Part shown: positions 1-64,000 of the stretch, in pieces | How the letters are laid out: each line of letters begins with the position of its first letter | How positions within the stretch are numbered: the first letter of the stretch is position 1 | Origin: Enterobacter hormaechei subsp. xiangfangensis | GTDB taxonomy: Bacteria > Pseudomonadota > Gammaproteobacteria > Enterobacterales > Enterobacteriaceae | NCBI RefSeq assembly: GCF_001729785.1 | Contig: NZ_CP017183.1 | Coordinates: forward strand, 2,542,001-2,606,000 | Length of the DNA stretch: 64,000 bases | Direction: 5' to 3' | Program-made: the position numbers and the translations under genes | The notes under the pieces: generated by a model | The model's database searches: none | What the model saw: only the letters and a program-made list of their open reading frames with translations | What the model was told of the DNA's origin: nothing

Positions 1-477
1 ACGTTGTAACTGCGAAGCCGCCAGTCCATACCCATGCACTACGCCACCCGGGCTTTCAAGGCGTACCACCACCTGATCCTGGACTGTCGCCACGGCCAGC
101 ACCGCCGTCACTTCTTCACGCAGTGAGGAGACTTCATGCGCATCCATGCTACCTTTAAAATCGAGCACATAGACGCGCGGTTTTGCGTCAGCCTGTGGCG
201 TGGCGAGTTTAGCTTTCGCCTTCGCAGCTTTGGCGTCCTGCTTATGTTTTTTCTTCTGGGCTTTTAGCCACAGCTTCTGTTGATGATCGTCAAGCAGCGC
301 CAGAGACATCTCCTCCTGCATCTCTTTATACTGTTCGCTCAGGCGGGTAATGCGTAACTCACCACGCTGACGCTTACGCTGCGTCAGGTTGACAATCAGG
401 ACGGCAATCACCGCGACAGCTATAACCACCGTCGCGATTTTGGCCAAAAACAACCCATACTGAGAAAGTAATTCCAC
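1..477 (-). CDS. sohB: SohB, inner-membrane S49-family peptidase (5' part, cut by window edge)
   Basis: Only the first 159 codons are inside the window; the gene continues past position 1, so the catalytic serine region is not visible. The start is GTG at 477, giving MELLSQYGLF, which lines up with the start of E. coli SohB. A single membrane segment spans about residues 8-28, followed by a charged Lys/Ala-rich stretch (KKKHKQDAKAAKAK) and then the start of the S49 (SppA-like) domain with VYVLDFKGSMDAHE and RLESPGGVVHGYGLAASQLQ. SohB is a predicted membrane-anchored periplasmic protease; its physiological substrates are not well known. It is divergent from yciK, as in E. coli. Confidence 0.93.
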   Translation of the reverse strand, partial: MELLSQYGLFLAKIATVVIAVAVIAVLIVNLTQRKRQRGELRITRLSEQYKEMQEEMSLALLDDHQQKLWLKAQKKKHKQDAKAAKAKAKLATPQADAKPRVYVLDFKGSMDAHEVSSLREEVTAVLAVATVQDQVVVRLESPGGVVHGYGLAASQLQR

Positions 478-729
478 GCGTTCCACCTTGATTTAACCAC
501 GAATCTTTCACGCCAGTGTACAACAGCCCTGCGCAGGCGTCTCGCTCTGGACATTACCTCTGCGAGGCGGCTTCAGGAATCCCCCGTTTCTGGTTTAAAT
601 CTTTGCAAATTGTTAATTTCCCAGCGATCTGTCCTGTAGACTGATTGAATTCTGACGCTGTTTCGGGCATAAAGCCGAAAAGTCATAAATAAAGGTGCAA
701 GTCACGCCCAATGCGCCTGAGGAGCCACC

Positions 730-1491
730 GTGCATTATCAGCCACAAAAAAACCTTCTACAGAACCGCATCATTCTGGTTACCGGTGCCAGCGACGGGAT
801 TGGTCGCGAAGCGGCGCTGACCTATTCTGAATACGGTGCGAGCCTTATTCTGCTGGGACGTAATGAAGAAAAGCTCAAGGCCGTCGCCCGTGAAATCGAA
901 AACGCCGGCGGTAACCCCACGCCCTGGTATACGCTCGATCTGCTGACCTGTACGCCAGCGTCATGTCAGGCCCTTGCCCAGCGTATCAGCACACATTATC
1001 CGCGTCTGGATGGCGTACTGCACAACGCGGGGTTACTGGGCGAAGTGCGCCCGATGGATGAACAGGATCCGGAGATTTGGCAGCAGGTGATGCAGGTTAA
1101 CGTCAACGGGACGTTTTTCCTGACCCAGGCCTTGCTTCCTTTATTACTCAACTCCGATTCCGGCTCGCTGGTCTTTACCTCCTCCAGCGTGGGGCGTCAG
1201 GGGCGTGCGAACTGGGGGGCTTACGCCGTCTCAAAATTTGCCACCGAAGGAATGATGCAGGTGCTGGCCGAAGAGTACCAAAGCCGCCACCTGCGGGTTA
1301 ACTGTATTAACCCGGGCGGTACGCGCACCAAAATGCGTGCCAGCGCCTTCCCGACAGAAGATCCGCAAAAGCTTAAAACCCCGGCCGATATTATGCCTCT
1401 TTACCTGTGGCTGATGGGTGACGACAGCCGTCGTAAAACCGGAATGACATTCGATGCCCAGCCAGGCCGCAAACCGGGGATATCGCAATGA
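730..1491 (+). CDS. yciK: YciK, short-chain dehydrogenase/reductase family oxidoreductase
   Basis: A 253-residue classical SDR protein. The nucleotide-binding motif is TGASDGIG near residues 18-25, the NAG motif lies near residue 96, and the catalytic set is Ser (in FTSSSVG) with YAVSK. The start is GTG at 730, preceded by GAGGAG six bases upstream; the N-terminus MHYQPQK matches E. coli YciK. The stop overlaps the btuR start by four bases (ATGA), so the two genes are translationally coupled. Its substrate is unknown in the family, and the coupling to a cobalamin enzyme does not by itself define a function. Confidence 0.95.
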   Translation: MHYQPQKNLLQNRIILVTGASDGIGREAALTYSEYGASLILLGRNEEKLKAVAREIENAGGNPTPWYTLDLLTCTPASCQALAQRISTHYPRLDGVLHNAGLLGEVRPMDEQDPEIWQQVMQVNVNGTFFLTQALLPLLLNSDSGSLVFTSSSVGRQGRANWGAYAVSKFATEGMMQVLAEEYQSRHLRVNCINPGGTRTKMRASAFPTEDPQKLKTPADIMPLYLWLMGDDSRRKTGMTFDAQPGRKPGISQ

Positions 1492-2078
1492 GTGAAGATC
1501 GGCATCAGCAGCGCCAGCAGCGTCTGAAAGAACAGGTTGATGCACGCGTGGCGGCCGCTCAGGACGAGCGCGGGATCCTCATTGTGTTTACCGGCAACGG
1601 TAAAGGCAAAACCACCGCCGCATTTGGTACCGCCACCCGCGCAGTCGGGCACGGGCAGAAAGTGGGCGTGATCCAGTTTATCAAGGGTGAATGGCCCAAC
1701 GGCGAGCGTAATCTGCTCGAGCCGCATGGCGTTGAGTTTCAGGTGATGGCGACCGGTTTTACCTGGGATACCCAGAACCGGGAAACCGATACCGCAGCCT
1801 GCCTCGCCGTCTGGGAGCATGCCAAAAGGATGCTCTCTGACCCGTCGTTTAACATGGTGTTGCTGGATGAGATCACCTATATGGTCGCCTACGACTATCT
1901 GCCTCTGGAGGCCGTGCTGGCTGCCCTGAAAAACCGCCCAGCGCATCAGACGGTTATCGTCACGGGGCGCGGGTGTCATCGGGATATTCTGGAGCTGGCC
2001 GATACCGTCAGCGAGCTGCGTCCGGTTAAGCATGCGTTCGATGCGGGTATCAAAGCGCAAATGGGGATAGATTACTGA
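1488..2078 (+). CDS. btuR: Cob(I)yrinic acid a,c-diamide adenosyltransferase (CobA/BtuR type)
   Basis: A 196-residue cytoplasmic ATP:corrinoid adenosyltransferase. It transfers the adenosyl group of ATP to the cobalt of Co(I) corrinoids, producing adenosylcobalamin precursors for salvage or synthesis. The P-loop GNGKGKTTAAFG is at about residues 36-47, and the conserved LLDEITY and VTGRG segments of the family are present. Length and sequence match E. coli BtuR. It is coupled to yciK by a four-base overlap and followed by a strong intrinsic terminator at 2082-2111. Confidence 0.97.
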   Translation: MSEDRHQQRQQRLKEQVDARVAAAQDERGILIVFTGNGKGKTTAAFGTATRAVGHGQKVGVIQFIKGEWPNGERNLLEPHGVEFQVMATGFTWDTQNRETDTAACLAVWEHAKRMLSDPSFNMVLLDEITYMVAYDYLPLEAVLAALKNRPAHQTVIVTGRGCHRDILELADTVSELRPVKHAFDAGIKAQMGIDY

Positions 2079-2081
2079 AGA

Positions 2082-2111
2082 AAAAAAGCCCGGTATATTC
2101 ACCGGGCTTTT
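2082..2111. terminator. Bidirectional intrinsic terminator between btuR and rluB
   Basis: An inverted repeat, AGCCCGGT (2087-2094) with ACCGGGCT (2101-2108), is flanked by an A tract on the left and a T tract on the right. It can therefore end btuR transcripts on the plus strand and rluB transcripts on the minus strand, whose stop codon lies at 2115-2117. Confidence 0.9.
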
Positions 2112-2114
2112 CGA

Positions 2115-2990
2115 TTAACCGTTGTTATTACGGCTGCCAGAGCGGCGATTGCTGCTAACCTGGCTGTGACGCTTCACCGCACGGCGGATCTGATTCGCCT
2201 TCATGCGACGACGATCTTTCTCTACCGCTACTTTCGACGTGGTTTCTGGCGTCAGGCCAACCAGATCGCGCAGGTAGTTGGTTTGCGTCAGATCCAGTTC
2301 GGTATAGCCGCCACGTGGCAGGCCTTTCGGCAGCAGAATGTCGCCATAGCGGACGCGAATCAAACGGCTCACCTGGACACCGACCGCTTCCCACAGACGA
2401 CGCACCTCGCGGTTACGTCCCTCTGTCAGGGTAACGTTGTACCACTGGTTAATGCCTTCACCACCGGTAAACTTGATGGTTTTGAACGCCGCAGGGCCGT
2501 CCTCCAGCTGAACGCCACGCGACAGGTCGCGCAGTTTATTCTCATCAACCTGGCCGAAAACACGAACGGCGTATTCACGTTCCACTTCACGACTCGGGTG
2601 CATCAGACGGTTTGCCAGTTCACCATCGGTGGTGAACAGCAGCAGGCCGCAGGTATTCACGTCCAGACGCCCTACGGCAATCCAGCGGGCGCCACGCAGT
2701 TTTGGCAGACGGTCAAACACCGTCGGGCGGCCTTCCGGATCGTTGCGGGTACACAGTTCGCCTTCCGGCTTGTAGTAAGCCAGTACGCGGCAGATCTGTT
2801 CAGCAGACTCTTTCACGGAGATAAGATGGCCGTCAATGCGGATCTTCAGCCCCGGTACGATTTCAACGCGGTCACCGAGCGTGGCGATTTTACCGTCCAC
2901 ACTCACGCGGCCTGCTTCAATAATGGCTTCGATTTCACGGCGCGAACCGTGGCCGGCACGCGCCAGCACTTTCTGTAACTTCTCGCTCAT
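2115..2990 (-). CDS. rluB: RluB, 23S rRNA pseudouridine(2605) synthase
   Basis: A 291-residue RsuA-family pseudouridine synthase. An N-terminal S4 RNA-binding domain spans about residues 1-60 ([20 protein letters not shown]). It is followed by the catalytic domain with the [19 protein letters not shown] motif that carries the catalytic aspartate, and the [14 protein letters not shown] motif. The C-terminal tail is rich in Arg, Lys, Ser and Asn. RluB modifies U2605 in helix 93 of 23S rRNA. In E. coli K-12 yciQ lies between yciO and rluB; here only about 100 bases separate the two genes. Confidence 0.96.
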
Positions 2991-3087
2991 TGAGCTTCCT
3001 CAGGTGTCGCCTTCACAGGCGTCGAATCAGGTCAAAAACAGGGCGGCGCCCTGCTTTGATGGCCGCGTAGTATATCTGCTTACACCC

Positions 3088-3708
3088 TTACAAGAAAGGC
3101 TTAACATCGCCCACGCCTTCACGAATCACTTCTGGCGCATCTTCGGTGAGATCCACCACGGTGGTCGGCTGCTGGCCAAGATAGCCGCCATGAATAATCA
3201 GCTCCACCACCTTCTCCAGACGATCTTTGATCTCTTCCGGGTCGGACTCGGTAAACTCACTGCCCGGCAGCATCAGCGATGTGGAGAGCATCGGCTCGCC
3301 GAGGGTTTCAAGCAGCGCCTGGGCAATCGGGTTCGACGGCACGCGCATGCCGATGGTTTTACGTTTTTCCTGCAACAGACGACGCGGTACCTCTTTTGTC
3401 CCTTTCAGAATGAAGGTGTAGTTACCGGGCGTGTTGTTCTTAATCAGGCGAAACGCCACGTTATCAACATAAGCATAGGTCGACAGCTCAGAGAGATCGC
3501 GACACATCAGGGTGAAGTTGTGGCCGTCCGGCAGCTGGCGGATGCGACAGATGCGCTCCATCGCCCCTTTGTCCTCGATTTTACAGCCCAGCGCATAGCC
3601 AGAATCGGTTGGGTAGACAATAACGCCGCCTTTGCGGACGATCTCCACGGCCTGATTAATCAGACGTGGCTGGGGGTTATCCGGATGGATATAGAAAAAC
3701 TGACTCAT
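3088..3708 (-). CDS. yciO: YciO, Sua5/YciO/YrdC-family protein
   Basis: A 206-residue protein of the YrdC/Sua5 fold, whose relatives make the threonylcarbamoyl-AMP used for tRNA t6A. Visible family motifs are the VYPTDSGYALGC region (about residues 32-43) and RQLPDGHNFTLMCRDLSE with KGTKEVPRRLL. YciO itself is a paralogue of TsaC/YrdC whose role in t6A synthesis is less clear. Its start overlaps the end of rnm by four bases, so the two are co-translated. Confidence 0.94.
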   Translation of the reverse strand: MSQFFYIHPDNPQPRLINQAVEIVRKGGVIVYPTDSGYALGCKIEDKGAMERICRIRQLPDGHNFTLMCRDLSELSTYAYVDNVAFRLIKNNTPGNYTFILKGTKEVPRRLLQEKRKTIGMRVPSNPIAQALLETLGEPMLSTSLMLPGSEFTESDPEEIKDRLEKVVELIIHGGYLGQQPTTVVDLTEDAPEVIREGVGDVKPFL

Positions 3709-4598
3709 ACTTCCCTCTCTTCAATTTGCTGTGGCTGTTCCCAGAGCTGCCAGACAGGCTCAACGCCCGCGGGTAACCAGAGCTTGCGCCCCAGTTCAAT
3801 CCACGCGCAGGGCTGATGGAAATCTGAACCCTGTGAGCCAAGCAGGCCAAACTGACGGGCGTAGGTCGCGAGCTGCGAACGTTCATTGGGTGCCTGCTGA
3901 CACTGGGCAACTTCCATCGCCTCACCGCCGCATTCGGCAAAGTGTGCCAGCAGTCTTTTCAGCCATTTAGCAGAAAGATTATACCGCCCCGGATGGGCCA
4001 GCACGGCCTTACCGCCAGAATGATGAATCACATCAATAGCTTGTTTTATTGTACACCACTGTGGGGGAACGTATCCGGTTTTCCCGCGCGCCAGATACTT
4101 TTTAAAGACATTCGCCATGGTCGTCGCCTTACCAGCGTCCACCAGAAAACGGGCGAAATGGCCGCGCGTCACCGCCCCACCGTTCGCCAGCTTTCGCGCG
4201 CCTTCCAGCGCACCGGGAATATGCGCTTTTTCCAGACGTTCGCCAATCATCTCCGCGCGTTGATTGCGGCGTGTTTTTTGTTCTTGCAAAAAAGCACGCA
4301 TGGCCGGATGTTCTGTATCGATGTTCAGGCCAACGATATGAATTTCGTGGTTTTCCCAGACCGTCGAGATCTCAACCCCGGCCACCAGATCCAGCGCCAG
4401 TCCGCTGCGGACAATCTCGGCGCGCGCGGCGGGAATGCCGTCAGTGGTATCGTGATCGGTTATTGCCAGCGTGCCGACACGCATTTCAACGGCGCGATGG
4501 ACCAGGGCTTCGGGTGTCAGCAGGCCATCTGAAGCCTGCGTATGGCTGTGTAAATCATAAATTACGGCGTAGGTGGTATCGCTCAAAGCACTTCCCAT
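3705..4598 (-). CDS. rnm: Rnm (YciV/TrpH), PHP-domain 5'-3' exoribonuclease / 3',5'-nucleoside bisphosphate phosphatase
   Basis: A 297-residue PHP-family metal-dependent phosphoesterase. Metal-binding motifs visible are DLHSHTQASDG (residues 15-25), ITDHDTTDGIPAA (46-58), AHPGRY and GSDFHQP. The E. coli homologue (RNase AM) matures the 5' ends of rRNAs and degrades short RNA from the 5' end; it also acts on nucleoside 3',5'-bisphosphates. It is divergently transcribed from the trp operon and coupled to yciO by overlap. Confidence 0.93.
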   Translation of the reverse strand: MGSALSDTTYAVIYDLHSHTQASDGLLTPEALVHRAVEMRVGTLAITDHDTTDGIPAARAEIVRSGLALDLVAGVEISTVWENHEIHIVGLNIDTEHPAMRAFLQEQKTRRNQRAEMIGERLEKAHIPGALEGARKLANGGAVTRGHFARFLVDAGKATTMANVFKKYLARGKTGYVPPQWCTIKQAIDVIHHSGGKAVLAHPGRYNLSAKWLKRLLAHFAECGGEAMEVAQCQQAPNERSQLATYARQFGLLGSQGSDFHQPCAWIELGRKLWLPAGVEPVWQLWEQPQQIEEREV

Positions 4599-4662
4599 AA
4601 CAGGTTGGAGACATCCGAAGCCCCTATGATACCGACTAACCGTGAAATACTGAAATCAGGGG

Positions 4663-4691
4663 TTGACAACACGCCATCGAACTAGTTAACT
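4663..4691 (+). promoter_or_regulatory. trp operon promoter
   Basis: The -35 box TTGACA (4663-4668) and -10 box TTAACT (4686-4691) are separated by exactly 17 bases. They are almost identical to the E. coli trp promoter and lie upstream of trpL. Confidence 0.95.
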
Positions 4692-4697
4692 AGTACG
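4678..4697 (+). promoter_or_regulatory. TrpR operator overlapping the trp -10 box
   Basis: The palindrome CGAACTAGTTAACTAGTACG matches the E. coli trp operator and covers the -10 element. Tryptophan-bound TrpR would therefore exclude RNA polymerase. Confidence 0.95.
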
Positions 4698-4725
4698 CAA
4701 GTTCACACGAGAAAGGTATCTGAAA

Positions 4726-4770
4726 ATGACAGCACATTTCGCTCTGCACGGTTGGTGGCGTACTTCCTGA
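4726..4770 (+). CDS. trpL: trp operon leader peptide TrpL
   Basis: A 14-residue leader peptide, MTAHFALHGWWRTS, with tandem tryptophan codons (TGG TGG) at positions 10-11. Ribosome stalling at these codons when charged tRNA-Trp is scarce favours the antiterminator and lets transcription continue into trpE. Same length and layout as the E. coli leader, with some substitutions in the N-terminal half. Confidence 0.96.
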   Translation: MTAHFALHGWWRTS

Positions 4771-4814
4771 TCTTCGGGCAGTGTCACGCGTCTGCGATAA
4801 GCAAACAGATACCC

Positions 4815-4841
4815 AGCCCGCTACCCAGCGGGCTTTTTTTT
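4815..4841 (+). terminator. trp attenuator terminator
   Basis: The hairpin GCCCGC (4816-4821) with GCGGGC (4828-4833) is followed by a run of eight T. This is the 3:4 structure of the trp attenuator, ending 23 bases before trpE. Confidence 0.95.
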
Positions 4842-4864
4842 GAACAGAATATGAGAACAACAAC

Positions 4865-6427
4865 ATGCAAACAGCCAAACCCCACCTCGAACTGCTGACC
4901 TGCGAGGCGGCCTATCGCCATAACCCTACCGCGCTGTTTCATCAGGTGTGCGGTGCACGTCCTGCGACGCTGCTGCTGGAATCTGCTGATATCGACAGCA
5001 AGGACGATCTCAAAAGCCTGCTGCTGGTTGACAGCGCGCTGCGCATTACCGCAGCGGGTGATACTGTCACTATTAAGGCGTTATCTGAGAATGGCGCGTC
5101 GCTGCTGCCGCTGCTGGATGCGGCTCTGCCTTCAGGTATTGAAAATGAGCGTCATCCGGACCTGAGAATTCTGCATTTCCCACCGGTAAGCCAGCTGCTG
5201 GATGAGGATGCCCGCCTCTGCTCGCTCTCCGTTTTTGACGCCTTCCGTCTGCTGCAAAATTTGGTGGCCGTACCGGAAGATGAGCGCGAAGCAATGTTCT
5301 TTGGCGGGCTGTTTGCTTACGACCTGGTTGCTGGCTTTGAAGATTTACCCCAAACCGAGCAGGGTAACCGCTGCCCGGACTACTGCTTCTACCTGGCCGA
5401 AACCCTGCTGGTGATCGACCATCAGAGAAAATACACCCGCATCCAGGCCAGCCTGTACACGCCGTCTGCGTCTGAGAAAAATCGCCTCGCGCAGCGCATC
5501 GCCCAACTGCAACAGCAGATGTCGGAAGCACCGCCCGCACTCCCGGTGCAGCGTGTTGAAAAGATGACCTGCGAGGTGAGTCAGACCGACGATCAGTACG
5601 GCGCGGTGGTGCGTCAGATGCAAAAAGCGATTCGTGCCGGGGAGATATTCCAGGTGGTGCCGTCCCGTCGCTTCTCACTGCCCTGCCCGTCGCCGCTGGC
5701 GGCTTACGATGTGCTTAAAAAGAGCAACCCAAGCCCTTACATGTTCTTTATGCAGGACAATGATTTCACCCTGTTTGGCGCGTCGCCGGAAAGCTCCCTC
5801 AAGTACGACGCCACCAGCCGCCAGATTGAGATCTACCCGATAGCGGGAACCCGCCCACGCGGCCGTCGTGCCGATGGCTCCCTGGACCGCGATCTCGACA
5901 GCCGCATTGAACTGGAAATGCGTACCGACCATAAGGAGCTCTCCGAACACCTGATGCTGGTTGACCTGGCGCGTAACGATCTGGCACGCATTTGCACGCC
6001 TGGCAGCCGCTACGTGGCGGACCTGACCAAAGTCGACCGCTACTCCTTCGTCATGCACCTGGTCTCCCGCGTGGTGGGTGAGCTGCGCCACGACCTCGAC
6101 GTCCTGCACGCCTACCGCGCCTGCATGAACATGGGCACGTTGAGCGGCGCGCCGAAAGTCCGCGCTATGCAGCTGATCGCCGAAGCGGAAGGACGCCGTC
6201 GCGGCAGCTACGGTGGTGCCGTGGGCTATTTCACCGCTCACGGTGACCTCGATACCTGCATCGTGATCCGCTCCGCCTACGTTGAGGACGGCATTGCCAC
6301 CGTCCAGGCCGGGGCCGGAATTGTGCTGGATTCTGTTCCGCAGTCGGAAGCCGACGAAACCCGCAGTAAAGCGCGCGCGGTACTGCGCGCCATTGCTACC
6401 GCACACCATGCACAGGAGATTTTCTGA
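4865..6427 (+). CDS. trpE: Anthranilate synthase component I (TrpE)
   Basis: A 520-residue chorismate-utilising enzyme that, with the TrpG domain, converts chorismate and glutamine to anthranilate, the first step of tryptophan synthesis. The tryptophan feedback site [13 protein letters not shown] is at about residues 37-49. The catalytic chorismate-binding domain includes [32 protein letters not shown] and [12 protein letters not shown]. It ends in a TGATG one-base overlap with trpD, giving translational coupling of the two subunits. Confidence 0.98.
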
Positions 6428-8022
6428 TGGCTGACATTCTGCTGCTCGATAATATCGACTCCTTTACCTACAACCTGGCAGATCAGCTGCGTGCGAATGG
6501 TCACAATGTCGTTATCTATCGCAACCACGTTCCGGCCCAGACGCTGATTGACCGTCTGGCGACCATGCAAAACCCGGTGCTGATGCTCTCCCCGGGCCCA
6601 GGCGCACCGAGCGAAGCAGGCTGTATGCCTGAGCTGTTGACCCGTATGCGCGGCAAGCTGCCGATTATCGGCATCTGCCTTGGCCATCAGGCGATTGTCG
6701 AAGCCTACGGCGGTTACGTGGGTCAGGCGGGGGAGATCCTGCATGGCAAAGCGTCAAGTATTGAACATGACGGTCAGGCGATGTTTGCCGGGCTGCCGAA
6801 CCCGCTTCCGGTAGCGCGTTACCACTCGCTGGTTGGCAGCAACATTCCGGCCGGGCTGACCATTAACGCCTCGTTTGAAGGGATGGTGATGGCGGTGCGT
6901 CATGATGCGGATCGCGTCTGCGGGATGCAGTTCCACCCGGAATCTATCCTGACGTCCAACGGCGCGCGCCTGCTGGAGCAAACGCTCGACTGGGCGCTGC
7001 AAAAGCTGGAGCAGACCAACACCCTGCAACCGATTCTGGAAAAACTGTATCAGGCTCAGACCCTGAGCCAGCAGGAGAGCCACCAGCTGTTCTCCGCCGT
7101 CGTGCGCGGCGAGCTGAAGCCTGAGCAGCTGGCCGCTGCGCTGGTGAGCATGAAAGTGCGCGGCGAAAGCCCGCAGGAGATCGCCGGTGCCGCAACCGCG
7201 CTGCTGGAAAATGCCGCCCCGTTCCCGCGCCCGGACTACCCGTTTGCCGATATTGTCGGGACCGGTGGCGACGGCAGTAACAGTATCAATATTTCCACCG
7301 CCAGCGCCTTTGTGGCCGCGGCATGCGGTCTGAAAGTGGCGAAACACGGCAACCGCAGCGTGTCCAGCCGTTCAGGATCGTCCGACCTGCTGGCAGCTTT
7401 CGGTATCAACCTGGACATGAACGCCGAGCGTTCCCGTGAAGCGCTGGATGACCTGGGCGTCTGTTTCCTGTTTGCGCCGAAGTATCACACCGGTTTCCGC
7501 CACGCGATGCCGGTTCGCCAGCAGCTTAAAACCCGCACGCTGTTTAACGTGCTCGGTCCACTCATTAACCCGGCGCACCCGCCGCTGGCGCTGATTGGCG
7601 TTTACAGCCCGGAGCTGGTCCTGCCGATTGCGGAGACGCTGCGCGTCCTCGGTTACCAACGCGCCGCCGTGGTACACAGCGGCGGGATGGATGAAGTTTC
7701 CCTGCATGCGCCCACGCTGGTGGCGGAACTGAATCACGGCGAAGTGCTGAACTATCAGCTTGAGGCCGCTGACTTCGGGTTGACCCCGTACCATCAGGAC
7801 GCCCTGGCGGGCGGCACGCCGGAAGAAAACCGTGACATTCTCACGCGCTTATTACAAGGTAAAGGTGAGGCCGCCCATGAGGCCGCCGTGGCGGCCAACG
7901 TAGCCATGCTGATGCGTTTACATGGCGAGGAAGATCTGAAAGCCAACGCCCAAAAAGTTCTGGCCGTACTGCGCTCCGGTGCAGCTTACGATCGCGTTAC
8001 CGCACTTGCGGCAAGAGGGTAA
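6427..8022 (+). CDS. trpD: Bifunctional anthranilate synthase glutamine amidotransferase / anthranilate phosphoribosyltransferase (TrpGD)
   Basis: A 531-residue fusion. Residues 1-195 are the class I glutamine amidotransferase with the nucleophile cysteine in GICLGHQA and the His/Glu pair in MQFHPES. Residues 200-531 are the phosphoribosyltransferase, with the PRPP-binding motif [27 protein letters not shown] and NVLGPLINP. The fusion is the usual enteric form. The start overlaps the trpE stop by one base. trpC follows after three bases. Confidence 0.98.
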
Positions 8023-8025
8023 ATA

Positions 8026-9384
8026 ATGCAGACCGTTTTAGCGAAAATCGTCGCCGATAAGGCCATCTGGGTGGAAGCCCGCAAGCAACAGCAGCCGCTC
8101 GCCAGTTTTCAGAATGACGTCGTTCCGAGCAGCCGTCGTTTTTATGATGCGCTTCAGGGCGCGCGTACCGCGTTTATTCTGGAGTGTAAAAAAGCGTCTC
8201 CGTCCAAAGGCGTGATCCGTGACGATTTCGACCCGGCGCGTATTGCCGGTATCTACAAGCATCATGCGTCTGCCATTTCTGTGCTGACGGATGAGAAATA
8301 TTTTCAGGGCAGCTTCGATTTTCTGCCCGTAGTCAGCGGCATCGCGCCGCAGCCGATTCTGTGCAAAGACTTTATTATCGACCCGTATCAGATCTGGCTG
8401 GCGCGCTTTTACCAGGCCGATGCCTGCCTGCTGATGCTCTCCGTGCTGGATGACGAGCAGTATCGCCAGCTCTCCGCCGTCGCGCACAGCCTGAATATGT
8501 GCGTACTGACCGAAGTGAGCAACGAAGAGGAGCTGGAGCGCGCCATCGCGCTGGAAGCCAAAGTGGTCGGCATTAACAACCGCGACCTGCGCGACCTGTC
8601 GATTGACCTCAACCGTACGCGCCAGCTTGCGCCGCGTCTGGGCGCGGGCGTCACGGTGATCAGCGAATCCGGGATAAACAGCTACGCTCAGGTGCGCGAA
8701 CTCAGCCACTTTGCCAACGGTTTCCTGATCGGCTCCGCGATGATGGAACACGACGATCTTAATGCGGCCGTGCGCCGCGTGCTGTTGGGTGAGAACAAAG
8801 TCTGCGGCCTGACCCGTGAACAGGATGCGCAGGCCGCATATGAAGCGGGCGCAATCTATGGTGGTCTGATCTTTGTTGAGTCCTCTCCTCGCGCCGTTAA
8901 TGAGGAACAGGCGCGCAAGGTGATGGCGGCTGCGCCACTGAACTACGTGGGCGTGTTCCGCGATGCGGATATTAACGACGTTGCGGCTAAAGCGGACGCG
9001 TTATCCCTGAGCGCGGTTCAGCTGCATGGCGATGAAGATCAGGCGTACATTGATGCTCTGCGACATGCTCTGGCGCCTCAGGTTCAGATCTGGAAAGCGC
9101 AAAGCGTTGGCGCCACCCTGCCCGCGCGTAACCTGAAGCATGTTGATAAATACGTGCTCGACAACGGCCAGGGCGGCACGGGGCAGCGTTTCGACTGGTC
9201 ACTGCTGCGTGGCGAAGTGCTGGACAATGTCCTGCTGGCGGGGGGATTAAGCCCCGATAACTGTGTGGAAGCGGCCAAAACCGGCTGCGCCGGCCTCGAT
9301 TTCAATTCAGGCGTAGAGTCCCAACCGGGCATTAAAGACGCCAGCAAGCTGGCATCGGTATTTAAAACTCTGCGTGCATATTAA
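8026..9384 (+). CDS. trpC: Bifunctional indole-3-glycerol phosphate synthase / phosphoribosylanthranilate isomerase (TrpCF)
   Basis: A 452-residue fusion of two TIM barrels. Residues 1 to about 255 form indole-glycerol-phosphate synthase ([14 protein letters not shown] with the catalytic lysine, [25 protein letters not shown]). Residues about 256-452 form phosphoribosylanthranilate isomerase ([10 protein letters not shown] with the catalytic cysteine, [27 protein letters not shown]). It catalyses the third and fourth steps of tryptophan synthesis from anthranilate. trpB begins 10 bases after its stop. Confidence 0.98.
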
Positions 9385-9394
9385 GGAAGAGAAG

Positions 9395-10588
9395 ATGACG
9401 ACATTACTTAACCCGTATTTTGGTGAGTTCGGTGGGATGTATGTCCCACAAATCCTGATGCCCGCGCTGCGCCAGCTGGAAGAAGCGTTCGTGAGCGCAC
9501 AGAAAGATCCGGCGTTTCAGGCGGAGTTTACTGACCTGCTGAAAAACTACGCCGGTCGTCCGACGGCGCTGACAAAGTGCCGCAACCTGACCGAAGGCAC
9601 TAAAACTACGCTGTATCTTAAGCGTGAAGATTTGCTGCACGGTGGCGCGCATAAAACTAACCAGGTGCTGGGCCAGGCGCTGCTCGCGAAGCGGATGGGT
9701 AAAACCGAAATCATCGCCGAAACCGGCGCGGGGCAGCACGGTGTGGCCTCAGCGCTCGCCAGCGCCCTGCTCGGCCTGAAATGCCGCATTTACATGGGGG
9801 CGAAGGACGTTGAGCGCCAGTCGCCAAACGTGTTCCGTATGCGTCTGATGGGGGCGGAAGTGATCCCGGTGCACAGCGGTTCTGCCACGCTGAAAGATGC
9901 CTGTAATGAAGCGCTGCGCGACTGGTCTGGCAGCTACGAAACCGCCCACTACATGCTCGGTACCGCCGCGGGCCCGCACCCGTTCCCGACCATCGTGCGT
10001 GAATTCCAGCGCATGATCGGCGAAGAGACTAAAGCGCAGATCCTCGAAAAAGAGGGTCGCCTGCCGGATGCGGTGATCGCCTGCGTTGGCGGCGGATCTA
10101 ACGCCATCGGCATGTTTGCCGATTTTATCGACGAAACCAGCGTTGGGCTGATTGGCGTTGAGCCTGCCGGCCACGGCATTGAAACGGGCGAGCATGGTGC
10201 GCCGCTGAAGCATGGCCGCGTGGGGATCTACTTCGGCATGAAGGCCCCGATGATGCAGACCGATGAAGGGCAGATTGAGGAGTCTTACTCGATCTCTGCC
10301 GGGCTGGATTTCCCGTCCGTAGGGCCGCAGCACGCGTTCCTGAACAGCACCGGCCGCGCGGATTATGTCTCCATCACCGATGACGAAGCGCTGGAGGCCT
10401 TCAAAACGCTGTGCCGCAATGAAGGGATCATCCCGGCGCTGGAGTCTTCCCACGCGCTGGCGCACGCGCTGAAAATGATGAAGGAAAACCCGGAAAAAGA
10501 GCAGCTGCTGGTGGTAAACCTTTCCGGTCGCGGTGACAAAGATATCTTCACCGTTCACGATATTCTGAAAGCACGAGGGGAAATCTGA
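9395..10588 (+). CDS. trpB: Tryptophan synthase beta subunit
   Basis: A 397-residue PLP enzyme that condenses indole with serine to give tryptophan. The PLP lysine lies in [14 protein letters not shown] near residue 87, the substrate loop is ETGAGQHG, and the phosphate-binding motif is [10 protein letters not shown]. The ATG at 9395 is preferred: it has AAGGAAGAG just upstream and gives the standard N-terminus [10 protein letters not shown] and the standard length. An upstream in-frame ATG at 9374 lies inside trpC. The end overlaps trpA by one base (TGATG). Confidence 0.98.
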
Positions 10589-11397
10589 TGGAACGCTACG
10601 ACAACGCATTTGCACAACTGAAAGCCCGCCAGGAAGGCGCGTTCGTTCCCTTCGTGACGCTGGGCGACCCCGGCCCGGAGCAGTCGCTGAAGATTATCGA
10701 CACCCTGATTGATGCCGGTGCCGACGCGCTGGAGCTCGGTATTCCGTTCTCCGATCCGCTGGCGGATGGCCCGACCATTCAGAACGCAACGCTACGCGCG
10801 TTTGCCGCGGGCGTGACGCCGAGCCAGTGCTTTGAAATGCTGGCGGCGATCCGTCAGAAGCACCCGACCATTCCGATCGGCCTGCTGATGTACGCCAACC
10901 TGGTGTTCAGCCGCGGCATTGATGCGTTTTACGCAGAGTGCGCCCGCGTGGGCGTTGACTCCGTGCTGGTGGCTGACGTGCCCGTTGAAGAGTCTGCGCC
11001 ATTCCGTCAGGCGGCAATGCGCCACAACGTCGCGCCGATTTTCATCTGTCCACCGAATGCCGATGACGATCTGTTGCGCCAGATTGCCTCTTACGGACGA
11101 GGTTACACCTACCTGCTCTCCCGTGCGGGCGTCACCGGTGCGGAAAACAAAGCCGCGCTGCCGCTGCATCATCTGGTGGAGAAGCTTGCAGAATACCATG
11201 CTGCACCGCCGCTTCAGGGCTTTGGCATTTCCTCACCGGATCAGGTTACTGCGGCGATTGACGCGAAAGCCGCCGGGGCCATTTCGGGTTCGGCTATCGT
11301 GAAAATTATCGAGAAGAACGTGGATAAGCCACAGCAGATGCTGGCTGAATTACACGCATTCGTCACATCCATGAAAGCGGCCACGCGCAAGGCGTAA
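10588..11397 (+). CDS. trpA: Tryptophan synthase alpha subunit
   Basis: A 269-residue TIM barrel that cleaves indole-3-glycerol phosphate to indole and glyceraldehyde 3-phosphate, passing indole to TrpB through a tunnel. The catalytic glutamate and aspartate are visible in [16 protein letters not shown], and [10 protein letters not shown] and [10 protein letters not shown] contribute to phosphate binding. It is coupled to trpB by a one-base overlap and is the last gene of the operon. Confidence 0.98.
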
Positions 11398-11405
11398 CCG
11401 TTAAC

Positions 11406-11434
11406 ACCGTCTGGCCCCGGCGTCAGGCGGTTTT
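11406..11434 (+). terminator. Weak terminator after trpA
   Basis: ACCGTCTG (11406-11413) can pair with CAGGCGGT (11424-11431) with G-U wobble, followed by only four T. This fits the weak trp t terminator, which in E. coli works together with a distal Rho-dependent site. Confidence 0.6.
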
Positions 11435-11571
11435 CCCTCCTCTCTTCCTGAAAGAAGCAGGTCAAAATTGATCCTGTCGATATTTTCGGTGTGAATGACT
11501 TTCCAAACTTTCGCGTAAGCGTATGATCTGGGCTCTTTTTAGCGTTACCCTTCTGAGTTCAGAGGTTATTC

Positions 11572-12783
11572 ATGTCATGGTATTCCTTCAAACAGACTTA
11601 CCTGGTTAAGTTCTGGTCACCTGTTCCGGCCGTTATCGCGGCAGGCATTCTCTCTACCTATTATTTCGGTATTACCGGCACCTTCTGGGCTGTTACGGGC
11701 GAGTTTACCCGCTGGGGTGGGCAGCTATTACAGCTGGCAGGCGTCCATGCCGAAGAGTGGGGCTACTTCAAACTGATCCATCTTGAGGGCACACCGCTGA
11801 CCCGCATCGACGGAATGATGATCATTGGCATGTTCGGCGGCTGTTTTGCGGCCGCGCTGTGGGCCAACAACGTTAAGTTGCGCATGCCGAAAAGCCGCAT
11901 CCGCATTATGCAGGCCGTGGTCGGCGGCATCATTGCCGGGTTTGGCGCTCGTCTGGCGATGGGCTGTAATCTGGCCGCGTTCTTTACCGGCATTCCGCAG
12001 TTCTCGCTGCATGCCTGGTTCTTTGCCGTCGCCACCGCCATCGGCTCCTACTTCGGTGCTAAATTCACCCTGCTGCCGCTGTTCCGCATTCCGGTGAAAA
12101 TGACGAAAGTTAGCGCTGCCTCTCCGTTAACGCAAAAACCCGATCAGGCGCGTCGTCGTTTCCGCCTCGGTATGCTGGTCTTTTTTGCTATGGTTGCCTG
12201 GGCGATTTGCACGGCAATGAATCAGCCCAAACTCGGTCTGGCCATGCTGTTCGGCGTCGGCTTTGGTCTGCTGATTGAACGCGCGCAGATCTGCTTTACC
12301 TCCGCGTTTCGCGATATGTGGATCACCGGACGCACCATGATGGCGAAGGCGATCATTGCCGGCATGGCCGTGAGCGCAATTGGCATCTTCAGCTATGTTC
12401 AGCTCGGCGTGGAGCCAAAAATTATGTGGGCGGGCCCAAATGCCGTGATTGGCGGGCTGCTGTTTGGCTTTGGCATCGTGCTGGCGGGCGGGTGTGAAAC
12501 CGGCTGGATGTATCGCGCTGTGGAAGGCCAGGTGCATTACTGGTGGGTGGGTCTGGGTAACGTGATTGGCTCTACCCTTCTGGCCTGCTACTGGGATGAC
12601 GTCTCTCCGGTGCTGGTAACAAACTGGGACAAGGTCAACCTGCTGAAAACCTTTGGTCCACTCGGGGGGCTCCTGGTGACCTATGCCCTGCTGCTCATCG
12701 CCTTCTTACTGGTTGTTGCACAAGAGAAGCGCTTCTTCCGACGCGCCACCGCCAAAACTGAAACTCAGGAGAATGCCGCATGA
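11572..12783 (+). CDS. yedE: YedE, YeeE/YedE-family membrane transporter (selenium/sulfur-metabolism type)
   Basis: A 403-residue polytopic inner-membrane protein, strongly similar along its whole length to E. coli YedE. Conserved cysteine-containing segments are GARLAMGCNLAAFF, ERAQICFTSAFRD and LAGGCETGWMYRA; in the related thiosulfate transporter TsuA such cysteines line the substrate path. It is translationally coupled by a four-base overlap to yedF. Families of this pair are associated with selenium or sulfur transport, but the substrate of YedE is not firmly established. In E. coli the pair lies near fliT/amyA, not next to trp. Confidence 0.92.
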   Translation: MSWYSFKQTYLVKFWSPVPAVIAAGILSTYYFGITGTFWAVTGEFTRWGGQLLQLAGVHAEEWGYFKLIHLEGTPLTRIDGMMIIGMFGGCFAAALWANNVKLRMPKSRIRIMQAVVGGIIAGFGARLAMGCNLAAFFTGIPQFSLHAWFFAVATAIGSYFGAKFTLLPLFRIPVKMTKVSAASPLTQKPDQARRRFRLGMLVFFAMVAWAICTAMNQPKLGLAMLFGVGFGLLIERAQICFTSAFRDMWITGRTMMAKAIIAGMAVSAIGIFSYVQLGVEPKIMWAGPNAVIGGLLFGFGIVLAGGCETGWMYRAVEGQVHYWWVGLGNVIGSTLLACYWDDVSPVLVTNWDKVNLLKTFGPLGGLLVTYALLLIAFLLVVAQEKRFFRRATAKTETQENAA

Positions 12784-13013
12784 AAGAGATCGTGCCTGAT
12801 TATCGTCTCGATATGGTGGGTGAACCTTGCCCTTACCCGGCCGTCGCCACGCTTGAAGCGCTACCGCAGCTAAAGAAAGGTGAAATTCTGGAAGTGGTGA
12901 GCGATTGCCCCCAGTCGATCAATAACATTCCGCTTGATGCCAAAAATCACGGCTATACCGTGCTGGATATCCAGCAGGACGGACCAACCATTCGTTATTT
13001 AATTCAGAAGTGA
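12780..13013 (+). CDS. yedF: YedF, TusA-family sulfurtransferase-like protein
   Basis: A 77-residue TusA/SirA-fold protein with the family CPxP motif as EPCPYPAVATLEAL near residues 13-26; the cysteine is the predicted persulfide (or selenide) carrier. It begins inside the yedE stop (ATGA). The gene neighbourhood suggests it receives sulfur or selenium from the YedE transporter; this is inferred from context. A terminator follows at 13025-13048. Confidence 0.92.
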   Translation: MKEIVPDYRLDMVGEPCPYPAVATLEALPQLKKGEILEVVSDCPQSINNIPLDAKNHGYTVLDIQQDGPTIRYLIQK

Positions 13014-13024
13014 TTTCACGATCG

Positions 13025-13048
13025 AAAAAGGCCTCTCAGAGGCCTTTT
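13025..13048. terminator. Bidirectional terminator after yedF
   Basis: The inverted repeat GGCCTC (13030-13035) with GAGGCC (13039-13044) has A residues on the left and T residues on the right. It sits directly after yedF on the plus strand and directly after the YmcF-like gene (stop at 13049-13051) on the minus strand. Confidence 0.9.
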
Positions 13049-13228
13049 CTAGTTTACTGGCTTTGGCCACCGTCGTCGTCTGAGCTTCGGCAGGCATGAA
13101 TGAATGGTGAGACGTGTTCCGCAAACGGAACAGATAGCACCGTGAGGTAGGCTATGTGCTGGGCTGAACGTCGTGAACTGAAACTGTTTACCTGCACAAA
13201 CCGGACACTCAAATTTGATGTTGGGGAT
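13049..13228 (-). CDS. Small two-CxxC microprotein resembling the YmcF/YnfQ cold-shock family, probable non-AUG start
   Basis: The C-terminal reading frame encodes CPVCAGKQF and PHGAICSVC, two CxxC pairs (residues 8, 11, 33, 36 of a 59-residue product). The pattern CPxCxG, then TxF, six residues, PxGAxCxxC matches what I recall of the E. coli cold-shock microproteins YmcF and YnfQ, which were reported to start at ATT codons. No ATG lies in frame before the first cysteine. The best Shine-Dalgarno, GGAGG (13237-13233), sits just upstream of an ATC codon at 13228-13226, taken here as start. A TTG at 13270 would give 73 residues but has no good ribosome site. A zinc-binding role is inferred. Confidence 0.6.
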   Translation of the reverse strand: MPNIKFECPVCAGKQFQFTTFSPAHSLPHGAICSVCGTRLTIHSCLPKLRRRRWPKPVN

Positions 13229-13299
13229 ATCCCCTCCAGACAGGTGTGTGGAACAACCACCATACAGCAATCACCGGCTGACAGGGGATATATCTTCTG

Positions 13300-13932
13300 T
13301 CAGAAACGATAGCCTGCTGAGAACATAAATACCCACGGATCCAGACGGGTATTGATACTTTGCTGCTGCCCGCCAGCTTTAAAGCGCACGTCCGTATCAA
13401 TGTCCATATACCAGACAGAGGCGTTGATCAGCCAGTCACGATTAATCAGATAATCCAGACCAACCTGTCCCGCCATGCCCCACGAGTCTTTCAGGCTGAG
13501 ATCGGAGAGCCCGGCCTCTTTACCGGTATCGTTAAATTTCTCATCAAAGAAGGTGGTGTAGTTAACGCCTGCACCAATATAAGGGCGCACCTTGCTGCTG
13601 GAATCTCCGAAGTACCACTGCGCCATCAGCGTTGGTGGCAAATGGTGCACCGTGGCAATGTCCCCGGTCGGTCCTAAACCGACGCGGTGACGGAATGGCG
13701 TGGCGGCTAAAAGCTCGACGCCAATGTTATCCGTTGCCATATACGTAAACGTCAGGCCTAACTGGGTGTTATTGCTGACGTTAAACCCGCCCATACCCAG
13801 CACATTGTCGGACCCTTCCGTTGGACGTACCGTTGCCGAACCGGCACGAATAAAGAATTCACCTGCTTCATGCGCGTAAGCGCCGCCAGAGAGACTGCTT
13901 AAGATAAGGGCTGCCACCGCTAATTTTTTCAT
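13300..13932 (-). CDS. ompW: Outer membrane protein OmpW
   Basis: A 210-residue outer-membrane eight-stranded beta barrel with a cleavable signal peptide (about residues 1-20, ending GGAYA before HEAGEF). The protein ends in an aromatic residue (AGYRF), the usual outer-membrane assembly signal. OmpW forms a narrow hydrophobic channel for small hydrophobic molecules and is the colicin S4 receptor in E. coli. The segment YFGDSSSKVRPYIGAGVNY is typical of the family. Upstream sequence holds CRP-like and FNR-like boxes. Confidence 0.96.
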   Translation of the reverse strand: MKKLAVAALILSSLSGGAYAHEAGEFFIRAGSATVRPTEGSDNVLGMGGFNVSNNTQLGLTFTYMATDNIGVELLAATPFRHRVGLGPTGDIATVHHLPPTLMAQWYFGDSSSKVRPYIGAGVNYTTFFDEKFNDTGKEAGLSDLSLKDSWGMAGQVGLDYLINRDWLINASVWYMDIDTDVRFKAGGQQQSINTRLDPWVFMFSAGYRF

Positions 13933-13992
13933 ATCCGCTCCATCGTTGTGGTTTTAATTGCGGAGGAGAATATACTCACAAATGAGTAATAA

Positions 13993-14014
13993 GTGATCTA
14001 ACACAGATCACATT
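13993..14014. promoter_or_regulatory. CRP-like site upstream of ompW
   Basis: TCTAA-N6-TCACA (13997-14012) within a longer imperfect palindrome GTGATC...GATCAC. The right half matches the CRP consensus perfectly and the left half only partly. It lies about 60 bases upstream of the ompW start. Confidence 0.35.
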
Positions 14015-14036
14015 AAAACCAGTAAGTTAACATTCA

Positions 14037-14050
14037 TTGATCTAGGTTAA
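14037..14050. promoter_or_regulatory. FNR-like site upstream of ompW
   Basis: TTGAT-CTAG-GTTAA resembles the FNR consensus TTGAT-N4-ATCAA with a good left half and a weak right half. ompW is known to respond to oxygen through FNR in E. coli, which supports but does not prove the site. Confidence 0.35.
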
Positions 14051-14214
14051 TTTTTGGTGACACCTCATAAAGCAATAAGTTGTTACCGCGTCAATTTTTG
14101 GCATTTCATGGTTACAAAATTTTCTGTTTTCCCTCTCTTGCGCTTCCTGTAGCGGCTGGATAATTTATCGCTCTCACAATGTGATTTGATGCGTTCTACT
14201 TTTGCAGGTGTGCC

Positions 14215-14619
14215 ATGAGTGATCATAACCCGTGCATGACGTGCGGAGCCTGTTGTGCGTATTTTCGAGTCTCTTTCTATTGGGCTGAAGCCAGCGATGG
14301 CGGCGGCACCGTTCCGGTCGATCTCACTGAACCCTTAACCCCTTTTCTGCGCTGTATGCGCGGCACCAATCAAAAACAGAGCCGCTGTGTGGCACTGGAA
14401 GGTGAACCTGGGGTATCCACCCGCTGCTCCATTTACGCGGATCGCCCCAGCCCGTGTCGCACTTTCGCGATGTCGGGAGAGGATGGGCAGGTCAATGAGG
14501 CATGCAATCGCGCCCGCGCCCGCTATGGATTACCGCCGCTTTACAAAGATATGCTTTTCCATACAAGCCTTGATGCTGCCACCAGCGTGTTATCCGGTGT
14601 ACAATTGCCGGCTAATTAA
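14215..14619 (+). CDS. YkgJ-family cysteine-cluster protein
   Basis: A 134-residue soluble protein with the N-terminal cluster CMTCGACC (cysteines at residues 7, 10, 13 and 14) and further cysteines in RCVAL, TRCSIY, SPCRTF and NEACNRA. This spacing is that of the YkgJ (UPF0153) family, thought to bind a metal or iron-sulfur cluster; the biochemical role is unknown. It starts at ATG 14215 and lies 25 bases upstream of yciC, so the two probably share a transcript. The E. coli K-12 order has no gene here between ompW and yciC. Confidence 0.8.
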
Positions 14620-14644
14620 CACCTGCAATACTCAAGGAGAGTGC

Positions 14645-15388
14645 ATGTCTATCACGGCGAAGTCTGTCTACCGTGACACGGGAAATTTTTTCCGCAATCA
14701 GTTCATTACCTTTTTACTGATCGCGTTGTTGTGCGCCTTTATTACGGTGGTGCTGGGTCATGCGTTCTCACCCAGTGATGAACAGATTGCCACGCTGAGC
14801 CAGGGGGAGCATCTTGCAGGCAGCGCAGGGTTGTTTGACCTTGTGCAGAATATGACGCCTGAGCAACAGCAAATCTTGCTGCGCGCATCTGCGGCATCTA
14901 CCTTCTCGGGTCTGATTGGCAACGCCATTCTGGCGGGTGGCGTGTTGCTGATGATCCAACTGGTATCTGCCGGCCAACGCGTCAGCGCGTTACGTGCAAT
15001 CGGGGCCAGTGCTCCGGTGCTGCCAAAGCTGTTTATCCTCATCTTCCTGACCACGCTGCTGGTCCAGATGGGGATCATGTTGGTGGTCGTTCCGGGCGTG
15101 CTGCTGGCTATCGTGCTTTCATTCGCGCCAGTAATGGTTGTGCAGGACAAACTGGGCATTTTCACCGCCATGCGCAGCAGCATCAGGCTCGCATGGGCCA
15201 ATATGCGACTGGTCGCCCCGGCCGTTATCAGCTGGCTGCTGGCCAAGACTCTGCTGTTGCTGTTTGCGCCGAATTTTGCGGTGTTAACGCCAAACGTCGG
15301 AGCGGTTGTCGCCAATACGCTGAGCAATCTGATTTCAGCCGTGCTGCTGGTCTATTTGTTCCGCCTGTACATGTTAATTCGTCAGTAA
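14645..15388 (+). CDS. yciC: YciC, UPF0259 inner-membrane protein
   Basis: A 247-residue polytopic membrane protein matching E. coli YciC in length and sequence. Hydrophobic segments are at about residues 20-42, 85-105, 115-155 (long, probably two helices), 190-210 and 220-245. The start is ATG 14645, with AAGGAGA eight bases upstream; in-frame upstream ATGs lie inside the preceding gene and would add an unrelated extension. Function unknown. yciB follows after 13 bases. Confidence 0.93.
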
Positions 15389-15401
15389 CTGGGATCGCAG
15401 A

Positions 15402-15941
15402 ATGAAGCAGTTTCTTGATTTTTTACCGCTGATCGTATTTTTCGCTTTTTATAAGCTGTACGACATTTATGCCGGCACGCTGGCGCTGATTGTGGCAACG
15501 GCTGTGGTGCTGATTTACAGCTGGGTTCGCTATCGCAAAGTTGAAAAGATGGCGCTCATCACCTTCCTGATGGTGGCGGTGTTTGGTGGTCTGACATTGT
15601 TCTTCCACAATGATGAATTTATCAAATGGAAGGTCACGGTGATTTACGGCCTGTTTGCGGGCGCACTCCTCATCAGCCAGTGGGTGATGAAGAAGCCACT
15701 GATCCAGCGCATGCTGGGGAAAGAACTGACCCTGCCGCAGGCTGTGTGGGGGCGTCTGAATATCGCCTGGGCGCTATTTTTTATTCTGTGTGGTCTGGCG
15801 AATATCTATATCGCATTCTGGCTCCCGCAGAATATCTGGGTCAACTTCAAGGTGTTTGGCCTGACGGCGCTGACTCTTATCTTCACCCTGCTCAGCGGCG
15901 TTTATATTTATCGCCACATGCCGCAGGATGACAAGCACTGA
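15402..15941 (+). CDS. yciB: YciB, inner-membrane-spanning septation/cell-envelope protein
   Basis: A 179-residue protein with about five transmembrane helices, beginning [21 protein letters not shown], the IspZ/YciB family signature. In E. coli YciB interacts with elongation and division proteins and affects envelope integrity together with DcrB. It lies in a probable operon with the YkgJ-like gene and yciC and is followed by a terminator. Confidence 0.95.
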
Positions 15942-15948
15942 TCCTTCT

Positions 15949-15980
15949 GGCCAGATCGCCACGCGGTCTGGCCTCTTTTC
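15949..15980 (+). terminator. Intrinsic terminator after yciB
   Basis: The stem GGCCAGA (15949-15955) with TCTGGCC (15967-15973) is followed by a T-rich stretch. It lies eight bases after the yciB stop codon. Confidence 0.8.
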
Positions 15981-16061
15981 CCGCCTTCTCTTTTCTCTAC
16001 ATCCTTCCTGCGAAAATGTCTGAATCATGAAGATTTTATGGAGATTGCTGTCACTTTATTG

Positions 16062-16082
16062 TAATGAGAATGACTATCATTA
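16062..16082. promoter_or_regulatory. Fur box upstream of iroN
   Basis: TAATGAGAATGACTATCATTA closely matches the 19-base Fur consensus, with GAGAAT and TATCATT repeats. It lies about 40 bases upstream of the receptor gene, so repression by Fe2+-Fur is expected. Confidence 0.85.
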
Positions 16083-16121
16083 ATATTCGTCATCGCATTT
16101 TTAACAAATGGAAATGAGTTG

Positions 16122-18308
16122 ATGAATAACATAATAAGATTTGCCCCGGCTACACTTACGCTCGCCATTTTTTCAACGCTATACCAGAGCGCACACGCAG
16201 CGGAAGAGACTCTCGCCGATGGTGAAACAATGGTTGTTCAGGCCACCGCTGAAGAGGCGCTGAAGCAACAGCCGGGGGTTTCCATCATCACGGCAAAGGA
16301 CATAGAAAAGGATCCACCGGTTAACGATCTTTCAGAAATTATTCGCAAAATGCCCGGGGTTAACCTCACCGGAAACAGCGCGACAGGCAGCCGCGGTAAC
16401 AACCGCCAGATCGACATCCGCGGTATGGGGCCGGAGAACACGCTGATTCTGATTGACGGTGTGCCGGTGACGTCACGTAACTCGGTGCGCTACAGCTGGC
16501 GCGGGGAGCGCGATACCCGCGGGGATACTAACTGGGTTCCGCCAGAGATGGTTGAGCGCATTGAAGTGCTCCGGGGACCTGCTGCCGCCCGCTATGGTTC
16601 GGGGGCGGCCGGCGGCGTCGTCAACATCATTACCAAACGCCCGACCAACGACTGGCACGGCTCACTCTCCCTGTACACTAACCAGCCTGAAAATGATAAA
16701 GAGGGGGCGACAAAACGCGCTAATTTTGATCTGAGCGGCCCTCTTGCGGGCGATGCGTTAACGATGCGCCTGTACGGGAATATCAACAAAACCGACGCAG
16801 ATGCTCAGGACATCAACACCGCGCAAAACGGCTCTTACGCCGCCGGACGTGAAGGCGTGCGCAACAAGGACATCAATGCCCTGCTCTCCTGGAAACTCAC
16901 GCCACAGCAGATTATCGATTTCGACTACAGCTACAGCCGCCAGGGCAATATCTACGCGGGTGATACTCAATACAGCAACAGCAACGTCAGCCCTGACGGT
17001 CTGGTGTCGTCCCTGTATGGACACGAAACCAACCGAATGTACCGCCAGTCTTATGGCATTACGCACAACGGCATCTGGGACTGGGGTCAGTCAAAGTTCG
17101 GTGTCTATTATGAAAAGACCAACAACACCCGCCTGGAAGAAGGCTCTACGGGCAAAGTTGAGGGGATGATCAATAGCGATAAATACGATACCAGCCGGCT
17201 GGAGTCATACCGTTCAACGGGTGAACTGAACATTCCTTTCTTCTGGCTGGTCGAACAGACGCTAACCGTGGGTGCAGAATGGAACCGTGATGAACTGAAC
17301 GATCCGGCCTCAATGCAGGCGACAAATGTGTCGGGAGAAGTGATTAACGGCGTTCCCGGCACGGCTTCTGAGCGCAACAGCAAAAACAGCGCTGACCTCA
17401 CCGGCATCTATCTTGAGGACAATATTGAAGCGCGTCAGGGCACCAACCTGATCCCAGGGATCCGCTTTGATTATCACAATCAGTTCGGCAGCAACTGGAG
17501 TCCTAGCCTGAACGTCTCCCAGGATTTGGGTGACATGTTCAAGGTTAAAGCGGGTATCGCTCGGGTATTTAAAGCGCCAAACCTGTATCAATCCAGCGAA
17601 GGCTATCTGCTTTCCACCCGCGGTAATGGCTGCCCGAACAACGTTTCCGAAGGAAGCTGTTACCTGTTAGGTAACCCGGATCTGGATCCGGAAATCAGCG
17701 TGAACAAAGAGATTGGCCTGGCCTTTGCGCTGGAAGGCTACGAGGCTGGCATAACCTGGTTCCGCAACGATTACAAAAACAAGATCGTTTCAGGAACGGA
17801 CGTGCTGGGCCAGACAAGCAGCGGCGCAAATATCCTTCAGTGGCAGAACGGAGGAAAGGCTGTTGTTGAGGGGCTGGAGGGCAATCTCACCGTCCCGGTT
17901 ATCCGCGACACGCTAACATGGCGTACCAATGCGACGTATATGATTCAGTCTGAAAGTAAGGACACCGGCAACCCTTTGTCGATTATCCCCAAATATACCG
18001 TCAACACCATGCTGGACTGGGAGGTTAACAGCAAGCTTTCAGCCAACGTAAGCTGGACGATGTACGGCCGCCAGAAGCCCAGAGAAAACGCTGAAATCCG
18101 CAAAGAGGAAAATGCGATGTCCAACAGAGAGATCGGCGCGTATTCCATCGTGGGTATCGGCAGTAACTATCAGCTGACCAAAAACCTGCGCCTGAATGCC
18201 GGCATCAGCAACCTCTTTGACAAGCAGATTTACCGTGAAAATGATGGTGCATCGACCTATAACGAACCAGGCCGTGCGTATTACGCAGGCGTGACCCTGT
18301 CCTTCTGA
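16122..18308 (+). CDS. iroN: TonB-dependent catecholate siderophore receptor, IroN-like
   Basis: A 728-residue outer-membrane receptor. Signal peptide about residues 1-26 (ending SAHA), TonB box ETMVVQA just after, plug domain with PGVNLTGNSATGSRGNNRQI and GPAAARYGSGAAGGVVNIITK, and a 22-strand barrel ending in Phe (GVTLSF). Plug and barrel are closer to the salmochelin receptor IroN than to FepA (for example RPTNDWHGSLSLYTNQPE and a YEKTNNTR segment). IroN imports salmochelin, enterobactin and breakdown products. ATG 16122 is preferred to a TTG three bases earlier. It stands alone: no iroBCDE is adjacent, and the position between yciB and yciA is empty in E. coli. Confidence 0.88.
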   Translation: MNNIIRFAPATLTLAIFSTLYQSAHAAEETLADGETMVVQATAEEALKQQPGVSIITAKDIEKDPPVNDLSEIIRKMPGVNLTGNSATGSRGNNRQIDIRGMGPENTLILIDGVPVTSRNSVRYSWRGERDTRGDTNWVPPEMVERIEVLRGPAAARYGSGAAGGVVNIITKRPTNDWHGSLSLYTNQPENDKEGATKRANFDLSGPLAGDALTMRLYGNINKTDADAQDINTAQNGSYAAGREGVRNKDINALLSWKLTPQQIIDFDYSYSRQGNIYAGDTQYSNSNVSPDGLVSSLYGHETNRMYRQSYGITHNGIWDWGQSKFGVYYEKTNNTRLEEGSTGKVEGMINSDKYDTSRLESYRSTGELNIPFFWLVEQTLTVGAEWNRDELNDPASMQATNVSGEVINGVPGTASERNSKNSADLTGIYLEDNIEARQGTNLIPGIRFDYHNQFGSNWSPSLNVSQDLGDMFKVKAGIARVFKAPNLYQSSEGYLLSTRGNGCPNNVSEGSCYLLGNPDLDPEISVNKEIGLAFALEGYEAGITWFRNDYKNKIVSGTDVLGQTSSGANILQWQNGGKAVVEGLEGNLTVPVIRDTLTWRTNATYMIQSESKDTGNPLSIIPKYTVNTMLDWEVNSKLSANVSWTMYGRQKPRENAEIRKEENAMSNREIGAYSIVGIGSNYQLTKNLRLNAGISNLFDKQIYRENDGASTYNEPGRAYYAGVTLSF

Positions 18309-18406
18309 CCCTAAGGCGCCTGCTCTGCGGGCGCTAACCCTATTCTCTCCAGCCAGAAATCATAGTAGCATCCCGCCTGAAGTCTTCAGTTACGAGTTTA
18401 AAAACA

Positions 18407-18802
18407 ATGACAACAAATGACGCCCCACAGGGCGAACTGGTTTTACGCACACTGGCAATGCCTGCGGATACGAATGCCAATGGCGATATTTTTGGCGGCT
18501 GGTTGATGTCGCAGATGGATATGGGCGGTGCAATCCTGGCAAAAGAGATTGCACACGGGCGCGTGGTGACAGTCCGGGTCGATGGCATGACCTTCCTGCG
18601 CCCTGTCGCGGTGGGGGACGTGGTGTGCTGTTATGCACGCTGCGTAAAACGCGGCAATACGTCTGTCTCCATCAACATTGAAGTATGGGTAAAAAAAGTC
18701 TCTTCTGAACCGATTGGTCAGCGCTATAAGGCGACGGAAGCATTATTCATCTATGTGGCGGTGGATAGCGACGGTAAGCCCCGCCAGCTCCCACGGAGCT
18801 GA
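18407..18802 (+). CDS. yciA: YciA, acyl-CoA thioester hydrolase
   Basis: A 131-residue hot-dog-fold thioesterase, nearly identical to E. coli YciA across MPADTNANGDIFGGWLMSQM and VRVDGMTFLRPVAVGDVV. It hydrolyses a broad range of acyl-CoAs in the cytoplasm and may serve membrane or acyl-CoA homeostasis. It converges on tonB through a shared terminator. Confidence 0.96.
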   Translation: MTTNDAPQGELVLRTLAMPADTNANGDIFGGWLMSQMDMGGAILAKEIAHGRVVTVRVDGMTFLRPVAVGDVVCCYARCVKRGNTSVSINIEVWVKKVSSEPIGQRYKATEALFIYVAVDSDGKPRQLPRS

Positions 18803-18814
18803 TCCTCAGGTAAA

Positions 18815-18842
18815 AAAAAGCCTCCTTGCGGAGGCTTCTTTT
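18815..18842. terminator. Bidirectional terminator between yciA and tonB
   Basis: AAGCCTCC (18819-18826) pairs with GGAGGCTT (18831-18838), flanked by A on the left and T on the right. It can end yciA on the plus strand and tonB on the minus strand. Confidence 0.88.
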
Positions 18843-19569
18843 ATTCCATCTGTGCCCCGCCGTTCAGGCGGAAGACAATGTTCACAATCAACCCATTGCC
18901 GGGTTTACCGGCTTCATAGCGCCACCTGCGCATGGCCGATTTAACTTCACGTTCAAACATATTCGCCGGCTGTGCGGACAGGATTTCCACGTTATCGACA
19001 CGTCCATCGGCCGTAACGTCGAATTTCACCCGTACACGCCCTTCAATACGTAACGCCTGAGCACGTGCCGGGTACTGCGGCTGGTTACGGCTCAGCGCGC
19101 GCGGGCCTGCTGGCGCCGTTACCGTCGGTTTTGTCGCGGTCGTGGTGTTATTCATCAGCGGACGTGACGGGGCGACATTTTCAACCGGCTGCGTGGCGCG
19201 TGGCTCAACCGGACGCACTTCGCGTTTCGGACGCTCTTCCACCTTTTTGACCGGCTTGGGTTTTGGCTTCGGCTTAGGTTTCGGCTCCGGCTTATGGATC
19301 ACCACCGGCGCTTCTTTCGGCGGTTCAGGAACCGGCTCGGGCTCTGGCTCTGGCTCGGGTTCAACAACGGGCTGTGGCGGCGGCGGCGCAACCTGCGGCG
19401 GCTCAAGATCCGCAGGCGATACCATGGTCACAGAAATTGGCTGCGCGGGCGCCGGCATTTCAATAACCTGATGAACCGAGGTATAGAGCAGACCCGCCAC
19501 GACAGCACCGTGAATAACGACGGAAAGCAGCGTCGGCCATGGAAAGCGGCGAGGTAAATCAAGGGTCAT
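18841..19569 (-). CDS. tonB: TonB energy-transducing protein
   Basis: A 242-residue protein that couples the ExbB/ExbD proton-motive-force motor to outer-membrane receptors. An N-terminal transmembrane anchor with the conserved [13 protein letters not shown] segment covers about residues 14-34. A periplasmic proline-rich spacer follows with [13 protein letters not shown] and [14 protein letters not shown] repeats. The C-terminal domain has [20 protein letters not shown]. The start [12 protein letters not shown] (ATG at 19569) matches E. coli; in-frame upstream codons back to 19692 lie in the promoter/Fur region. It would energise the nearby iroN receptor. Confidence 0.97.
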
Positions 19570-19616
19570 CGAAGTCATAATCATCAACGTTAAAAAACCG
19601 AACCTTGATTTTAAAT

Positions 19617-19635
19617 GCAAATAGCAATCATATTC
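19617..19635. promoter_or_regulatory. Fur box in the tonB promoter region
   Basis: GCAAATAGCAATCATATTC (the minus strand reads GAATATGATTGCTATTTGC) matches the Fur site known upstream of E. coli tonB. It lies about 50 bases before the tonB start. Confidence 0.8.
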
Positions 19636-19790
19636 AATAAGACACTTTGTCCTGGCGCAATTTAAGCTTACATGAGGGCAAAAAAGGGGCATCCAGATCA
19701 GGGTTTTAACATTGTTATTATCTTTACATTGCAGTCATTTGTGCTTTCACATAACGTAATTGTCACTTTTACCGGTTAAGGAGCTTTGCC

Positions 19791-20087
19791 GTGCTTTACG
19801 TGATTTACGCTGAAGATGTACCTGATTCTCTGGAAAAACGTCTTTCCGTTCGCCCTGCCCATCTGGCGCGTTTACAGTTGCTACAGGATGAAGGTCGGTT
19901 GCTGACCGCAGGCCCGATGCCTGCCGTTGACAGCAACGATCCGGGCGCGGCGGGTTTTACCGGCTCCACGGTGATTGCCGAGTTTGAATCTCTTGAAGCC
20001 GCGCAGGCCTGGGCAGAAGCAGACCCGTACGTCGCAGCCGGCGTGTACGAGAAAGTCACGGTTCGTCCGTATAAAAAAGTATTCTGA
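19791..20087 (+). CDS. yciI: YciI, small ferredoxin-like-fold protein
   Basis: A 98-residue protein of the YciI-like/YCII family (muconolactone-isomerase-like fold) with the conserved [11 protein letters not shown] and [16 protein letters not shown] segments. The start is GTG at 19791 after AAGGAG (seven bases upstream). Almost identical in sequence to E. coli YciI; function is not established. A terminator shared with leuE follows. Confidence 0.94.
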
Positions 20088-20092
20088 AACGA

Positions 20093-20114
20093 AAGGCTCC
20101 CTCGGGAGCCTTTT
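20093..20114. terminator. Bidirectional terminator between yciI and leuE
   Basis: AAGGCTCC (20093-20100) with GGGAGCCTTTT (20104-20114) forms a stem of about seven pairs, with A before and T after. It suits convergent transcription of yciI and leuE. Confidence 0.85.
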
Positions 20115-20120
20115 CTTCAT

Positions 20121-20756
20121 TCAGTGCAGCGACGCCAGCCTCGCCGCAAATCCGACAAACAGCAGACCTATCAGCCCGTTCCCCAGCTTCGCCAGTTTCT
20201 TTTTGGTTTTGAGGTAACGCGTGACAAACGCGCCTGAGAAAATCAGGAAGCTCATGTACATGAAGCTGATCAGCTCAAGCGTTGTGGCGAGGATCAGGAA
20301 CGACGTGCCGGTATTCTTCGCATTGACATCAATGAACTGTACGAAGAACGACACGTAAAAGAGAATCGCTTTCGGGTTCGTCAGGCTCAGCACCAGCGAA
20401 CGCTTAAGGATTGCGCTTGCCGGTTCGGCGCTACTTTCGTGCGCATTTTTTTGACGCATCATAACGGACCAGAGCATTTTCCCGCCCAGCCACAGCAGAT
20501 AAAACGCGCCCAGATAGCGGACAATATTAAATAATACCGGAGTGGTCTGGATCAACGCGGCGACGCCCGCCCAGGCCAGAAACATCAGCACGGCATCACC
20601 AATAAACACACCGGTGGCTGCCAGATAGCCTTTCTTAACGCCGTGGCCAATCCCTGTTTTCAGCACAAACAAGGTGTTCGGTCCTGGAACCAGCACGATA
20701 AAAAATGCGCCGACAACATAGGTCCAGAAATTCAGTACACCAAACTCCGCAAACAC
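20121..20756 (-). CDS. leuE: LeuE, leucine efflux protein (LysE/RhtB family)
   Basis: A 211-residue inner-membrane exporter with six predicted helices and the family signature [13 protein letters not shown] near residue 25. It also has the [12 protein letters not shown] and [19 protein letters not shown] segments. Closely similar to E. coli LeuE (YeaS), which exports leucine and analogues; in E. coli that gene lies elsewhere in the chromosome. Here it sits between yciI and a lipoprotein gene. Confidence 0.92.
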
Positions 20757-20823
20757 GTCTCACTCCTTTCGCTCAAAAACAGCGGGGATACCGGTAATTA
20801 CGGTATCCCCTTAATCAGTTGCG

Positions 20824-21234
20824 CTATTGTACGCCGTTATAGCCATCAAGATAAGTCGCGGCCAGTTCGTTGCCAAATAATATGGCGTCTTTACTGTCCA
20901 TGTCCGATGACCATTTATCCTTCGTGTTGCCTGCGAACAATTCCTGAGACGTCGCATTTTCTTTTAGCTGATCGCGAATGCTTTGTGCGTATTCACTGGC
21001 TTCAGCCTGAGTCCGCCCTTCCGCGCGGTCAGCTTTGCCCCGGGCATAAAGCTCGCGGAACTGCGCCACGTTCAGCTGATAATTTTTCTGCACGCTGGAG
21101 GTGTAATTGCCGCCAGTAAAGCTGGACTGATGCGACACGAAATAAAACGCGTGCCGTTCGGGTGAGGTTTTGCTGCTGGCACAACCGCTTAATATCGCAA
21201 TCCCAAAGAGTGCTGCCATTACTTTTCCGTTCAT
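20824..21234 (-). CDS. Small lipoprotein, resembles Exc2-family lipoproteins
   Basis: A 136-residue protein starting MNGKVMAALFGIAILSGC, a typical type II signal peptide with the lipobox LSGC and acylated Cys at position 18. The mature part is hydrophilic and includes ERHAFYFVSHQSSFTGGNY and a helical KADRAEGRTQAEASEYAQS region. I recall similar proteins annotated as Exc2-family lipoproteins, named after a ColE1 exclusion protein, but cannot verify it. ATG 21234 is preferred because AAAGGA precedes it and it begins at a signal peptide. Serine after the lipid cysteine is not Asp, suggesting outer-membrane sorting. Confidence 0.7.
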   Translation of the reverse strand: MNGKVMAALFGIAILSGCASSKTSPERHAFYFVSHQSSFTGGNYTSSVQKNYQLNVAQFRELYARGKADRAEGRTQAEASEYAQSIRDQLKENATSQELFAGNTKDKWSSDMDSKDAILFGNELAATYLDGYNGVQ

Positions 21235-21492
21235 CCTTTGTTCCTTTAATAAAGCCAATGTATTCCGCATGCGAAAACATAATCTGCCAATGAGGAAAAT
21301 GACGAAAGTCCTAAATCTTCCCTGAGCGCATCCAGCGCCAAAAGTACAATAAAAATCCAGAGATAAGGATTCATCTTTTAATATCATGACGTTAAGGGGA
21401 CTCAGTATATCGCGGAAAGCAGATGGGAAGAGACTGCAAAAATTGATAGCCTGGATGTTTAATGGGCACCTTTACGGTGCCCTTCATGCTTT

Positions 21493-21666
21493 TCAGATGT
21501 CCTGGACCGCGAACAACAGCGCGTTACGGTGTCTGTTCAGGCCACATTTTCTGATGGCGTGGATACGCATATTGCGGCGGGATTGTGCTTCCAGCCAACG
21601 AGCCTTACGACGACTCACCTGTCGCAACATGCGCCAGCGCCCAACTTCAGTTCTACTGCGCTTCAT
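21493..21666 (-). CDS. yciY: YciY, small basic protein
   Basis: A 57-residue, very arginine-rich protein starting MKRSRTEVGRWRMLRQ and containing RRNMRIHAIRKC, essentially the E. coli YciY sequence at the expected position upstream of and antisense to clsA. It lies on the minus strand between the lipoprotein gene and clsA. Function unknown. Confidence 0.88.
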   Translation of the reverse strand: MKRSRTEVGRWRMLRQVSRRKARWLEAQSRRNMRIHAIRKCGLNRHRNALLFAVQDI

Positions 21667-21809
21667 GTCTACAACTCTTTCTCTAACAGAGATGCCATTA
21701 TATGCCTAAGCAGGCGGCAAACCAGCGCTTTTATCTGGTGTTTTTATTTGCCAGATGAATCCTGATGCGTAAACTCATAACAATACGCTTTCAAAAGGAT
21801 TTTTTATTT

Positions 21810-23270
21810 ATGACAACCTTCTACACCGTGGTGAGTTGGCTGGTCATTTTAGGATACTGGCTGTTAATTGCCGGGGTGACGTTGCGCATTCTGATGAAAC
21901 GCAGAGCGGTACCTTCCGCCATGGCCTGGCTTCTGATTATCTATATTCTGCCGCTGGTGGGCATCATCGCCTATCTCTCTTTCGGTGAACTTCATCTGGG
22001 TAAACGCCGCGCCGAACGCGCCCGCGCCATGTGGCCCTCCACGGCGAAATGGCTTGCCGACCTTAAAGCCTGCAAGCATATCTTCGCTGAAGAGAACAGC
22101 AGCGTGGCCGCATCTCTGTTCAAGCTGTGCGAACGCCGCCAGGGGATTGCTGGGGTAAAAGGTAATCAACTGCAACTGATGACCTCTTCCGATGATGTGA
22201 TGCAGGCGCTGATCCGTGATATCCAGCTCGCACGGCATAATATCGAGATGGTGTTTTATATCTGGCAGCCGGGCGGCATGGCGGACCAGGTCGCCGAATC
22301 ACTAATGGCCGCTGCACGTCGCGGTATCCACTGCCGCCTGATGCTGGACTCCGCCGGCAGCGTGGCCTTTTTCCGTAGCCCGTGGGCAGGCATGATGCGC
22401 AACGCCGGTATCGAGGTGGTCGAGGCGCTGAAAGTGAATCTTTTCCGCGTCTTTCTGCGCCGCATGGATCTCCGCCAGCACCGGAAAATGGTTCTGATCG
22501 ATAACTATATCGCCTACACCGGCAGCATGAACATGGTTGACCCCCGCTTCTTCAAGCAGGATTCCGGCGTGGGGCAATGGATCGATCTGATGGCGCGGAT
22601 GGAGGGACCGATCGCGACCTCAATGGGTATCGTCTACTCCTGCGACTGGGAAATTGAAACCGGTAAACGCATTCTTCCCCCGCCCCCGGATGGCAATATC
22701 ATGCCGTTTGAGGAAGCCAGCGGGCACACTATCCACACTATCGCATCCGGTCCTGGCTTCCCGGAAGATCTGATCCATCAGGCACTGCTGACCGCCGCCT
22801 ACTCCGCGCGGGAATATCTGATCATGACCACGCCCTATTTCGTTCCCAGCGACGACCTTCTGCATGCCATCTGTACAGCGGCACAGCGCGGAGTGGATGT
22901 GAGCATTATTATGCCGCGCAAGAACGATTCGCTGCTGGTGGGATGGGCAAGCCGCGCGTTCTTTAGTGAGCTGCTGGCCGCAGGCGTTAAAATTTATCAG
23001 TTCGAAGGCGGGCTGTTACATACCAAGAGCGTGCTGGTGGACGGAGAGCTGAGCCTGGTGGGCACCGTTAACCTCGATATGCGCAGTCTATGGCTGAATT
23101 TTGAAATTACGCTGGTCATTGATGACGCCGGGTTCGGTGGCGATCTGGCAGCGGTTCAGGACGATTATATCTCCCGCTCACGCCTGCTGGACGCCAGACT
23201 GTGGGCGAAACGTCCGCTGTGGCAGCGAATTGCCGAACGACTGTTTTACTTCTTTAGCCCATTGCTGTAA
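21810..23270 (+). CDS. clsA: Cardiolipin synthase A
   Basis: A 486-residue phospholipase-D-family enzyme that condenses two phosphatidylglycerols to cardiolipin and glycerol at the inner membrane. Two N-terminal membrane helices (about residues 5-28 and 38-58) precede two HxKx4D catalytic motifs in [18 protein letters not shown] and [21 protein letters not shown] 21810 gives [10 protein letters not shown] and the family length; an in-frame ATG 45 bases upstream would add an unsupported extension. yciU follows after about 30 bases. Confidence 0.97.
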
Positions 23271-23291
23271 AACGTGCCCAACGATGTTTAA

Positions 23292-23633
<342 letters not shown>

Positions 23634-23634
23634 T

Positions 23635-23662
23635 AAAAAAGGCTGCCCGCGCAGCCTTTTTT
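23635..23662. terminator. Bidirectional terminator between yciU and the ion-channel gene
   Basis: AAAAAAGGCTGC (23635-23646) pairs with GCAGCCTTTTTT (23651-23662), a perfect stem with flanking A and T tracts for convergent genes. Confidence 0.92.
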
Positions 23663-23664
23663 AT

Positions 23665-24501
23665 TTAATCCGGTAAGGCATTTCCACAGCGGTGACAAAA
23701 CCGCGCGCCGGGTTCATGATTCCCCTGCTGACAATTCGGACATTTGCGTTGCTGCTTGCTGTTCTGGAAGGCGCTGCTCATATGGGTGGTAATTAGCCCC
23801 GTTGGTATCGCTATAACTGAATAGCCGATCAGGATAAGAACCGATGCCACAATACGTCCGAGCGGCGTATGCGGGGTAATATCGCCATAGCCCACGGTGG
23901 TCACCGTGACGATAGCCCAGTAAACAGACGCATTAAGCGTGGTAAACCCGTATTTTGGCCCTTCGATTAAATACATCAGGGAGCCAAAAACGATCATCAC
24001 GATAGCAATAAACGAATAGAAGAGAATCAGCTGGTGGCGGGCGCTAACAATGGCGACCCAAAAAACCCGCAGCGACGGCATAAAGCGCAGCAGTTTGAGA
24101 ATTCGTAACACGCGAATCGCCCGCATTGCGCGCCATGCAAACACATAATTCAGACTGATCTCAGGCCACAGCCACATGACATACAGCGGCAGGATGGTGG
24201 CTAAATCAATAAATCCCCAGAAGCTGAAAACGTATTTCGCCGGATTTGGCCAGCTAATGACCCTCAGCACATATTCCGCGGTAAACACCAGCGTGACAAT
24301 CAATTCCAGCCAGACGAAAACGTGCCACTCCTCATACGTCATATGGTACTGCGTTCCGGCGCCGGATTCGATAAAGATAATAATGACGCTAATCAGGGCA
24401 AATAAACCACACAGGCCTTCGAAACGGCGACCGGAAACCGTCTCAGGATCAAATAAAAGGTGATACAGCCGCTGACGGGCCGACGTGAATAATCGCGACA
24501 C
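23665..24501 (-). CDS. Voltage-gated-type potassium channel with C-terminal zinc ribbon (at the kch locus)
   Basis: A 278-residue six-helix cation channel. Helices S1-S3 lie at about residues 30-110. S4 (residues 124-139) carries Arg or Lys at every third position (RAMRAIRVLRILKLLR). The pore has the K+ selectivity filter TTVGYGD at 201-207, and S6 is at about 215-238. After S6 there is no RCK/TrkA-N domain as in E. coli Kch; instead a short tail ends in a four-cysteine ribbon, CPNC (254-257) and CHRC (269-272). It occupies the kch position next to yciU and oppF but is a different architecture, so the name kch is not assigned. Confidence 0.85.
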   Translation of the reverse strand: MSRLFTSARQRLYHLLFDPETVSGRRFEGLCGLFALISVIIIFIESGAGTQYHMTYEEWHVFVWLELIVTLVFTAEYVLRVISWPNPAKYVFSFWGFIDLATILPLYVMWLWPEISLNYVFAWRAMRAIRVLRILKLLRFMPSLRVFWVAIVSARHQLILFYSFIAIVMIVFGSLMYLIEGPKYGFTTLNASVYWAIVTVTTVGYGDITPHTPLGRIVASVLILIGYSVIAIPTGLITTHMSSAFQNSKQQRKCPNCQQGNHEPGARFCHRCGNALPD

Positions 24502-24511
24502 ATTAACCTCG

Positions 24512-24542
24512 AAAAATAAGGGCTGACATCATGTCAGCCCTT
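24512..24542 (-). terminator. Terminator of the opp operon
   Basis: AAGGGCTGAC (24518-24527) pairs with GTCAGCCCTT (24533-24542); on the minus strand the stem is followed by ATTTTTC. It lies just after the oppF stop. Confidence 0.8.
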
Positions 24543-24546
24543 GCGA

Positions 24547-25551
24547 TTATAACGGGTCTATTTTCAGGCAGGAAACCGCATGTCGGAAACTGCCCTCCAG
24601 AACCGGTCGTGTTTTTGCACATTCCGGCCCGGCTATTGGGCATCGCGTACGGAATACGCAGCCTGAAGGCGGGTTGATTGGCGAAGGCAGTTCACCTTCC
24701 AGAAGCTGAATGGTTTTATTTTTTTCCAGATCGGGATCCGGAACGGGAACCGCAGACATCAGCGCTTTGGTATAAGGGTGCAGCGGATTGTGGTACACCT
24801 CATCATACGTACCCAGCTCCACGGCGTGGCCCAGATACATGACCAGCACACGGTCCGAAATGTGTTTTACCACCGCCAGATCGTGGGCGATGAAGATCAG
24901 CGACAGCCCCATTTCCCGTTGCAGTTTCTGTAGCAGGTTAACCACCTGGGCCTGGATGGAGACGTCCAGCGCCGAAACCGGTTCATCACAGATAATCAGT
25001 TTTGGTTCAAGGATCAACGCGCGTGCGATACCGATACGCTGGCACTGACCGCCGGAAAACTCATGTGGGTAGCGGTTTATGAGGTTAGGTAACAGACCCA
25101 CCTTGAGCATCATCGCTTTCACCCGATCGCGAACTTCCTGGCGCGGCATCTTCGGATGATAGGTGCGCAGCGGCTCGGCAATGATTTCGCCAATGGTCAT
25201 ACGCGGGTTCAGGGACGCCAGCGGATCCTGGAAAATCATCTGGATGTCGCTGCGCACGTCGCGCCATTCATCCGGCTTCATCCCCAGCAGATCTTTGCCA
25301 AGCCAGGCCACTTTCCCGTCGGTGGCTTTCACCAGGCCGATGATCGCACGCGCAAATGTCGATTTGCCGCAGCCAGATTCACCCACCACGCCCAGGGTCT
25401 CCCCTTCGTACAGGCGTAGCGTGACGCCATCCACCGCTTTCAGGGTTTTGGCAGGCTGCCAGAACCACTGTTTACCGTCTTTGATATCGAAATGGACCTT
25501 CAGGTCAGCGATTTCGAGCAGCACATTTCTTTTTTCGTCGATTGCGTTCAT
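24547..25551 (-). CDS. oppF: Oligopeptide ABC transporter ATP-binding protein OppF
   Basis: A 334-residue ABC ATPase. Walker [11 protein letters not shown] (about residues 58-67), signature [15 protein letters not shown], Walker [15 protein letters not shown] and the H-loop FIAHDLAVV are all present. The C-terminal oligopeptide/dipeptide domain has the cysteine-rich segment [17 protein letters not shown]. It works with OppD as the heterodimeric motor of the oligopeptide importer. The start overlaps the oppD stop by four bases. Confidence 0.97.
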
Positions 25552-26561
25552 ACCAGCTCCTCCAGCGGCTTAAAGCAGGCGCGCAGACGGCCAGGGACAA
25601 ACGCTTCCAGCGGCGGTGCGCTGTTACAGATTTCCATCGCATGCGGACAACGCGGCTGGAACGGACAGCCTTTTGGCAGACGCAGCAGGTTTGGCGGGTT
25701 ACCCGGGATAGTCAGCAGCGACTCCCCTTCCGCATCAAGGCGCGGTACGGCATTCAGCAACCCGATAGAGTACGGATGGGCTGGCTGGTAGAACACATCG
25801 CGGGCATTACCGTATTCCATCGTGCGACCTGCATACATGACTAACACTTTGTCGCAGATCCCGGCAACGACGCCTAAATCGTGGGTGATCATGATGATGG
25901 CGGTGTTGAACTCGCGCTTCAGCTCGTTCAGCAACGTCATGATCTGCGCCTGGACGGTCACGTCCAGAGCGGTGGTCGGTTCATCAGCGATCAGCAGTTT
26001 TGGCCGACAAAGCAATGCCATCGCGATCATGACGCGCTGGCGCATACCGCCGGAGAATTCGTGCGGATACATGCGCATGCGCTTACGTGCCTCAGGCATT
26101 TTCACCGCATCCAGCATTTTGACGGACTCTTCAAACGCTTCGGCTTTACCCAGCCCCTTGTGGAGCATCAGCACTTCCATCAGCTGTTCGCCCACACGCA
26201 TATAGGGGTTCAGGGACGTCATCGGGTCCTGGAAAATCATTGAAATCTGCTCGGCGCGCAGCTTATTCAGCTCATGTTCCGGCAAATTCAGGATCTCTTT
26301 TCCGTTAAACGTCGCCGAACCACCGATCACGCCGTTTGATGCCAGCAGGCCCATCAGCGCGAATGCGGTCTGGGATTTACCGGAACCGGATTCGCCCACA
26401 ATGCCCAGCGTTTCACCGGCACGCAGGTCGAAGTTGAGATCGTTAACGGCAGTAACATCACCGTCGGGGGTTTTAAACGTCACGCGGAGGTCTTTAACGT
26501 CCAGCAGTGCGCTGGTCCGCTGTTGCGCCTGTGGCGCGGTTGCCGTTTCAATAATAGTCAT
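25548..26561 (-). CDS. oppD: Oligopeptide ABC transporter ATP-binding protein OppD
   Basis: A 337-residue ABC ATPase partner of OppF. Walker [13 protein letters not shown], signature [15 protein letters not shown], Walker [15 protein letters not shown] and H-loop MITHDLGVV. The C-terminal oligopeptide/dipeptide domain ends with the [12 protein letters not shown] cysteine segment. Eleven bases separate it from oppC. Confidence 0.97.
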
Positions 26562-26572
26562 GACGGCGCTCC

Positions 26573-27481
26573 TTAACGGTCTTTCGGGTCGAGGGCATCA
26601 CGCAGGCCATCGCCGATAAAGTTGAAACAGAACAGGGTGACGACCAGGAAGCCCGCCGGATACAGCAGTAACCACGGTGACACTTCCATGGAGTTTGCGC
26701 CATCACTTAACAGAGCGCCCCAGCTACTCAGCGGCTCTTGCGTACCTAATCCCAGGAAGCTCAGGAAAGATTCAAACAGGATCATACTTGGCACCAACAG
26801 GGAGGCGTATACCACCACCACGCCCAGCACGTTAGGAACGATATGACGCACCACAATATTGGCGGTAGAAACGCCACCAACCTGTGCGGCTTCGATAAAC
26901 TCCTTACGTTTGAGGCTCAGCGTCTGGCCGCGCACAATACGCGCCATATCCAGCCAGGACACCATCCCGATCGCCACGAAGATCAGCAGGATATTTTGAC
27001 CAAAGAAGGTCACCAGCAGAATGACGAAGAACATGAACGGGAAGGAGTTCAGGATTTCAAGCATACGCATCATCACGGAGTCCACTTTCCCGCCGAGGTA
27101 TCCGGAAAGCGAACCGTAAAGCGTGCCGACGATCACCGCCACTAGCGCCGCCGCGATGCCAACCATCAGGGAGATACGGCCACCAATCGCCACTCGCACC
27201 AGCAAATCACGTCCCGAAGAGTCGGTACCGAAATAGTGCCCGGATTCCATATCCGGCGCGCTGGACATCATGCCCCAGTCCGTATCGAAATAAGTGAACT
27301 GAGAGAGCATTGGCGCCAGGGTTACGAACAGCGCGATAAGCACCAGCACGACCAGGCTGGCAACGGCGGCACGGTTATGCATAAAACGACGGCGGGCGTC
27401 CTGCCAAAGGCTACGACCTTCAACCTCCAGCTTTTCACTGAAGTTTTCCAGCGCCTCGCTGTTTTTCTTACTCAACATCAT
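26573..27481 (-). CDS. oppC: Oligopeptide ABC transporter permease OppC
   Basis: A 302-residue inner-membrane permease with about six helices. The N-terminal segment before the first helix is cytoplasmic (residues 1-35), and the EAA-type coupling loop lies in [20 protein letters not shown]. Together with OppB it forms the membrane channel for oligopeptides delivered by OppA. It is 12 bases from oppB. Confidence 0.97.
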
Positions 27482-27493
27482 GGCGTGCTCCAG

Positions 27494-28414
27494 TTAGTAA
27501 CGGATTTTCGGGTCGATAACGGCATACAGCACATCGACAACGGCATTAAACAGAATGGTCAGCGCGCCCACGAGGATCGTCAGGCTCAGCACCAGCGAAT
27601 AGTCACGGTTAAGCGCCCCGTTAACAAACAGCTGCCCGATACCCGGCAGGCCATAAATGGTTTCAATCACCATTGAACCGGTGATAATGCCGACGAAAGC
27701 AGGCCCCATATAGGAGAGTACCGGTAACAGTGCAGGCTTGAGGGCATGACGGAAAATAATCCGGCGCATCGGCAGCCCTTTCGCACGGGCGGTACGGATG
27801 AAGTTCGAATGCAGGACTTCAATCATTGAACCGCGGGTAATACGGGCGATACTGGCGATGTAGGCCAGAGATAATGCCACCATCGGCAATATCATGAACT
27901 TCAGCGCCCCGCCGTTCCAGCCGCCTCCGGGAAGCCATTTCAGGGTTATGGCGAATATCATGACCAGCAACGGCGCAACAACGAAGCTGGGGATAACCAC
28001 CCCGGTCATTGCGACCCCCATTACGGCGTAATCCCATCGGGTATTTTGTTTAAGCGCGGCGATAACGCCCGCAGTGACACCGAGAACAACGGCCAGGATA
28101 AATGCAGCAGCTCCTAATTTAGCCGATACCGGGAAGCTGGACGCCACCAGGTCGTTAACGGAATAGTCTTTATATTTAAATGACGGACCAAAATCACCGT
28201 GTGCAAGTTGCTTCAGATAGTTGAAGTACTGCGTGGTGATAGGATCGTTTAAATGGTATTTCGCTTCGATGTTGGCCATAACTTCTGGCGGAAGCGTGCG
28301 TTCACCGGTAAAAGGACTGCCCGGTGCAAGACGCATCATGAAGAAGGAAATTGTAATTAGAATAAATAACGTTGGAATCGCTTCAAGACAGCGACGCAGG
28401 ATAAATTTCAACAT
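27494..28414 (-). CDS. oppB: Oligopeptide ABC transporter permease OppB
   Basis: A 306-residue inner-membrane permease beginning MLKFILRRCLEAIPTLFIL, the standard OppB start, with about six helices. The EAA-type loop TARAKGLPMRRIIFRHALKP contacts the ATPases. It lies 82 bases downstream of oppA, the usual gap after the highly expressed binding-protein gene. Confidence 0.97.
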   Translation of the reverse strand: MLKFILRRCLEAIPTLFILITISFFMMRLAPGSPFTGERTLPPEVMANIEAKYHLNDPITTQYFNYLKQLAHGDFGPSFKYKDYSVNDLVASSFPVSAKLGAAAFILAVVLGVTAGVIAALKQNTRWDYAVMGVAMTGVVIPSFVVAPLLVMIFAITLKWLPGGGWNGGALKFMILPMVALSLAYIASIARITRGSMIEVLHSNFIRTARAKGLPMRRIIFRHALKPALLPVLSYMGPAFVGIITGSMVIETIYGLPGIGQLFVNGALNRDYSLVLSLTILVGALTILFNAVVDVLYAVIDPKIRY

Positions 28415-28496
28415 TGCCCGTACCTTCTGGCGTGTGCCTGATGAATGTTACAAAATAGACACAGTGGGGCAAGCTCGCTCGCCCCACGTATTGCCA

Positions 28497-30128
28497 TTAA
28501 TGCTTGATAATATAAAGATTCTTAACGGAAATATTATCCAACGGGTCTTTACCGGTATAACCCCCTACCCATGGTTTCACCAGGCGGGCGTTAACGTAGT
28601 AGTAAACCGGAACGATCGCAGAGTCTTTATCGAGCTGTTGTTCTGATTTCGCGTACAGATCGGCGCGCTGGGCGTCATCTGCCACCTTCAGGGTTTCGCC
28701 AATCAGCTTATCAAACGCCGGGCTCTTATAGTGTGCGGTGTTGTTCGAACTGTCGCTCAGCATGGTGTTCAGGAATGAGGTCGGTTCGTTATAGTCCGCA
28801 CACCATCCTGCACGTGCCACGTCAAAGGTTCCCTGGTGGCGCGTATCGAGGAAGGTCTTCCATTCCTGGTTTTCCAGCTTCACGTTCACGCCGAGGTTTT
28901 TCTTCCAGATAGACGCGACGGCAATAGCCAGTTTTTTATGCAGATCAGAGGTGTTGTACAGCAGGCTAAAGGTCAGCGGCTTGTCGGCGGTATAGCCAGC
29001 TTCAGCCAGCAGTTTTTTCGCTTCTTCGTTACGTTTTTCCTGGGACCATTTGAACCATTCAGGTTCAACCAGCTTCATACCGTCGGTGTAAGGCGGGGTG
29101 TAGCTGTAAGCTGGCAGGTCGCCCTGATTCTTCACTTTATTCACGATAATGTCGCGATCCAGAGCCAGCTTCAGTGCGGTACGAACACGTACGTCGGTGA
29201 ACGGTGCTTTCTGGTTGTTAATTTCGTAATAGTAGGTGCACAGATACGGATCGACGTGAACTTCTTTCGGGATCTCTTTTTTCAGCTTCTGGAACAGTTC
29301 AATCGGCATGTTGTTATAGGTCATGTCGATTTCACCACTGCGGTAGCGGTTTACGTCCGTCACTTCAGAAGAGATTGGCAGGTAGGTGACCTGATTGATA
29401 ACGGTCTTCGCATTATCCCAATACTGCGGGTTGCGCTCCAGCACCATACGTTCGTTAACGACCCAGTCCTTCAGCTTATATGCACCGTTGGTCACGATAT
29501 TCGCAGGCTGCGTCCATTTTTCACCAAATTTTTCTACCGCGGATTTTGGTACCGGGGAGACGGACGGGTGAACCAGCAGCTTATAGAAGTACGGAACAGG
29601 TTCGCTCAACGTCACTTCAAAGGTATTGGCATCGATGGCTTTTACGCCCAGGTCGGTTACTGGCTTTTTACCCGTGATGATGTCATCGATATTGGCAATA
29701 TGGCCATACTGGAGGTAACTCGCATACGGGGAGGCGGTATTTGGATCCGCCAGACGCTGCCAGCTATAGACGAAATCTTCGGCGGTAACCGGCGTACCGT
29801 CGGACCATTTGGCATCTTTACGCAGATGGAAGGTCCAGACTTTAAAATCTTTGTTGTCCCATTTTTCCGCCACGCCCGGAGCCGGGTGGCCGTCTACGTC
29901 AGTCACCAGCAGACCTTCAAACAGATCGCGGTTAACGTTAGACTCTGGAACACCTTCAATTTTGTGCGGATCAAGAGACTGCACTTCCGCACCGTTATTA
30001 CGTACCAGCGTTTGCTTCTCAGCCAGCTGAACACCAGCAGGAACGTCCGCAGCCATTGCAGCGTTGCCCGCGATTAGCGCAGTTAAAATCCCCGCCGCTA
30101 CCAGACTTTTTTTTGTGATGATGGACAT
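28497..30128 (-). CDS. oppA: Periplasmic oligopeptide-binding protein OppA
   Basis: A 543-residue extracytoplasmic solute-binding protein (family 5). The signal peptide covers about residues 1-26 (ending AAMA before ADVPAGVQL). The mature protein has NNGAEVQSLDPHKIEG and FHLRKDAKWSDGTPVTAEDF, the classic motif of the family. It captures peptides of two to five residues of nearly any sequence and also serves in murein peptide recycling with MppA. The start is preceded by GGAG. In E. coli and Salmonella oppA mRNA is repressed by the sRNA GcvB through a CA-rich leader; CAACACA is seen just before this ATG. Confidence 0.98.
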   Translation of the reverse strand: MSIITKKSLVAAGILTALIAGNAAMAADVPAGVQLAEKQTLVRNNGAEVQSLDPHKIEGVPESNVNRDLFEGLLVTDVDGHPAPGVAEKWDNKDFKVWTFHLRKDAKWSDGTPVTAEDFVYSWQRLADPNTASPYASYLQYGHIANIDDIITGKKPVTDLGVKAIDANTFEVTLSEPVPYFYKLLVHPSVSPVPKSAVEKFGEKWTQPANIVTNGAYKLKDWVVNERMVLERNPQYWDNAKTVINQVTYLPISSEVTDVNRYRSGEIDMTYNNMPIELFQKLKKEIPKEVHVDPYLCTYYYEINNQKAPFTDVRVRTALKLALDRDIIVNKVKNQGDLPAYSYTPPYTDGMKLVEPEWFKWSQEKRNEEAKKLLAEAGYTADKPLTFSLLYNTSDLHKKLAIAVASIWKKNLGVNVKLENQEWKTFLDTRHQGTFDVARAGWCADYNEPTSFLNTMLSDSSNNTAHYKSPAFDKLIGETLKVADDAQRADLYAKSEQQLDKDSAIVPVYYYVNARLVKPWVGGYTGKDPLDNISVKNLYIIKH

Positions 30129-30897
30129 TGTGTTGATACTCCACTCATTATAATGACTGGCCTTCGCCAGTTGTGTAATCCCCTGTTGGGGCCTGTACAG
30201 CGCAGGAGTTTTTTTTGCTACTGTCAGGTTCTTTTTTACTTCTTGCTATCACCGACTTCATTATTACTGACCGCTCGTACGGCGGTCTTGCGTCGATTCT
30301 TTACACCTTTCCCCTGTCAGAGAGATGCATTGGATATCTTACGTGAGGGCTATATGAAAATAGTTCTCATCAACTTGTTTAATGCTGCAAAATATAAGGC
30401 CGGAAAGTACCAAATGGTGCCAACTCTCGCCAATACATTTTGCAAATTTGTTAAGCATTTCTCTTTTACGATGGCTGGCATAACTAAGGCGCTAACCCTG
30501 GCTTACGCCGAAATCAACAAAAAGAGATATAATTCATACAGATAAGAAATTTTGTTGCTCCAAACGCGACGACATGGCTTAGTTGAACGAATTTTCACGA
30601 TAATTTAACAATTGATTATTATTTAGCACATTCGTCTGAGTCAGCCTCGAAATTACTAATATCATTTCGGTTATCTGTCAGCAAGCCCCAGAGTATCATG
30701 TGAGTAAAATAACAGAGGGTTTGAGGGATTTATGCGCGGCAAGGGGAAATGAAAATAAACAACCTCTTGAAAAACAACAAAAGAGGGTTATTAGTAGAAC
30801 TTATTATGACTGGCGCCTATTTCAACTTTATTTATATGATTTGCAGATAATCACGTAAAAAAAACGGAGCCGCTGGCTCCGCTCTTTCAAATGAAAG
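30129..30897. other. Long oppA-ychE intergenic region
   Basis: About 770 bases without a convincing gene. The part nearest oppA holds a small hairpin (CCCC TGTT GGGG, about 30181-30192) expected in the oppA leader. The rest is AT-rich. A short open frame at 30354-30545 (63 codons, MKIVLINLFN...) has GAGG upstream but no recognisable homologue and is reported only as a candidate. The ychE terminator is at the right end. Confidence 0.6.
30857..30882 (-). terminator. Terminator of ychE
   Basis: On the minus strand GCGGAGCC-AGC-GGCTCCG is followed by an eight-T run, just after the ychE stop. Confidence 0.88.
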
Positions 30898-31545
30898 TCA
30901 GTGTACTAACCCGGGGAAAATACTTTTTATACCGGTAACGATAAATTCGATGCCCAACGCCATTAACAACAGACCCATGATACGGGTAATCACGTTAATG
31001 CCCGTTTGTCCCAGCAAGCGAACCAGCCATGGCGCCATACGAAATACGCCCCAGCAGCACAGCGCGAACAGCGCAATGGCGACGGAAAAGCCAATCAGGT
31101 GCATCAGGCTGTGGTAGCGCGTTCCCCAGACAATGGTGGAACTGATCGCCCCCGGGCCCGCCATCAGCGGCAGTGCTAGTGGCACAACCCCAATGCTCTC
31201 GCGGATAGCTGTCTCTGATTTTTCCTGTTTGTTCTGTTTATCCTCCCCCAGCTTGCCGCTGATCATCGACATGGCAATCGTCACCACCAGGATCCCGCCT
31301 GCTATACGGAACGAATCAATCGAGATGCCGAAGACCTGAAGAATGGCGTCCCCGAGATAAAGAGACGTAAGTAGGATGATCGCCACCGAAAGGTTTGCCG
31401 TCAGGTTGGTTTTATTTCGTGCCGCAGCCGTCTGATAGCTGGTCATACTGATGAAGACAGGGATGATCCCTACCGGGTTAACCAGAGCAAACAAGCCGAT
31501 AAAAAACTTGAAATATGTAGGGAAATCAAAGAGCGTTTGAATCAC
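30898..31545 (-). CDS. ychE: YchE, MarC/UPF0056-family inner-membrane protein
   Basis: A 215-residue polytopic membrane protein with six predicted helices, matching E. coli YchE; the family segments FALVNPVGIIPVFISMT and LPLMAGPGAISSTIVWG are visible. The MarC family was once linked to multidrug resistance but has no proven transport function. It is divergent from adhE. Confidence 0.94.
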   Translation of the reverse strand: MIQTLFDFPTYFKFFIGLFALVNPVGIIPVFISMTSYQTAAARNKTNLTANLSVAIILLTSLYLGDAILQVFGISIDSFRIAGGILVVTIAMSMISGKLGEDKQNKQEKSETAIRESIGVVPLALPLMAGPGAISSTIVWGTRYHSLMHLIGFSVAIALFALCCWGVFRMAPWLVRLLGQTGINVITRIMGLLLMALGIEFIVTGIKSIFPGLVH

Positions 31546-32025
31546 ATTAAGCTCCGCAATTGAGCATGTCCAGGGAGAAACTGCGTGTCATGATAAATCC
31601 GCGCTGAAGATACGCTTTTTAGCCGTACACTTCACCAGAAATCTGTTCTTAAACGTTATCAATTCATGATGTTAAACATTTGTGTAATCAATGATATTGC
31701 CGCTTCCAATAGTTACTTAATTATTTAACAGTAGAATAATTAGCACAAAATAACCCTGCTGAAAGGTATCAGCTTAGGACAAAATTGATCTTGATCATAA
31801 TTTTCGTACTCAGAAGTGAGTAATCTTGGTTACGCCGCCAGGGAGATCACCTATCAAAAAGGTATGATGCTAAGGTAAGGCTCTTTTAGTAAATTAGTGA
31901 GCTGGAGCAGTGAGTAATCCTTTGTTTTACTGTGTGTTACGCAAGTGGGATCGGCTCTGACTATACTGTCAGACGTATCGAGCGCTGGTTTACTAAAAGA
32001 GTTTAAACATTATCAGGAGAGCATT
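31546..32025. promoter_or_regulatory. ychE-adhE intergenic region with the long adhE leader
   Basis: 480 AT-rich bases between divergent genes. In E. coli adhE is transcribed from far upstream under control of NADH-linked regulation, Cra, Fis and NarL, and its leader is processed by RNase III and RNase G. A near-palindrome resembling a Cra operator is at 31758-31773 and TTGATCTTGATCATAA at about 31787-31802 resembles weak FNR/CRP-like half sites. The ATG at 32026 has AGGAGAG six bases upstream. Confidence 0.5.
31758..31773. promoter_or_regulatory. Cra (FruR)-like palindrome upstream of adhE
   Basis: GCTGAAAGGTATCAGC resembles the Cra consensus GCTGAAWCGNTTCAGC with the outer arms intact and mismatches in the centre. 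Cra represses adhE in E. coli, so the site is plausible. Confidence 0.4.
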
Positions 32026-34707
32026 ATGGCTGTTACCAATATCGCTGAACTGAACGCCCTCGTCGAGCGCGTAAAAAAAGCCCAGCGTGAATATGCCAAT
32101 TTCACCCAAGAACAGGTTGATAAAATCTTCCGCGCGGCCGCTCTGGCTGCTGCTGATGCTCGAATCCCTCTCGCTAAAATGGCCGTTGCCGAATCCGGCA
32201 TGGGTATCGTTGAAGATAAAGTGATCAAAAACCACTTTGCTTCAGAGTATATCTACAACGCCTATAAAGATGAGAAAACCTGCGGTGTGCTGTCAGAAGA
32301 CGATACTTTCGGCACCATCACCATCGCAGAACCGATCGGCATCATTTGCGGTATCGTTCCAACCACTAACCCAACCTCTACCGCCATCTTCAAATCTCTC
32401 ATCAGTCTGAAGACTCGTAACGCAATCATTTTCTCTCCGCATCCACGTGCGAAGGACGCCACCAACAAAGCAGCAGATATCGTGCTTCAGGCAGCCATTG
32501 CTGCGGGTGCGCCAAAAGATCTCATCGGCTGGATCGACCAACCTTCTGTTGAACTGTCCAACGCTCTGATGCATCACCCGGACATTAACCTGATTCTGGC
32601 GACCGGTGGTCCTGGTATGGTTAAAGCAGCATACAGCTCCGGTAAACCAGCCATCGGCGTAGGCGCAGGTAATACTCCTGTTGTGATCGACGAAACGGCA
32701 GATATCAAGCGTGCAGTTGCTTCTGTGCTGATGTCTAAAACCTTCGATAACGGCGTTATCTGCGCATCTGAACAGTCTGTTGTCGTGGTTGATTCGGTAT
32801 ACGACGCCGTTCGTGAACGTTTCGCCAGCCACGGCGGCTACCTGTTGCAAGGTAAAGAACTGAAAGCCGTTCAGGACGTGATTCTGAAAAATGGTGCACT
32901 GAACGCAGCTATCGTAGGTCAGCCAGCGTATAAAATTGCTGAACTCGCTGGCTTTAGCGTCCCTGCTACCACCAAGATTCTGATTGGTGAAGTGAAAGTC
33001 GTTGATGAAAGTGAGCCGTTTGCTCACGAGAAACTCTCCCCAACGCTGGCAATGTACCGTGCGAAAGATTTTGATGACGCGGTAGAAAAAGCAGAGAAAC
33101 TGGTGGCAATGGGCGGTATCGGCCACACCTCTTGCCTGTACACCGATCAGGATAACCAGCCTGAGCGTGTTGCTTACTTCGGTCAGAAGATGAAGACGGC
33201 ACGTATCCTGATCAACACCCCTGCTTCTCAGGGTGGTATCGGTGATCTGTACAACTTCAAACTCGCACCTTCCCTGACTCTGGGTTGTGGTTCCTGGGGT
33301 GGTAACTCCATCTCTGAAAACGTTGGTCCAAAACACCTGATCAACAAGAAAACCGTTGCTAAGCGAGCTGAAAACATGTTGTGGCACAAACTTCCGAAAT
33401 CTATCTACTTCCGCCGCGGCTCTCTGCCAATCGCGCTGGATGAAGTGATTACTGATGGCCACAAACGTGCGCTCATCGTGACTGACCGTTTCCTGTTCAA
33501 CAATGGCTATGCAGACCAGATCACCTCTGTTCTGAAAGCGGCTGGCGTCGAAACTGAAGTCTTCTTTGAAGTTGAAGCTGACCCAACCCTGAGCGTTGTC
33601 CGTAAAGGTGCTGAACTGGCGAACTCCTTCAAACCTGATGTGATCATCGCACTGGGTGGCGGTTCCCCAATGGACGCCGCGAAAATTATGTGGGTGATGT
33701 ACGAGCATCCGGAAACTCACTTCGAAGAACTGGCGCTGCGCTTTATGGATATCCGTAAACGTATCTACAAGTTCCCGAAAATGGGCGTGAAAGCGAAAAT
33801 GATCGCCGTCACCACTACTTCCGGTACTGGTTCAGAAGTGACTCCATTTGCCGTTGTGACTGATGACGCAACCGGTCAGAAATACCCGCTGGCTGACTAC
33901 GCACTGACGCCAGATATGGCTATCGTTGACGCCAACCTGGTCATGGAAATGCCGAAATCACTGTGTGCGTTCGGTGGTCTGGATGCGGTCACTCACGCTC
34001 TGGAAGCTTACGTTTCCGTACTGGCTTCTGAGTTCTCTGACGGTCAGGCTTTGCAGGCGCTGAAACTTCTGAAAGAAAACCTGCCAGCTTCTTACAACGA
34101 AGGTTCGAAAAACCCTGTAGCGCGTGAACGTGTACACAGTGCGGCAACCATCGCGGGCATCGCGTTTGCTAACGCCTTCCTGGGTGTTTGTCACTCCATG
34201 GCGCACAAGCTGGGTTCACAGTTCCACATTCCTCACGGTCTGGCGAACGCCCTGTTGATCAGCAACGTTATCCGCTATAACGCCAACGACAACCCAACCA
34301 AGCAGACAGCCTTCAGCCAGTACGACCGTCCACAGGCGCGCCGTCGTTATGCTGAAATCGCCGATCACCTGGGTCTGAGCGCACCGGGCGACCGTACTGC
34401 CGCGAAGATCGAAAAACTGCTGGCATGGCTGGAAAGTCTGAAGGCGGAACTGGGTATTCCTAAATCTATCCGCGAAGCAGGCGTTCAGGAAGCTGACTTC
34501 CTCGCTCACGTAGATAAGCTGTCTGAAGATGCATTCGATGACCAGTGTACTGGTGCTAACCCGCGCTACCCACTGATTTCCGAACTGAAACAGATCCTGC
34601 TGGATACTTATTACGGTCGTAACTTCACTGAAAGCGATGTCGCAGCCGTAAAAGTTGAAATCCCCGCAGTTGTAAAGGCTGACAAGAAAGCGAAGAAAAA
34701 CGCTTAG
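32026..34707 (+). CDS. adhE: Bifunctional acetaldehyde-CoA / alcohol dehydrogenase AdhE
   Basis: An 893-residue fusion central to ethanol fermentation; it reduces acetyl-CoA to acetaldehyde and then ethanol using two NADH, and forms spirosome filaments. The N-terminal aldehyde dehydrogenase half (residues 1-440) has the catalytic cysteine in GVICASEQS. The C-terminal iron-dependent alcohol dehydrogenase half has [37 protein letters not shown] and the metal-ligand region [16 protein letters not shown]. The start at 32026 (MAVTNIAEL) matches E. coli; an in-frame ATG at 31945 lies in the leader. Codon use is biased toward highly expressed choices. Confidence 0.98.
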
Positions 34708-34722
34708 TTGACAGTGTGATAA

Positions 34723-34749
34723 AAAACCCGCCAGCAGCGGGTTTTTTTA
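34723..34749 (+). terminator. Intrinsic terminator after adhE
   Basis: AAACCCGC-CAGCA-GCGGGTTTTTTT forms a GC-rich stem with a seven-T tail 15 bases after the stop. Confidence 0.92.
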
Positions 34750-34776
34750 TATCTGAGGATCGGTAAAACATTCTTG

Positions 34777-35391
34777 TTATTTTCGATTGTCGCCCTGTAA
34801 CGCCGTCAGCGAGCCTACAGCCAACGCCTCTTTATAATGCTTGCGGCAGACCGAGACATAACGTTCATTGCCTCCTATCACCACCTGCTCGCCATCAGCA
34901 TAGGGTTTACCCGACTGGTCCAGGCGAAGAACCATACTTGCCTTGCGGCCACAAAAGCAGATTGTTTTCAGCTCAACCAGCTTATCCGACCAGGCGAGCA
35001 GATACTGGCTGCCGGCAAATAACTCCCCACGAAAATCGGTACGTAATCCATAGCAAAGAACGGGAATATCCAGCTCATCAACGACCTCTGAAAGCGCATG
35101 GACCTGCTCACGGGTCAGGAACTGGCTTTCATCTACCAGCACGCAATGGACAGGCTTAGAGGCATGCTCGACACGAATGTCCTCCAGCAGGTCCGTTTGA
35201 GGGTTAAACAGCCTTGCAGGCGATGAAAGCCCTATTCTTGAGCTTACCTTCCCTGCCCCAAAGCGATCGTCGATTTCGGCGGTATAAACAACGGTACGCA
35301 TCCCCCGCTCCTGATAATTGTATGAGGATTGCAGTAACGCCGTCGATTTCCCTGCATTCATTGCCGAATAGTAGAAATAAAGTTGTGCCAT
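34777..35391 (-). CDS. tdk: Thymidine kinase
   Basis: A 204-residue type II thymidine kinase that phosphorylates thymidine with ATP in pyrimidine salvage. The P-loop is [13 protein letters not shown] near residues 8-20, the Mg2+/Walker B motif is LVDESQF, and the structural zinc site is formed by CFCGRKAS and the VSVCRKHY segment. ATG 35391 gives [14 protein letters not shown], matching E. coli; upstream in-frame codons to 35520 have no support. It is divergent from hns. Confidence 0.96.
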
Positions 35392-35941
35392 TGGCCGTAG
35401 AACCCTAATCAATGTGAAATATTCCCGATGGATCATTGTACCATATTTTGTACCGTCAGCTGCGGCGAGCAGCACACTCCAACCTGCCATGCACCGGTAA
35501 ATCCTTCGCGAGTAGCGCAAAATAATGCGTTAAAACAGGCAGTAAAGGCATTAAACACTGACAATAAGGTGAGACCGCAACCAGAGATAACACTTCTTTT
35601 TATAGTGTCTTCTTCGTTCATTAAAATTCACTATTTATTAACTATTCCTGGCTTCGCTGCGTTTACACGGGGTAATACAAAAGGCTGATATTTATCAACC
35701 GCAACTATAATTCCTGAGGTAAAAGTCACAAAACAAACATGCAAATGACGCGCTTTTGCCGTTTGAAACGATATCTCGCAGCCCCAACAAACAATGAAAT
35801 TTAAGTTAGCGTAATTAATAATAGCGTCGTTTATTTTGTATTTTTTGAATTCCTTACATTCCCACCTATTGCACAAGTGAAATTAAGGCTCTATTATTAG
35901 GACAACAAACCCACCCCCATTATAAGTTTGAGATTACTACA
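35392..35941. promoter_or_regulatory. tdk-hns divergent intergenic region
   Basis: 550 bases without a credible gene; the part near hns is AT-rich, as expected for the autoregulated, H-NS/Fis/cold-shock-controlled hns promoter. Short open frames on either strand look like chance frames. I see no terminator hairpin that would mark a small RNA. Confidence 0.55.
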
Positions 35942-36355
35942 ATGAGCGAAGCACTTAAAATTCTGAACAACATCCGTACTCTTCGTGCGCAGGCAAGAGA
36001 ATGTACCCTTGAGACGCTTGAAGAAATGCTCGAAAAATTAGAAGTTGTAGTTAACGAACGTCGTGAAGAAGAAAGCGCAGCTGCGGCTGAAATCGAAGAA
36101 CGTACACGTAAACTGCAACAGTATCGCGAAATGCTGATTGCCGATGGTATCGATCCAAACGAATTGCTGAACAGCATGGCTGCGGCTAAAACCGGTACCA
36201 AAGCAAAACGCGCGGCACGTCCTGCTAAATATAGCTACATCGATGAGAACGGCGAAGAGAAAACCTGGACTGGCCAGGGCCGTACTCCTGCTGTAATCAA
36301 GAAAGCAATGGACGAACAAGGTAAACAACTGGATGACTTCCTGATCAAGGATTAA
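35942..36355 (+). CDS. hns: DNA-binding transcriptional silencer H-NS
   Basis: A 137-residue nucleoid protein. Residues 1-80 form the helical oligomerisation domain, rich in Glu/Arg/Leu. A Lys/Ala linker ([16 protein letters not shown]) follows, then the C-terminal DNA-binding domain with the AT-hook-like minor-groove motif [16 protein letters not shown] (QGR at 112-114). It silences AT-rich and horizontally acquired DNA. Almost identical to E. coli H-NS. A strong terminator follows. Confidence 0.98.
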
Positions 36356-36370
36356 TCTGGAAAGATTCTG

Positions 36371-36398
36371 AAAAATCCCGCTTAATGCGGGATTTTTT
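36371..36398 (+). terminator. Intrinsic terminator after hns
   Basis: AAAAATCCCGC-TTAAT-GCGGGATTTTTT, a perfect stem followed by T, 16 bases after the hns stop. Confidence 0.93.
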
Positions 36399-36503
36399 AT
36401 GCCTGTAATATCCGCCCGAACATCTCCTTACATTCTGTCATATTGTGAGGCTCCGTATTTAACGTCCTTGACAATCCCCCGTCATTTACAGAGTGACAGG
36501 CAT

Positions 36504-36533
36504 AAAAAAACCGGTGGGCGACGCCACACCGGT
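36504..36533 (-). terminator. Intrinsic terminator after galU
   Basis: On the minus strand ACCGGTGTGGCG and CGCCCACCGGT form a stem with one bulge, followed by seven T. It lies about 25 bases beyond the galU stop. Confidence 0.88.
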
Positions 36534-36557
36534 CTTGTTCACAGGCTGGTGAGTTTA

Positions 36558-37463
36558 TTACTTAATACCCACGCTACCTTTGAGCCAGGCTTTAAATTCT
36601 TCACCCAGGCTGTTATGGCGAATACCATATTCGACGAATGCCTGCATATAACCGAGCTTATTCCCGCAGTCATGGCTCTTACCTTTCATATGGTAGGCTT
36701 CCACGGTCTCTTTCTCGATCAGCATATCGATAGCATCCGTCAGCTGGATTTCATCGCCCGCACCCGGAGGCGTTTTCGCCAGCAGCGCCCAAATTTCAGC
36801 GCTCAGTACGTAACGACCAACAACAGCAAGGTTAGACGGCGCGACGTCCGCTTTAGGTTTTTCAACAACGCCAACCATCGGTACGCTTTCGCCAGGTTGC
36901 AGGTCAACGCCTTTGCAGTCAACCACGCCGTAAGCGGTCACGTCGTCGACTGGCTCAACCATAATCTGGCTGCTGCCGGTTTCGTCGAAGCGTTTAATCA
37001 TTTCCGCCAGGTTTTCCTGGGAAAGATCGGACTCGTACTCATCAAGGATCACATCAGGCAGAATAACCGCGACCGGCTCATCACCCACTACAGGATGTGC
37101 GCACAATACTGCATGCCCCAGGCCCTTCGCCAGGCCCTGACGAACCTGCATAATGGTAACGTGTGGAGGACAAATAGACTGCACTTCCTCCAGCAGCTGG
37201 CGCTTAACGCGTTTTTCCAGCATTGCTTCGAGTTCGAAACTGGTATCGAAATGGTTTTCGATAGAGTTTTTAGATGAATGCGTCACCAGCACAATTTCGG
37301 TGATACCTGCTGCAATACATTCATTCACGACATACTGGATTAATGGCTTATCAACCAGAGGCAGCATCTCTTTTGGGATTGCCTTCGTCGCTGGCAACAT
37401 CCTGGTACCCAATCCCGCCACCGGGATAACGGCCTTTCTGACTTTCGAATTAAGGGCAGCCAT
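36558..37463 (-). CDS. galU: UTP-glucose-1-phosphate uridylyltransferase GalU
   Basis: A 301-residue nucleotidyltransferase making UDP-glucose for LPS core, capsule, trehalose, membrane-derived oligosaccharides and galactose metabolism. The nucleotide-binding signature is [19 protein letters not shown] near residues 18-36, with the uridine/sugar site segments [11 protein letters not shown] and [17 protein letters not shown]. The start at 37463 ([17 protein letters not shown]) fits the family; in-frame codons up to 37628 are upstream of the ribosome site AGGAGAA. Confidence 0.97.
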
Positions 37464-37662
37464 TGAAATTCTCCTGAACTGTTCAAGTTTTGAACTTTTA
37501 TGCATTGAATAACGCGTTGAGTATACAGTCTCAGCCACTAATACGGGTCTGAAAAGAACGCGTTGCCGATCAATTAAGACAAATACGCATGAAACTTGCA
37601 GCGATAGTAGCACTGCCAGCAAAAACACAGGTAAAGCAATCTGAAAAATAAAATCTGACTGC

Positions 37663-38676
37663 TTACTCCGTGGACAACATTAAGCGTAACCGCCCTCCGG
37701 CACCCCAAATTTGGCACTGCCAGGAGGTGCAGCGATGGCTAATTTGATTAAGGTAAGTATTTCCCAGCGTACCCAACGGCACGCCGTTACTCACCTGAAT
37801 ATGGTGTTCGCCAGTATTCAGTGTGGCATTTAATCCCGCAGACACCAAAATAAGGTTATTCAACCCGCTGTGATAATAGCCAACCAGAAGCGGGAACTGC
37901 CCCGGTAAATTGGCCTGGCGAAAAAGTTGGTTGACCTGTTTTAGTAAACTGCCTAGCTCAGGAAGTCGTTGCCCCTGATGGGATAATTGTTCCTGTAGCA
38001 ATCCATTAAACAGCGCCCGGAGTAATAAGGCCGCCAGAACGCCGTTATCTCCCGCTCGGGTAACATCCAGGCAATAAAAAGCGAGGTCGGAATCCGAGAG
38101 CGGCGCAATATCCAGCACCAGTCCAGGCTGGTCAGCCGCTACCAGCTGGCGATAATTTACTCTGCAATGAGAGATATTTTGCTGCACCGGCGGCTGAAGT
38201 TCCTGAAGCAGCTTCGCGGCCGCGAGAGGATTACTGACTAAAGCATCCCAGTCCTGGAAAAGACGTTCTTCTTCTTCCACCCGGGAATTAAACATATTGG
38301 GATACAGGCAGGCCAACACCGTTTCACGCAGACGGTTCAAATCTTTAACCGGTTTGAGCAGAATATCCTGCACACCTAAACGCAACGCCTTAGCAATATC
38401 CGCCATATTTTCGGTGGCCGAGATCACCAGTATCGGTGTCTGATAACCTTCATTACGCAGGTTTTCTACCAGCATTAATCCGTCCATGCGCGGCATCTCA
38501 AGATCGCAGATCATCAGATCCGGCGCCATGCTGGCCATTTTTTCCAGTGCCTCGACGCCATCTTCGGCAAGGGACGTGGTTGCACCCAGTGAGGATAACC
38601 ACGAATCCAGTAGCGATCGGAAAACGGGCTCGTCTTCTACTATCAAAATATGTTTTCCGGCCAATGGCTGTGTCAT
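37663..38676 (-). CDS. rssB: RssB, response-regulator adaptor for RpoS degradation
   Basis: A 337-residue protein with an N-terminal receiver domain (about residues 8-125; phosphoryl-acceptor Asp58 in [12 protein letters not shown], Lys108-region in LLKPVKDLN). A helical linker and an inactive PP2C-like phosphatase domain follow. RssB delivers sigma-S to ClpXP in growing cells; anti-adaptors Ira release it on stress. It lies downstream of rssA on the same strand and probably shares an operon. Confidence 0.96.
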
Positions 38677-38765
38677 GGTTCCTCCCCTGGCTGACAGTTA
38701 CTCAATAGTGGCATGCTATTGGTACTATCGCCTGTCAGATTTTGCTGAAGTAATCAAAAAAGTGC

Positions 38766-39668
38766 TCAACGTGCTGTACGCACAAAAGGCAACAGTTCAT
38801 CTATTTTCTTTTCGACGGCTAACGAGCCCGCTGCTATGGCGGCCTCAGCCCGGTGGAAATCAAGGGTAGAGATTTGTGGACAATAGGGTTGAATAAGAAT
38901 ATCCGGAGGGTCGCCAGCCATACGGTTTCGCTTCAGGCGATTCTCAAGAATTTGAATAGAGGTCGTCATGATTTCAATGGCGTTCGGTGCGGTCACCGCG
39001 CGACGGGCAGCCAGGCGCCCTATTCTGCCGCGTAATCGAGCATGCCAGGCAAGTTTCTCCTCTTCCGTGTCATCGCTCTGAAGATTAACCGGCATCAAAT
39101 CCTGCTGCATAAGGTGAGCGTCGTGCTGTAAATCCACGGCAATGACGATATCCGCCCCCATGGCGCGCGTCAGAGAGACAGGGACAGGATTCACTACGCC
39201 ACCGTCAACGAGCCAGTAGCCATTGTGAGGCACAGGCGCCATTAATCCAGGCATACTACAGGATGCACGAACGGCGAGATGAATATCCCCTTCGGTGAGC
39301 CATAACTCCCTGCCCGTACTGAGGTTGGTTGCAACGGCCCCGAAAGGCATTTGGCAGTGGCTGAAGTCAGCGAGGGGCATTATCTTGCGAAACTGATTGA
39401 ACACGCGTTCGCCGCGCAGCAGGCCGCCACGCTGCCAGGAGAGATCCATCAGGCGCAGCACATCCCAGTAACTGAAGGAGCGCACCCAGCTTTCAAGCTC
39501 CGGGAGCTTACCGCAGGCGTACGCAGATCCGACCAGCGACCCGATAGAACATCCTGCAACAATATCAACGTCAATCCCCATCTGGTTTAAGGTATTGATA
39601 ACGCCAATATGTGACCAACCCCGGGCAGCACCTGAGCCCAACGCCAGTCCAATTTTTACCTTTCTCAT
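38766..39668 (-). CDS. rssA: RssA, patatin-like phospholipase family protein
   Basis: A 300-residue protein of the patatin/NTE family with the oxyanion-hole loop GSGAARGWSHIG (about residues 11-22), the nucleophile motif GCSIGS near residue 40, and the catalytic DGG motif in WLVDGGVVNPVP. The substrate is not known. The start at 39668 (MRKVKIGLALGSG) fits E. coli RssA. It precedes rssB by 89 bases. Confidence 0.95.
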   Translation of the reverse strand: MRKVKIGLALGSGAARGWSHIGVINTLNQMGIDVDIVAGCSIGSLVGSAYACGKLPELESWVRSFSYWDVLRLMDLSWQRGGLLRGERVFNQFRKIMPLADFSHCQMPFGAVATNLSTGRELWLTEGDIHLAVRASCSMPGLMAPVPHNGYWLVDGGVVNPVPVSLTRAMGADIVIAVDLQHDAHLMQQDLMPVNLQSDDTEEEKLAWHARLRGRIGRLAARRAVTAPNAIEIMTTSIQILENRLKRNRMAGDPPDILIQPYCPQISTLDFHRAEAAIAAGSLAVEKKIDELLPFVRTAR

Positions 39669-39781
39669 TAGCCCTGTTTTACTTCCCCTGGATTCCCGAC
39701 ATAGCGTCAACGCACCTGCTCAGTTAACATATTGCTACCTTAAGCGTTTAACGCCTTATTTTTTGTTCCAGGAAGAGAATC

Positions 39782-40246
39782 GTGTCTCAACTCTGCCCCT
39801 GTGGTAGCGCTCTGGAGTATAGCCTATGTTGCCAGCGATATCTTTCTGGCAAGCAGGTTGCACCAGACCCGTCACACCTTATGCGCTCGCGGTATACTGC
39901 TTTTGTGATCAAAAACGCAGACTACCTGATTAAAACCTGGCATCCGTCCTGCCATGCTGCCGATTTTAGCCAAGAGATTGAAGCCGGATTTGCTAACACC
40001 GTCTGGCTGGGCCTCACCGTCTTTGAAGCCGCTCCCGGCCGCGATGCGAACGAGGGCTATGTCAGTTTTGTCGCCCGCTTTAGCGAACAAAACAAACCCG
40101 GCGCCATCATTGAACGGTCACGGTTCTTAAAGGACAGCGGGCAATGGTATTATATTGACGGCACACGTCCGCAATTCGGTCGTAACGATCCCTGCCCCTG
40201 TGGTTCAGGAAAAAAATTTAAAAAGTGTTGCGGCAGTAATGCCTGA
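39782..40246 (+). CDS. ychJ: YchJ, UPF0225 SEC-C-motif protein
   Basis: A 154-residue protein with two zinc-binding SEC-C-type motifs: [16 protein letters not shown] at the N-terminus (residues 5-20) and [14 protein letters not shown] at the C-terminus. The middle domain (NTF2-like; [22 protein letters not shown] and [19 protein letters not shown]) matches E. coli YchJ. The start is GTG at 39782 after AGGAAGAG. Function unknown. Confidence 0.93.
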
Positions 40247-40287
40247 CAACTCAGACTTCGCAAATACATAAACAGGATTTCCCGGCG

Positions 40288-41130
40288 ATGCAATCATTAC
40301 AACGTAAAGTTCTGCGCACTATCTGTCCCGATCAAAAAGGGCTGATCGCACGAATTACCAACATTTGCTACAAGCATGAACTGAATATCGTGCAGAACAA
40401 CGAGTTCGTTGACCACCGTACCGGTCGCTTCTTTATGCGTACCGAACTGGAAGGCATTTTCAACGACACAACCCTGCTTGCCGATCTGGACAGCGCCCTG
40501 CCGGAAGGCTCGGTGCGTGAGCTTAACCCGGCGGGCCGTCGCCGTATTGTCATTCTGGTCACCAAAGAGGCGCACTGCCTGGGCGATCTGCTGATGAAAG
40601 CCAACTACGGTGGCCTGGACGTCGAAATTGCCGCCGTCATTGGCAACCACGAGACGCTGCGTACGCTGGTAGAACGTTTCGACATTCCGTTTGAGCTGGT
40701 CAGTCACGAAGGCCATACCCGTGAAGAGCACGACAACCTGATGGCTGCTGCGATTGAAGCGCATAACCCGGACTACGTGGTGCTGGCGAAATATATGCGC
40801 GTGCTGACGCCATCCTTCGTGGCGCGCTTCCCGAACAAGATTATCAACATCCACCACTCCTTCCTGCCAGCCTTTATTGGCGCGCGTCCGTATCACCAGG
40901 CATACGAGCGTGGGGTGAAGATCATTGGCGCAACCGCGCACTACGTGAATGATAATCTGGATGAAGGCCCAATCATCATGCAGGACGTGATTCACGTGGA
41001 TCACACCTACACGGCAGAAGATATGATGCGTGCTGGCCGTGACGTTGAGAAGAACGTACTAAGCCGTGCGCTGTATCAGGTACTTGCCCAGCGCGTCTTT
41101 GTGTACGGCAACAGAACGATTATTCTTTAA
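40288..41130 (+). CDS. purU: Formyltetrahydrofolate deformylase PurU
   Basis: A 280-residue enzyme that hydrolyses 10-formyl-tetrahydrofolate to formate and tetrahydrofolate, supplying formate for PurT and balancing one-carbon pools. An N-terminal ACT domain covers about residues 5-85 (RTICPDQKGLIARITNIC). The formyltransferase-like catalytic domain has INIHHSFLPAFIGARPYHQA and IIGATAHYVNDNLDEGPII, including the catalytic His and Asp region. Confidence 0.97.
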   Translation: MQSLQRKVLRTICPDQKGLIARITNICYKHELNIVQNNEFVDHRTGRFFMRTELEGIFNDTTLLADLDSALPEGSVRELNPAGRRRIVILVTKEAHCLGDLLMKANYGGLDVEIAAVIGNHETLRTLVERFDIPFELVSHEGHTREEHDNLMAAAIEAHNPDYVVLAKYMRVLTPSFVARFPNKIINIHHSFLPAFIGARPYHQAYERGVKIIGATAHYVNDNLDEGPIIMQDVIHVDHTYTAEDMMRAGRDVEKNVLSRALYQVLAQRVFVYGNRTIIL

Positions 41131-41211
41131 TCCCTCGGAAAATGAATTGATTAGCTTTACGCCTTTACGGATAAAAAGCAGGCAAACAGCTTCATTTTCC
41201 TAAAGGAATGC

Positions 41212-41239
41212 TTTACAGGGGCGTCTCATTTGATATGAT
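41212..41239 (+). promoter_or_regulatory. tyrT operon promoter with stringent discriminator
   Basis: TTTACA (41212-41217) and TATGAT (41234-41239) with a 16-base spacer, followed by the GC-rich discriminator GCGCCCCGC. This is nearly identical to the E. coli tyrT promoter, the classic target of ppGpp control. Confidence 0.92.
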
Positions 41240-41287
41240 GCGCCCCGCTTCCAACAGGAAGCAGGCCAGTTAAAAGCATTACCCCGT

Positions 41288-41372
<85 letters not shown>

Positions 41373-41406
41373 TCTCCAGCTTTACCTCAAAATATGAATT
41401 ACCCCT

Positions 41407-41491
<85 letters not shown>

Positions 41492-41564
41492 TCACTTCCA
41501 GATGCTACAGCACTCTCTCAAAGCACAATGCCCCATGGTTCTCCCATGCGGGGAAGGATAAGAA

Positions 41565-41588
41565 GCTTCGACCAAGGTTCGATTCGAG
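41565..41588 (+). repeat. tRNA-Tyr 3'-end-like remnant (rtT-type repeat)
   Basis: GCTTCGACCAAGGTTCGATTCGAG imperfectly repeats the T-arm region of the tRNA-Tyr genes (CTTCGAAGGTTCGAATCC). It resembles the downstream repeats of the E. coli tyrT operon that carry tRNA 3' ends (rtT/rttR). Only one degraded unit is visible. Confidence 0.5.
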
Positions 41589-41600
41589 CATAGTGAATTC

Positions 41601-41633
41601 TGTAGGCCGGGTAAGGCGCAACCGCCACCCGGC
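41601..41633. repeat. REP-like palindromic element
   Basis: TGTAGGCCGGGTAAGGCGCAACCGCCACCCGGC: arms GCCGGGT and ACCCGGC around a GGCG...CGCC core, the usual form of enterobacterial REP sequences. It lies between the tRNA operon and narI. Confidence 0.75.
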
Positions 41634-41660
41634 ATCCGCACGAAACCCTGGATCGGAGAC

Positions 41661-41687
41661 AAAAAAAACCCCGCATATGCGGGGTTG
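41661..41687 (-). terminator. Terminator of the nar operon (also downstream of tyrTV)
   Basis: AACCCCGC-ATAT-GCGGGGTT; on the minus strand it is followed by eight T, placing it 16 bases after the narI stop. Transcripts from tyrTV meet the same hairpin with weaker T content. Confidence 0.88.
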
Positions 41688-41702
41688 TATTAATACAGCG
41701 AA

Positions 41703-42380
41703 TCAGCGACGAGCACGCACAACCTGATATTTGCGCGTCAGGTACTCCACCGGCGCACTCCAGATGTGCACCAGGCGAGAGAACGGGAACAGCACAAACA
41801 GGGTCATACCCAACACCAGGTGAACGCGGAAGATGAACGCCACGCCGTCCAGATGCTCAGAGGCGCCCCCGCGGAAGGTCACGACAGACTGCGCCCATCC
41901 CACCAGCTTCATCATCTCGCTGCCGTCCATATGCTGCGCAGAGAATGGAATGGTCAGCAGACCAAGCGCACACTGCACCATCAGCAGGGAGAGGATCAGG
42001 ATGTCCGCTCCGGTCGTGGTAGCCCGCACGCGTGGGCTGAACAGACGGCGTTTCAGCAGCAACAGACCACCCACCAGGGTCATCACGCCGCAGGCGCCAC
42101 CGGCGAGCATCGCCATCTTCTGCTTCACGTCAATCGGCAGCCACGCTTCGTACATCCAGTGCGGGGTCAGCATCCCCAGGAAGTGACCGGCGAAAATCCC
42201 CAAAATCCCGATGTGGAACAGGTTTGACGCCAGGTTCATCCCTTTACGATCCAGCATCTGGCTGGAGGCAGCACGCCAGGTGTACTGGCCATAGTCATAA
42301 CGCAGCCAGCTTCCCACCAGGAACACGGTGCCCGCGATATACGGGTAAATGTCAAAGAAGAACATATTCAGGAAGTGCAT
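41703..42380 (-). CDS. narI: Respiratory nitrate reductase A gamma subunit (cytochrome b)
   Basis: A 225-residue inner-membrane diheme cytochrome b that oxidises quinol and passes electrons to NarH. Five transmembrane helices are visible. The heme ligand histidines are at positions 56 and 66 ([15 protein letters not shown]) and 187 and 205 ([14 protein letters not shown]), exactly as in E. coli. Its ATG overlaps the narJ stop (TAATG). Confidence 0.97.
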
Positions 42381-43090
42381 TAGTGCTGTCCTCCGTTAGA
42401 GATATTCAAATATTGCGGAGCCACCGCTCCGGCAAAACGACGCTGATGCGCGGAGATTTCAGATTCGCCACAGCTCTGGTCAGCAAAGAATTTCACCTGC
42501 TCTTCTTCCCAGACGGCATCCAGTGCTTGTGGGGTATCGTCCCGGGCTTCATCCGCGATTTTCTCCGCCACTTTTTCACTGTCAACCGAGGCGTTAGCCA
42601 GTTTCACCAGCAGATCAAACAGGACTGCATAGCTGCTCTCACGTTGCTGGAGACGCGCGCCGAGCAACGCCAGAATGGGAGCAATATCCTGCAACCCGCC
42701 CAGCGCTTCCTCTTTCGGCAACTGCGCCAGATATTCCAGATACAGCGGCAGGTGATCCGGCAGCTCGCGGCTGTCGAGTTGCAAACCGTGCTGCTCGTAC
42801 TGGGCCATCAGATCCACCATCGCCTGACCACGGTCGCGGGATTCACCGTGAACGTGTTCGAACAACAGCAGAGACGTGGCACGACCCCGGTCAAACAGCT
42901 GGCTGTAGTCTGCCTGCGCATCAAGAAGATCGCGCGCCAGCAGATCGCGGAGGAAAACGCCCAGCTTCTGGGCATCCTCTTTATCCAGGTTTTCAGATGA
43001 CGCGAGTGCATCAAAGAGTTCCTGTTGATGCTGCACAAGCGCAGCATCAGGGTACTCGAGCAGACGCGAAACAATGACGAGTTCAATCAT
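42380..43090 (-). CDS. narJ: Nitrate reductase molybdenum cofactor assembly chaperone NarJ
   Basis: A 236-residue TorD-family chaperone that binds the NarG N-terminus, holds apo-NarGH and allows cofactor insertion before docking on NarI. The family segments [14 protein letters not shown] and [14 protein letters not shown] are visible. The start is ATG 43090, overlapping the narH stop by four bases; in-frame codons upstream lie within narH. Confidence 0.96.
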
Positions 43091-44622
43091 TGGTGCGGCT
43101 CCGTTTTGCTGGTCACATCCATCGCGTCGATGCGGCGGCTGTTGAACAGGTTGAATTTGCTGTCTGACCCGTGGCAACCGTCGCCAAAGGTAAAGCCACA
43201 CCCACTTTTCTCCGGGAAGGCCTCGCGAGCCAGTTCACGGTGGCTGCTCGGCACCACGAAACGATCTTCGTAGTTAGCGATTGCCAGATAGCGGTACATC
43301 TCCTGCGCCTGCGCTTCGGTCAGACCAACCTCTTCCAGCGCGCGGGTATCGTTCACGCCGTCAACAGTTTCCGCACGTTTGAAGTGACGCATCGCCAGCA
43401 TACGTTTCAGCGCCAGCAGTACCGGCTGGGTATCCCCGGCGGTGAGCAGGTTGGCCAGATACTGAACCGGGATACGCAGGCTTTCCACGTCCGGCAGAAT
43501 GCCGTTGCTGCCCAGTTCACCCGCATCCGCCGCAGACTGAATCGGAGACAGCGGCGGCACGTACCAGACCATCGGCAGCGTGCGGTATTCCGGGTGCAGC
43601 GGCAGGGCCAGCTTCCAGTCCATCGCCATTTTGTACACCGGAGACTGCTGTGCGGCGTCAATCACGCTCTGCGGAATACCGTCTTTCAGCGCCTGCTCAA
43701 TAACCTTCGGATCGTTTGGATCGAGGAAGACGTCTAGTTGACGCTGATACAGATCTTTCTCGTTCTCGGTGCTTGCGGCATTTTCAATCGCGTCCGCGTC
43801 GTACAGCAGCACGCCGAGGTAGCGGATACGACCTACGCAGCTCTCTGAGCAGACGGTCGGCATACCGGCTTCGATACGCGGGTAGCAGAAGATGCACTTC
43901 TCAGACTTACCGCTCTTCCAGTTGAAGTAGATTTTTTTGTACGGGCAGCCGGTGATGCACATACGCCAGCCGCGGCACTTGTCCTGGTCGATCAGCACAA
44001 TGCCATCTTCTTCACGCTTGTAGATGGCGCCGCTTGGGCAGGTAGCCACGCACGCCGGGTTAAGGCAGTGTTCGCACAGGCGCGGCAGGTACATCATGAA
44101 GGTGTTTTCGAACTGGCCGTACATCGCCTTCTGCATGTTCTCGAAGTTCTGGTCTTTGGCGCGTTTTTCGAACTCGCCGCCCAGAATCTCTTCCCAGTTT
44201 GGACCGCTGGTAATTTTGTCCATGCGCTGGCCGGTGATCAGCGAGCGAGGACGGGCGATCGGCTGGTGTTTGCTTTCCGGCGCGTTGTGCAGGTTCTGGT
44301 AGTCGTAATCAAACGGCTCGTAGTAATCATCGATGCCCGGCAGATGCGGGTTAGCGAAGATTTTTCCCAGCAACATGGCACGGTTACCCATGCGCGGTTG
44401 CAGTTTGCCGTTGATTTTACGGATCCAGCCGCCCTTCCACTTCTCCTGGTTTTCCCAGTCGGTCGGGAAGCCGGTGCCCGGCTTACTTTCCACGTTGTTG
44501 AACCAGGCGTACTCCATACCTTCACGGCTGGTCCAGACGTTTTTACAGGTGACTGAGCAGGTATGACAGCCGATGCATTTATCCAGATTCAGCACCATGC
44601 CGACTTGTGAACGAATTTTCAT
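43087..44622 (-). CDS. narH: Respiratory nitrate reductase A beta subunit
   Basis: A 511-residue electron-transfer protein with four Fe-S clusters. Cysteine motifs in order: CIGCHTCSVTCKN (about residues 16-28), CEHCLNPACVATCPSG, CRGWRMCITGCPYKK and CIFCYPRIEAGMPTVCSESC. A tryptophan (CRGW) replaces one cysteine, giving the expected [3Fe-4S] cluster. The protein carries electrons from NarI haem to NarG at the cytoplasmic face. It overlaps narG by four bases. Confidence 0.98.
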   Translation of the reverse strand: MKIRSQVGMVLNLDKCIGCHTCSVTCKNVWTSREGMEYAWFNNVESKPGTGFPTDWENQEKWKGGWIRKINGKLQPRMGNRAMLLGKIFANPHLPGIDDYYEPFDYDYQNLHNAPESKHQPIARPRSLITGQRMDKITSGPNWEEILGGEFEKRAKDQNFENMQKAMYGQFENTFMMYLPRLCEHCLNPACVATCPSGAIYKREEDGIVLIDQDKCRGWRMCITGCPYKKIYFNWKSGKSEKCIFCYPRIEAGMPTVCSESCVGRIRYLGVLLYDADAIENAASTENEKDLYQRQLDVFLDPNDPKVIEQALKDGIPQSVIDAAQQSPVYKMAMDWKLALPLHPEYRTLPMVWYVPPLSPIQSAADAGELGSNGILPDVESLRIPVQYLANLLTAGDTQPVLLALKRMLAMRHFKRAETVDGVNDTRALEEVGLTEAQAQEMYRYLAIANYEDRFVVPSSHRELAREAFPEKSGCGFTFGDGCHGSDSKFNLFNSRRIDAMDVTSKTEPHQ

Positions 44623-47600
44623 TTTACGCTCTCCTGTACCTGGTCATTACCTTCGCCATCTAACCAGTTAATATTCTTCATCTTACGTACCACCACGAAC
44701 TCATCGCGGTTCGATCCTACGGTGCCGTAGTAGTTAAAGCCGTAGGCCAGCTGGGCATAGCCACCGATCATGTGGGTCGGCTTCGGCGTAATACGGGTCA
44801 CGGAGTTGTGAATACCGCCGCGCTGTTCGGTGATCTCAGACCCCGGCAGGTTAACGATACGTTCCTGCGCGTGGTACATCATGGTCATCCCGGCCGGTAC
44901 GCGCTGGCTCACCACCGCACGTGCCGTCAGGGCACCGTTGCTGTTGAACACTTCAATCCAGTCGTTATCTTCGATACCCAGATCTTTGGCGTCCGCTTCG
45001 CTCATCCAGACGATTGGCCCCCCGCGCGACAGGGTCAGCATCAGCAGGTTGTCGCTATAGGTGGAGTGGATACCCCACTTCTGGTGCGGCGTCAGGAAGT
45101 TCAGCGCCTTCTCAGGGTTACCGTTCGATTTCGCACCCATCACCGCTTTCACGGAGCGGGTGTCGATTGGCGGACGGTAAACCAGCAGGCTTTCACCGAA
45201 GTCACGCATCCACTGGTGATCCTGATACAGAGACTGACGGCCAGACAGCGTGCGCCATGGGATCAACTCGTGAACGTTGGTGTATCCGGCGTTATAGGAC
45301 ACATGTTCATCTTCGAGGCCAGACCAGGTCGGGCTGGAGATAATCTTGCGCGGCTGGGCCTGAATATCGCGGAAGCGGATTTTCTCTTCCTCTTTATTCT
45401 TCGCCAGGTGCGTATGGTCACGACCGGTAAACTCGCTCAGGGCCGCCCAGGCTTTCACCGCCACGTGGCCGTTGGTTTCCGGGGCCAGGGTCAGGATCAT
45501 TTCCGCCGCATCAATCGCCGTGTTCAGCATCGGCTGGCCTTTCGCCGGGCCGTCCGCTTTGGTGTAATTGAGCCTGCGCAGCAGGTCCATTTCACTCTGG
45601 GTGTTCCAGGCGATCCCTTTCCCGCCGTTACCGATTTTTTCCATCAGCGGGCCGATAGAGGTAAAGCGCTCGTACGTTGCCGGGTAATCACGTTCAACCG
45701 GAATAATGTGCGGCGCGGTTACGCCTGGGATCAGGTCGCACTCGCCTTTTTTCCAGTCCTTCACGTCCAGCGGTTGCGCCAGTTCGGCAGCGGAGTCGTG
45801 CTGGATTGGCAGCGTCACCACGTCGGTCTCTTTGCCCAGGTGCCCTACACAGACTTCGGAGAATTTCTTCGCGATGTCTTTGTAGATTTCCCAGTCGCTT
45901 TTTGATTCCCATGCCGGGTCAACGGCCGCAGACAGCGGATGAATAAACGGATGCATATCCGACGTATTCATGTCGTCTTTTTCGTACCAGGTGGCGGTAG
46001 GCAGCACGATATCGGAGTACAGGCAGGTACTGGACAGACGGAAGTCCAGCGTTACCACCAGATCCAGCTTGCCGTCCAGACCGTTGTCTTTCCATTCAAC
46101 TTCTTCTGGCTTCACGCCGCCCTGCTTGCCGAGATCTTTACCCTGAATACCGTTTTCGGTACCGAGCAGGTATTTCAGCATGTATTCATGGCCTTTACCG
46201 GACGAACCCAGCAGGTTAGAGCGCCAGATGAACAGGTTACGCGGATGGTTTTTACCGTTCTCCGGCTGTTCTGCCGCGAAGCGGATTGAGCCGTCTTTGA
46301 GGGATTTAACGGTGTAGTCAACCGGTGACATGCCCGCTTTCTTCGCCGCTTCCGCAATGCGCAGCGGGTTCGTGCCCAGCTGCGGCGCAGACGGCAGCCA
46401 GCCCATACGCTCAGCGCGCACGTTGAAGTCAATCAGGTGGCCGCTGTAGCGGGATTTATCCGCCATCGGCGACAGCAGTTCCTGGGCGGTAACCGTCTCG
46501 TAGCGCCACTGGCTGGAGTGGTTATAGAAGTAGGAGGTGCTGTTCATGTGACGGGCCGGACGCTGCCAGTCAAGGGCAAACGCCAGCGGCTGCCAGCCGG
46601 TCTGCGGACGCAGTTTTTCCTGGCCCACGTAGTGCGCCCAGCCGCCGCCGCTCTGCCCGACGCAGCCGCAGAAGATCAGCATGTTGATCAGGCCGCGATA
46701 GTTCATATCGAGGTGATACCAGTGGTTCAGACCGGCACCGACGATGATCATGGAGCGACCGTGGGTTTTGTCGGCGTTTTCCGCAAATTCACGCGCGATA
46801 CGGGTGATCTGCGCGCGTGGCACGCCGGTGATCTGCTCCGCCCAGGCCGGGGTATAAGCCTTCACGTCATCATAGCTGGTCGCGCAGTTTTCATCGTTCA
46901 GGCCGCGCTCCAGGCCGTAGTTCGCCATGGTCAGATCGTAGACGGTAGTGACCAGAGCAGTAGAACCGTCCGCCAGTTGCAGGCGCTTAACCGGCAGTTT
47001 GTGCATCAGAACGTTTTGCAGCTCAACCTTGTTGAAGTGCTCGGAACCTTCACCACCAAAGTACGGGAAGCCGACATCGGCGATCTCATCCTGGCTGCCC
47101 AGCATGCTGAGACGAAGTTCCGTCTCTTCACCCGTGGTGCCGTTACGCTGCTCCAGGTTCCATTTGCCTTTTTCGCCCCAGCGGAAGCCGATAGAGCCGT
47201 TTGGCGCCACCAGCTCGCCGTTGCTGTTGCAGGCGACCGTTTTCCACTCCGGGTTGTTTTCCTGACCCAGCGCGTCCACCAGATCCGCGGCACGCAGCAT
47301 ACGGCCTGCGGCGTAATAGCCGTCACGCTCTTCGAGCATCACCAGCATTGGCATGTCGGTGTAGCGACGCACGTAATCGGTGAAATACTGGCTTGGCTTG
47401 TCGAGGTGGAATTCACGCAACATTACGTGGCCCATCGCCAGCGCCATGGCGGCATCGGTACCCTGTTTCGGCGCCAGCCACAGGTCGCACAGCTTGGCGA
47501 TTTCGGCGTAGTCCGGGGTCACGGCAACGGTTTTGGTCCCTTTGTAACGTACTTCGGTAAAGAAGTGCGCATCCGGGGTACGGGTCTGCGGAACGTTAGA

Positions 47601-48362
47601 GCCCCAGGCGATGATGTAGCTGGAGTTGTACCAGTCAGCGGACTCCGGCACGTCGGTCTGCTCGCCCCAGGTCTGTGGCGACGCTGGCGGCAGGTCGCAG
47701 TACCAGTCGTAGAAGCTCAGGCAGGTTCCGCCGATGAGTGACAGGTAGCGCGCGCCGGAGGCGTAAGAGACCATCGACATCGCCGGGATTGGCGAGAAGC
47801 CTGCCACACGGTCAGGACCGTAAGTTTTCACGGTGTAGACGTTGGAAGCCGCAATCAGCTCGTTCACCTCTTTCCAGGAAGAGCGAACGAAACCACCGCG
47901 ACCACGCGCCTGCTTGAAGCTTTTCGCTTTGTCGGCATCTTCAATGATGGAGGCCCAGGCATCAACCGGATCGCTGTGCTGCACTTTCGCTTCACGCCAC
48001 ATTTTCATCAGGCGTTTACGCATCAGCGGGTATTTCAGTCGGTTTGCGCTGTAGAGATACCAGGAGTAGCTGGCCCCACGCGGGCAGCCACGCGGCTCGT
48101 GGTTCGGCATATCCGGACGGGTACGCGGATAATCGGTCTGCTGCATTTCCCAGGTCACCAGACCGTTTTTAACGAAAATCTTCCAGCTACATGAGCCAGT
48201 GCAGTTTACGCCGTGGGTAGAACGGACAACTTTGTCATGCTGCCAGCGTTGACGGTAACCGTCTTCCCAGTCCCGGTTGGTATCCAGAACCTGGCCGTGC
48301 CCATCGGCAAAAGTTTCACCCTTCTGTTTGAAGTAGCGAAACCGGTCCAAAAATTTGCTCAT
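44619..48362 (-). CDS. narG: Respiratory nitrate reductase A alpha subunit
   Basis: A 1247-residue molybdopterin oxidoreductase that reduces nitrate to nitrite in the cytoplasm during anaerobic respiration. The FS0 [4Fe-4S] site starts with the unusual histidine ligand in STHGVNCTGSCSWKIF (about residues 49-64). The Mo-ligand aspartate region YNSSYIIAWGSNVPQTRTPD is near residue 220. The N-terminal part MSKFLDRFRYFKQKGETFAD is the vestigial Tat-like segment recognised by NarJ. Length and sequence match E. coli NarG. FNR and presumably NarL act upstream. Confidence 0.98.
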   Translation of the reverse strand: MSKFLDRFRYFKQKGETFADGHGQVLDTNRDWEDGYRQRWQHDKVVRSTHGVNCTGSCSWKIFVKNGLVTWEMQQTDYPRTRPDMPNHEPRGCPRGASYSWYLYSANRLKYPLMRKRLMKMWREAKVQHSDPVDAWASIIEDADKAKSFKQARGRGGFVRSSWKEVNELIAASNVYTVKTYGPDRVAGFSPIPAMSMVSYASGARYLSLIGGTCLSFYDWYCDLPPASPQTWGEQTDVPESADWYNSSYIIAWGSNVPQTRTPDAHFFTEVRYKGTKTVAVTPDYAEIAKLCDLWLAPKQGTDAAMALAMGHVMLREFHLDKPSQYFTDYVRRYTDMPMLVMLEERDGYYAAGRMLRAADLVDALGQENNPEWKTVACNSNGELVAPNGSIGFRWGEKGKWNLEQRNGTTGEETELRLSMLGSQDEIADVGFPYFGGEGSEHFNKVELQNVLMHKLPVKRLQLADGSTALVTTVYDLTMANYGLERGLNDENCATSYDDVKAYTPAWAEQITGVPRAQITRIAREFAENADKTHGRSMIIVGAGLNHWYHLDMNYRGLINMLIFCGCVGQSGGGWAHYVGQEKLRPQTGWQPLAFALDWQRPARHMNSTSYFYNHSSQWRYETVTAQELLSPMADKSRYSGHLIDFNVRAERMGWLPSAPQLGTNPLRIAEAAKKAGMSPVDYTVKSLKDGSIRFAAEQPENGKNHPRNLFIWRSNLLGSSGKGHEYMLKYLLGTENGIQGKDLGKQGGVKPEEVEWKDNGLDGKLDLVVTLDFRLSSTCLYSDIVLPTATWYEKDDMNTSDMHPFIHPLSAAVDPAWESKSDWEIYKDIAKKFSEVCVGHLGKETDVVTLPIQHDSAAELAQPLDVKDWKKGECDLIPGVTAPHIIPVERDYPATYERFTSIGPLMEKIGNGGKGIAWNTQSEMDLLRRLNYTKADGPAKGQPMLNTAIDAAEMILTLAPETNGHVAVKAWAALSEFTGRDHTHLAKNKEEEKIRFRDIQAQPRKIISSPTWSGLEDEHVSYNAGYTNVHELIPWRTLSGRQSLYQDHQWMRDFGESLLVYRPPIDTRSVKAVMGAKSNGNPEKALNFLTPHQKWGIHSTYSDNLLMLTLSRGGPIVWMSEADAKDLGIEDNDWIEVFNSNGALTARAVVSQRVPAGMTMMYHAQERIVNLPGSEITEQRGGIHNSVTRITPKPTHMIGGYAQLAYGFNYYGTVGSNRDEFVVVRKMKNINWLDGEGNDQVQESVK

Positions 48363-48448
48363 CGGGTATCTCCTGTGTGGAGCCTGTGGCTCTCTAAATC
48401 GACATTGCTGATTTGCAGCGAAGGTAACGCTATGAAAGATGGTGAGAA

Positions 48449-48462
48449 TTGATAACGATCAA
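48449..48462. promoter_or_regulatory. FNR box of the narG promoter
   Basis: TTGAT-AACG-ATCAA is a perfect FNR consensus, about 90 bases upstream of narG, as in E. coli narG. Confidence 0.85.
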
Positions 48463-48700
48463 GACGAAGGGGGACTCTCAGGGGTGGTATTAGATCAAAT
48501 ACCACCAAAGCGGTAGCCGTTAATATTTCTTAACCTTTTGATTTATATAGATATATTTTATTTATCGTACAATAAGCGAGGCAAAATTTAACATCTTAGG
48601 TATTAAGGGGTAGAAACACCTGTAAAGCGATGGCGATCACAGCGTTACCTGCGGGTGACCACGGGTAACGCCATTAGTATGTTGTAACTATTCAGCGATT

Positions 48701-48727
48701 AAAAAAAGCGCGGCACTCAGGCCGCGC
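48701..48727 (-). terminator. Terminator of narK
   Basis: On the minus strand GCGCGGC-CTGAGT-GCCGCGC is followed by seven T, 16 bases past the narK stop. Confidence 0.92.
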
Positions 48728-48743
48728 AAACGGATAATCAAGC

Positions 48744-50147
48744 TTACTTGTTTTTCTTGGTATTACGGCCATATACCAGCCAGGTGATGACCACGCAGGC
48801 GATATAGAAGACGAGGAATACTTTCATCGCACCCGCCGGTGAGCCGGTCAGATCCAGTGAGATACCGAACGCTTTTGGAATAAAGAAGCCGCCAATCGCG
48901 CCTATCGCAGAGATAAACCCAAGCGCCGCAGCGGTATCGGTGGCGGCTTCACGCATTGCCTGCTCGTCGCTCCCACCCTGCGCTTTCACGCGGTCCATGG
49001 TCAGCTTGCGGAAGATGACAGAGATCATCTGGAAAGTAGACGCACTGCCCAGCCCGGCGGTCAGGAACAGCACCATGAAGACGCCGAAGAAGGCAAAGAA
49101 GTTACCCCCCTCACCACCCGCAGGCAGCGTCAGGAACAGCAGCGCACAGAAGATGGCCATTACAACAAAGTTCACCAGCGTAACGCGCGTCCCGCCCAGA
49201 CGGTCGGAGATCATCCCGCCCAGCGAACGTGCCAGCGCGCCGATAAACGGACCGAAGAAGGCAAACTGAAGGATCTGCACGTCCGGGAACTGGGTTTTAG
49301 ACAGCATGGCAAAGCCTGCGGAGAAACCGATGAACGAGCCGAAGGTCGCCAGATACAGCAGCGCCATCACCCACAGGTGGCCACGCTTCAGAACCGGCAG
49401 CTGCTCGCTCAATGACGCTTTGGACGCGGACAGATCGTTCATGAAGAACCACGCCGCCAGGGTAAAGACCACCAGGAACGGTACCCAAATCCAGGAGGCG
49501 TTTTGCAGGAACAGCACGGAACCGTCGGGCTGCGTCACACCGCCGCCGCCAAAGGCCGCAAAGATGGAGACAGAGATCGCCAGCGGGGCAATCAGCTGCA
49601 TCACGCTCACGCCCATGTTACCCAGACCGCCGTTAATGCCCAGCGCGCCACCCTGCTTCGCTTTCGGGAAGAAGAAGCTGATGTTTGCCATACTGGACGC
49701 AAAGTTCGCCCCCGCAAAACCGCACAGCAGAGAGATAATCACGAACACGCTAAACGGTGTGGAGGTATCCTGCACCGCAAAACCGAGCCACACGCACGGT
49801 ATGATCATGATCCCGGTACTGAAAGCCGTCCAGCGACGACCACCAAAGACCGGCACCATAAACGCATAAGGAACGCGCAGCAGTGCGCCTGAAAGCGACG
49901 GCAACGCGGTCAACATAAACAGCTGGTCGGTGGTAAAGGTAAAGCCCACTTTTGGCAGGTTAACCGCAACCGCACTGAACAACATCCAGACGCAAAACGC
50001 CAGTAACAGACATGGAACGGAAATCCACAGATTACGACTTGCTACACGGTGGCCGCGCTGTTGCCAGAACGCCGGATCCTCTGGACGCCAGTCTGTAATA
50101 ACGGCACCAGTTTCCCTTTCGGGAGCGGAAGAGTGACTCATAGACAC
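48744..50147 (-). CDS. narK: NarK nitrate/nitrite transporter
   Basis: A 467-residue major-facilitator protein with 12 helices, which exchanges nitrate for nitrite during nitrate respiration. Nitrate-signature glycine-rich segments GFAGANFASSMANISFFFP with GINGGLGNMGVSVMQL are present, as are the substrate arginines in ALLRVPYAFM and GGMISDRLGG. It lies upstream of narGHJI on the same strand with its own promoter and terminator and is divergent from narXL. Confidence 0.97.
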   Translation of the reverse strand: MSMSHSSAPERETGAVITDWRPEDPAFWQQRGHRVASRNLWISVPCLLLAFCVWMLFSAVAVNLPKVGFTFTTDQLFMLTALPSLSGALLRVPYAFMVPVFGGRRWTAFSTGIMIIPCVWLGFAVQDTSTPFSVFVIISLLCGFAGANFASSMANISFFFPKAKQGGALGINGGLGNMGVSVMQLIAPLAISVSIFAAFGGGGVTQPDGSVLFLQNASWIWVPFLVVFTLAAWFFMNDLSASKASLSEQLPVLKRGHLWVMALLYLATFGSFIGFSAGFAMLSKTQFPDVQILQFAFFGPFIGALARSLGGMISDRLGGTRVTLVNFVVMAIFCALLFLTLPAGGEGGNFFAFFGVFMVLFLTAGLGSASTFQMISVIFRKLTMDRVKAQGGSDEQAMREAATDTAAALGFISAIGAIGGFFIPKAFGISLDLTGSPAGAMKVFLVFYIACVVITWLVYGRNTKKNK

Positions 50148-50199
50148 CTCTGATTCTCGAATGATGCTGCAAACATTAGGGCTTTAGAGCGGCGGTAAG

Positions 50200-50213
50200 T
50201 TGATATAAATCAA
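50200..50213. promoter_or_regulatory. FNR box of the narK promoter
   Basis: TTGAT-ATAA-ATCAA, a perfect FNR consensus about 60 bases upstream of narK, matching the proximal activating site expected near -41. Confidence 0.85.
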
Positions 50214-50338
50214 AGGAAAAGTGGGAGGTTTTGCGGCAAAAAAAAAGCCATCACTCTTAATGAGTAGATGCAAAACGTAAAAAAGGTGTGGTTTTTCACG
50301 GTGCTGAGGCATCCCTGCTTCGTCCACCCACTAACCGT

Positions 50339-50362
50339 TACCCCTATGGCAATTTAGAGGTA
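50339..50362. promoter_or_regulatory. NarL-type inverted heptamer pair
   Basis: TACCCCT (50339-50345) and AGAGGTA (50356-50362) are inverted NarL/NarP-type heptamers with a 10-base spacer; a further TACTCCAGGGTA lies at 50383-50394. The assignment is by consensus only. Confidence 0.45.
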
Positions 50363-50450
50363 ATCCTTTATTGGTATGGGTATACTCCAGGGTATGCACC
50401 AGAATAGCGCCATTCCTGCAATCAGGTCACGTCAGGAGCCCGGCAACTCT

Positions 50451-52247
50451 ATGTTAAAAAGATGTTTATCTCCGCTGACGCTGGTTAACCAGCTGGCGCT
50501 TATTGTTCTGCTGTCCACCGCTATCGGTGTGACCGGCATGGCTATTTCTGGCTGGCTGGTACAGGGTGTACAGGGTAACGCGCATGCCATCAACGAGGCA
50601 GGCTCGCTACGTATGCAGAGTTACCGGCTACTGGCGTCGGTGCCGCTGACGCAGGCTGACCAACCGCTTATCGACGAAATGGAGCGTACCGCATTCAGCC
50701 CTGAACTGGAAAGAGCCGCCATCCGTGACGGTCAGCAATCTCAGCTTAAGGCGCTTCAGGGCTACTGGCATACCCAGCTGGAGCCCGGCTTAAAGCGGGC
50801 GGAAGACCGGGAAACGGTCGCCCAGGATGTCGCCGGGTTTGTGTCACGCATCGATCATCTTGTCTCCTCATTCGATCGCACCACAGAGTTACGCATTGAC
50901 CGTGTGGTGATGGTTCACCGCGCAATGGCGCTGTTTATGGGTTTGCTGCTGATTTTCACGGTTATCTGGCTGCGCGCGCGGTTGCTTAACCCCTGGAAAC
51001 AGCTCCTGGCGATGGCCCGCGCCGTCACACAGCGCGATTTTACCCAGCGCACGCACATCAGCGGGCGCAACGAAATGGCGATGCTTGGCGAGGCGCTCAA
51101 TACCATGTCGGCAGAGCTATCAGAGAGCTACGCGGTACTGGAACAACGCGTCCAGGAGAAAACCGCCGGGCTTGAGCAAAAAAACGAGATCCTCTCTTTC
51201 CTCTGGCAGGCGAACCGTCGCCTGCATATGCAGGTACCGCTTTGCGAACGTCTCTCGCCAGTACTGAACGGCCTGCAAAACCTGACTCTGCTCCGCGATC
51301 TTGAGCTTCGGGTTTACGACGTTGAAGATGAGGAAAACCATCAGGAATTTACCTGTCAGTCGGACATCTCCTGCGACGATAAAGGGTGTCATCTGTGCCC
51401 GCGCGGCTTGCCGCCGCTTACCACCAGCGGCACGACCCTCAAGTGGCGGCTGATGGACAGCCATACCCAGTACGGTATTTTGCTGGCCACCCTGCCCGCC
51501 GGACGTCACCTGAGCCACGACCAGCAGCAGCTGGTCGATACGCTTGTTGAGCAGCTCACGGCCACGCTGGCGCTCGACCGCCACCAGGAGAAACAGCAGC
51601 AGCTGATCGTGATGGAGGAGCGTGCCACCATCGCCCGCGAGCTGCACGACTCCATCGCCCAGTCCCTCTCCTGCATGAAGATGCAGGTGAGCTGCCTGCA
51701 AATGCAGGACGAAGGCATGCCCGAGAGCAGCAAACAGCTGCTCAGCCAGATCCGCAACGAGCTTAACACCTCGTGGGTTCAGCTTCGCGAGCTGCTGACC
51801 ACCTTCCGTTTGCAGCTCACCGAGCCGGGGCTGCGCCCTGCGCTGGAGTCCAGCTGTCAGGAGTTTAGTGCCCGGCTGGGCTTCCCGGTGAAGCTGGATT
51901 ACCAGCTGCCACCGCGTTTTGTCCCCTCTCACCAGGCGATCCATTTGCTGCAAATTGCCCGTGAAGCCCTGAGCAACGTGCTCAAGCATGCCGAGGCGAC
52001 GGCCGTTACGGTCACCGTCAGCTGCCAGGATAATCAGGTGAAGCTCAGGGTTCAGGATAACGGCCGCGGCGTGCCGGAAAATGCCGAACGAACGAACCAT
52101 TATGGTTTAATTATCATGCGAGACCGCGCGCAAAGCCTGCGCGGTGATTGCCAGGTTCGCCGGGGAGAGTCAGGTGGCACCGAAGTAGTGGTCACCTTTA
52201 TACCCGAAAAGCCCCTCATAACTGCTCAAGGAGAAAACCATGACTAA
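50451..52247 (+). CDS. narX: Nitrate/nitrite sensor histidine kinase NarX
   Basis: A 598-residue membrane sensor. Two transmembrane helices (about 14-37 and 152-175) flank the periplasmic sensor with the P-box [19 protein letters not shown] domain follows, then the central cysteine cluster [12 protein letters not shown], and the HPK7 kinase core with the phosphorylated histidine in [14 protein letters not shown] (about residue 399). The ATPase N- and G-boxes ([25 protein letters not shown]) complete it. ATG 50451 gives the family length and the start [13 protein letters not shown]. It overlaps narL by eight bases. Confidence 0.97.
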
Positions 52248-52890
52248 TCAGGAACCGGCATCTATCCTGTTGATTGACGATCATCCGATGCTGCGCACTG
52301 GCGTTAAACAGCTTGTCAGCATGGCGCCAGATATCACCGTCGTCGGGGAAGCCAGCAACGGCGAACAGGGTATTGAACTTGCCGAATCGCTCGATCCTGA
52401 TTTGATCTTGCTCGATCTCAACATGCCGGGCATGAATGGCCTGGAAACCCTCGACAAGCTGCGGGAGAAATCCCTCTCTGGCCGGGTGGTGGTCTTCAGC
52501 GTCTCAAACCATGAAGAAGACGTGGTCACCGCCCTCAAGCGAGGGGCAGACGGCTATCTGCTGAAAGATATGGAGCCGGAAGATCTGCTCAAGGCGCTGC
52601 AACAGGCTGCCGCAGGCGAGATGGTGCTGAGTGAAGCGTTAACGCCGGTACTGGCCGCCAGCCTGCGTGCGAACCGCGCCACGTCTGACCGCGACGTCAG
52701 CCAGTTGACACCGCGCGAGCGTGACATTCTGAAGCTGATTGCCCAGGGGCTGCCGAATAAAATGATCGCCCGCCGTCTGGACATCACCGAGAGCACGGTC
52801 AAAGTGCATGTCAAACACATGCTGAAAAAAATGAAGTTAAAATCCCGCGTCGAAGCCGCCGTCTGGGTGCATCAGGAGCGCATTTTTTAA
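52240..52890 (+). CDS. narL: Nitrate/nitrite response regulator NarL
   Basis: A 216-residue response regulator. The receiver domain has the acidic pair in LIDDHP, the phosphoryl-acceptor Asp59 ([13 protein letters not shown]) and the conserved lysine in [11 protein letters not shown]. The C-terminal LuxR/FixJ helix-turn-helix has [21 protein letters not shown] and [17 protein letters not shown]. Phospho-NarL activates narGHJI and narK and represses fermentation genes such as adhE. The eight-base overlap with narX (ATGACTAA) implies coupled translation. Confidence 0.98.
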
Positions 52891-52891
52891 C

Positions 52892-54310
52892 TTACTCATC
52901 CGGCAGCAACTTCCACCGTGGATCGTCGGCAGGCATTGCGACGAGCGGTTGCACCACGGAAAGCGTGATCTCATTGGAGGAGACACGCTGCCCATCCTTA
53001 TCTTCCACCACGGCCGTTAGCCGCCATGCGTTTTTCGCCCCTTCTGAATCATCCCATGCAGGCATGATCACACTCCAGCCATCGCTGCTGTTGCCGTTTG
53101 CCGGTGAGGTCAGGCTGAGCGCCTGGGTATCACCCAGCCAGTGGATCTGCCGGATACCGTGCTTGCTGCGAATTTGCAGCTTCAGCATCACGGTTTCGCC
53201 TGGCTTAAGATCCCACGGCGGCGTGGCCAGATATACCGAGAGGGTTTTGCGCTGACGGAATTCCATCACGGGCAGATTATCGCGATCGGGTGAATCATAG
53301 CGGCTGCCCCGCAGCGAGCGCGTCGCCGCCACTTCCCCGGCGGAAAGCTGTTTCGCCAGCGGCACGCCAAAACGATAGTTGAGCTTCAGCCCGAGGTTAT
53401 TCTGGCTAACGCCGCTCTCCCCCTGCTTATGGGCAGCCGTCAGGGTGACCAGCGGTACGGGGGTATAGTTCAGCCCCAGGTTGACCGCAACCGGGTTGTG
53501 ATACCCCGTACCGCTGTTAAACAGATCGACGTTATCGCCAAAATACTGTTCAAAGCTGACGCTGGTGTTCAGGTGATGAAACCAGGGAAGCCAGGCTTTG
53601 GCCGTTACGTCGTACCCGCGCGCCATGCGCTGCTCGCGGATGTCGGAACGCGGCTGCCAGCCAGCGAACGGCTGGTAGTAATTGGCCGACAGGCGCAGGT
53701 TTTCACCCCACGCCTCTGCGCCCAGCCCGGAACGTTGCAGGTTGTCTTCCAGCAGGTTGTCGTAAAAGGTGTTGTAGCCCAGCAGCCAGTTTCCGGCAAC
53801 CCAGCGCTGCCCGATCCCGACATTGCTCACCAGCCCATCTGTCTGCTGCGTCAGGCCAAGCTGGCTCCAGCTCAGATAACGGGTGTTGTCGTTCCAGGGG
53901 ATAAACCAGCTACCGCTGCTGCCGTTAAAGTTGCCGTCGTCATCCACCAGTACATTGACGTTGGCGTTTCCCCAGGGTGAAAGCCAGGATTCAATCTGCT
54001 CGTTGACTTCACCGCTGACGGCATCCCGCACTTTGCCAAACGCGAACTGTCGCGCCTGCTGCCCGGCCGTCAGGCCGTTATCGGTCATACTGGCTTCACC
54101 GAAGGCCTTTGCCATTTCAGCCAGATGCTTTTCGCCTTCGGTGGTCGGTTGCGCCATACCGAGATCCGGCAGGCTATCGCCGTTATTATCAAACGGATTC
54201 TGCGCCTGCTGCACGAAGGATTTCGGCGCACCGTGAAGGGCTCCAGCCGTAAAAAGGGGGAGTAACAGCAAAAAACGGATGCGGGACGATACAGCCTTCA
54301 ACGTCGTCAA
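52892..54310 (-). CDS. ychO: YchO, inverse-autotransporter-type (invasin-like) outer membrane protein
   Basis: A 472-residue protein with a signal peptide (about residues 1-28, ending ALHG), a short conserved periplasmic region (NPFDNNGDSLPDLGM), then a 12-strand barrel of the intimin/invasin type. Family barrel motifs include SWLSPWGNANVNV, RYLSWSQLGLTQQTDGLVSN, GNWLLGYNTFYD and LLGYNTFYDNLLEDNLQR. The C-terminal part (about residues 360-472) looks like one Ig-like domain. No long passenger is present, as in E. coli YchO. It is convergent with narL, one base apart. Confidence 0.9.
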   Translation of the reverse strand: MTTLKAVSSRIRFLLLLPLFTAGALHGAPKSFVQQAQNPFDNNGDSLPDLGMAQPTTEGEKHLAEMAKAFGEASMTDNGLTAGQQARQFAFGKVRDAVSGEVNEQIESWLSPWGNANVNVLVDDDGNFNGSSGSWFIPWNDNTRYLSWSQLGLTQQTDGLVSNVGIGQRWVAGNWLLGYNTFYDNLLEDNLQRSGLGAEAWGENLRLSANYYQPFAGWQPRSDIREQRMARGYDVTAKAWLPWFHHLNTSVSFEQYFGDNVDLFNSGTGYHNPVAVNLGLNYTPVPLVTLTAAHKQGESGVSQNNLGLKLNYRFGVPLAKQLSAGEVAATRSLRGSRYDSPDRDNLPVMEFRQRKTLSVYLATPPWDLKPGETVMLKLQIRSKHGIRQIHWLGDTQALSLTSPANGNSSDGWSVIMPAWDDSEGAKNAWRLTAVVEDKDGQRVSSNEITLSVVQPLVAMPADDPRWKLLPDE

Positions 54311-54408
54311 TCAGAACCTGTGTTTATGAACAAACACTTATTATGTTAACGCCATAAGCCCTGAAAACCAGTCTTAACAGAAATTTCAGGAATATCCTGA
54401 AAAGATTT

Positions 54409-54440
54409 GTCGGGTGGCGGCTTCGCCTTACCCGACCTAC
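54409..54440. repeat. REP-like palindromic element near ychO/nasA
   Basis: GTCGGGT and ACCCGAC arms around a GGCGGCTTCGCC core, resembling the element at 41601. A second similar half (GGTGCGAAGCCGCC) follows at about 54450-54465, suggesting a degenerate pair. It lies between ychO (starting at 54310) and the end of nasA. Confidence 0.7.
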
Positions 54441-54484
54441 AAATTCGTACCGGTGCGAAGCCGCCAACCGACGCCCTTGCACTA

Positions 54485-56962
54485 TTATCCCAACAGCGCT
54501 TTCAGCTCCGGCACGCAGGAGCCGCAGTTCGTGCCGCAGCGCAGCTTCACGCCCAGCGCTGCGGCAGAATCACAGCCTCCGGCTATCGCCTTACGTATCG
54601 TATTTTCACCCACGCTGAAGCAGCTACAGATAATTCGCCCGGGATCGGCATCTTCGCCCGGCCGTTGTCCGTGCAGCAGCGCATGGCGTTCAGCGAGTTG
54701 TACGGGTGCAGCAGCAAAGGCTTCTTCAATAAACGCATGCGCCAGCGCCGGCAGCGTATGGCCCTCCCAGTAGCCCAGCATCAGCTCGCCGTGATGCCAG
54801 GCGAGCACGCTGCTGCGTTCTCCCGTCTGTGCCACCTGTAACTGCCAGCCCCGACCGCTGGCGTACGCCCTGACCCACGACAGCAACGGCTGCTCCCCCG
54901 CCACCGTCAGACGTGAGGCTTTACGCCACCAGCAGACCGACGGCGGCAGCGCTGGCAGCTCGCGGGCATACAGTTCACCCTGCCAGGCCGGTAGCCAGGG
55001 CATGATCCTCACCGCGGTTTGTTTACTCTCCGGCTGGCCGGAACCAGCATCAATCCGCCCTTCTACCAACGCATTGACCTTCCCCTGCCGTGCAAATTGC
55101 GCGTTCCAGTGCATCGGCGCAAACAGCTCGCCCGCACGCTGCGCGGTGGAGATACGTACTCTGGCAACCATCACCCCGCGCGGGGAGCTTATCCGCGCCA
55201 GCTGGCCGTCAGTCAGCCCAGCGCGCGCCGCATCGGTTGCGTTCATCTCAACAAAAGGCTCATCAATATGCTGCATCAGGCGCGGAACATACCCCGTGCG
55301 CGTCATGGTGTGCCACTGATCGCGGATCCGCCCGGTATTCAGTATCAAGGGGTACAATTCGTCGACGCCTGCCCCATGCGAGGAAGGATCAACCGGTACA
55401 AGATTTCTTTGCGGGAAATCACCGGCATGCCACTGATAAGGCGCCAGCGCGTCCCACGCCTCTCGCGACAGCGACGCCAGTTCGCGCAGGTTTAGCGCCC
55501 GTTCGCCGTTATTTTCAAACGCCGTCAGCGCCGCATGTTCACAAAATATCTCCTGAGGGTGTTCCCAGGCGAAGGCATCGCCATAACCGAGCTGGTCTGC
55601 CATCCGGGCGATTATCCACCAGTCCGGTCTGGCCTCGCCCGGCGCAGGCAGAAAGGCACGCTGGCGGGAGATACGGCGTTCAGAATTGGTCACCGTGCCG
55701 TTTTTCTCGCCCCAGCCCAGGGCGGGAAAACGGATATGGGCAAACCGGCTGGTGTCCGTCTCCTGCATCACCTCAGATACCATGACCAGCGGGCAGGCTG
55801 CCAGAGCCTGACACACCGCGTGGCTGTCGGGAAGCGACACGGCAGGGTTGGTGCCCATGATCCACACCGCCTTCACCTCGCCGCGCGCAATGGCGTCAAA
55901 CAATTCCACCGCCATCAGGCCCGGGGTCTGCGCCAGCCGTTCCGTTCCCCAGAAACGCGCCACGCGCGAAAGATCGTCCGGCTCGAAGTTCATGTGCGCC
56001 GCCAGCTGATTCGCCAGCCCGCCCACTTCCCGCCCGCCCATGGCATTTGGCTGTCCGGTCAGCGAAAACGGGCCGCAGCCAGGACGGTTGAACTTCCCGC
56101 TGGCAAGATGCACGTTAATGATGGCGTTACACTTGTCGCTGCCGGTGGAGGACTGGTTGATCCCCATGGTGTAGAGCGTGATCGCGCGTGGCGCGGTGAT
56201 AAACCAGTCGTAGAAGGTGCCAATCTCGTCTGAAGGCAGATCGCAAAACGCCGCCACGCGAGGGATCGGCCACTCGCCCCGCCCCTGAATCAGATTGAGC
56301 AACCCCACAAACAGCCCGGCGTCGCTGCCGGGTCTGAGCGCGAGGTGGAGATCGGCTATATCGCAGGTGGCGGTTTTACGCGGATCGATCACGACCACTT
56401 TCATCTGCGGATTGTTGTGCTTTGCCTGCACCAGCCGCTGATACAGCACCGGATGCGTCCAGGCCGCGTTTGAGCCAACGAGTACCACCAGATCGCTGTT
56501 TTCCACGTCCTCGTAGCTGCACGGCACCACGTCTTCACCGAAGGCGCGTTTGTAGCCCACCACCGCCGATGACATGCACAGCCGCGAGTTGGTATCAATG
56601 TTCGCCGCCCCGATAAAGCCTTTCATCAGCTTGTTGGCGGCATAGTAATCCTCGGTCAACAGCTGGCCGGAGGCATAAAACGCCACCGCCTGCGGCCCCC
56701 ATTCGTTGATGATGTTCCGTAGCCGCTCGCCCGCTTCGCCCAGCGCCTGCGGCCATGCCACCTCCCGGCCATCGACCACCGGGCGCAGCAGGCGTCCCTG
56801 CAACCCCGTGGTTTCCCCGAGGGCAGATCCTTTTACACACAGACGACCGAAATTCGCCGGATGAGTTTCATCCCCCCGAATGCTCACCTTTTCACCGTCT
56901 GCGCTGGCGACCACGCCGCAGCCCACCCCGCAGTAAGGGCACGTTGTCCGGGTTTCGGTCAT
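54485..56962 (-). CDS. nasA: Assimilatory nitrate reductase catalytic subunit NasA
   Basis: An 825-residue molybdopterin oxidoreductase of the NapA/NasA type that reduces nitrate to nitrite for nitrogen assimilation. The N-terminal [4Fe-4S] motif is CPYCGVGCGV with the distant cysteine in GRLCVKG (residues 8-43). Molybdopterin-binding segments include MGINQSSTGSDKCNAI and GQPNAMGGREVGGLANQLA. A C-terminal BFD-like [2Fe-2S] domain has CSCFSVGENTIRKAI and CGTNCGSC (about residues 770-820). It overlaps the upstream nasCB gene by four bases. In the Klebsiella operon its electrons come from NasC. Confidence 0.93.
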   Translation of the reverse strand: MTETRTTCPYCGVGCGVVASADGEKVSIRGDETHPANFGRLCVKGSALGETTGLQGRLLRPVVDGREVAWPQALGEAGERLRNIINEWGPQAVAFYASGQLLTEDYYAANKLMKGFIGAANIDTNSRLCMSSAVVGYKRAFGEDVVPCSYEDVENSDLVVLVGSNAAWTHPVLYQRLVQAKHNNPQMKVVVIDPRKTATCDIADLHLALRPGSDAGLFVGLLNLIQGRGEWPIPRVAAFCDLPSDEIGTFYDWFITAPRAITLYTMGINQSSTGSDKCNAIINVHLASGKFNRPGCGPFSLTGQPNAMGGREVGGLANQLAAHMNFEPDDLSRVARFWGTERLAQTPGLMAVELFDAIARGEVKAVWIMGTNPAVSLPDSHAVCQALAACPLVMVSEVMQETDTSRFAHIRFPALGWGEKNGTVTNSERRISRQRAFLPAPGEARPDWWIIARMADQLGYGDAFAWEHPQEIFCEHAALTAFENNGERALNLRELASLSREAWDALAPYQWHAGDFPQRNLVPVDPSSHGAGVDELYPLILNTGRIRDQWHTMTRTGYVPRLMQHIDEPFVEMNATDAARAGLTDGQLARISSPRGVMVARVRISTAQRAGELFAPMHWNAQFARQGKVNALVEGRIDAGSGQPESKQTAVRIMPWLPAWQGELYARELPALPPSVCWWRKASRLTVAGEQPLLSWVRAYASGRGWQLQVAQTGERSSVLAWHHGELMLGYWEGHTLPALAHAFIEEAFAAAPVQLAERHALLHGQRPGEDADPGRIICSCFSVGENTIRKAIAGGCDSAAALGVKLRCGTNCGSCVPELKALLG

Positions 56963-59900
56963 GAGGCCTCCGCACGCATCACCAGCTCTTCATTTCCAAC
57001 CCATACCTTGCCGTTTTCAATTTTTACCGGCCAGGCGCGCACCACGGGTTCGCCATTCTCCACCTGACAGCCGTCGCGCAGACGAATACGTTGCTTGTAG
57101 AGCGGCGAGATCACCACCGGTTCCCCCGCCGCATCGCCGAGGATGCCGCGTGAAAGCACGTTCGCGCGGCTACCCGGCTCCCGATCGTCGAGGGCATAAA
57201 CGTTTTTGCCAAAGCGGAACAGCGCAATCGGTTTGCGCCCAAGATGCGCACCGATGCCCGCCTGCTCCGGGATCTCATCGATATTACAAATTTCCTGCCA
57301 GCGCTTGCTCTCCGCCGCGGCAGGGACATTCACCGCGGTGCGAAACAGCGCCAGGCGGTCAGGATCGTTTAGGGTGGTTTGCCATTCGCACTGGTAGGTC
57401 TCCACCACCCGAGCCATCTCCTGCTCCAGCTCGTGGGCGATCCCCAGGCTGTCGTTGAGGATCACCTCGCGCAGATAGTCGAGGCCGCCTTCCAGGTTAT
57501 CCATCCAGGTACTGGTACGTTGCAGACGATCTGCCGTGCGAATGTAGAACATCAGGAAACGGTCAACGGTGCGGATCAGCGTTTCGTCGTCCAGATCGCT
57601 GGCGAAGAGGTCCGCGTGGCGCGGCTTCATCCCGCCGTTGCCGCACAGATAGAGGTTCCAGCCTTTGTCCGTGGCAATCACCCCCACGTCTTTGCTCTGC
57701 GCCTCTGCGCACTCACGGGTACAGCCGGAGACCGCCATTTTGATTTTGTGCGGCGCGCGCAGGCCCTTGTAGCGGTGCTCCAGCCTGACCGCGAGGCCGG
57801 TGGAATCCTGCACGCCGTAGCGGCACCAGGTCGACCCGACGCAGGATTTCACCGTGCGCAGAGATTTCCCGTAGGCATGTCCGGTCTCAAACCCGGCCTC
57901 CACCAGCGCCTGCCAGATTCCCGGCAACTGTTCGAGCGTGGCGCCAAACAGGTCAATACGCTGCCCGCCGGTAATTTTGCTGTAAAGGCTATAGCGTTTC
58001 GCGATCTGGCCGATGGCGATCAGCCCGTCGGCGGTCACTTCACCCGCAGGCATCCGCGGGACGATAGAGTACGTTCCGTCCTTCTGAATATTAGCGAAAT
58101 AGCGGTCGTTGGTGTCCTGCAACGGCAGATGCACCGGTTTCAGCAGATACTCGTTCCAGCAGGAAGCCAATACCGATCCCACCAGCGGCTTACAGATCTC
58201 GCACCCGTGCCCCTGACCGTAGCGGCTGATAAGCTGGTCGAAGGTGCGGATATGGTTGACGCGCACCAGGTGGTAAATCTCCTGACGCGAGTACGGGAAG
58301 TGTTCGCAGATATCTTTCTTCACCTCCACGCCCTGCTCCGCAAGCTGGAACTCCATCACCTGCTTCACCAGCGCGCTACAGCCTCCGCAGCCGGTCGCCG
58401 CTTTGGTGCACTGCTTAATGGCGCCGATATCCGTTGCGCCCGCGCTTACCGCCTGGCAGATATCCCCTTTGCTGACGTTATGACACGAACAGATCTGCGC
58501 GCTTTCCGGCAGCGCCGCCACGCCCAGCGCTTTCGGCGCGCTGCCTGACGACGCGGGTAAGATCAGCGTTTCCGGCTCTTTTGGCAGGCTGATGCCGTTG
58601 AGCATCATCTGCACCAGCGTGGCGTATTCGCTGGCATCGCCCACCAGCACGCCACCCAGCAGGGTTTTGCTGTCGTGGCTGACCACAATTTTTTTGTAGA
58701 TTTGCTGCGGCCCGTGCGTCCACTGGTAGCTCAGCGCGCCCGGCGTGCGCCCATGGGCATCGCCAAACGACGCCACATCCACGCCCAGCAACTTGAGTTT
58801 GGTACTCATATCCGCGCCGGTGAAGCGCTTCTCCTCACCCGCCAGCACAGCGGCGGCCACGCGCGCCATCTGGTAGCCCGGGGCCACCAGGCCAAAGATT
58901 TTTCCCTCCCACAGCGCGCATTCGCCGATAGCAAGCACGTCCGGATCGGAAGTCCGGCAGCCGTCGTCAATGCAGATCCCGCCGCGCTCGCCGATAACCA
59001 GCCCGCTGCTGCGCGCCAGCACGTCCTGCGGACGAATACCGGCAGAGAAGACCACCATGTCCGTTTCCAGCTGTTCACCATCGGCAAAGCGCAGCACCAG
59101 CCCGTCGTCTGCGGTGGCAATCTCCGTCGTCGATTTACTGGTGTGTACCCCTACGCCCAGCGCCTCAATTTTCTTGCGCAGCATTGCCGCGCCGTCGCTG
59201 TCGAGCTGCACCGCCATCAGGTTCGGCGCAAACTCCACCACGTGAGTTTCCAGCCCGAGCTGCTTAAGTGCATTCGCCGCCTCCAGACCCAGCAGGCCGC
59301 CGCCAATTACCACGCCGCGGCGAGAGCCTGCCGCATGGGCCGCAATGTTGTCCAGATCGTCGAGGGTGCGGTAGACAAAACACCCCGGCAGATCGTTGCC
59401 CGGAACGGGTGGTACGAACGGGTACGAGCCGGTCGCCAGCACCAGCTTGTCCCAGTGAGTCTCATGGCCACTGGCGGTACGCACTACGTGTGCATCACGA
59501 TCGATAGCAACGATCTGCTGCGAGAGGCGCAGCTCAATGCCGTTATCGGCAAAGAACTCCCCCGCCACCAGCGAGAGCGAGTCCGCGCTGCGTCCGCCAA
59601 AATATTCCGACAGATGCACGCGGTCATAGGCGGCATAGCGCTCTTCGCCAAAAACAATAATCTGATACTGCTGATGCAAATTGCGGTTAACGCAGTCTTC
59701 GAGGAAATGATGGCCGACCATACCGTGCCCAACCACCACCAGAGTAGGTTTTGTCATAGCGTTCTGTCCTGCAACCTGCGGTTGCGTTGTGAAACGATCG
59801 AACAGCCAGTCCGCGTGGGCGGGCGCAGCCGTTGCCAGTAAATCGGTAAAGGTTGCCGCGCTGCGGCAGTCACCCATCAGCAGCACGCCAGCCAGCGCCC

Positions 59901-60945
59901 CCTGATGGATCAGTAAACGTCGATAGTGACGGGTCAGCGGGTCCCATGAACTCCAGACCACATCGTCCGCCTGCGCCGTCGCGCGTCCGAGGCTGAACAG
60001 CTCCACGCCGGTCACCTTAAGGCGCACGCCGTTGTCGGTCAGGGTAAACGGCGCGGTGACCTCCCCGGCCAGCCGCGCGGCAAGAATATCCGCCTGCGCC
60101 AGACAGGGGGCCACCAGGCCAAACGTCTGGCCGTCAATTTCGCAGCACTCGCCGATGGCGTAGATACCCGGCACGGAGGTTTGCATCTGCTGATCCACCA
60201 CGATGCCGCGCGCGCAGCGAATGCCGCTGGCATTTGCCAGCGCAACGTTGGGCTGCACGCCGGTTGCCAGCACCACGCGCGTGGCGGCAATGCGGCGTCC
60301 GTCGAGCGACGTCACGGCATCGTCAGCGATGGCGGTGATGCCGGAGGCGAGTTCACAGCTAACGCCCCGCGCCGCCAGCGCCTCTTCCAGCAACAGTCCC
60401 GCCTGCTGATCCAGCTGCTGTTCCATCAGCCACGGACCGCGATGCACGAGCGTGACGTTGTCACCCTTGCGCGCCAGCGCTGCCGCTGCCTCCACACCGA
60501 GTACTCCGCCGCCCAGCACTACCGCCGGCCCGGAGATATTCTGGATGGCGCGGGTTTCTGCCAGGGTGCGAAAGGTGAACACATGCGGCGCATCGCCGCC
60601 GGGGATCGGCGGCACAACAGGGGTAGAACCGGTAGCAAACACCAGCGCATCCCAGCCCAGCGTGCGAGCAGAGGTATGCACTTCACGCGCGTTGACGTCT
60701 ACTGCGAGCGCCGTTTCTCCTCGCAGCACCGTCACGCCTCGTGCCGTGTACCAGTCTTCATCGTGCAGACAGATGTGCTCCGCCTGCTTTTCGCCACCCA
60801 GCACTGGCGAAAGCTGGATGCGGTTGTATGCCTGCTCCGGCTCGTCACCGATGACGGTGACAGCGAAACGACCGGGAACACGCCCGGTGAGCGACGCAAT
60901 CAGCCGGGTTGCCGCCATACCATTACCGATAATGACCAGTCGCAT
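56959..60945 (-). CDS. nasB: Giant NasC-NasB-NirD fusion: nitrate reductase electron-transfer plus NAD(P)H nitrite reductase
   Basis: A single uninterrupted 1328-codon frame. Residues 1-396 form a complete FAD/NAD(P)H oxidoreductase of the NasC type (IGNGMAATRLIASL, VLGGGVLGVEAAAAL, YAIGECCEIDG). From Met397 (codon at 59757-59755) a second full reductase of the NirB/NasB type begins (VVVGHGMVGHHFLEDC, VIGGGLLGLEAANAL). It then has a BFD-like [2Fe-2S] motif near residue 820 (CSCHN...CGGC), and the siroheme/[4Fe-4S] motifs CVGSTWC (about 1033) and CTREC. A NirD-like Rieske-type domain ends it (about 1215-1328). It reduces nitrite to ammonium and probably feeds NasA. AGGA precedes Met397, so an internal start is possible. 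Confidence 0.85.
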   Translation of the reverse strand: MRLVIIGNGMAATRLIASLTGRVPGRFAVTVIGDEPEQAYNRIQLSPVLGGEKQAEHICLHDEDWYTARGVTVLRGETALAVDVNAREVHTSARTLGWDALVFATGSTPVVPPIPGGDAPHVFTFRTLAETRAIQNISGPAVVLGGGVLGVEAAAALARKGDNVTLVHRGPWLMEQQLDQQAGLLLEEALAARGVSCELASGITAIADDAVTSLDGRRIAATRVVLATGVQPNVALANASGIRCARGIVVDQQMQTSVPGIYAIGECCEIDGQTFGLVAPCLAQADILAARLAGEVTAPFTLTDNGVRLKVTGVELFSLGRATAQADDVVWSSWDPLTRHYRRLLIHQGALAGVLLMGDCRSAATFTDLLATAAPAHADWLFDRFTTQPQVAGQNAMTKPTLVVVGHGMVGHHFLEDCVNRNLHQQYQIIVFGEERYAAYDRVHLSEYFGGRSADSLSLVAGEFFADNGIELRLSQQIVAIDRDAHVVRTASGHETHWDKLVLATGSYPFVPPVPGNDLPGCFVYRTLDDLDNIAAHAAGSRRGVVIGGGLLGLEAANALKQLGLETHVVEFAPNLMAVQLDSDGAAMLRKKIEALGVGVHTSKSTTEIATADDGLVLRFADGEQLETDMVVFSAGIRPQDVLARSSGLVIGERGGICIDDGCRTSDPDVLAIGECALWEGKIFGLVAPGYQMARVAAAVLAGEEKRFTGADMSTKLKLLGVDVASFGDAHGRTPGALSYQWTHGPQQIYKKIVVSHDSKTLLGGVLVGDASEYATLVQMMLNGISLPKEPETLILPASSGSAPKALGVAALPESAQICSCHNVSKGDICQAVSAGATDIGAIKQCTKAATGCGGCSALVKQVMEFQLAEQGVEVKKDICEHFPYSRQEIYHLVRVNHIRTFDQLISRYGQGHGCEICKPLVGSVLASCWNEYLLKPVHLPLQDTNDRYFANIQKDGTYSIVPRMPAGEVTADGLIAIGQIAKRYSLYSKITGGQRIDLFGATLEQLPGIWQALVEAGFETGHAYGKSLRTVKSCVGSTWCRYGVQDSTGLAVRLEHRYKGLRAPHKIKMAVSGCTRECAEAQSKDVGVIATDKGWNLYLCGNGGMKPRHADLFASDLDDETLIRTVDRFLMFYIRTADRLQRTSTWMDNLEGGLDYLREVILNDSLGIAHELEQEMARVVETYQCEWQTTLNDPDRLALFRTAVNVPAAAESKRWQEICNIDEIPEQAGIGAHLGRKPIALFRFGKNVYALDDREPGSRANVLSRGILGDAAGEPVVISPLYKQRIRLRDGCQVENGEPVVRAWPVKIENGKVWVGNEELVMRAEAS

Positions 60946-60957
60946 CGTGCCCCCTCA

Positions 60958-61752
60958 TTACGCCGCTTTCGGCTGTTTTTCGTAGAGGAAATGGAGGATC
61001 TGCTGGCGCATGTGGTGATAGCGGCTGTCGTCCGCCAGCTGCACCCGGTTGCGCGGGCGCGGCAGATCGACGCGCAGGATCTCACCCACGGTGGCCGCCG
61101 GGCCGTTGGTCATCATCAGTACGCGGTCAGAGAGTAGTACCGCCTCGTCCACGTCGTGGGTGATGAGCACGATGGTGGTGTTCAGCGCCTGCTGGATCTG
61201 CATCACCGAGTCCTGAAGATGGGCGCGCGTCAGCGCATCCAGCGCGCCGAAGGGTTCATCCATCAGCAGGACTTTCGGCTTCATCGCCAGCGCGCGGGCA
61301 ATCCCGACGCGCTGCTTCATACCGCCGGAGATCTCCCCGGGGCGCTTATGCAGCGCGTGGCCCATCTGCACCCGGTCGAGATTGTGCTCAATCCACGCTT
61401 TGCGCTCGGCCTTACTCATGGTGTGACGGAAGACCTGATCCACCGCCAGCGCCACGTTGTCGAAGCAGGTCAGCCACGGCAGCAGCGAATGATTCTGAAA
61501 CACCACCGCGCGCTCTGGCCCCGGCCCGGCGATTTCGCGGTTGTCGCAAATCAGCCCGCCTTCCGTCGGCAGCGTGATCCCGGCGATCAGGTTTAACAGC
61601 GTCGACTTGCCGCAGCCGGAGTGACCAATCAGACTGACGGTTTCGCCCTCGTGGATATCAAAAGAGACGTTTTGCAGCGCCAGAAACTCGCCGCTGGCGG
61701 TGGAAAAACGCTGGCTCACGGCCTGGACCTGAATTAACGGTTTCATCTTCAC
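60958..61752 (-). CDS. nasD: Nitrate ABC transporter ATP-binding protein NasD
   Basis: A 264-residue ABC ATPase of the nitrate/taurine/sulfonate type. Walker A GHSGCGKSTLLNL (about residues 43-55), Q-loop VVFQNHSLLPWLTCF, signature ISGGMKQRVGIARAL, Walker B LLMDEPFGALDAL and H-loop LITHDVDEAVLLSDR. It powers the NasFED nitrate/nitrite importer and lies 12 bases upstream of the fused reductase gene. Confidence 0.93.
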   Translation of the reverse strand: MKMKPLIQVQAVSQRFSTASGEFLALQNVSFDIHEGETVSLIGHSGCGKSTLLNLIAGITLPTEGGLICDNREIAGPGPERAVVFQNHSLLPWLTCFDNVALAVDQVFRHTMSKAERKAWIEHNLDRVQMGHALHKRPGEISGGMKQRVGIARALAMKPKVLLMDEPFGALDALTRAHLQDSVMQIQQALNTTIVLITHDVDEAVLLSDRVLMMTNGPAATVGEILRVDLPRPRNRVQLADDSRYHHMRQQILHFLYEKQPKAA

Positions 61753-61755
61753 TCC

Positions 61756-62634
61756 TTATTTTTCCTGCCAGCTAAAGCGACGGGCGATCAGCATCAGCCC
61801 CTGCTCCAGCAGCAACCCGACCACGCCAATGATGACGATGGCGATGAGAATGTTTTCGACGTTGAGGTTGTTCCACTCATTCCAGATCCAGAAGCCAATG
61901 CCTAAACCTCCGGTGAGCATCTCGGCGGCGACAATCACCAGCCAGGCAATGCCAATGGAAAGACGTACCCCGGTCAGCACCGCAGGCAGCACGGCCGGGA
62001 AAAGAATGCGGCGCATGATGGTCCACTCTGAGAGTTTCAGCACCCGGGCCACGTTGAGGTAGTCCTGCGGAATACAGCGCACCCCTTCGGCGGTGTTAAT
62101 GACCATCGGCCAGATGGAGCAGATAAAAATAGTCCAGCTCGATGCAGGCTCCGCTTTCTGGAACAGCAGCAGGCCGATAGGCAGCCAGGCCAGCGGGCTG
62201 ACCGGACGCAGTAGCGCGATCAGCGGGTTGAACATGCGGGAGAAAAAGGTGAAGCGGCCAATCAAAAAGCCCAGCGGAATGCCCGCCAGCGCCGCCAGAC
62301 CGAAGCCGATGGCGACGCGCTGCAACGACGCCAGCACGTTCCAGCCAATGCCCATATCGTTTGGCCCGTCGCGATAAAACGGATCGGCAAACAGGGTCAT
62401 GGCCGAATCGAGCGTGCTGAGCGGCGTCGGAAAGCCTTTACTGTTTATCGCCGCCAGCTGCCAGAGCACCACCAGCAGGCCGAGACCGAGCAGCGCCGGG
62501 ATGACGCGCTGTAAAAAATCATTCATCCGACGCGTAAACGCGGGCGCACGACGGCGAACCTGTAACGGAGGCAGGACTATCACTTCCCCGCTCTCTGACG
62601 TCTCTTGTGGTTTTGCATTTTGCAGATGCTGCAT
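61756..62634 (-). CDS. nasE: Nitrate ABC transporter permease NasE
   Basis: A 292-residue inner-membrane permease of the binding-protein-dependent type. After a cytoplasmic N-terminus there are about six helices, and the EAA-type loop is ARVLKLSEWTIMRRILFPA. It is close to NrtB and the Klebsiella NasE. Three bases separate it from nasD and two from nasF, so the transporter genes are one translational unit. Confidence 0.93.
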   Translation of the reverse strand: MQHLQNAKPQETSESGEVIVLPPLQVRRRAPAFTRRMNDFLQRVIPALLGLGLLVVLWQLAAINSKGFPTPLSTLDSAMTLFADPFYRDGPNDMGIGWNVLASLQRVAIGFGLAALAGIPLGFLIGRFTFFSRMFNPLIALLRPVSPLAWLPIGLLLFQKAEPASSWTIFICSIWPMVINTAEGVRCIPQDYLNVARVLKLSEWTIMRRILFPAVLPAVLTGVRLSIGIAWLVIVAAEMLTGGLGIGFWIWNEWNNLNVENILIAIVIIGVVGLLLEQGLMLIARRFSWQEK

Positions 62635-62636
62635 AC

Positions 62637-63884
62637 TCAGGCCCCTTTACGGTGAATGGCGAAGCGGTTGGCGTACCCTTCCGGATCGGTGCCGTTCCAG
62701 ACGGTGCCGTCCATCAGGGTGCTGCTGCGATACGGTGATGACGGTGTGGACATGCCGCCCACGGCGGTCGCGGCATCCTGCCAGACCGCGGTCTGGTTAA
62801 TGCGCTGTGCAATGCCCGCGTAATCCGGCGCGGCGTTGAGCAAGCCCCAGCGGCGGAACTGGGTTAAGAACCACATGCCGTCGGAGAGATACGGGTAGCT
62901 CACGGCACCCTCGTTGAAGAAACGGATCGGGTGCGCATCCTGCCAGCGCTGACCGACCCCGTTGTCGTACTCGCCGAGCATGCGTCCGGTGAGATACTGT
63001 TCCTTGCAGTTGAGCCAGGCGCGGCGCGAGAGGATCTGCGCGGTTTCGCGTTTGTTTTCCGCTGACGCCTCGATCCAGCGCGCGGCTTCCATCACGGCGC
63101 TCACCAGCGCCCGTGCGGTGTGCGGATTTTTCGCCACCCAGTCGCGTCGGGTGCCGAGGATCTTTTCCGGGTGATCGGCCCAGATGGACTGTGACGTGGC
63201 GGCGGTAAACCCGATGCGGTCGTTAATCGCCCGCGCGTTCCACGGCTCGCCAACGCAAAACCCGACCATGTTGCCAATGCGCATGTTCATCACCATCTGC
63301 GGCGGCGGCACCACCACGGTGCGCACGTCGTCAAACGGGTTAATCCCCGCGCTGGCCAGCCAGTAGTAGAGCCACATGGCGTGCGTTCCCGTCGGGAAGG
63401 TATGCGCGAAGGTGTAGGTTCCCGGCGCCTGCTGCGCAATCAGCTTTTTCAGCCCGTCGAGGTCACGAACGCCCTTCTCCGCCAGATCGCTGGAGAGCGT
63501 AATGGCCTGACCGTTCTGGTTGAGGGTCATCAGGTTCGCCATCTGCTGCGGCTTGCCCGCGATACCCAGCTCCAGACCGTACAGCAGGCCGTAAAGAATG
63601 TGCGCGGCGTCCAGTTCGCCCGCCACCAGCTTGTCGCGCACCGCCGCCCAGCTCGCCTCTTTGGTCGGCACAATAGTAATGCCGTGTTTTTTATCGAACC
63701 CCTTCAGGGCCGCGATAACCACGGGCGCGCAGTCGGTCAGAGGTATAAACCCGATACGCACGGTATCCTGCTCCGGCTTATCTGACCCCGCCGCCCATGC
63801 GGCCTGCATGACACCCGGCAACAGCATCGCACCACTCGCCAGCATGCTGGCCTGCAATAACCGCCGTCTCGACAAATCCGCCAT
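62637..63884 (-). CDS. nasF: Periplasmic nitrate-binding protein NasF (Tat-exported)
   Basis: A 415-residue substrate-binding protein of the NrtA/NasF type. The N-terminus MADLSRRRLLQASMLASGAM is a twin-arginine signal (SRRRLLQAS), followed by a hydrophobic stretch and a probable cleavage after AAWA, around residue 31. The mature protein has segments typical of the nitrate/bicarbonate binding family such as VRIGFIPLTDCAPVVIAALKG and FPTGTHAMWLYYWLASAGI. It is the first gene of the operon, 21 bases after a leader terminator, with AGGAG upstream. Confidence 0.93.
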   Translation of the reverse strand: MADLSRRRLLQASMLASGAMLLPGVMQAAWAAGSDKPEQDTVRIGFIPLTDCAPVVIAALKGFDKKHGITIVPTKEASWAAVRDKLVAGELDAAHILYGLLYGLELGIAGKPQQMANLMTLNQNGQAITLSSDLAEKGVRDLDGLKKLIAQQAPGTYTFAHTFPTGTHAMWLYYWLASAGINPFDDVRTVVVPPPQMVMNMRIGNMVGFCVGEPWNARAINDRIGFTAATSQSIWADHPEKILGTRRDWVAKNPHTARALVSAVMEAARWIEASAENKRETAQILSRRAWLNCKEQYLTGRMLGEYDNGVGQRWQDAHPIRFFNEGAVSYPYLSDGMWFLTQFRRWGLLNAAPDYAGIAQRINQTAVWQDAATAVGGMSTPSSPYRSSTLMDGTVWNGTDPEGYANRFAIHRKGA

Positions 63885-63904
63885 AATTGCTCCTGAAAAA
63901 AGGC

Positions 63905-63944
63905 AAAAAAAAGCGCCCGACGGTGCTGAAGCACCGCTGGACGC
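63905..63944 (-). terminator. Leader terminator (attenuator) of the nas operon
   Basis: On the minus strand GCGTCC...CGGTGC-TTCA-GCACCG...GGGCGC forms a long stem followed by eight T (63912-63905), ending 21 bases before nasF. A terminator placed before the first gene implies regulated antitermination. Confidence 0.9.
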
Positions 63945-63956
63945 CTTTATCCTGAA

Positions 63957-63985
63957 GACGCATGCACCGCCGTTGGCGCATCGTC
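63957..63985 (-). promoter_or_regulatory. ANTAR-type hexaloop hairpin in the nas leader (NasR target, second hairpin)
   Basis: On the minus strand GACG-ATGCGCC and GGTGCAT-G-CGTC form an 11-pair stem with one bulge and the hexaloop AACGGC (63974-63969), having A at loop position 1 and G at position 4. That is the pattern recognised by ANTAR-domain proteins such as NasR. It directly precedes the terminator. The partner first hairpin would lie beyond 64000. Confidence 0.75.
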
Positions 63986-64000
63986 GAAAATGGTTAATCT

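Follow-up and report, generated by a model that had tools for sequence, protein, structure and literature searches.

A short open frame lies between yedF and ompW in Enterobacter hormaechei subsp. xiangfangensis and raises the question of whether it is a gene and, if so, at which codon its translation begins. The window analyzed here is a 64,000-nucleotide stretch of contig NZ_CP017183.1 (positions 2,542,001 to 2,606,000). Its first-pass annotation proposed a two-CxxC microprotein related to YmcF and YnfQ of E. coli, starting at ATC 13228 behind a strong Shine-Dalgarno (SD) sequence. We consider it very probable that the locus holds an autonomous, selected zinc-ribbon gene homologous to YmcF/YnfQ, with an AUC start, a promoter of its own, and an output limited by IF3. 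The comparisons described below lift the observation above chance and indicate a real, conserved, and almost unannotated gene. Few bacterial genes are known with an AUU or AUC start, and here comparative genomics by itself fixes such a start across several genera.

The window ATC 13228, seven codons before the first Cys, is called codon #1 throughout, and the remaining features are collected in Table 1. The interval originally assigned, 13049..13270, does contain the frame and the sequence as described, but the supported gene spans only 13049–13228, and the coordinate 13270 belongs to a TTG-to-stop ORF. As had been noticed at the outset, no ATG precedes the first Cys in frame; the stretch from TTG 13270 to that Cys is equally devoid of in-frame GTG and further TTG codons.

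Table 1. Features of the microprotein locus and its flanks (window coordinates)
Feature	Position	Strand	Remark
Microprotein CDS, 59 residues, four-cysteine zinc-ribbon type	13049..13228	-	ATC start, TAG stop
Stop codon TAG of the microprotein gene	13051-13049	-	
Start codon ATC (codon #1)	13226..13228	-	ATC/ATT in 50 of 51 best matches
Shine-Dalgarno GGAGGGG	13231..13237	-	GGAGG at 13237-13233, 4 nt gap to ATC
Possible hairpin GGGG-AUAU-CCCC	13223..13234	-	covers the start codon and part of the SD
-10-like TATGGT	13259..13264	-	belongs to the conserved TAnnnT found at -36 relative to the start codon
TTG opening the mechanical ORF	13268..13270	-	rejected as start codon
Palindromic GATATATC	13287..13294	-	22 nt farther upstream than the -10-like element; probably a site for a regulator or of the -35 region
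Palindrome AAAAGGCCTCTGAGAGGCCTTTTT	13025..13048	none	follows the microprotein stop; may serve this gene and yedF as a bidirectional terminator
yedF	12780-13013		convergent to the microprotein gene
ompW	13300-13932		other flank of the microprotein gene

Read from the frame, the protein displays its Cys pairs as CPVC-x21-CSVC and ends in LRRRRWPKPVN. AlphaFold yields a model of only fair quality (pLDDT 78.9, pTM 0.54), and no significant fold match to this model was found in the PDB. The window protein is 98% identical to the one encoded at L043 of E. hormaechei subsp. hoffmannii DSM 14563. A single search of ~5.8 billion predicted proteins, which sees only proteins of similar length sharing exact 5-residue words, retrieved three relatives. 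Two of these (P0002 and P0003) are extended to upstream ATGs, and the third, from an 807-base contig, has a different N-terminus. The expectation that gene finders would miss the gene is borne out. A profile search gathered 12 proteins, mostly with Met at or near codon #1 as judged from the protein records; P0005 from Siccibacter turicensis, known as protein only, begins MPNLKF exactly at codon #1. Near-absence from protein databases fits a non-AUG start codon, and start-codon rules can thereby hide a conserved gene almost completely. The PIRT-Seq paper mentions an AUC candidate that an earlier screen had discarded on the same grounds (PMC12350097).

Relatives occur at E 0.01 in 37 of 60 neighbouring genomes, with distant csp-type paralogues counted in. 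A family-wide draw gave matches at E 1e-8 in at least 30 of 392 genomes, from at least 14 of 154 genera, and an order-wide draw gave matches at E 1e-6 in at least 12 of 394; in both draws no more than 16 candidates per genome were scored. The gene is present in Enterobacter, Leclercia, Kosakonia, Silvania, Trabulsiella, Pseudocitrobacter, Pseudenterobacter, and further genera. All 15 genomes of the Kosakonia-like genus group carry it, as do 3/3, 4/4, and 2/2 genomes of three further groups, and presence can thus be universal within genera that carry the gene. The window's own genus group has a strong match (rows below E 1e-20) in 27 of 61 genomes, leaving 34 without one; in G787 the sole strong match (L139) appears frameshifted. 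The mean pN/pS for 11 Enterobacter sequences is 0.18, at a pS of 0.49, and the corresponding values are 0.24 for 13 Kosakonia-type, 0.19 for nine Leclercia-type, and 0.31 for three sequences of a fourth group. Differences among the Enterobacter sequences fall on codon positions 1, 2, and 3 in the numbers 280, 303, and 1210, a third-position excess. These patterns indicate purifying selection on the amino-acid sequence of the microprotein. Disruption in close relatives, named beforehand as counting against a gene, was found in a few copies. The affected copies (L062/L146, L139, L150, and L151) are extra or sole ones that seem frameshifted, interrupted, or devoid of motif residues.

Evidence on the start codon that is independent of the codon itself comes from the best match per genome (n = 51, five genus groups), picked regardless of what stands at codon #1. 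This position reads ATC in 31 and ATT in 19, the remaining copy is broken, and ATG, GTG, and TTG do not occur, in line with the start originally proposed. In a broader collection, from which 30 csp-type and eight other motif matches were set aside and L062/L146, L139, L150, and L151 excluded for a broken frame or motif, 139 loci with family rows gave 84 distinct sequences once near-identical loci were merged. Codon #1 is ATC in 40, ATT in 23, and ATG in nine of the 84, and the other 12 have ATG at codon #4. As the 63 AUH-type sequences were chosen by codon #1, the statement that all 63 have ATC or ATT is no result; aligned gap-free on this codon (effective number 25.9), they served for inspection of the surrounding DNA. 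From the preceding stop to the first Cys, 44 of the 63 contain no in-frame ATG, GTG, or TTG, and 57 contain none within twelve codons of that Cys. GGAGG precedes codon #1 by 4 nt in 55 sequences and by 5 nt in two, with a weaker SD in the other six. The assignment of codon #1 is least sure in L090, which has ATC at #1 and a GTG two codons upstream, and in L155. Conservation and the frame are shown by these comparisons, and that translation starts at codon #1, with AUC here and AUC or AUU in orthologues, appears about as certain as comparison allows.

The upstream DNA of the homologues, whose alignment the first-pass annotation had called for, holds more than the conserved ATC/ATT. TAnnnT occurs at -36 in 57 of the 63 sequences, often with TG in front, and is followed by TTCCA and then the SD. 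Further up, GATATATC is found as an exact copy at -66 in 47 sequences and no more than 2 nt away from that position in 50; 13 have no exact copy. In the window, GATATATC begins 5 nt past the ompW stop, which is itself separated from ATC 13228 by 71 nt. The conserved block resembles a promoter of the extended -10 kind, accompanied by an element whose centre would be near -38 of the RNA, and the predicted promoter position implies a leader of ~25 nt. A consensus scan, which demands a -35 hexamer, called no promoter here, and it called no terminator at 13025..13048. The distance from ompW to the start codon is ~580 nt in six other Enterobacter loci, and flanks in other genera resemble frmR/frmA, ftrA, dcp, porin, or cspA/lpxP genes, with names read from the flanking proteins. 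Across such differing locations the microprotein gene evidently keeps its own control region.

This arrangement bears on the proposal that translation begins at an upstream canonical codon, TTG 13270 in the window, yielding a product of ~73 residues or longer. The window frame is indeed open up to this TTG, 19 of the 63 sequences contain some in-frame TTG, GTG, or ATG before the first Cys, and the public records of P0002 and P0003 reach upstream ATGs. The TTG, however, is not present in most orthologues, the 44 sequences noted above have no canonical codon at all, and stop codons interrupt the frame upstream. Furthermore, TTG 13270 has no SD-like sequence before it and lies just 3 nt upstream of the -10-like element, which probably places it outside the transcript. 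We regard such an upstream start as extremely improbable.

A second ATC (13219–13217, codon #4) offers another conceivable start, since a hairpin between the SD and this codon could reduce their spacing, and the 12 sequences with ATG at #4 are paralogues or distant relatives of the window gene. The putative hairpin, GGGG-NUAU-CCCC in the alignment, forms 4/4 pairs in 45 of the 63 sequences and is fully paired in a slid register in 53. In L079, L081, and L082 it retains only three pairs, which are not contiguous, and in L083 a single one, yet all four sequences keep ATT or ATC at codon #1. Three of these (L079, L081, and L082) read stop-GGG-ATT-ATT-TAC, the second ATT being codon #1. Codon #4, moreover, varies freely in the 63, with ATC in 22, CTC in 16, ATT in seven, CTA in seven, ATA in four, TTA in three, and TTG, CTG, CTT, and TCA once each. 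The TCA (L084) speaks against a start at #4, as does an SD spacing of 13 nt, and we judge this start very unlikely.

The same hairpin could suggest that RNA structure, or a need for Ile in the protein, and not start function maintains ATC/ATT at codon #1. The third base of codon #1 does pair in the putative hairpin, and the following Pro codon is CCC in 47 of 57 cases at codon 2 versus 46 of the 299 prolines at other positions of these genes, an excess implying that something acts on the nucleotides there. Persistence of ATT in L079, L081, and L082 despite the weakened hairpin argues against this explanation, and so does an ATG exactly at #1 in relatives (L086–L089, L091, L093, L096, L156, which begins MPNIKF, and L157). 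In-frame upstream stops also mean that the frame must begin close to codon #1. The structural or Ile-based explanation consequently finds almost no credence with us, and we retain codon #1 as the start, with the SD/start hairpin as a candidate element.

As to its affiliation, the first-pass annotation took the protein for YmcF-like, and homology is well founded: an hhalign comparison of alignment A3 with the csp-type alignment gave a probability of 97.7% (E 1.9e-12, 44 columns). Plain YmcF identity is a different matter. Against PF23641 the window protein scores 20.4–21 bits (E 4e-4 to 6e-4; gathering score 27), compared with 109.8 for YnfQ and 99.9 for the csp type of its own genome. Its best NCBIfam match, NF047912, reaches 26.9 bits (E 3.4e-06) and not the curated cut-off of 37. 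The precomputed assignment of P0002 and P0003, both close relatives, is PF23641.2, and homologues P0005 and P0012 pass the NF047912 cut-off with 38.8 and 39.8 bits. Falling below both cut-offs, the window protein appears to represent a sister subfamily rather than YmcF itself, and we place it in a new subfamily beside YmcF/YnfQ and ECs_2282.

With YmcF/YnfQ (RefSeq "cold shock small protein YmcF") the window protein shares a length of ~60 residues, two CxxC pairs, and G-A before the second CxxC. Their E. coli genes likewise have non-AUG starts; the ATT reported for ymcF and ynfQ agrees with the RefSeq records. The window gene differs in lacking an adjoining csp, in using ATC besides ATT, and in its own short-leader, promoter-like block, and the protein differs in its RRRRW-type basic tail and in starting seven, not eight, codons before the first Cys. 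The flanks are ompW and yedF, with no csp gene adjoining in the window, as had been pointed out. Among the 23 loci whose flanks were read, the Enterobacter ones have ompW and yedF, and L076 has a cspA-like gene ~590 nt upstream. ECs_2282, from the NF047912 family of putative zinc-binding proteins, has its ATG precisely at codon #1, seven codons ahead of the first Cys, but is a prophage gene (E. coli O157 Sakai prophage Sp12).

Whether a non-AUG start is a trait of the family, as the first-pass annotation suggested, receives a divided answer. The trait extends through the orthologues, but csp-type YmcF paralogues from the Enterobacter group have ATG 7–8 codons before the first Cys, after AGGAG/GGAG, in 26 of 27 cases; in the 27th (L026) the nearest ATG is further up. 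An extension to the whole family fails on the nine relatives with ATG at codon #1 and on ECs_2282. The non-AUG start thus appears conserved in this branch and recurrent elsewhere, and it is not universal in the family.

A tree of 90 proteins (55 columns), built without codons #1–#4 and with 32 of 87 inner branches open, requires at least 15 label changes for ATC, 10 for ATT, and four for ATG. These minima point to frequent interchange between ATC and ATT, and the four changes for ATG mean that switches between AUH and ATG have occurred. The ATG-at-#4 paralogues constitute a separate clade (100/99) beside the Leclercia type, and six csp types form a clade of their own (100/100). Most ATG-at-#1 rows fall in one long-branched clade (99/96), together with L090 and three ATG-at-#4 rows. 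Three rows with ATG sit between ATC/ATT rows, for the most part on long branches: the plasmid-borne L093 (ATG at #1) and L094 (ATG at #4), and L156 (ATG at #1), which is the second copy in G216. The AUC and AUU starts and their ATG relatives form a natural set in which to test why a poor start codon is retained.

IF3 discriminates against AUU and AUC as start codons. The window start lies outside AUG/GUG/UUG and has a strong SD, as in the IF3 class, and translation of the microprotein is probably limited by this factor, which would be the likeliest consequence of an AUC/AUU start. Such a codon points to weak, possibly regulated initiation. In the mechanism that we favor, transcription would proceed from the extended -10-type promoter below GATATATC, suggested by the conserved upstream DNA, and produce the short 5′ leader. 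The strong SD, at optimal spacing, would then hold the 30S subunit, the initiator tRNA would be placed on AUC/AUU, and discrimination by IF3 would keep output low. Output would depend on the IF3 level, on 30S availability, and perhaps on opening of the GGGG-AUAU-CCCC hairpin. The product, with its Cys pairs and arginine-rich tail, is predicted to be a zinc binder that probably also contacts nucleic acid or the ribosome.

Precedents for such starts exist in unrelated proteins. The infC and pcnB genes of E. coli are reported to have AUU starts (PMC9410913). They share the near-cognate AUH start with the microprotein gene, and in the window's own genus group infC keeps both ATT and an upstream GGAGG. 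A control reading of infC at 29 loci gave ATT in 18 (17/17 in the own genus group), with two lacking a reliable start and nine not read by the motif; the 18 readable loci show ATT only, whereas the microprotein gene alternates between ATC and ATT. Streptomyces sigR is described as having a GTC start that is IF3-repressed and conserved across Streptomyces, preceded by a very extensive SD, and misannotated to a canonical codon (PMC5472188). The likeness lies in the lineage-wide non-canonical start, the extensive SD, and the misannotation. The difference is that sigR encodes a sigma factor with an experimentally tested GTC, and the microprotein start is known from sequence comparison.

The weak start may alternatively be passive, a degraded codon in a little-used gene, tolerated and not selected for regulation. 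We consider this possible, though unlikely: disrupted copies exist and the own genus group includes the 34 genomes without a strong match, but the 50 intact best matches never have ATG, GTG, or TTG while purifying selection and the SD persist, and the recurrent ATC and ATT label changes imply that codon #1 has mutated often. At the other extreme, AUG could be actively barred, and the AUC/AUU codon, strong SD, and hairpin could together sense how stringent initiation is (IF3 per ribosome), with the zinc-ribbon product closing a feedback loop by acting on 30S subunits or on initiation regions of mRNAs, as IF3 does via its own AUU. This elaboration of IF3-limited initiation we hold to be improbable.

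Several other members of the family were encountered along the way. Two csp-type sequences from other genera, L107 and L108, contain an ATC in a frame devoid of canonical start codons; L109 and L113 likewise have no in-frame ATG, GTG, or TTG and contain CTG/ATT, which suggests further non-AUG starts. The csp-type YmcF paralogue of the window genome (L034, G000:C1:2439776-2439889) has an ATG start, and no csp gene was noticed within ~400 nt upstream; the TGACGTAG upstream of it we take to be cold-box-like. A csp-type YmcF relative that lacks annotation (L095, 1483-1620) directly follows cspA in Morganella phage IME1369_01, with a lauroyl acyltransferase gene downstream, and the chromosomal locus L076 has the similar order cspA-like / microprotein / acyltransferase-like. 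Genome G035 holds two near-identical paralogues with ATG at codon #4 (L031 and L032), ~360 kb apart and with nearly identical upstream flanks, in addition to an ATT-type copy, and several other genomes of its group also have extra copies. Positions 479-681 of L031 match the sRNA family STnc100 (RF02076) at 47.6 bits, versus a gathering score of 47.
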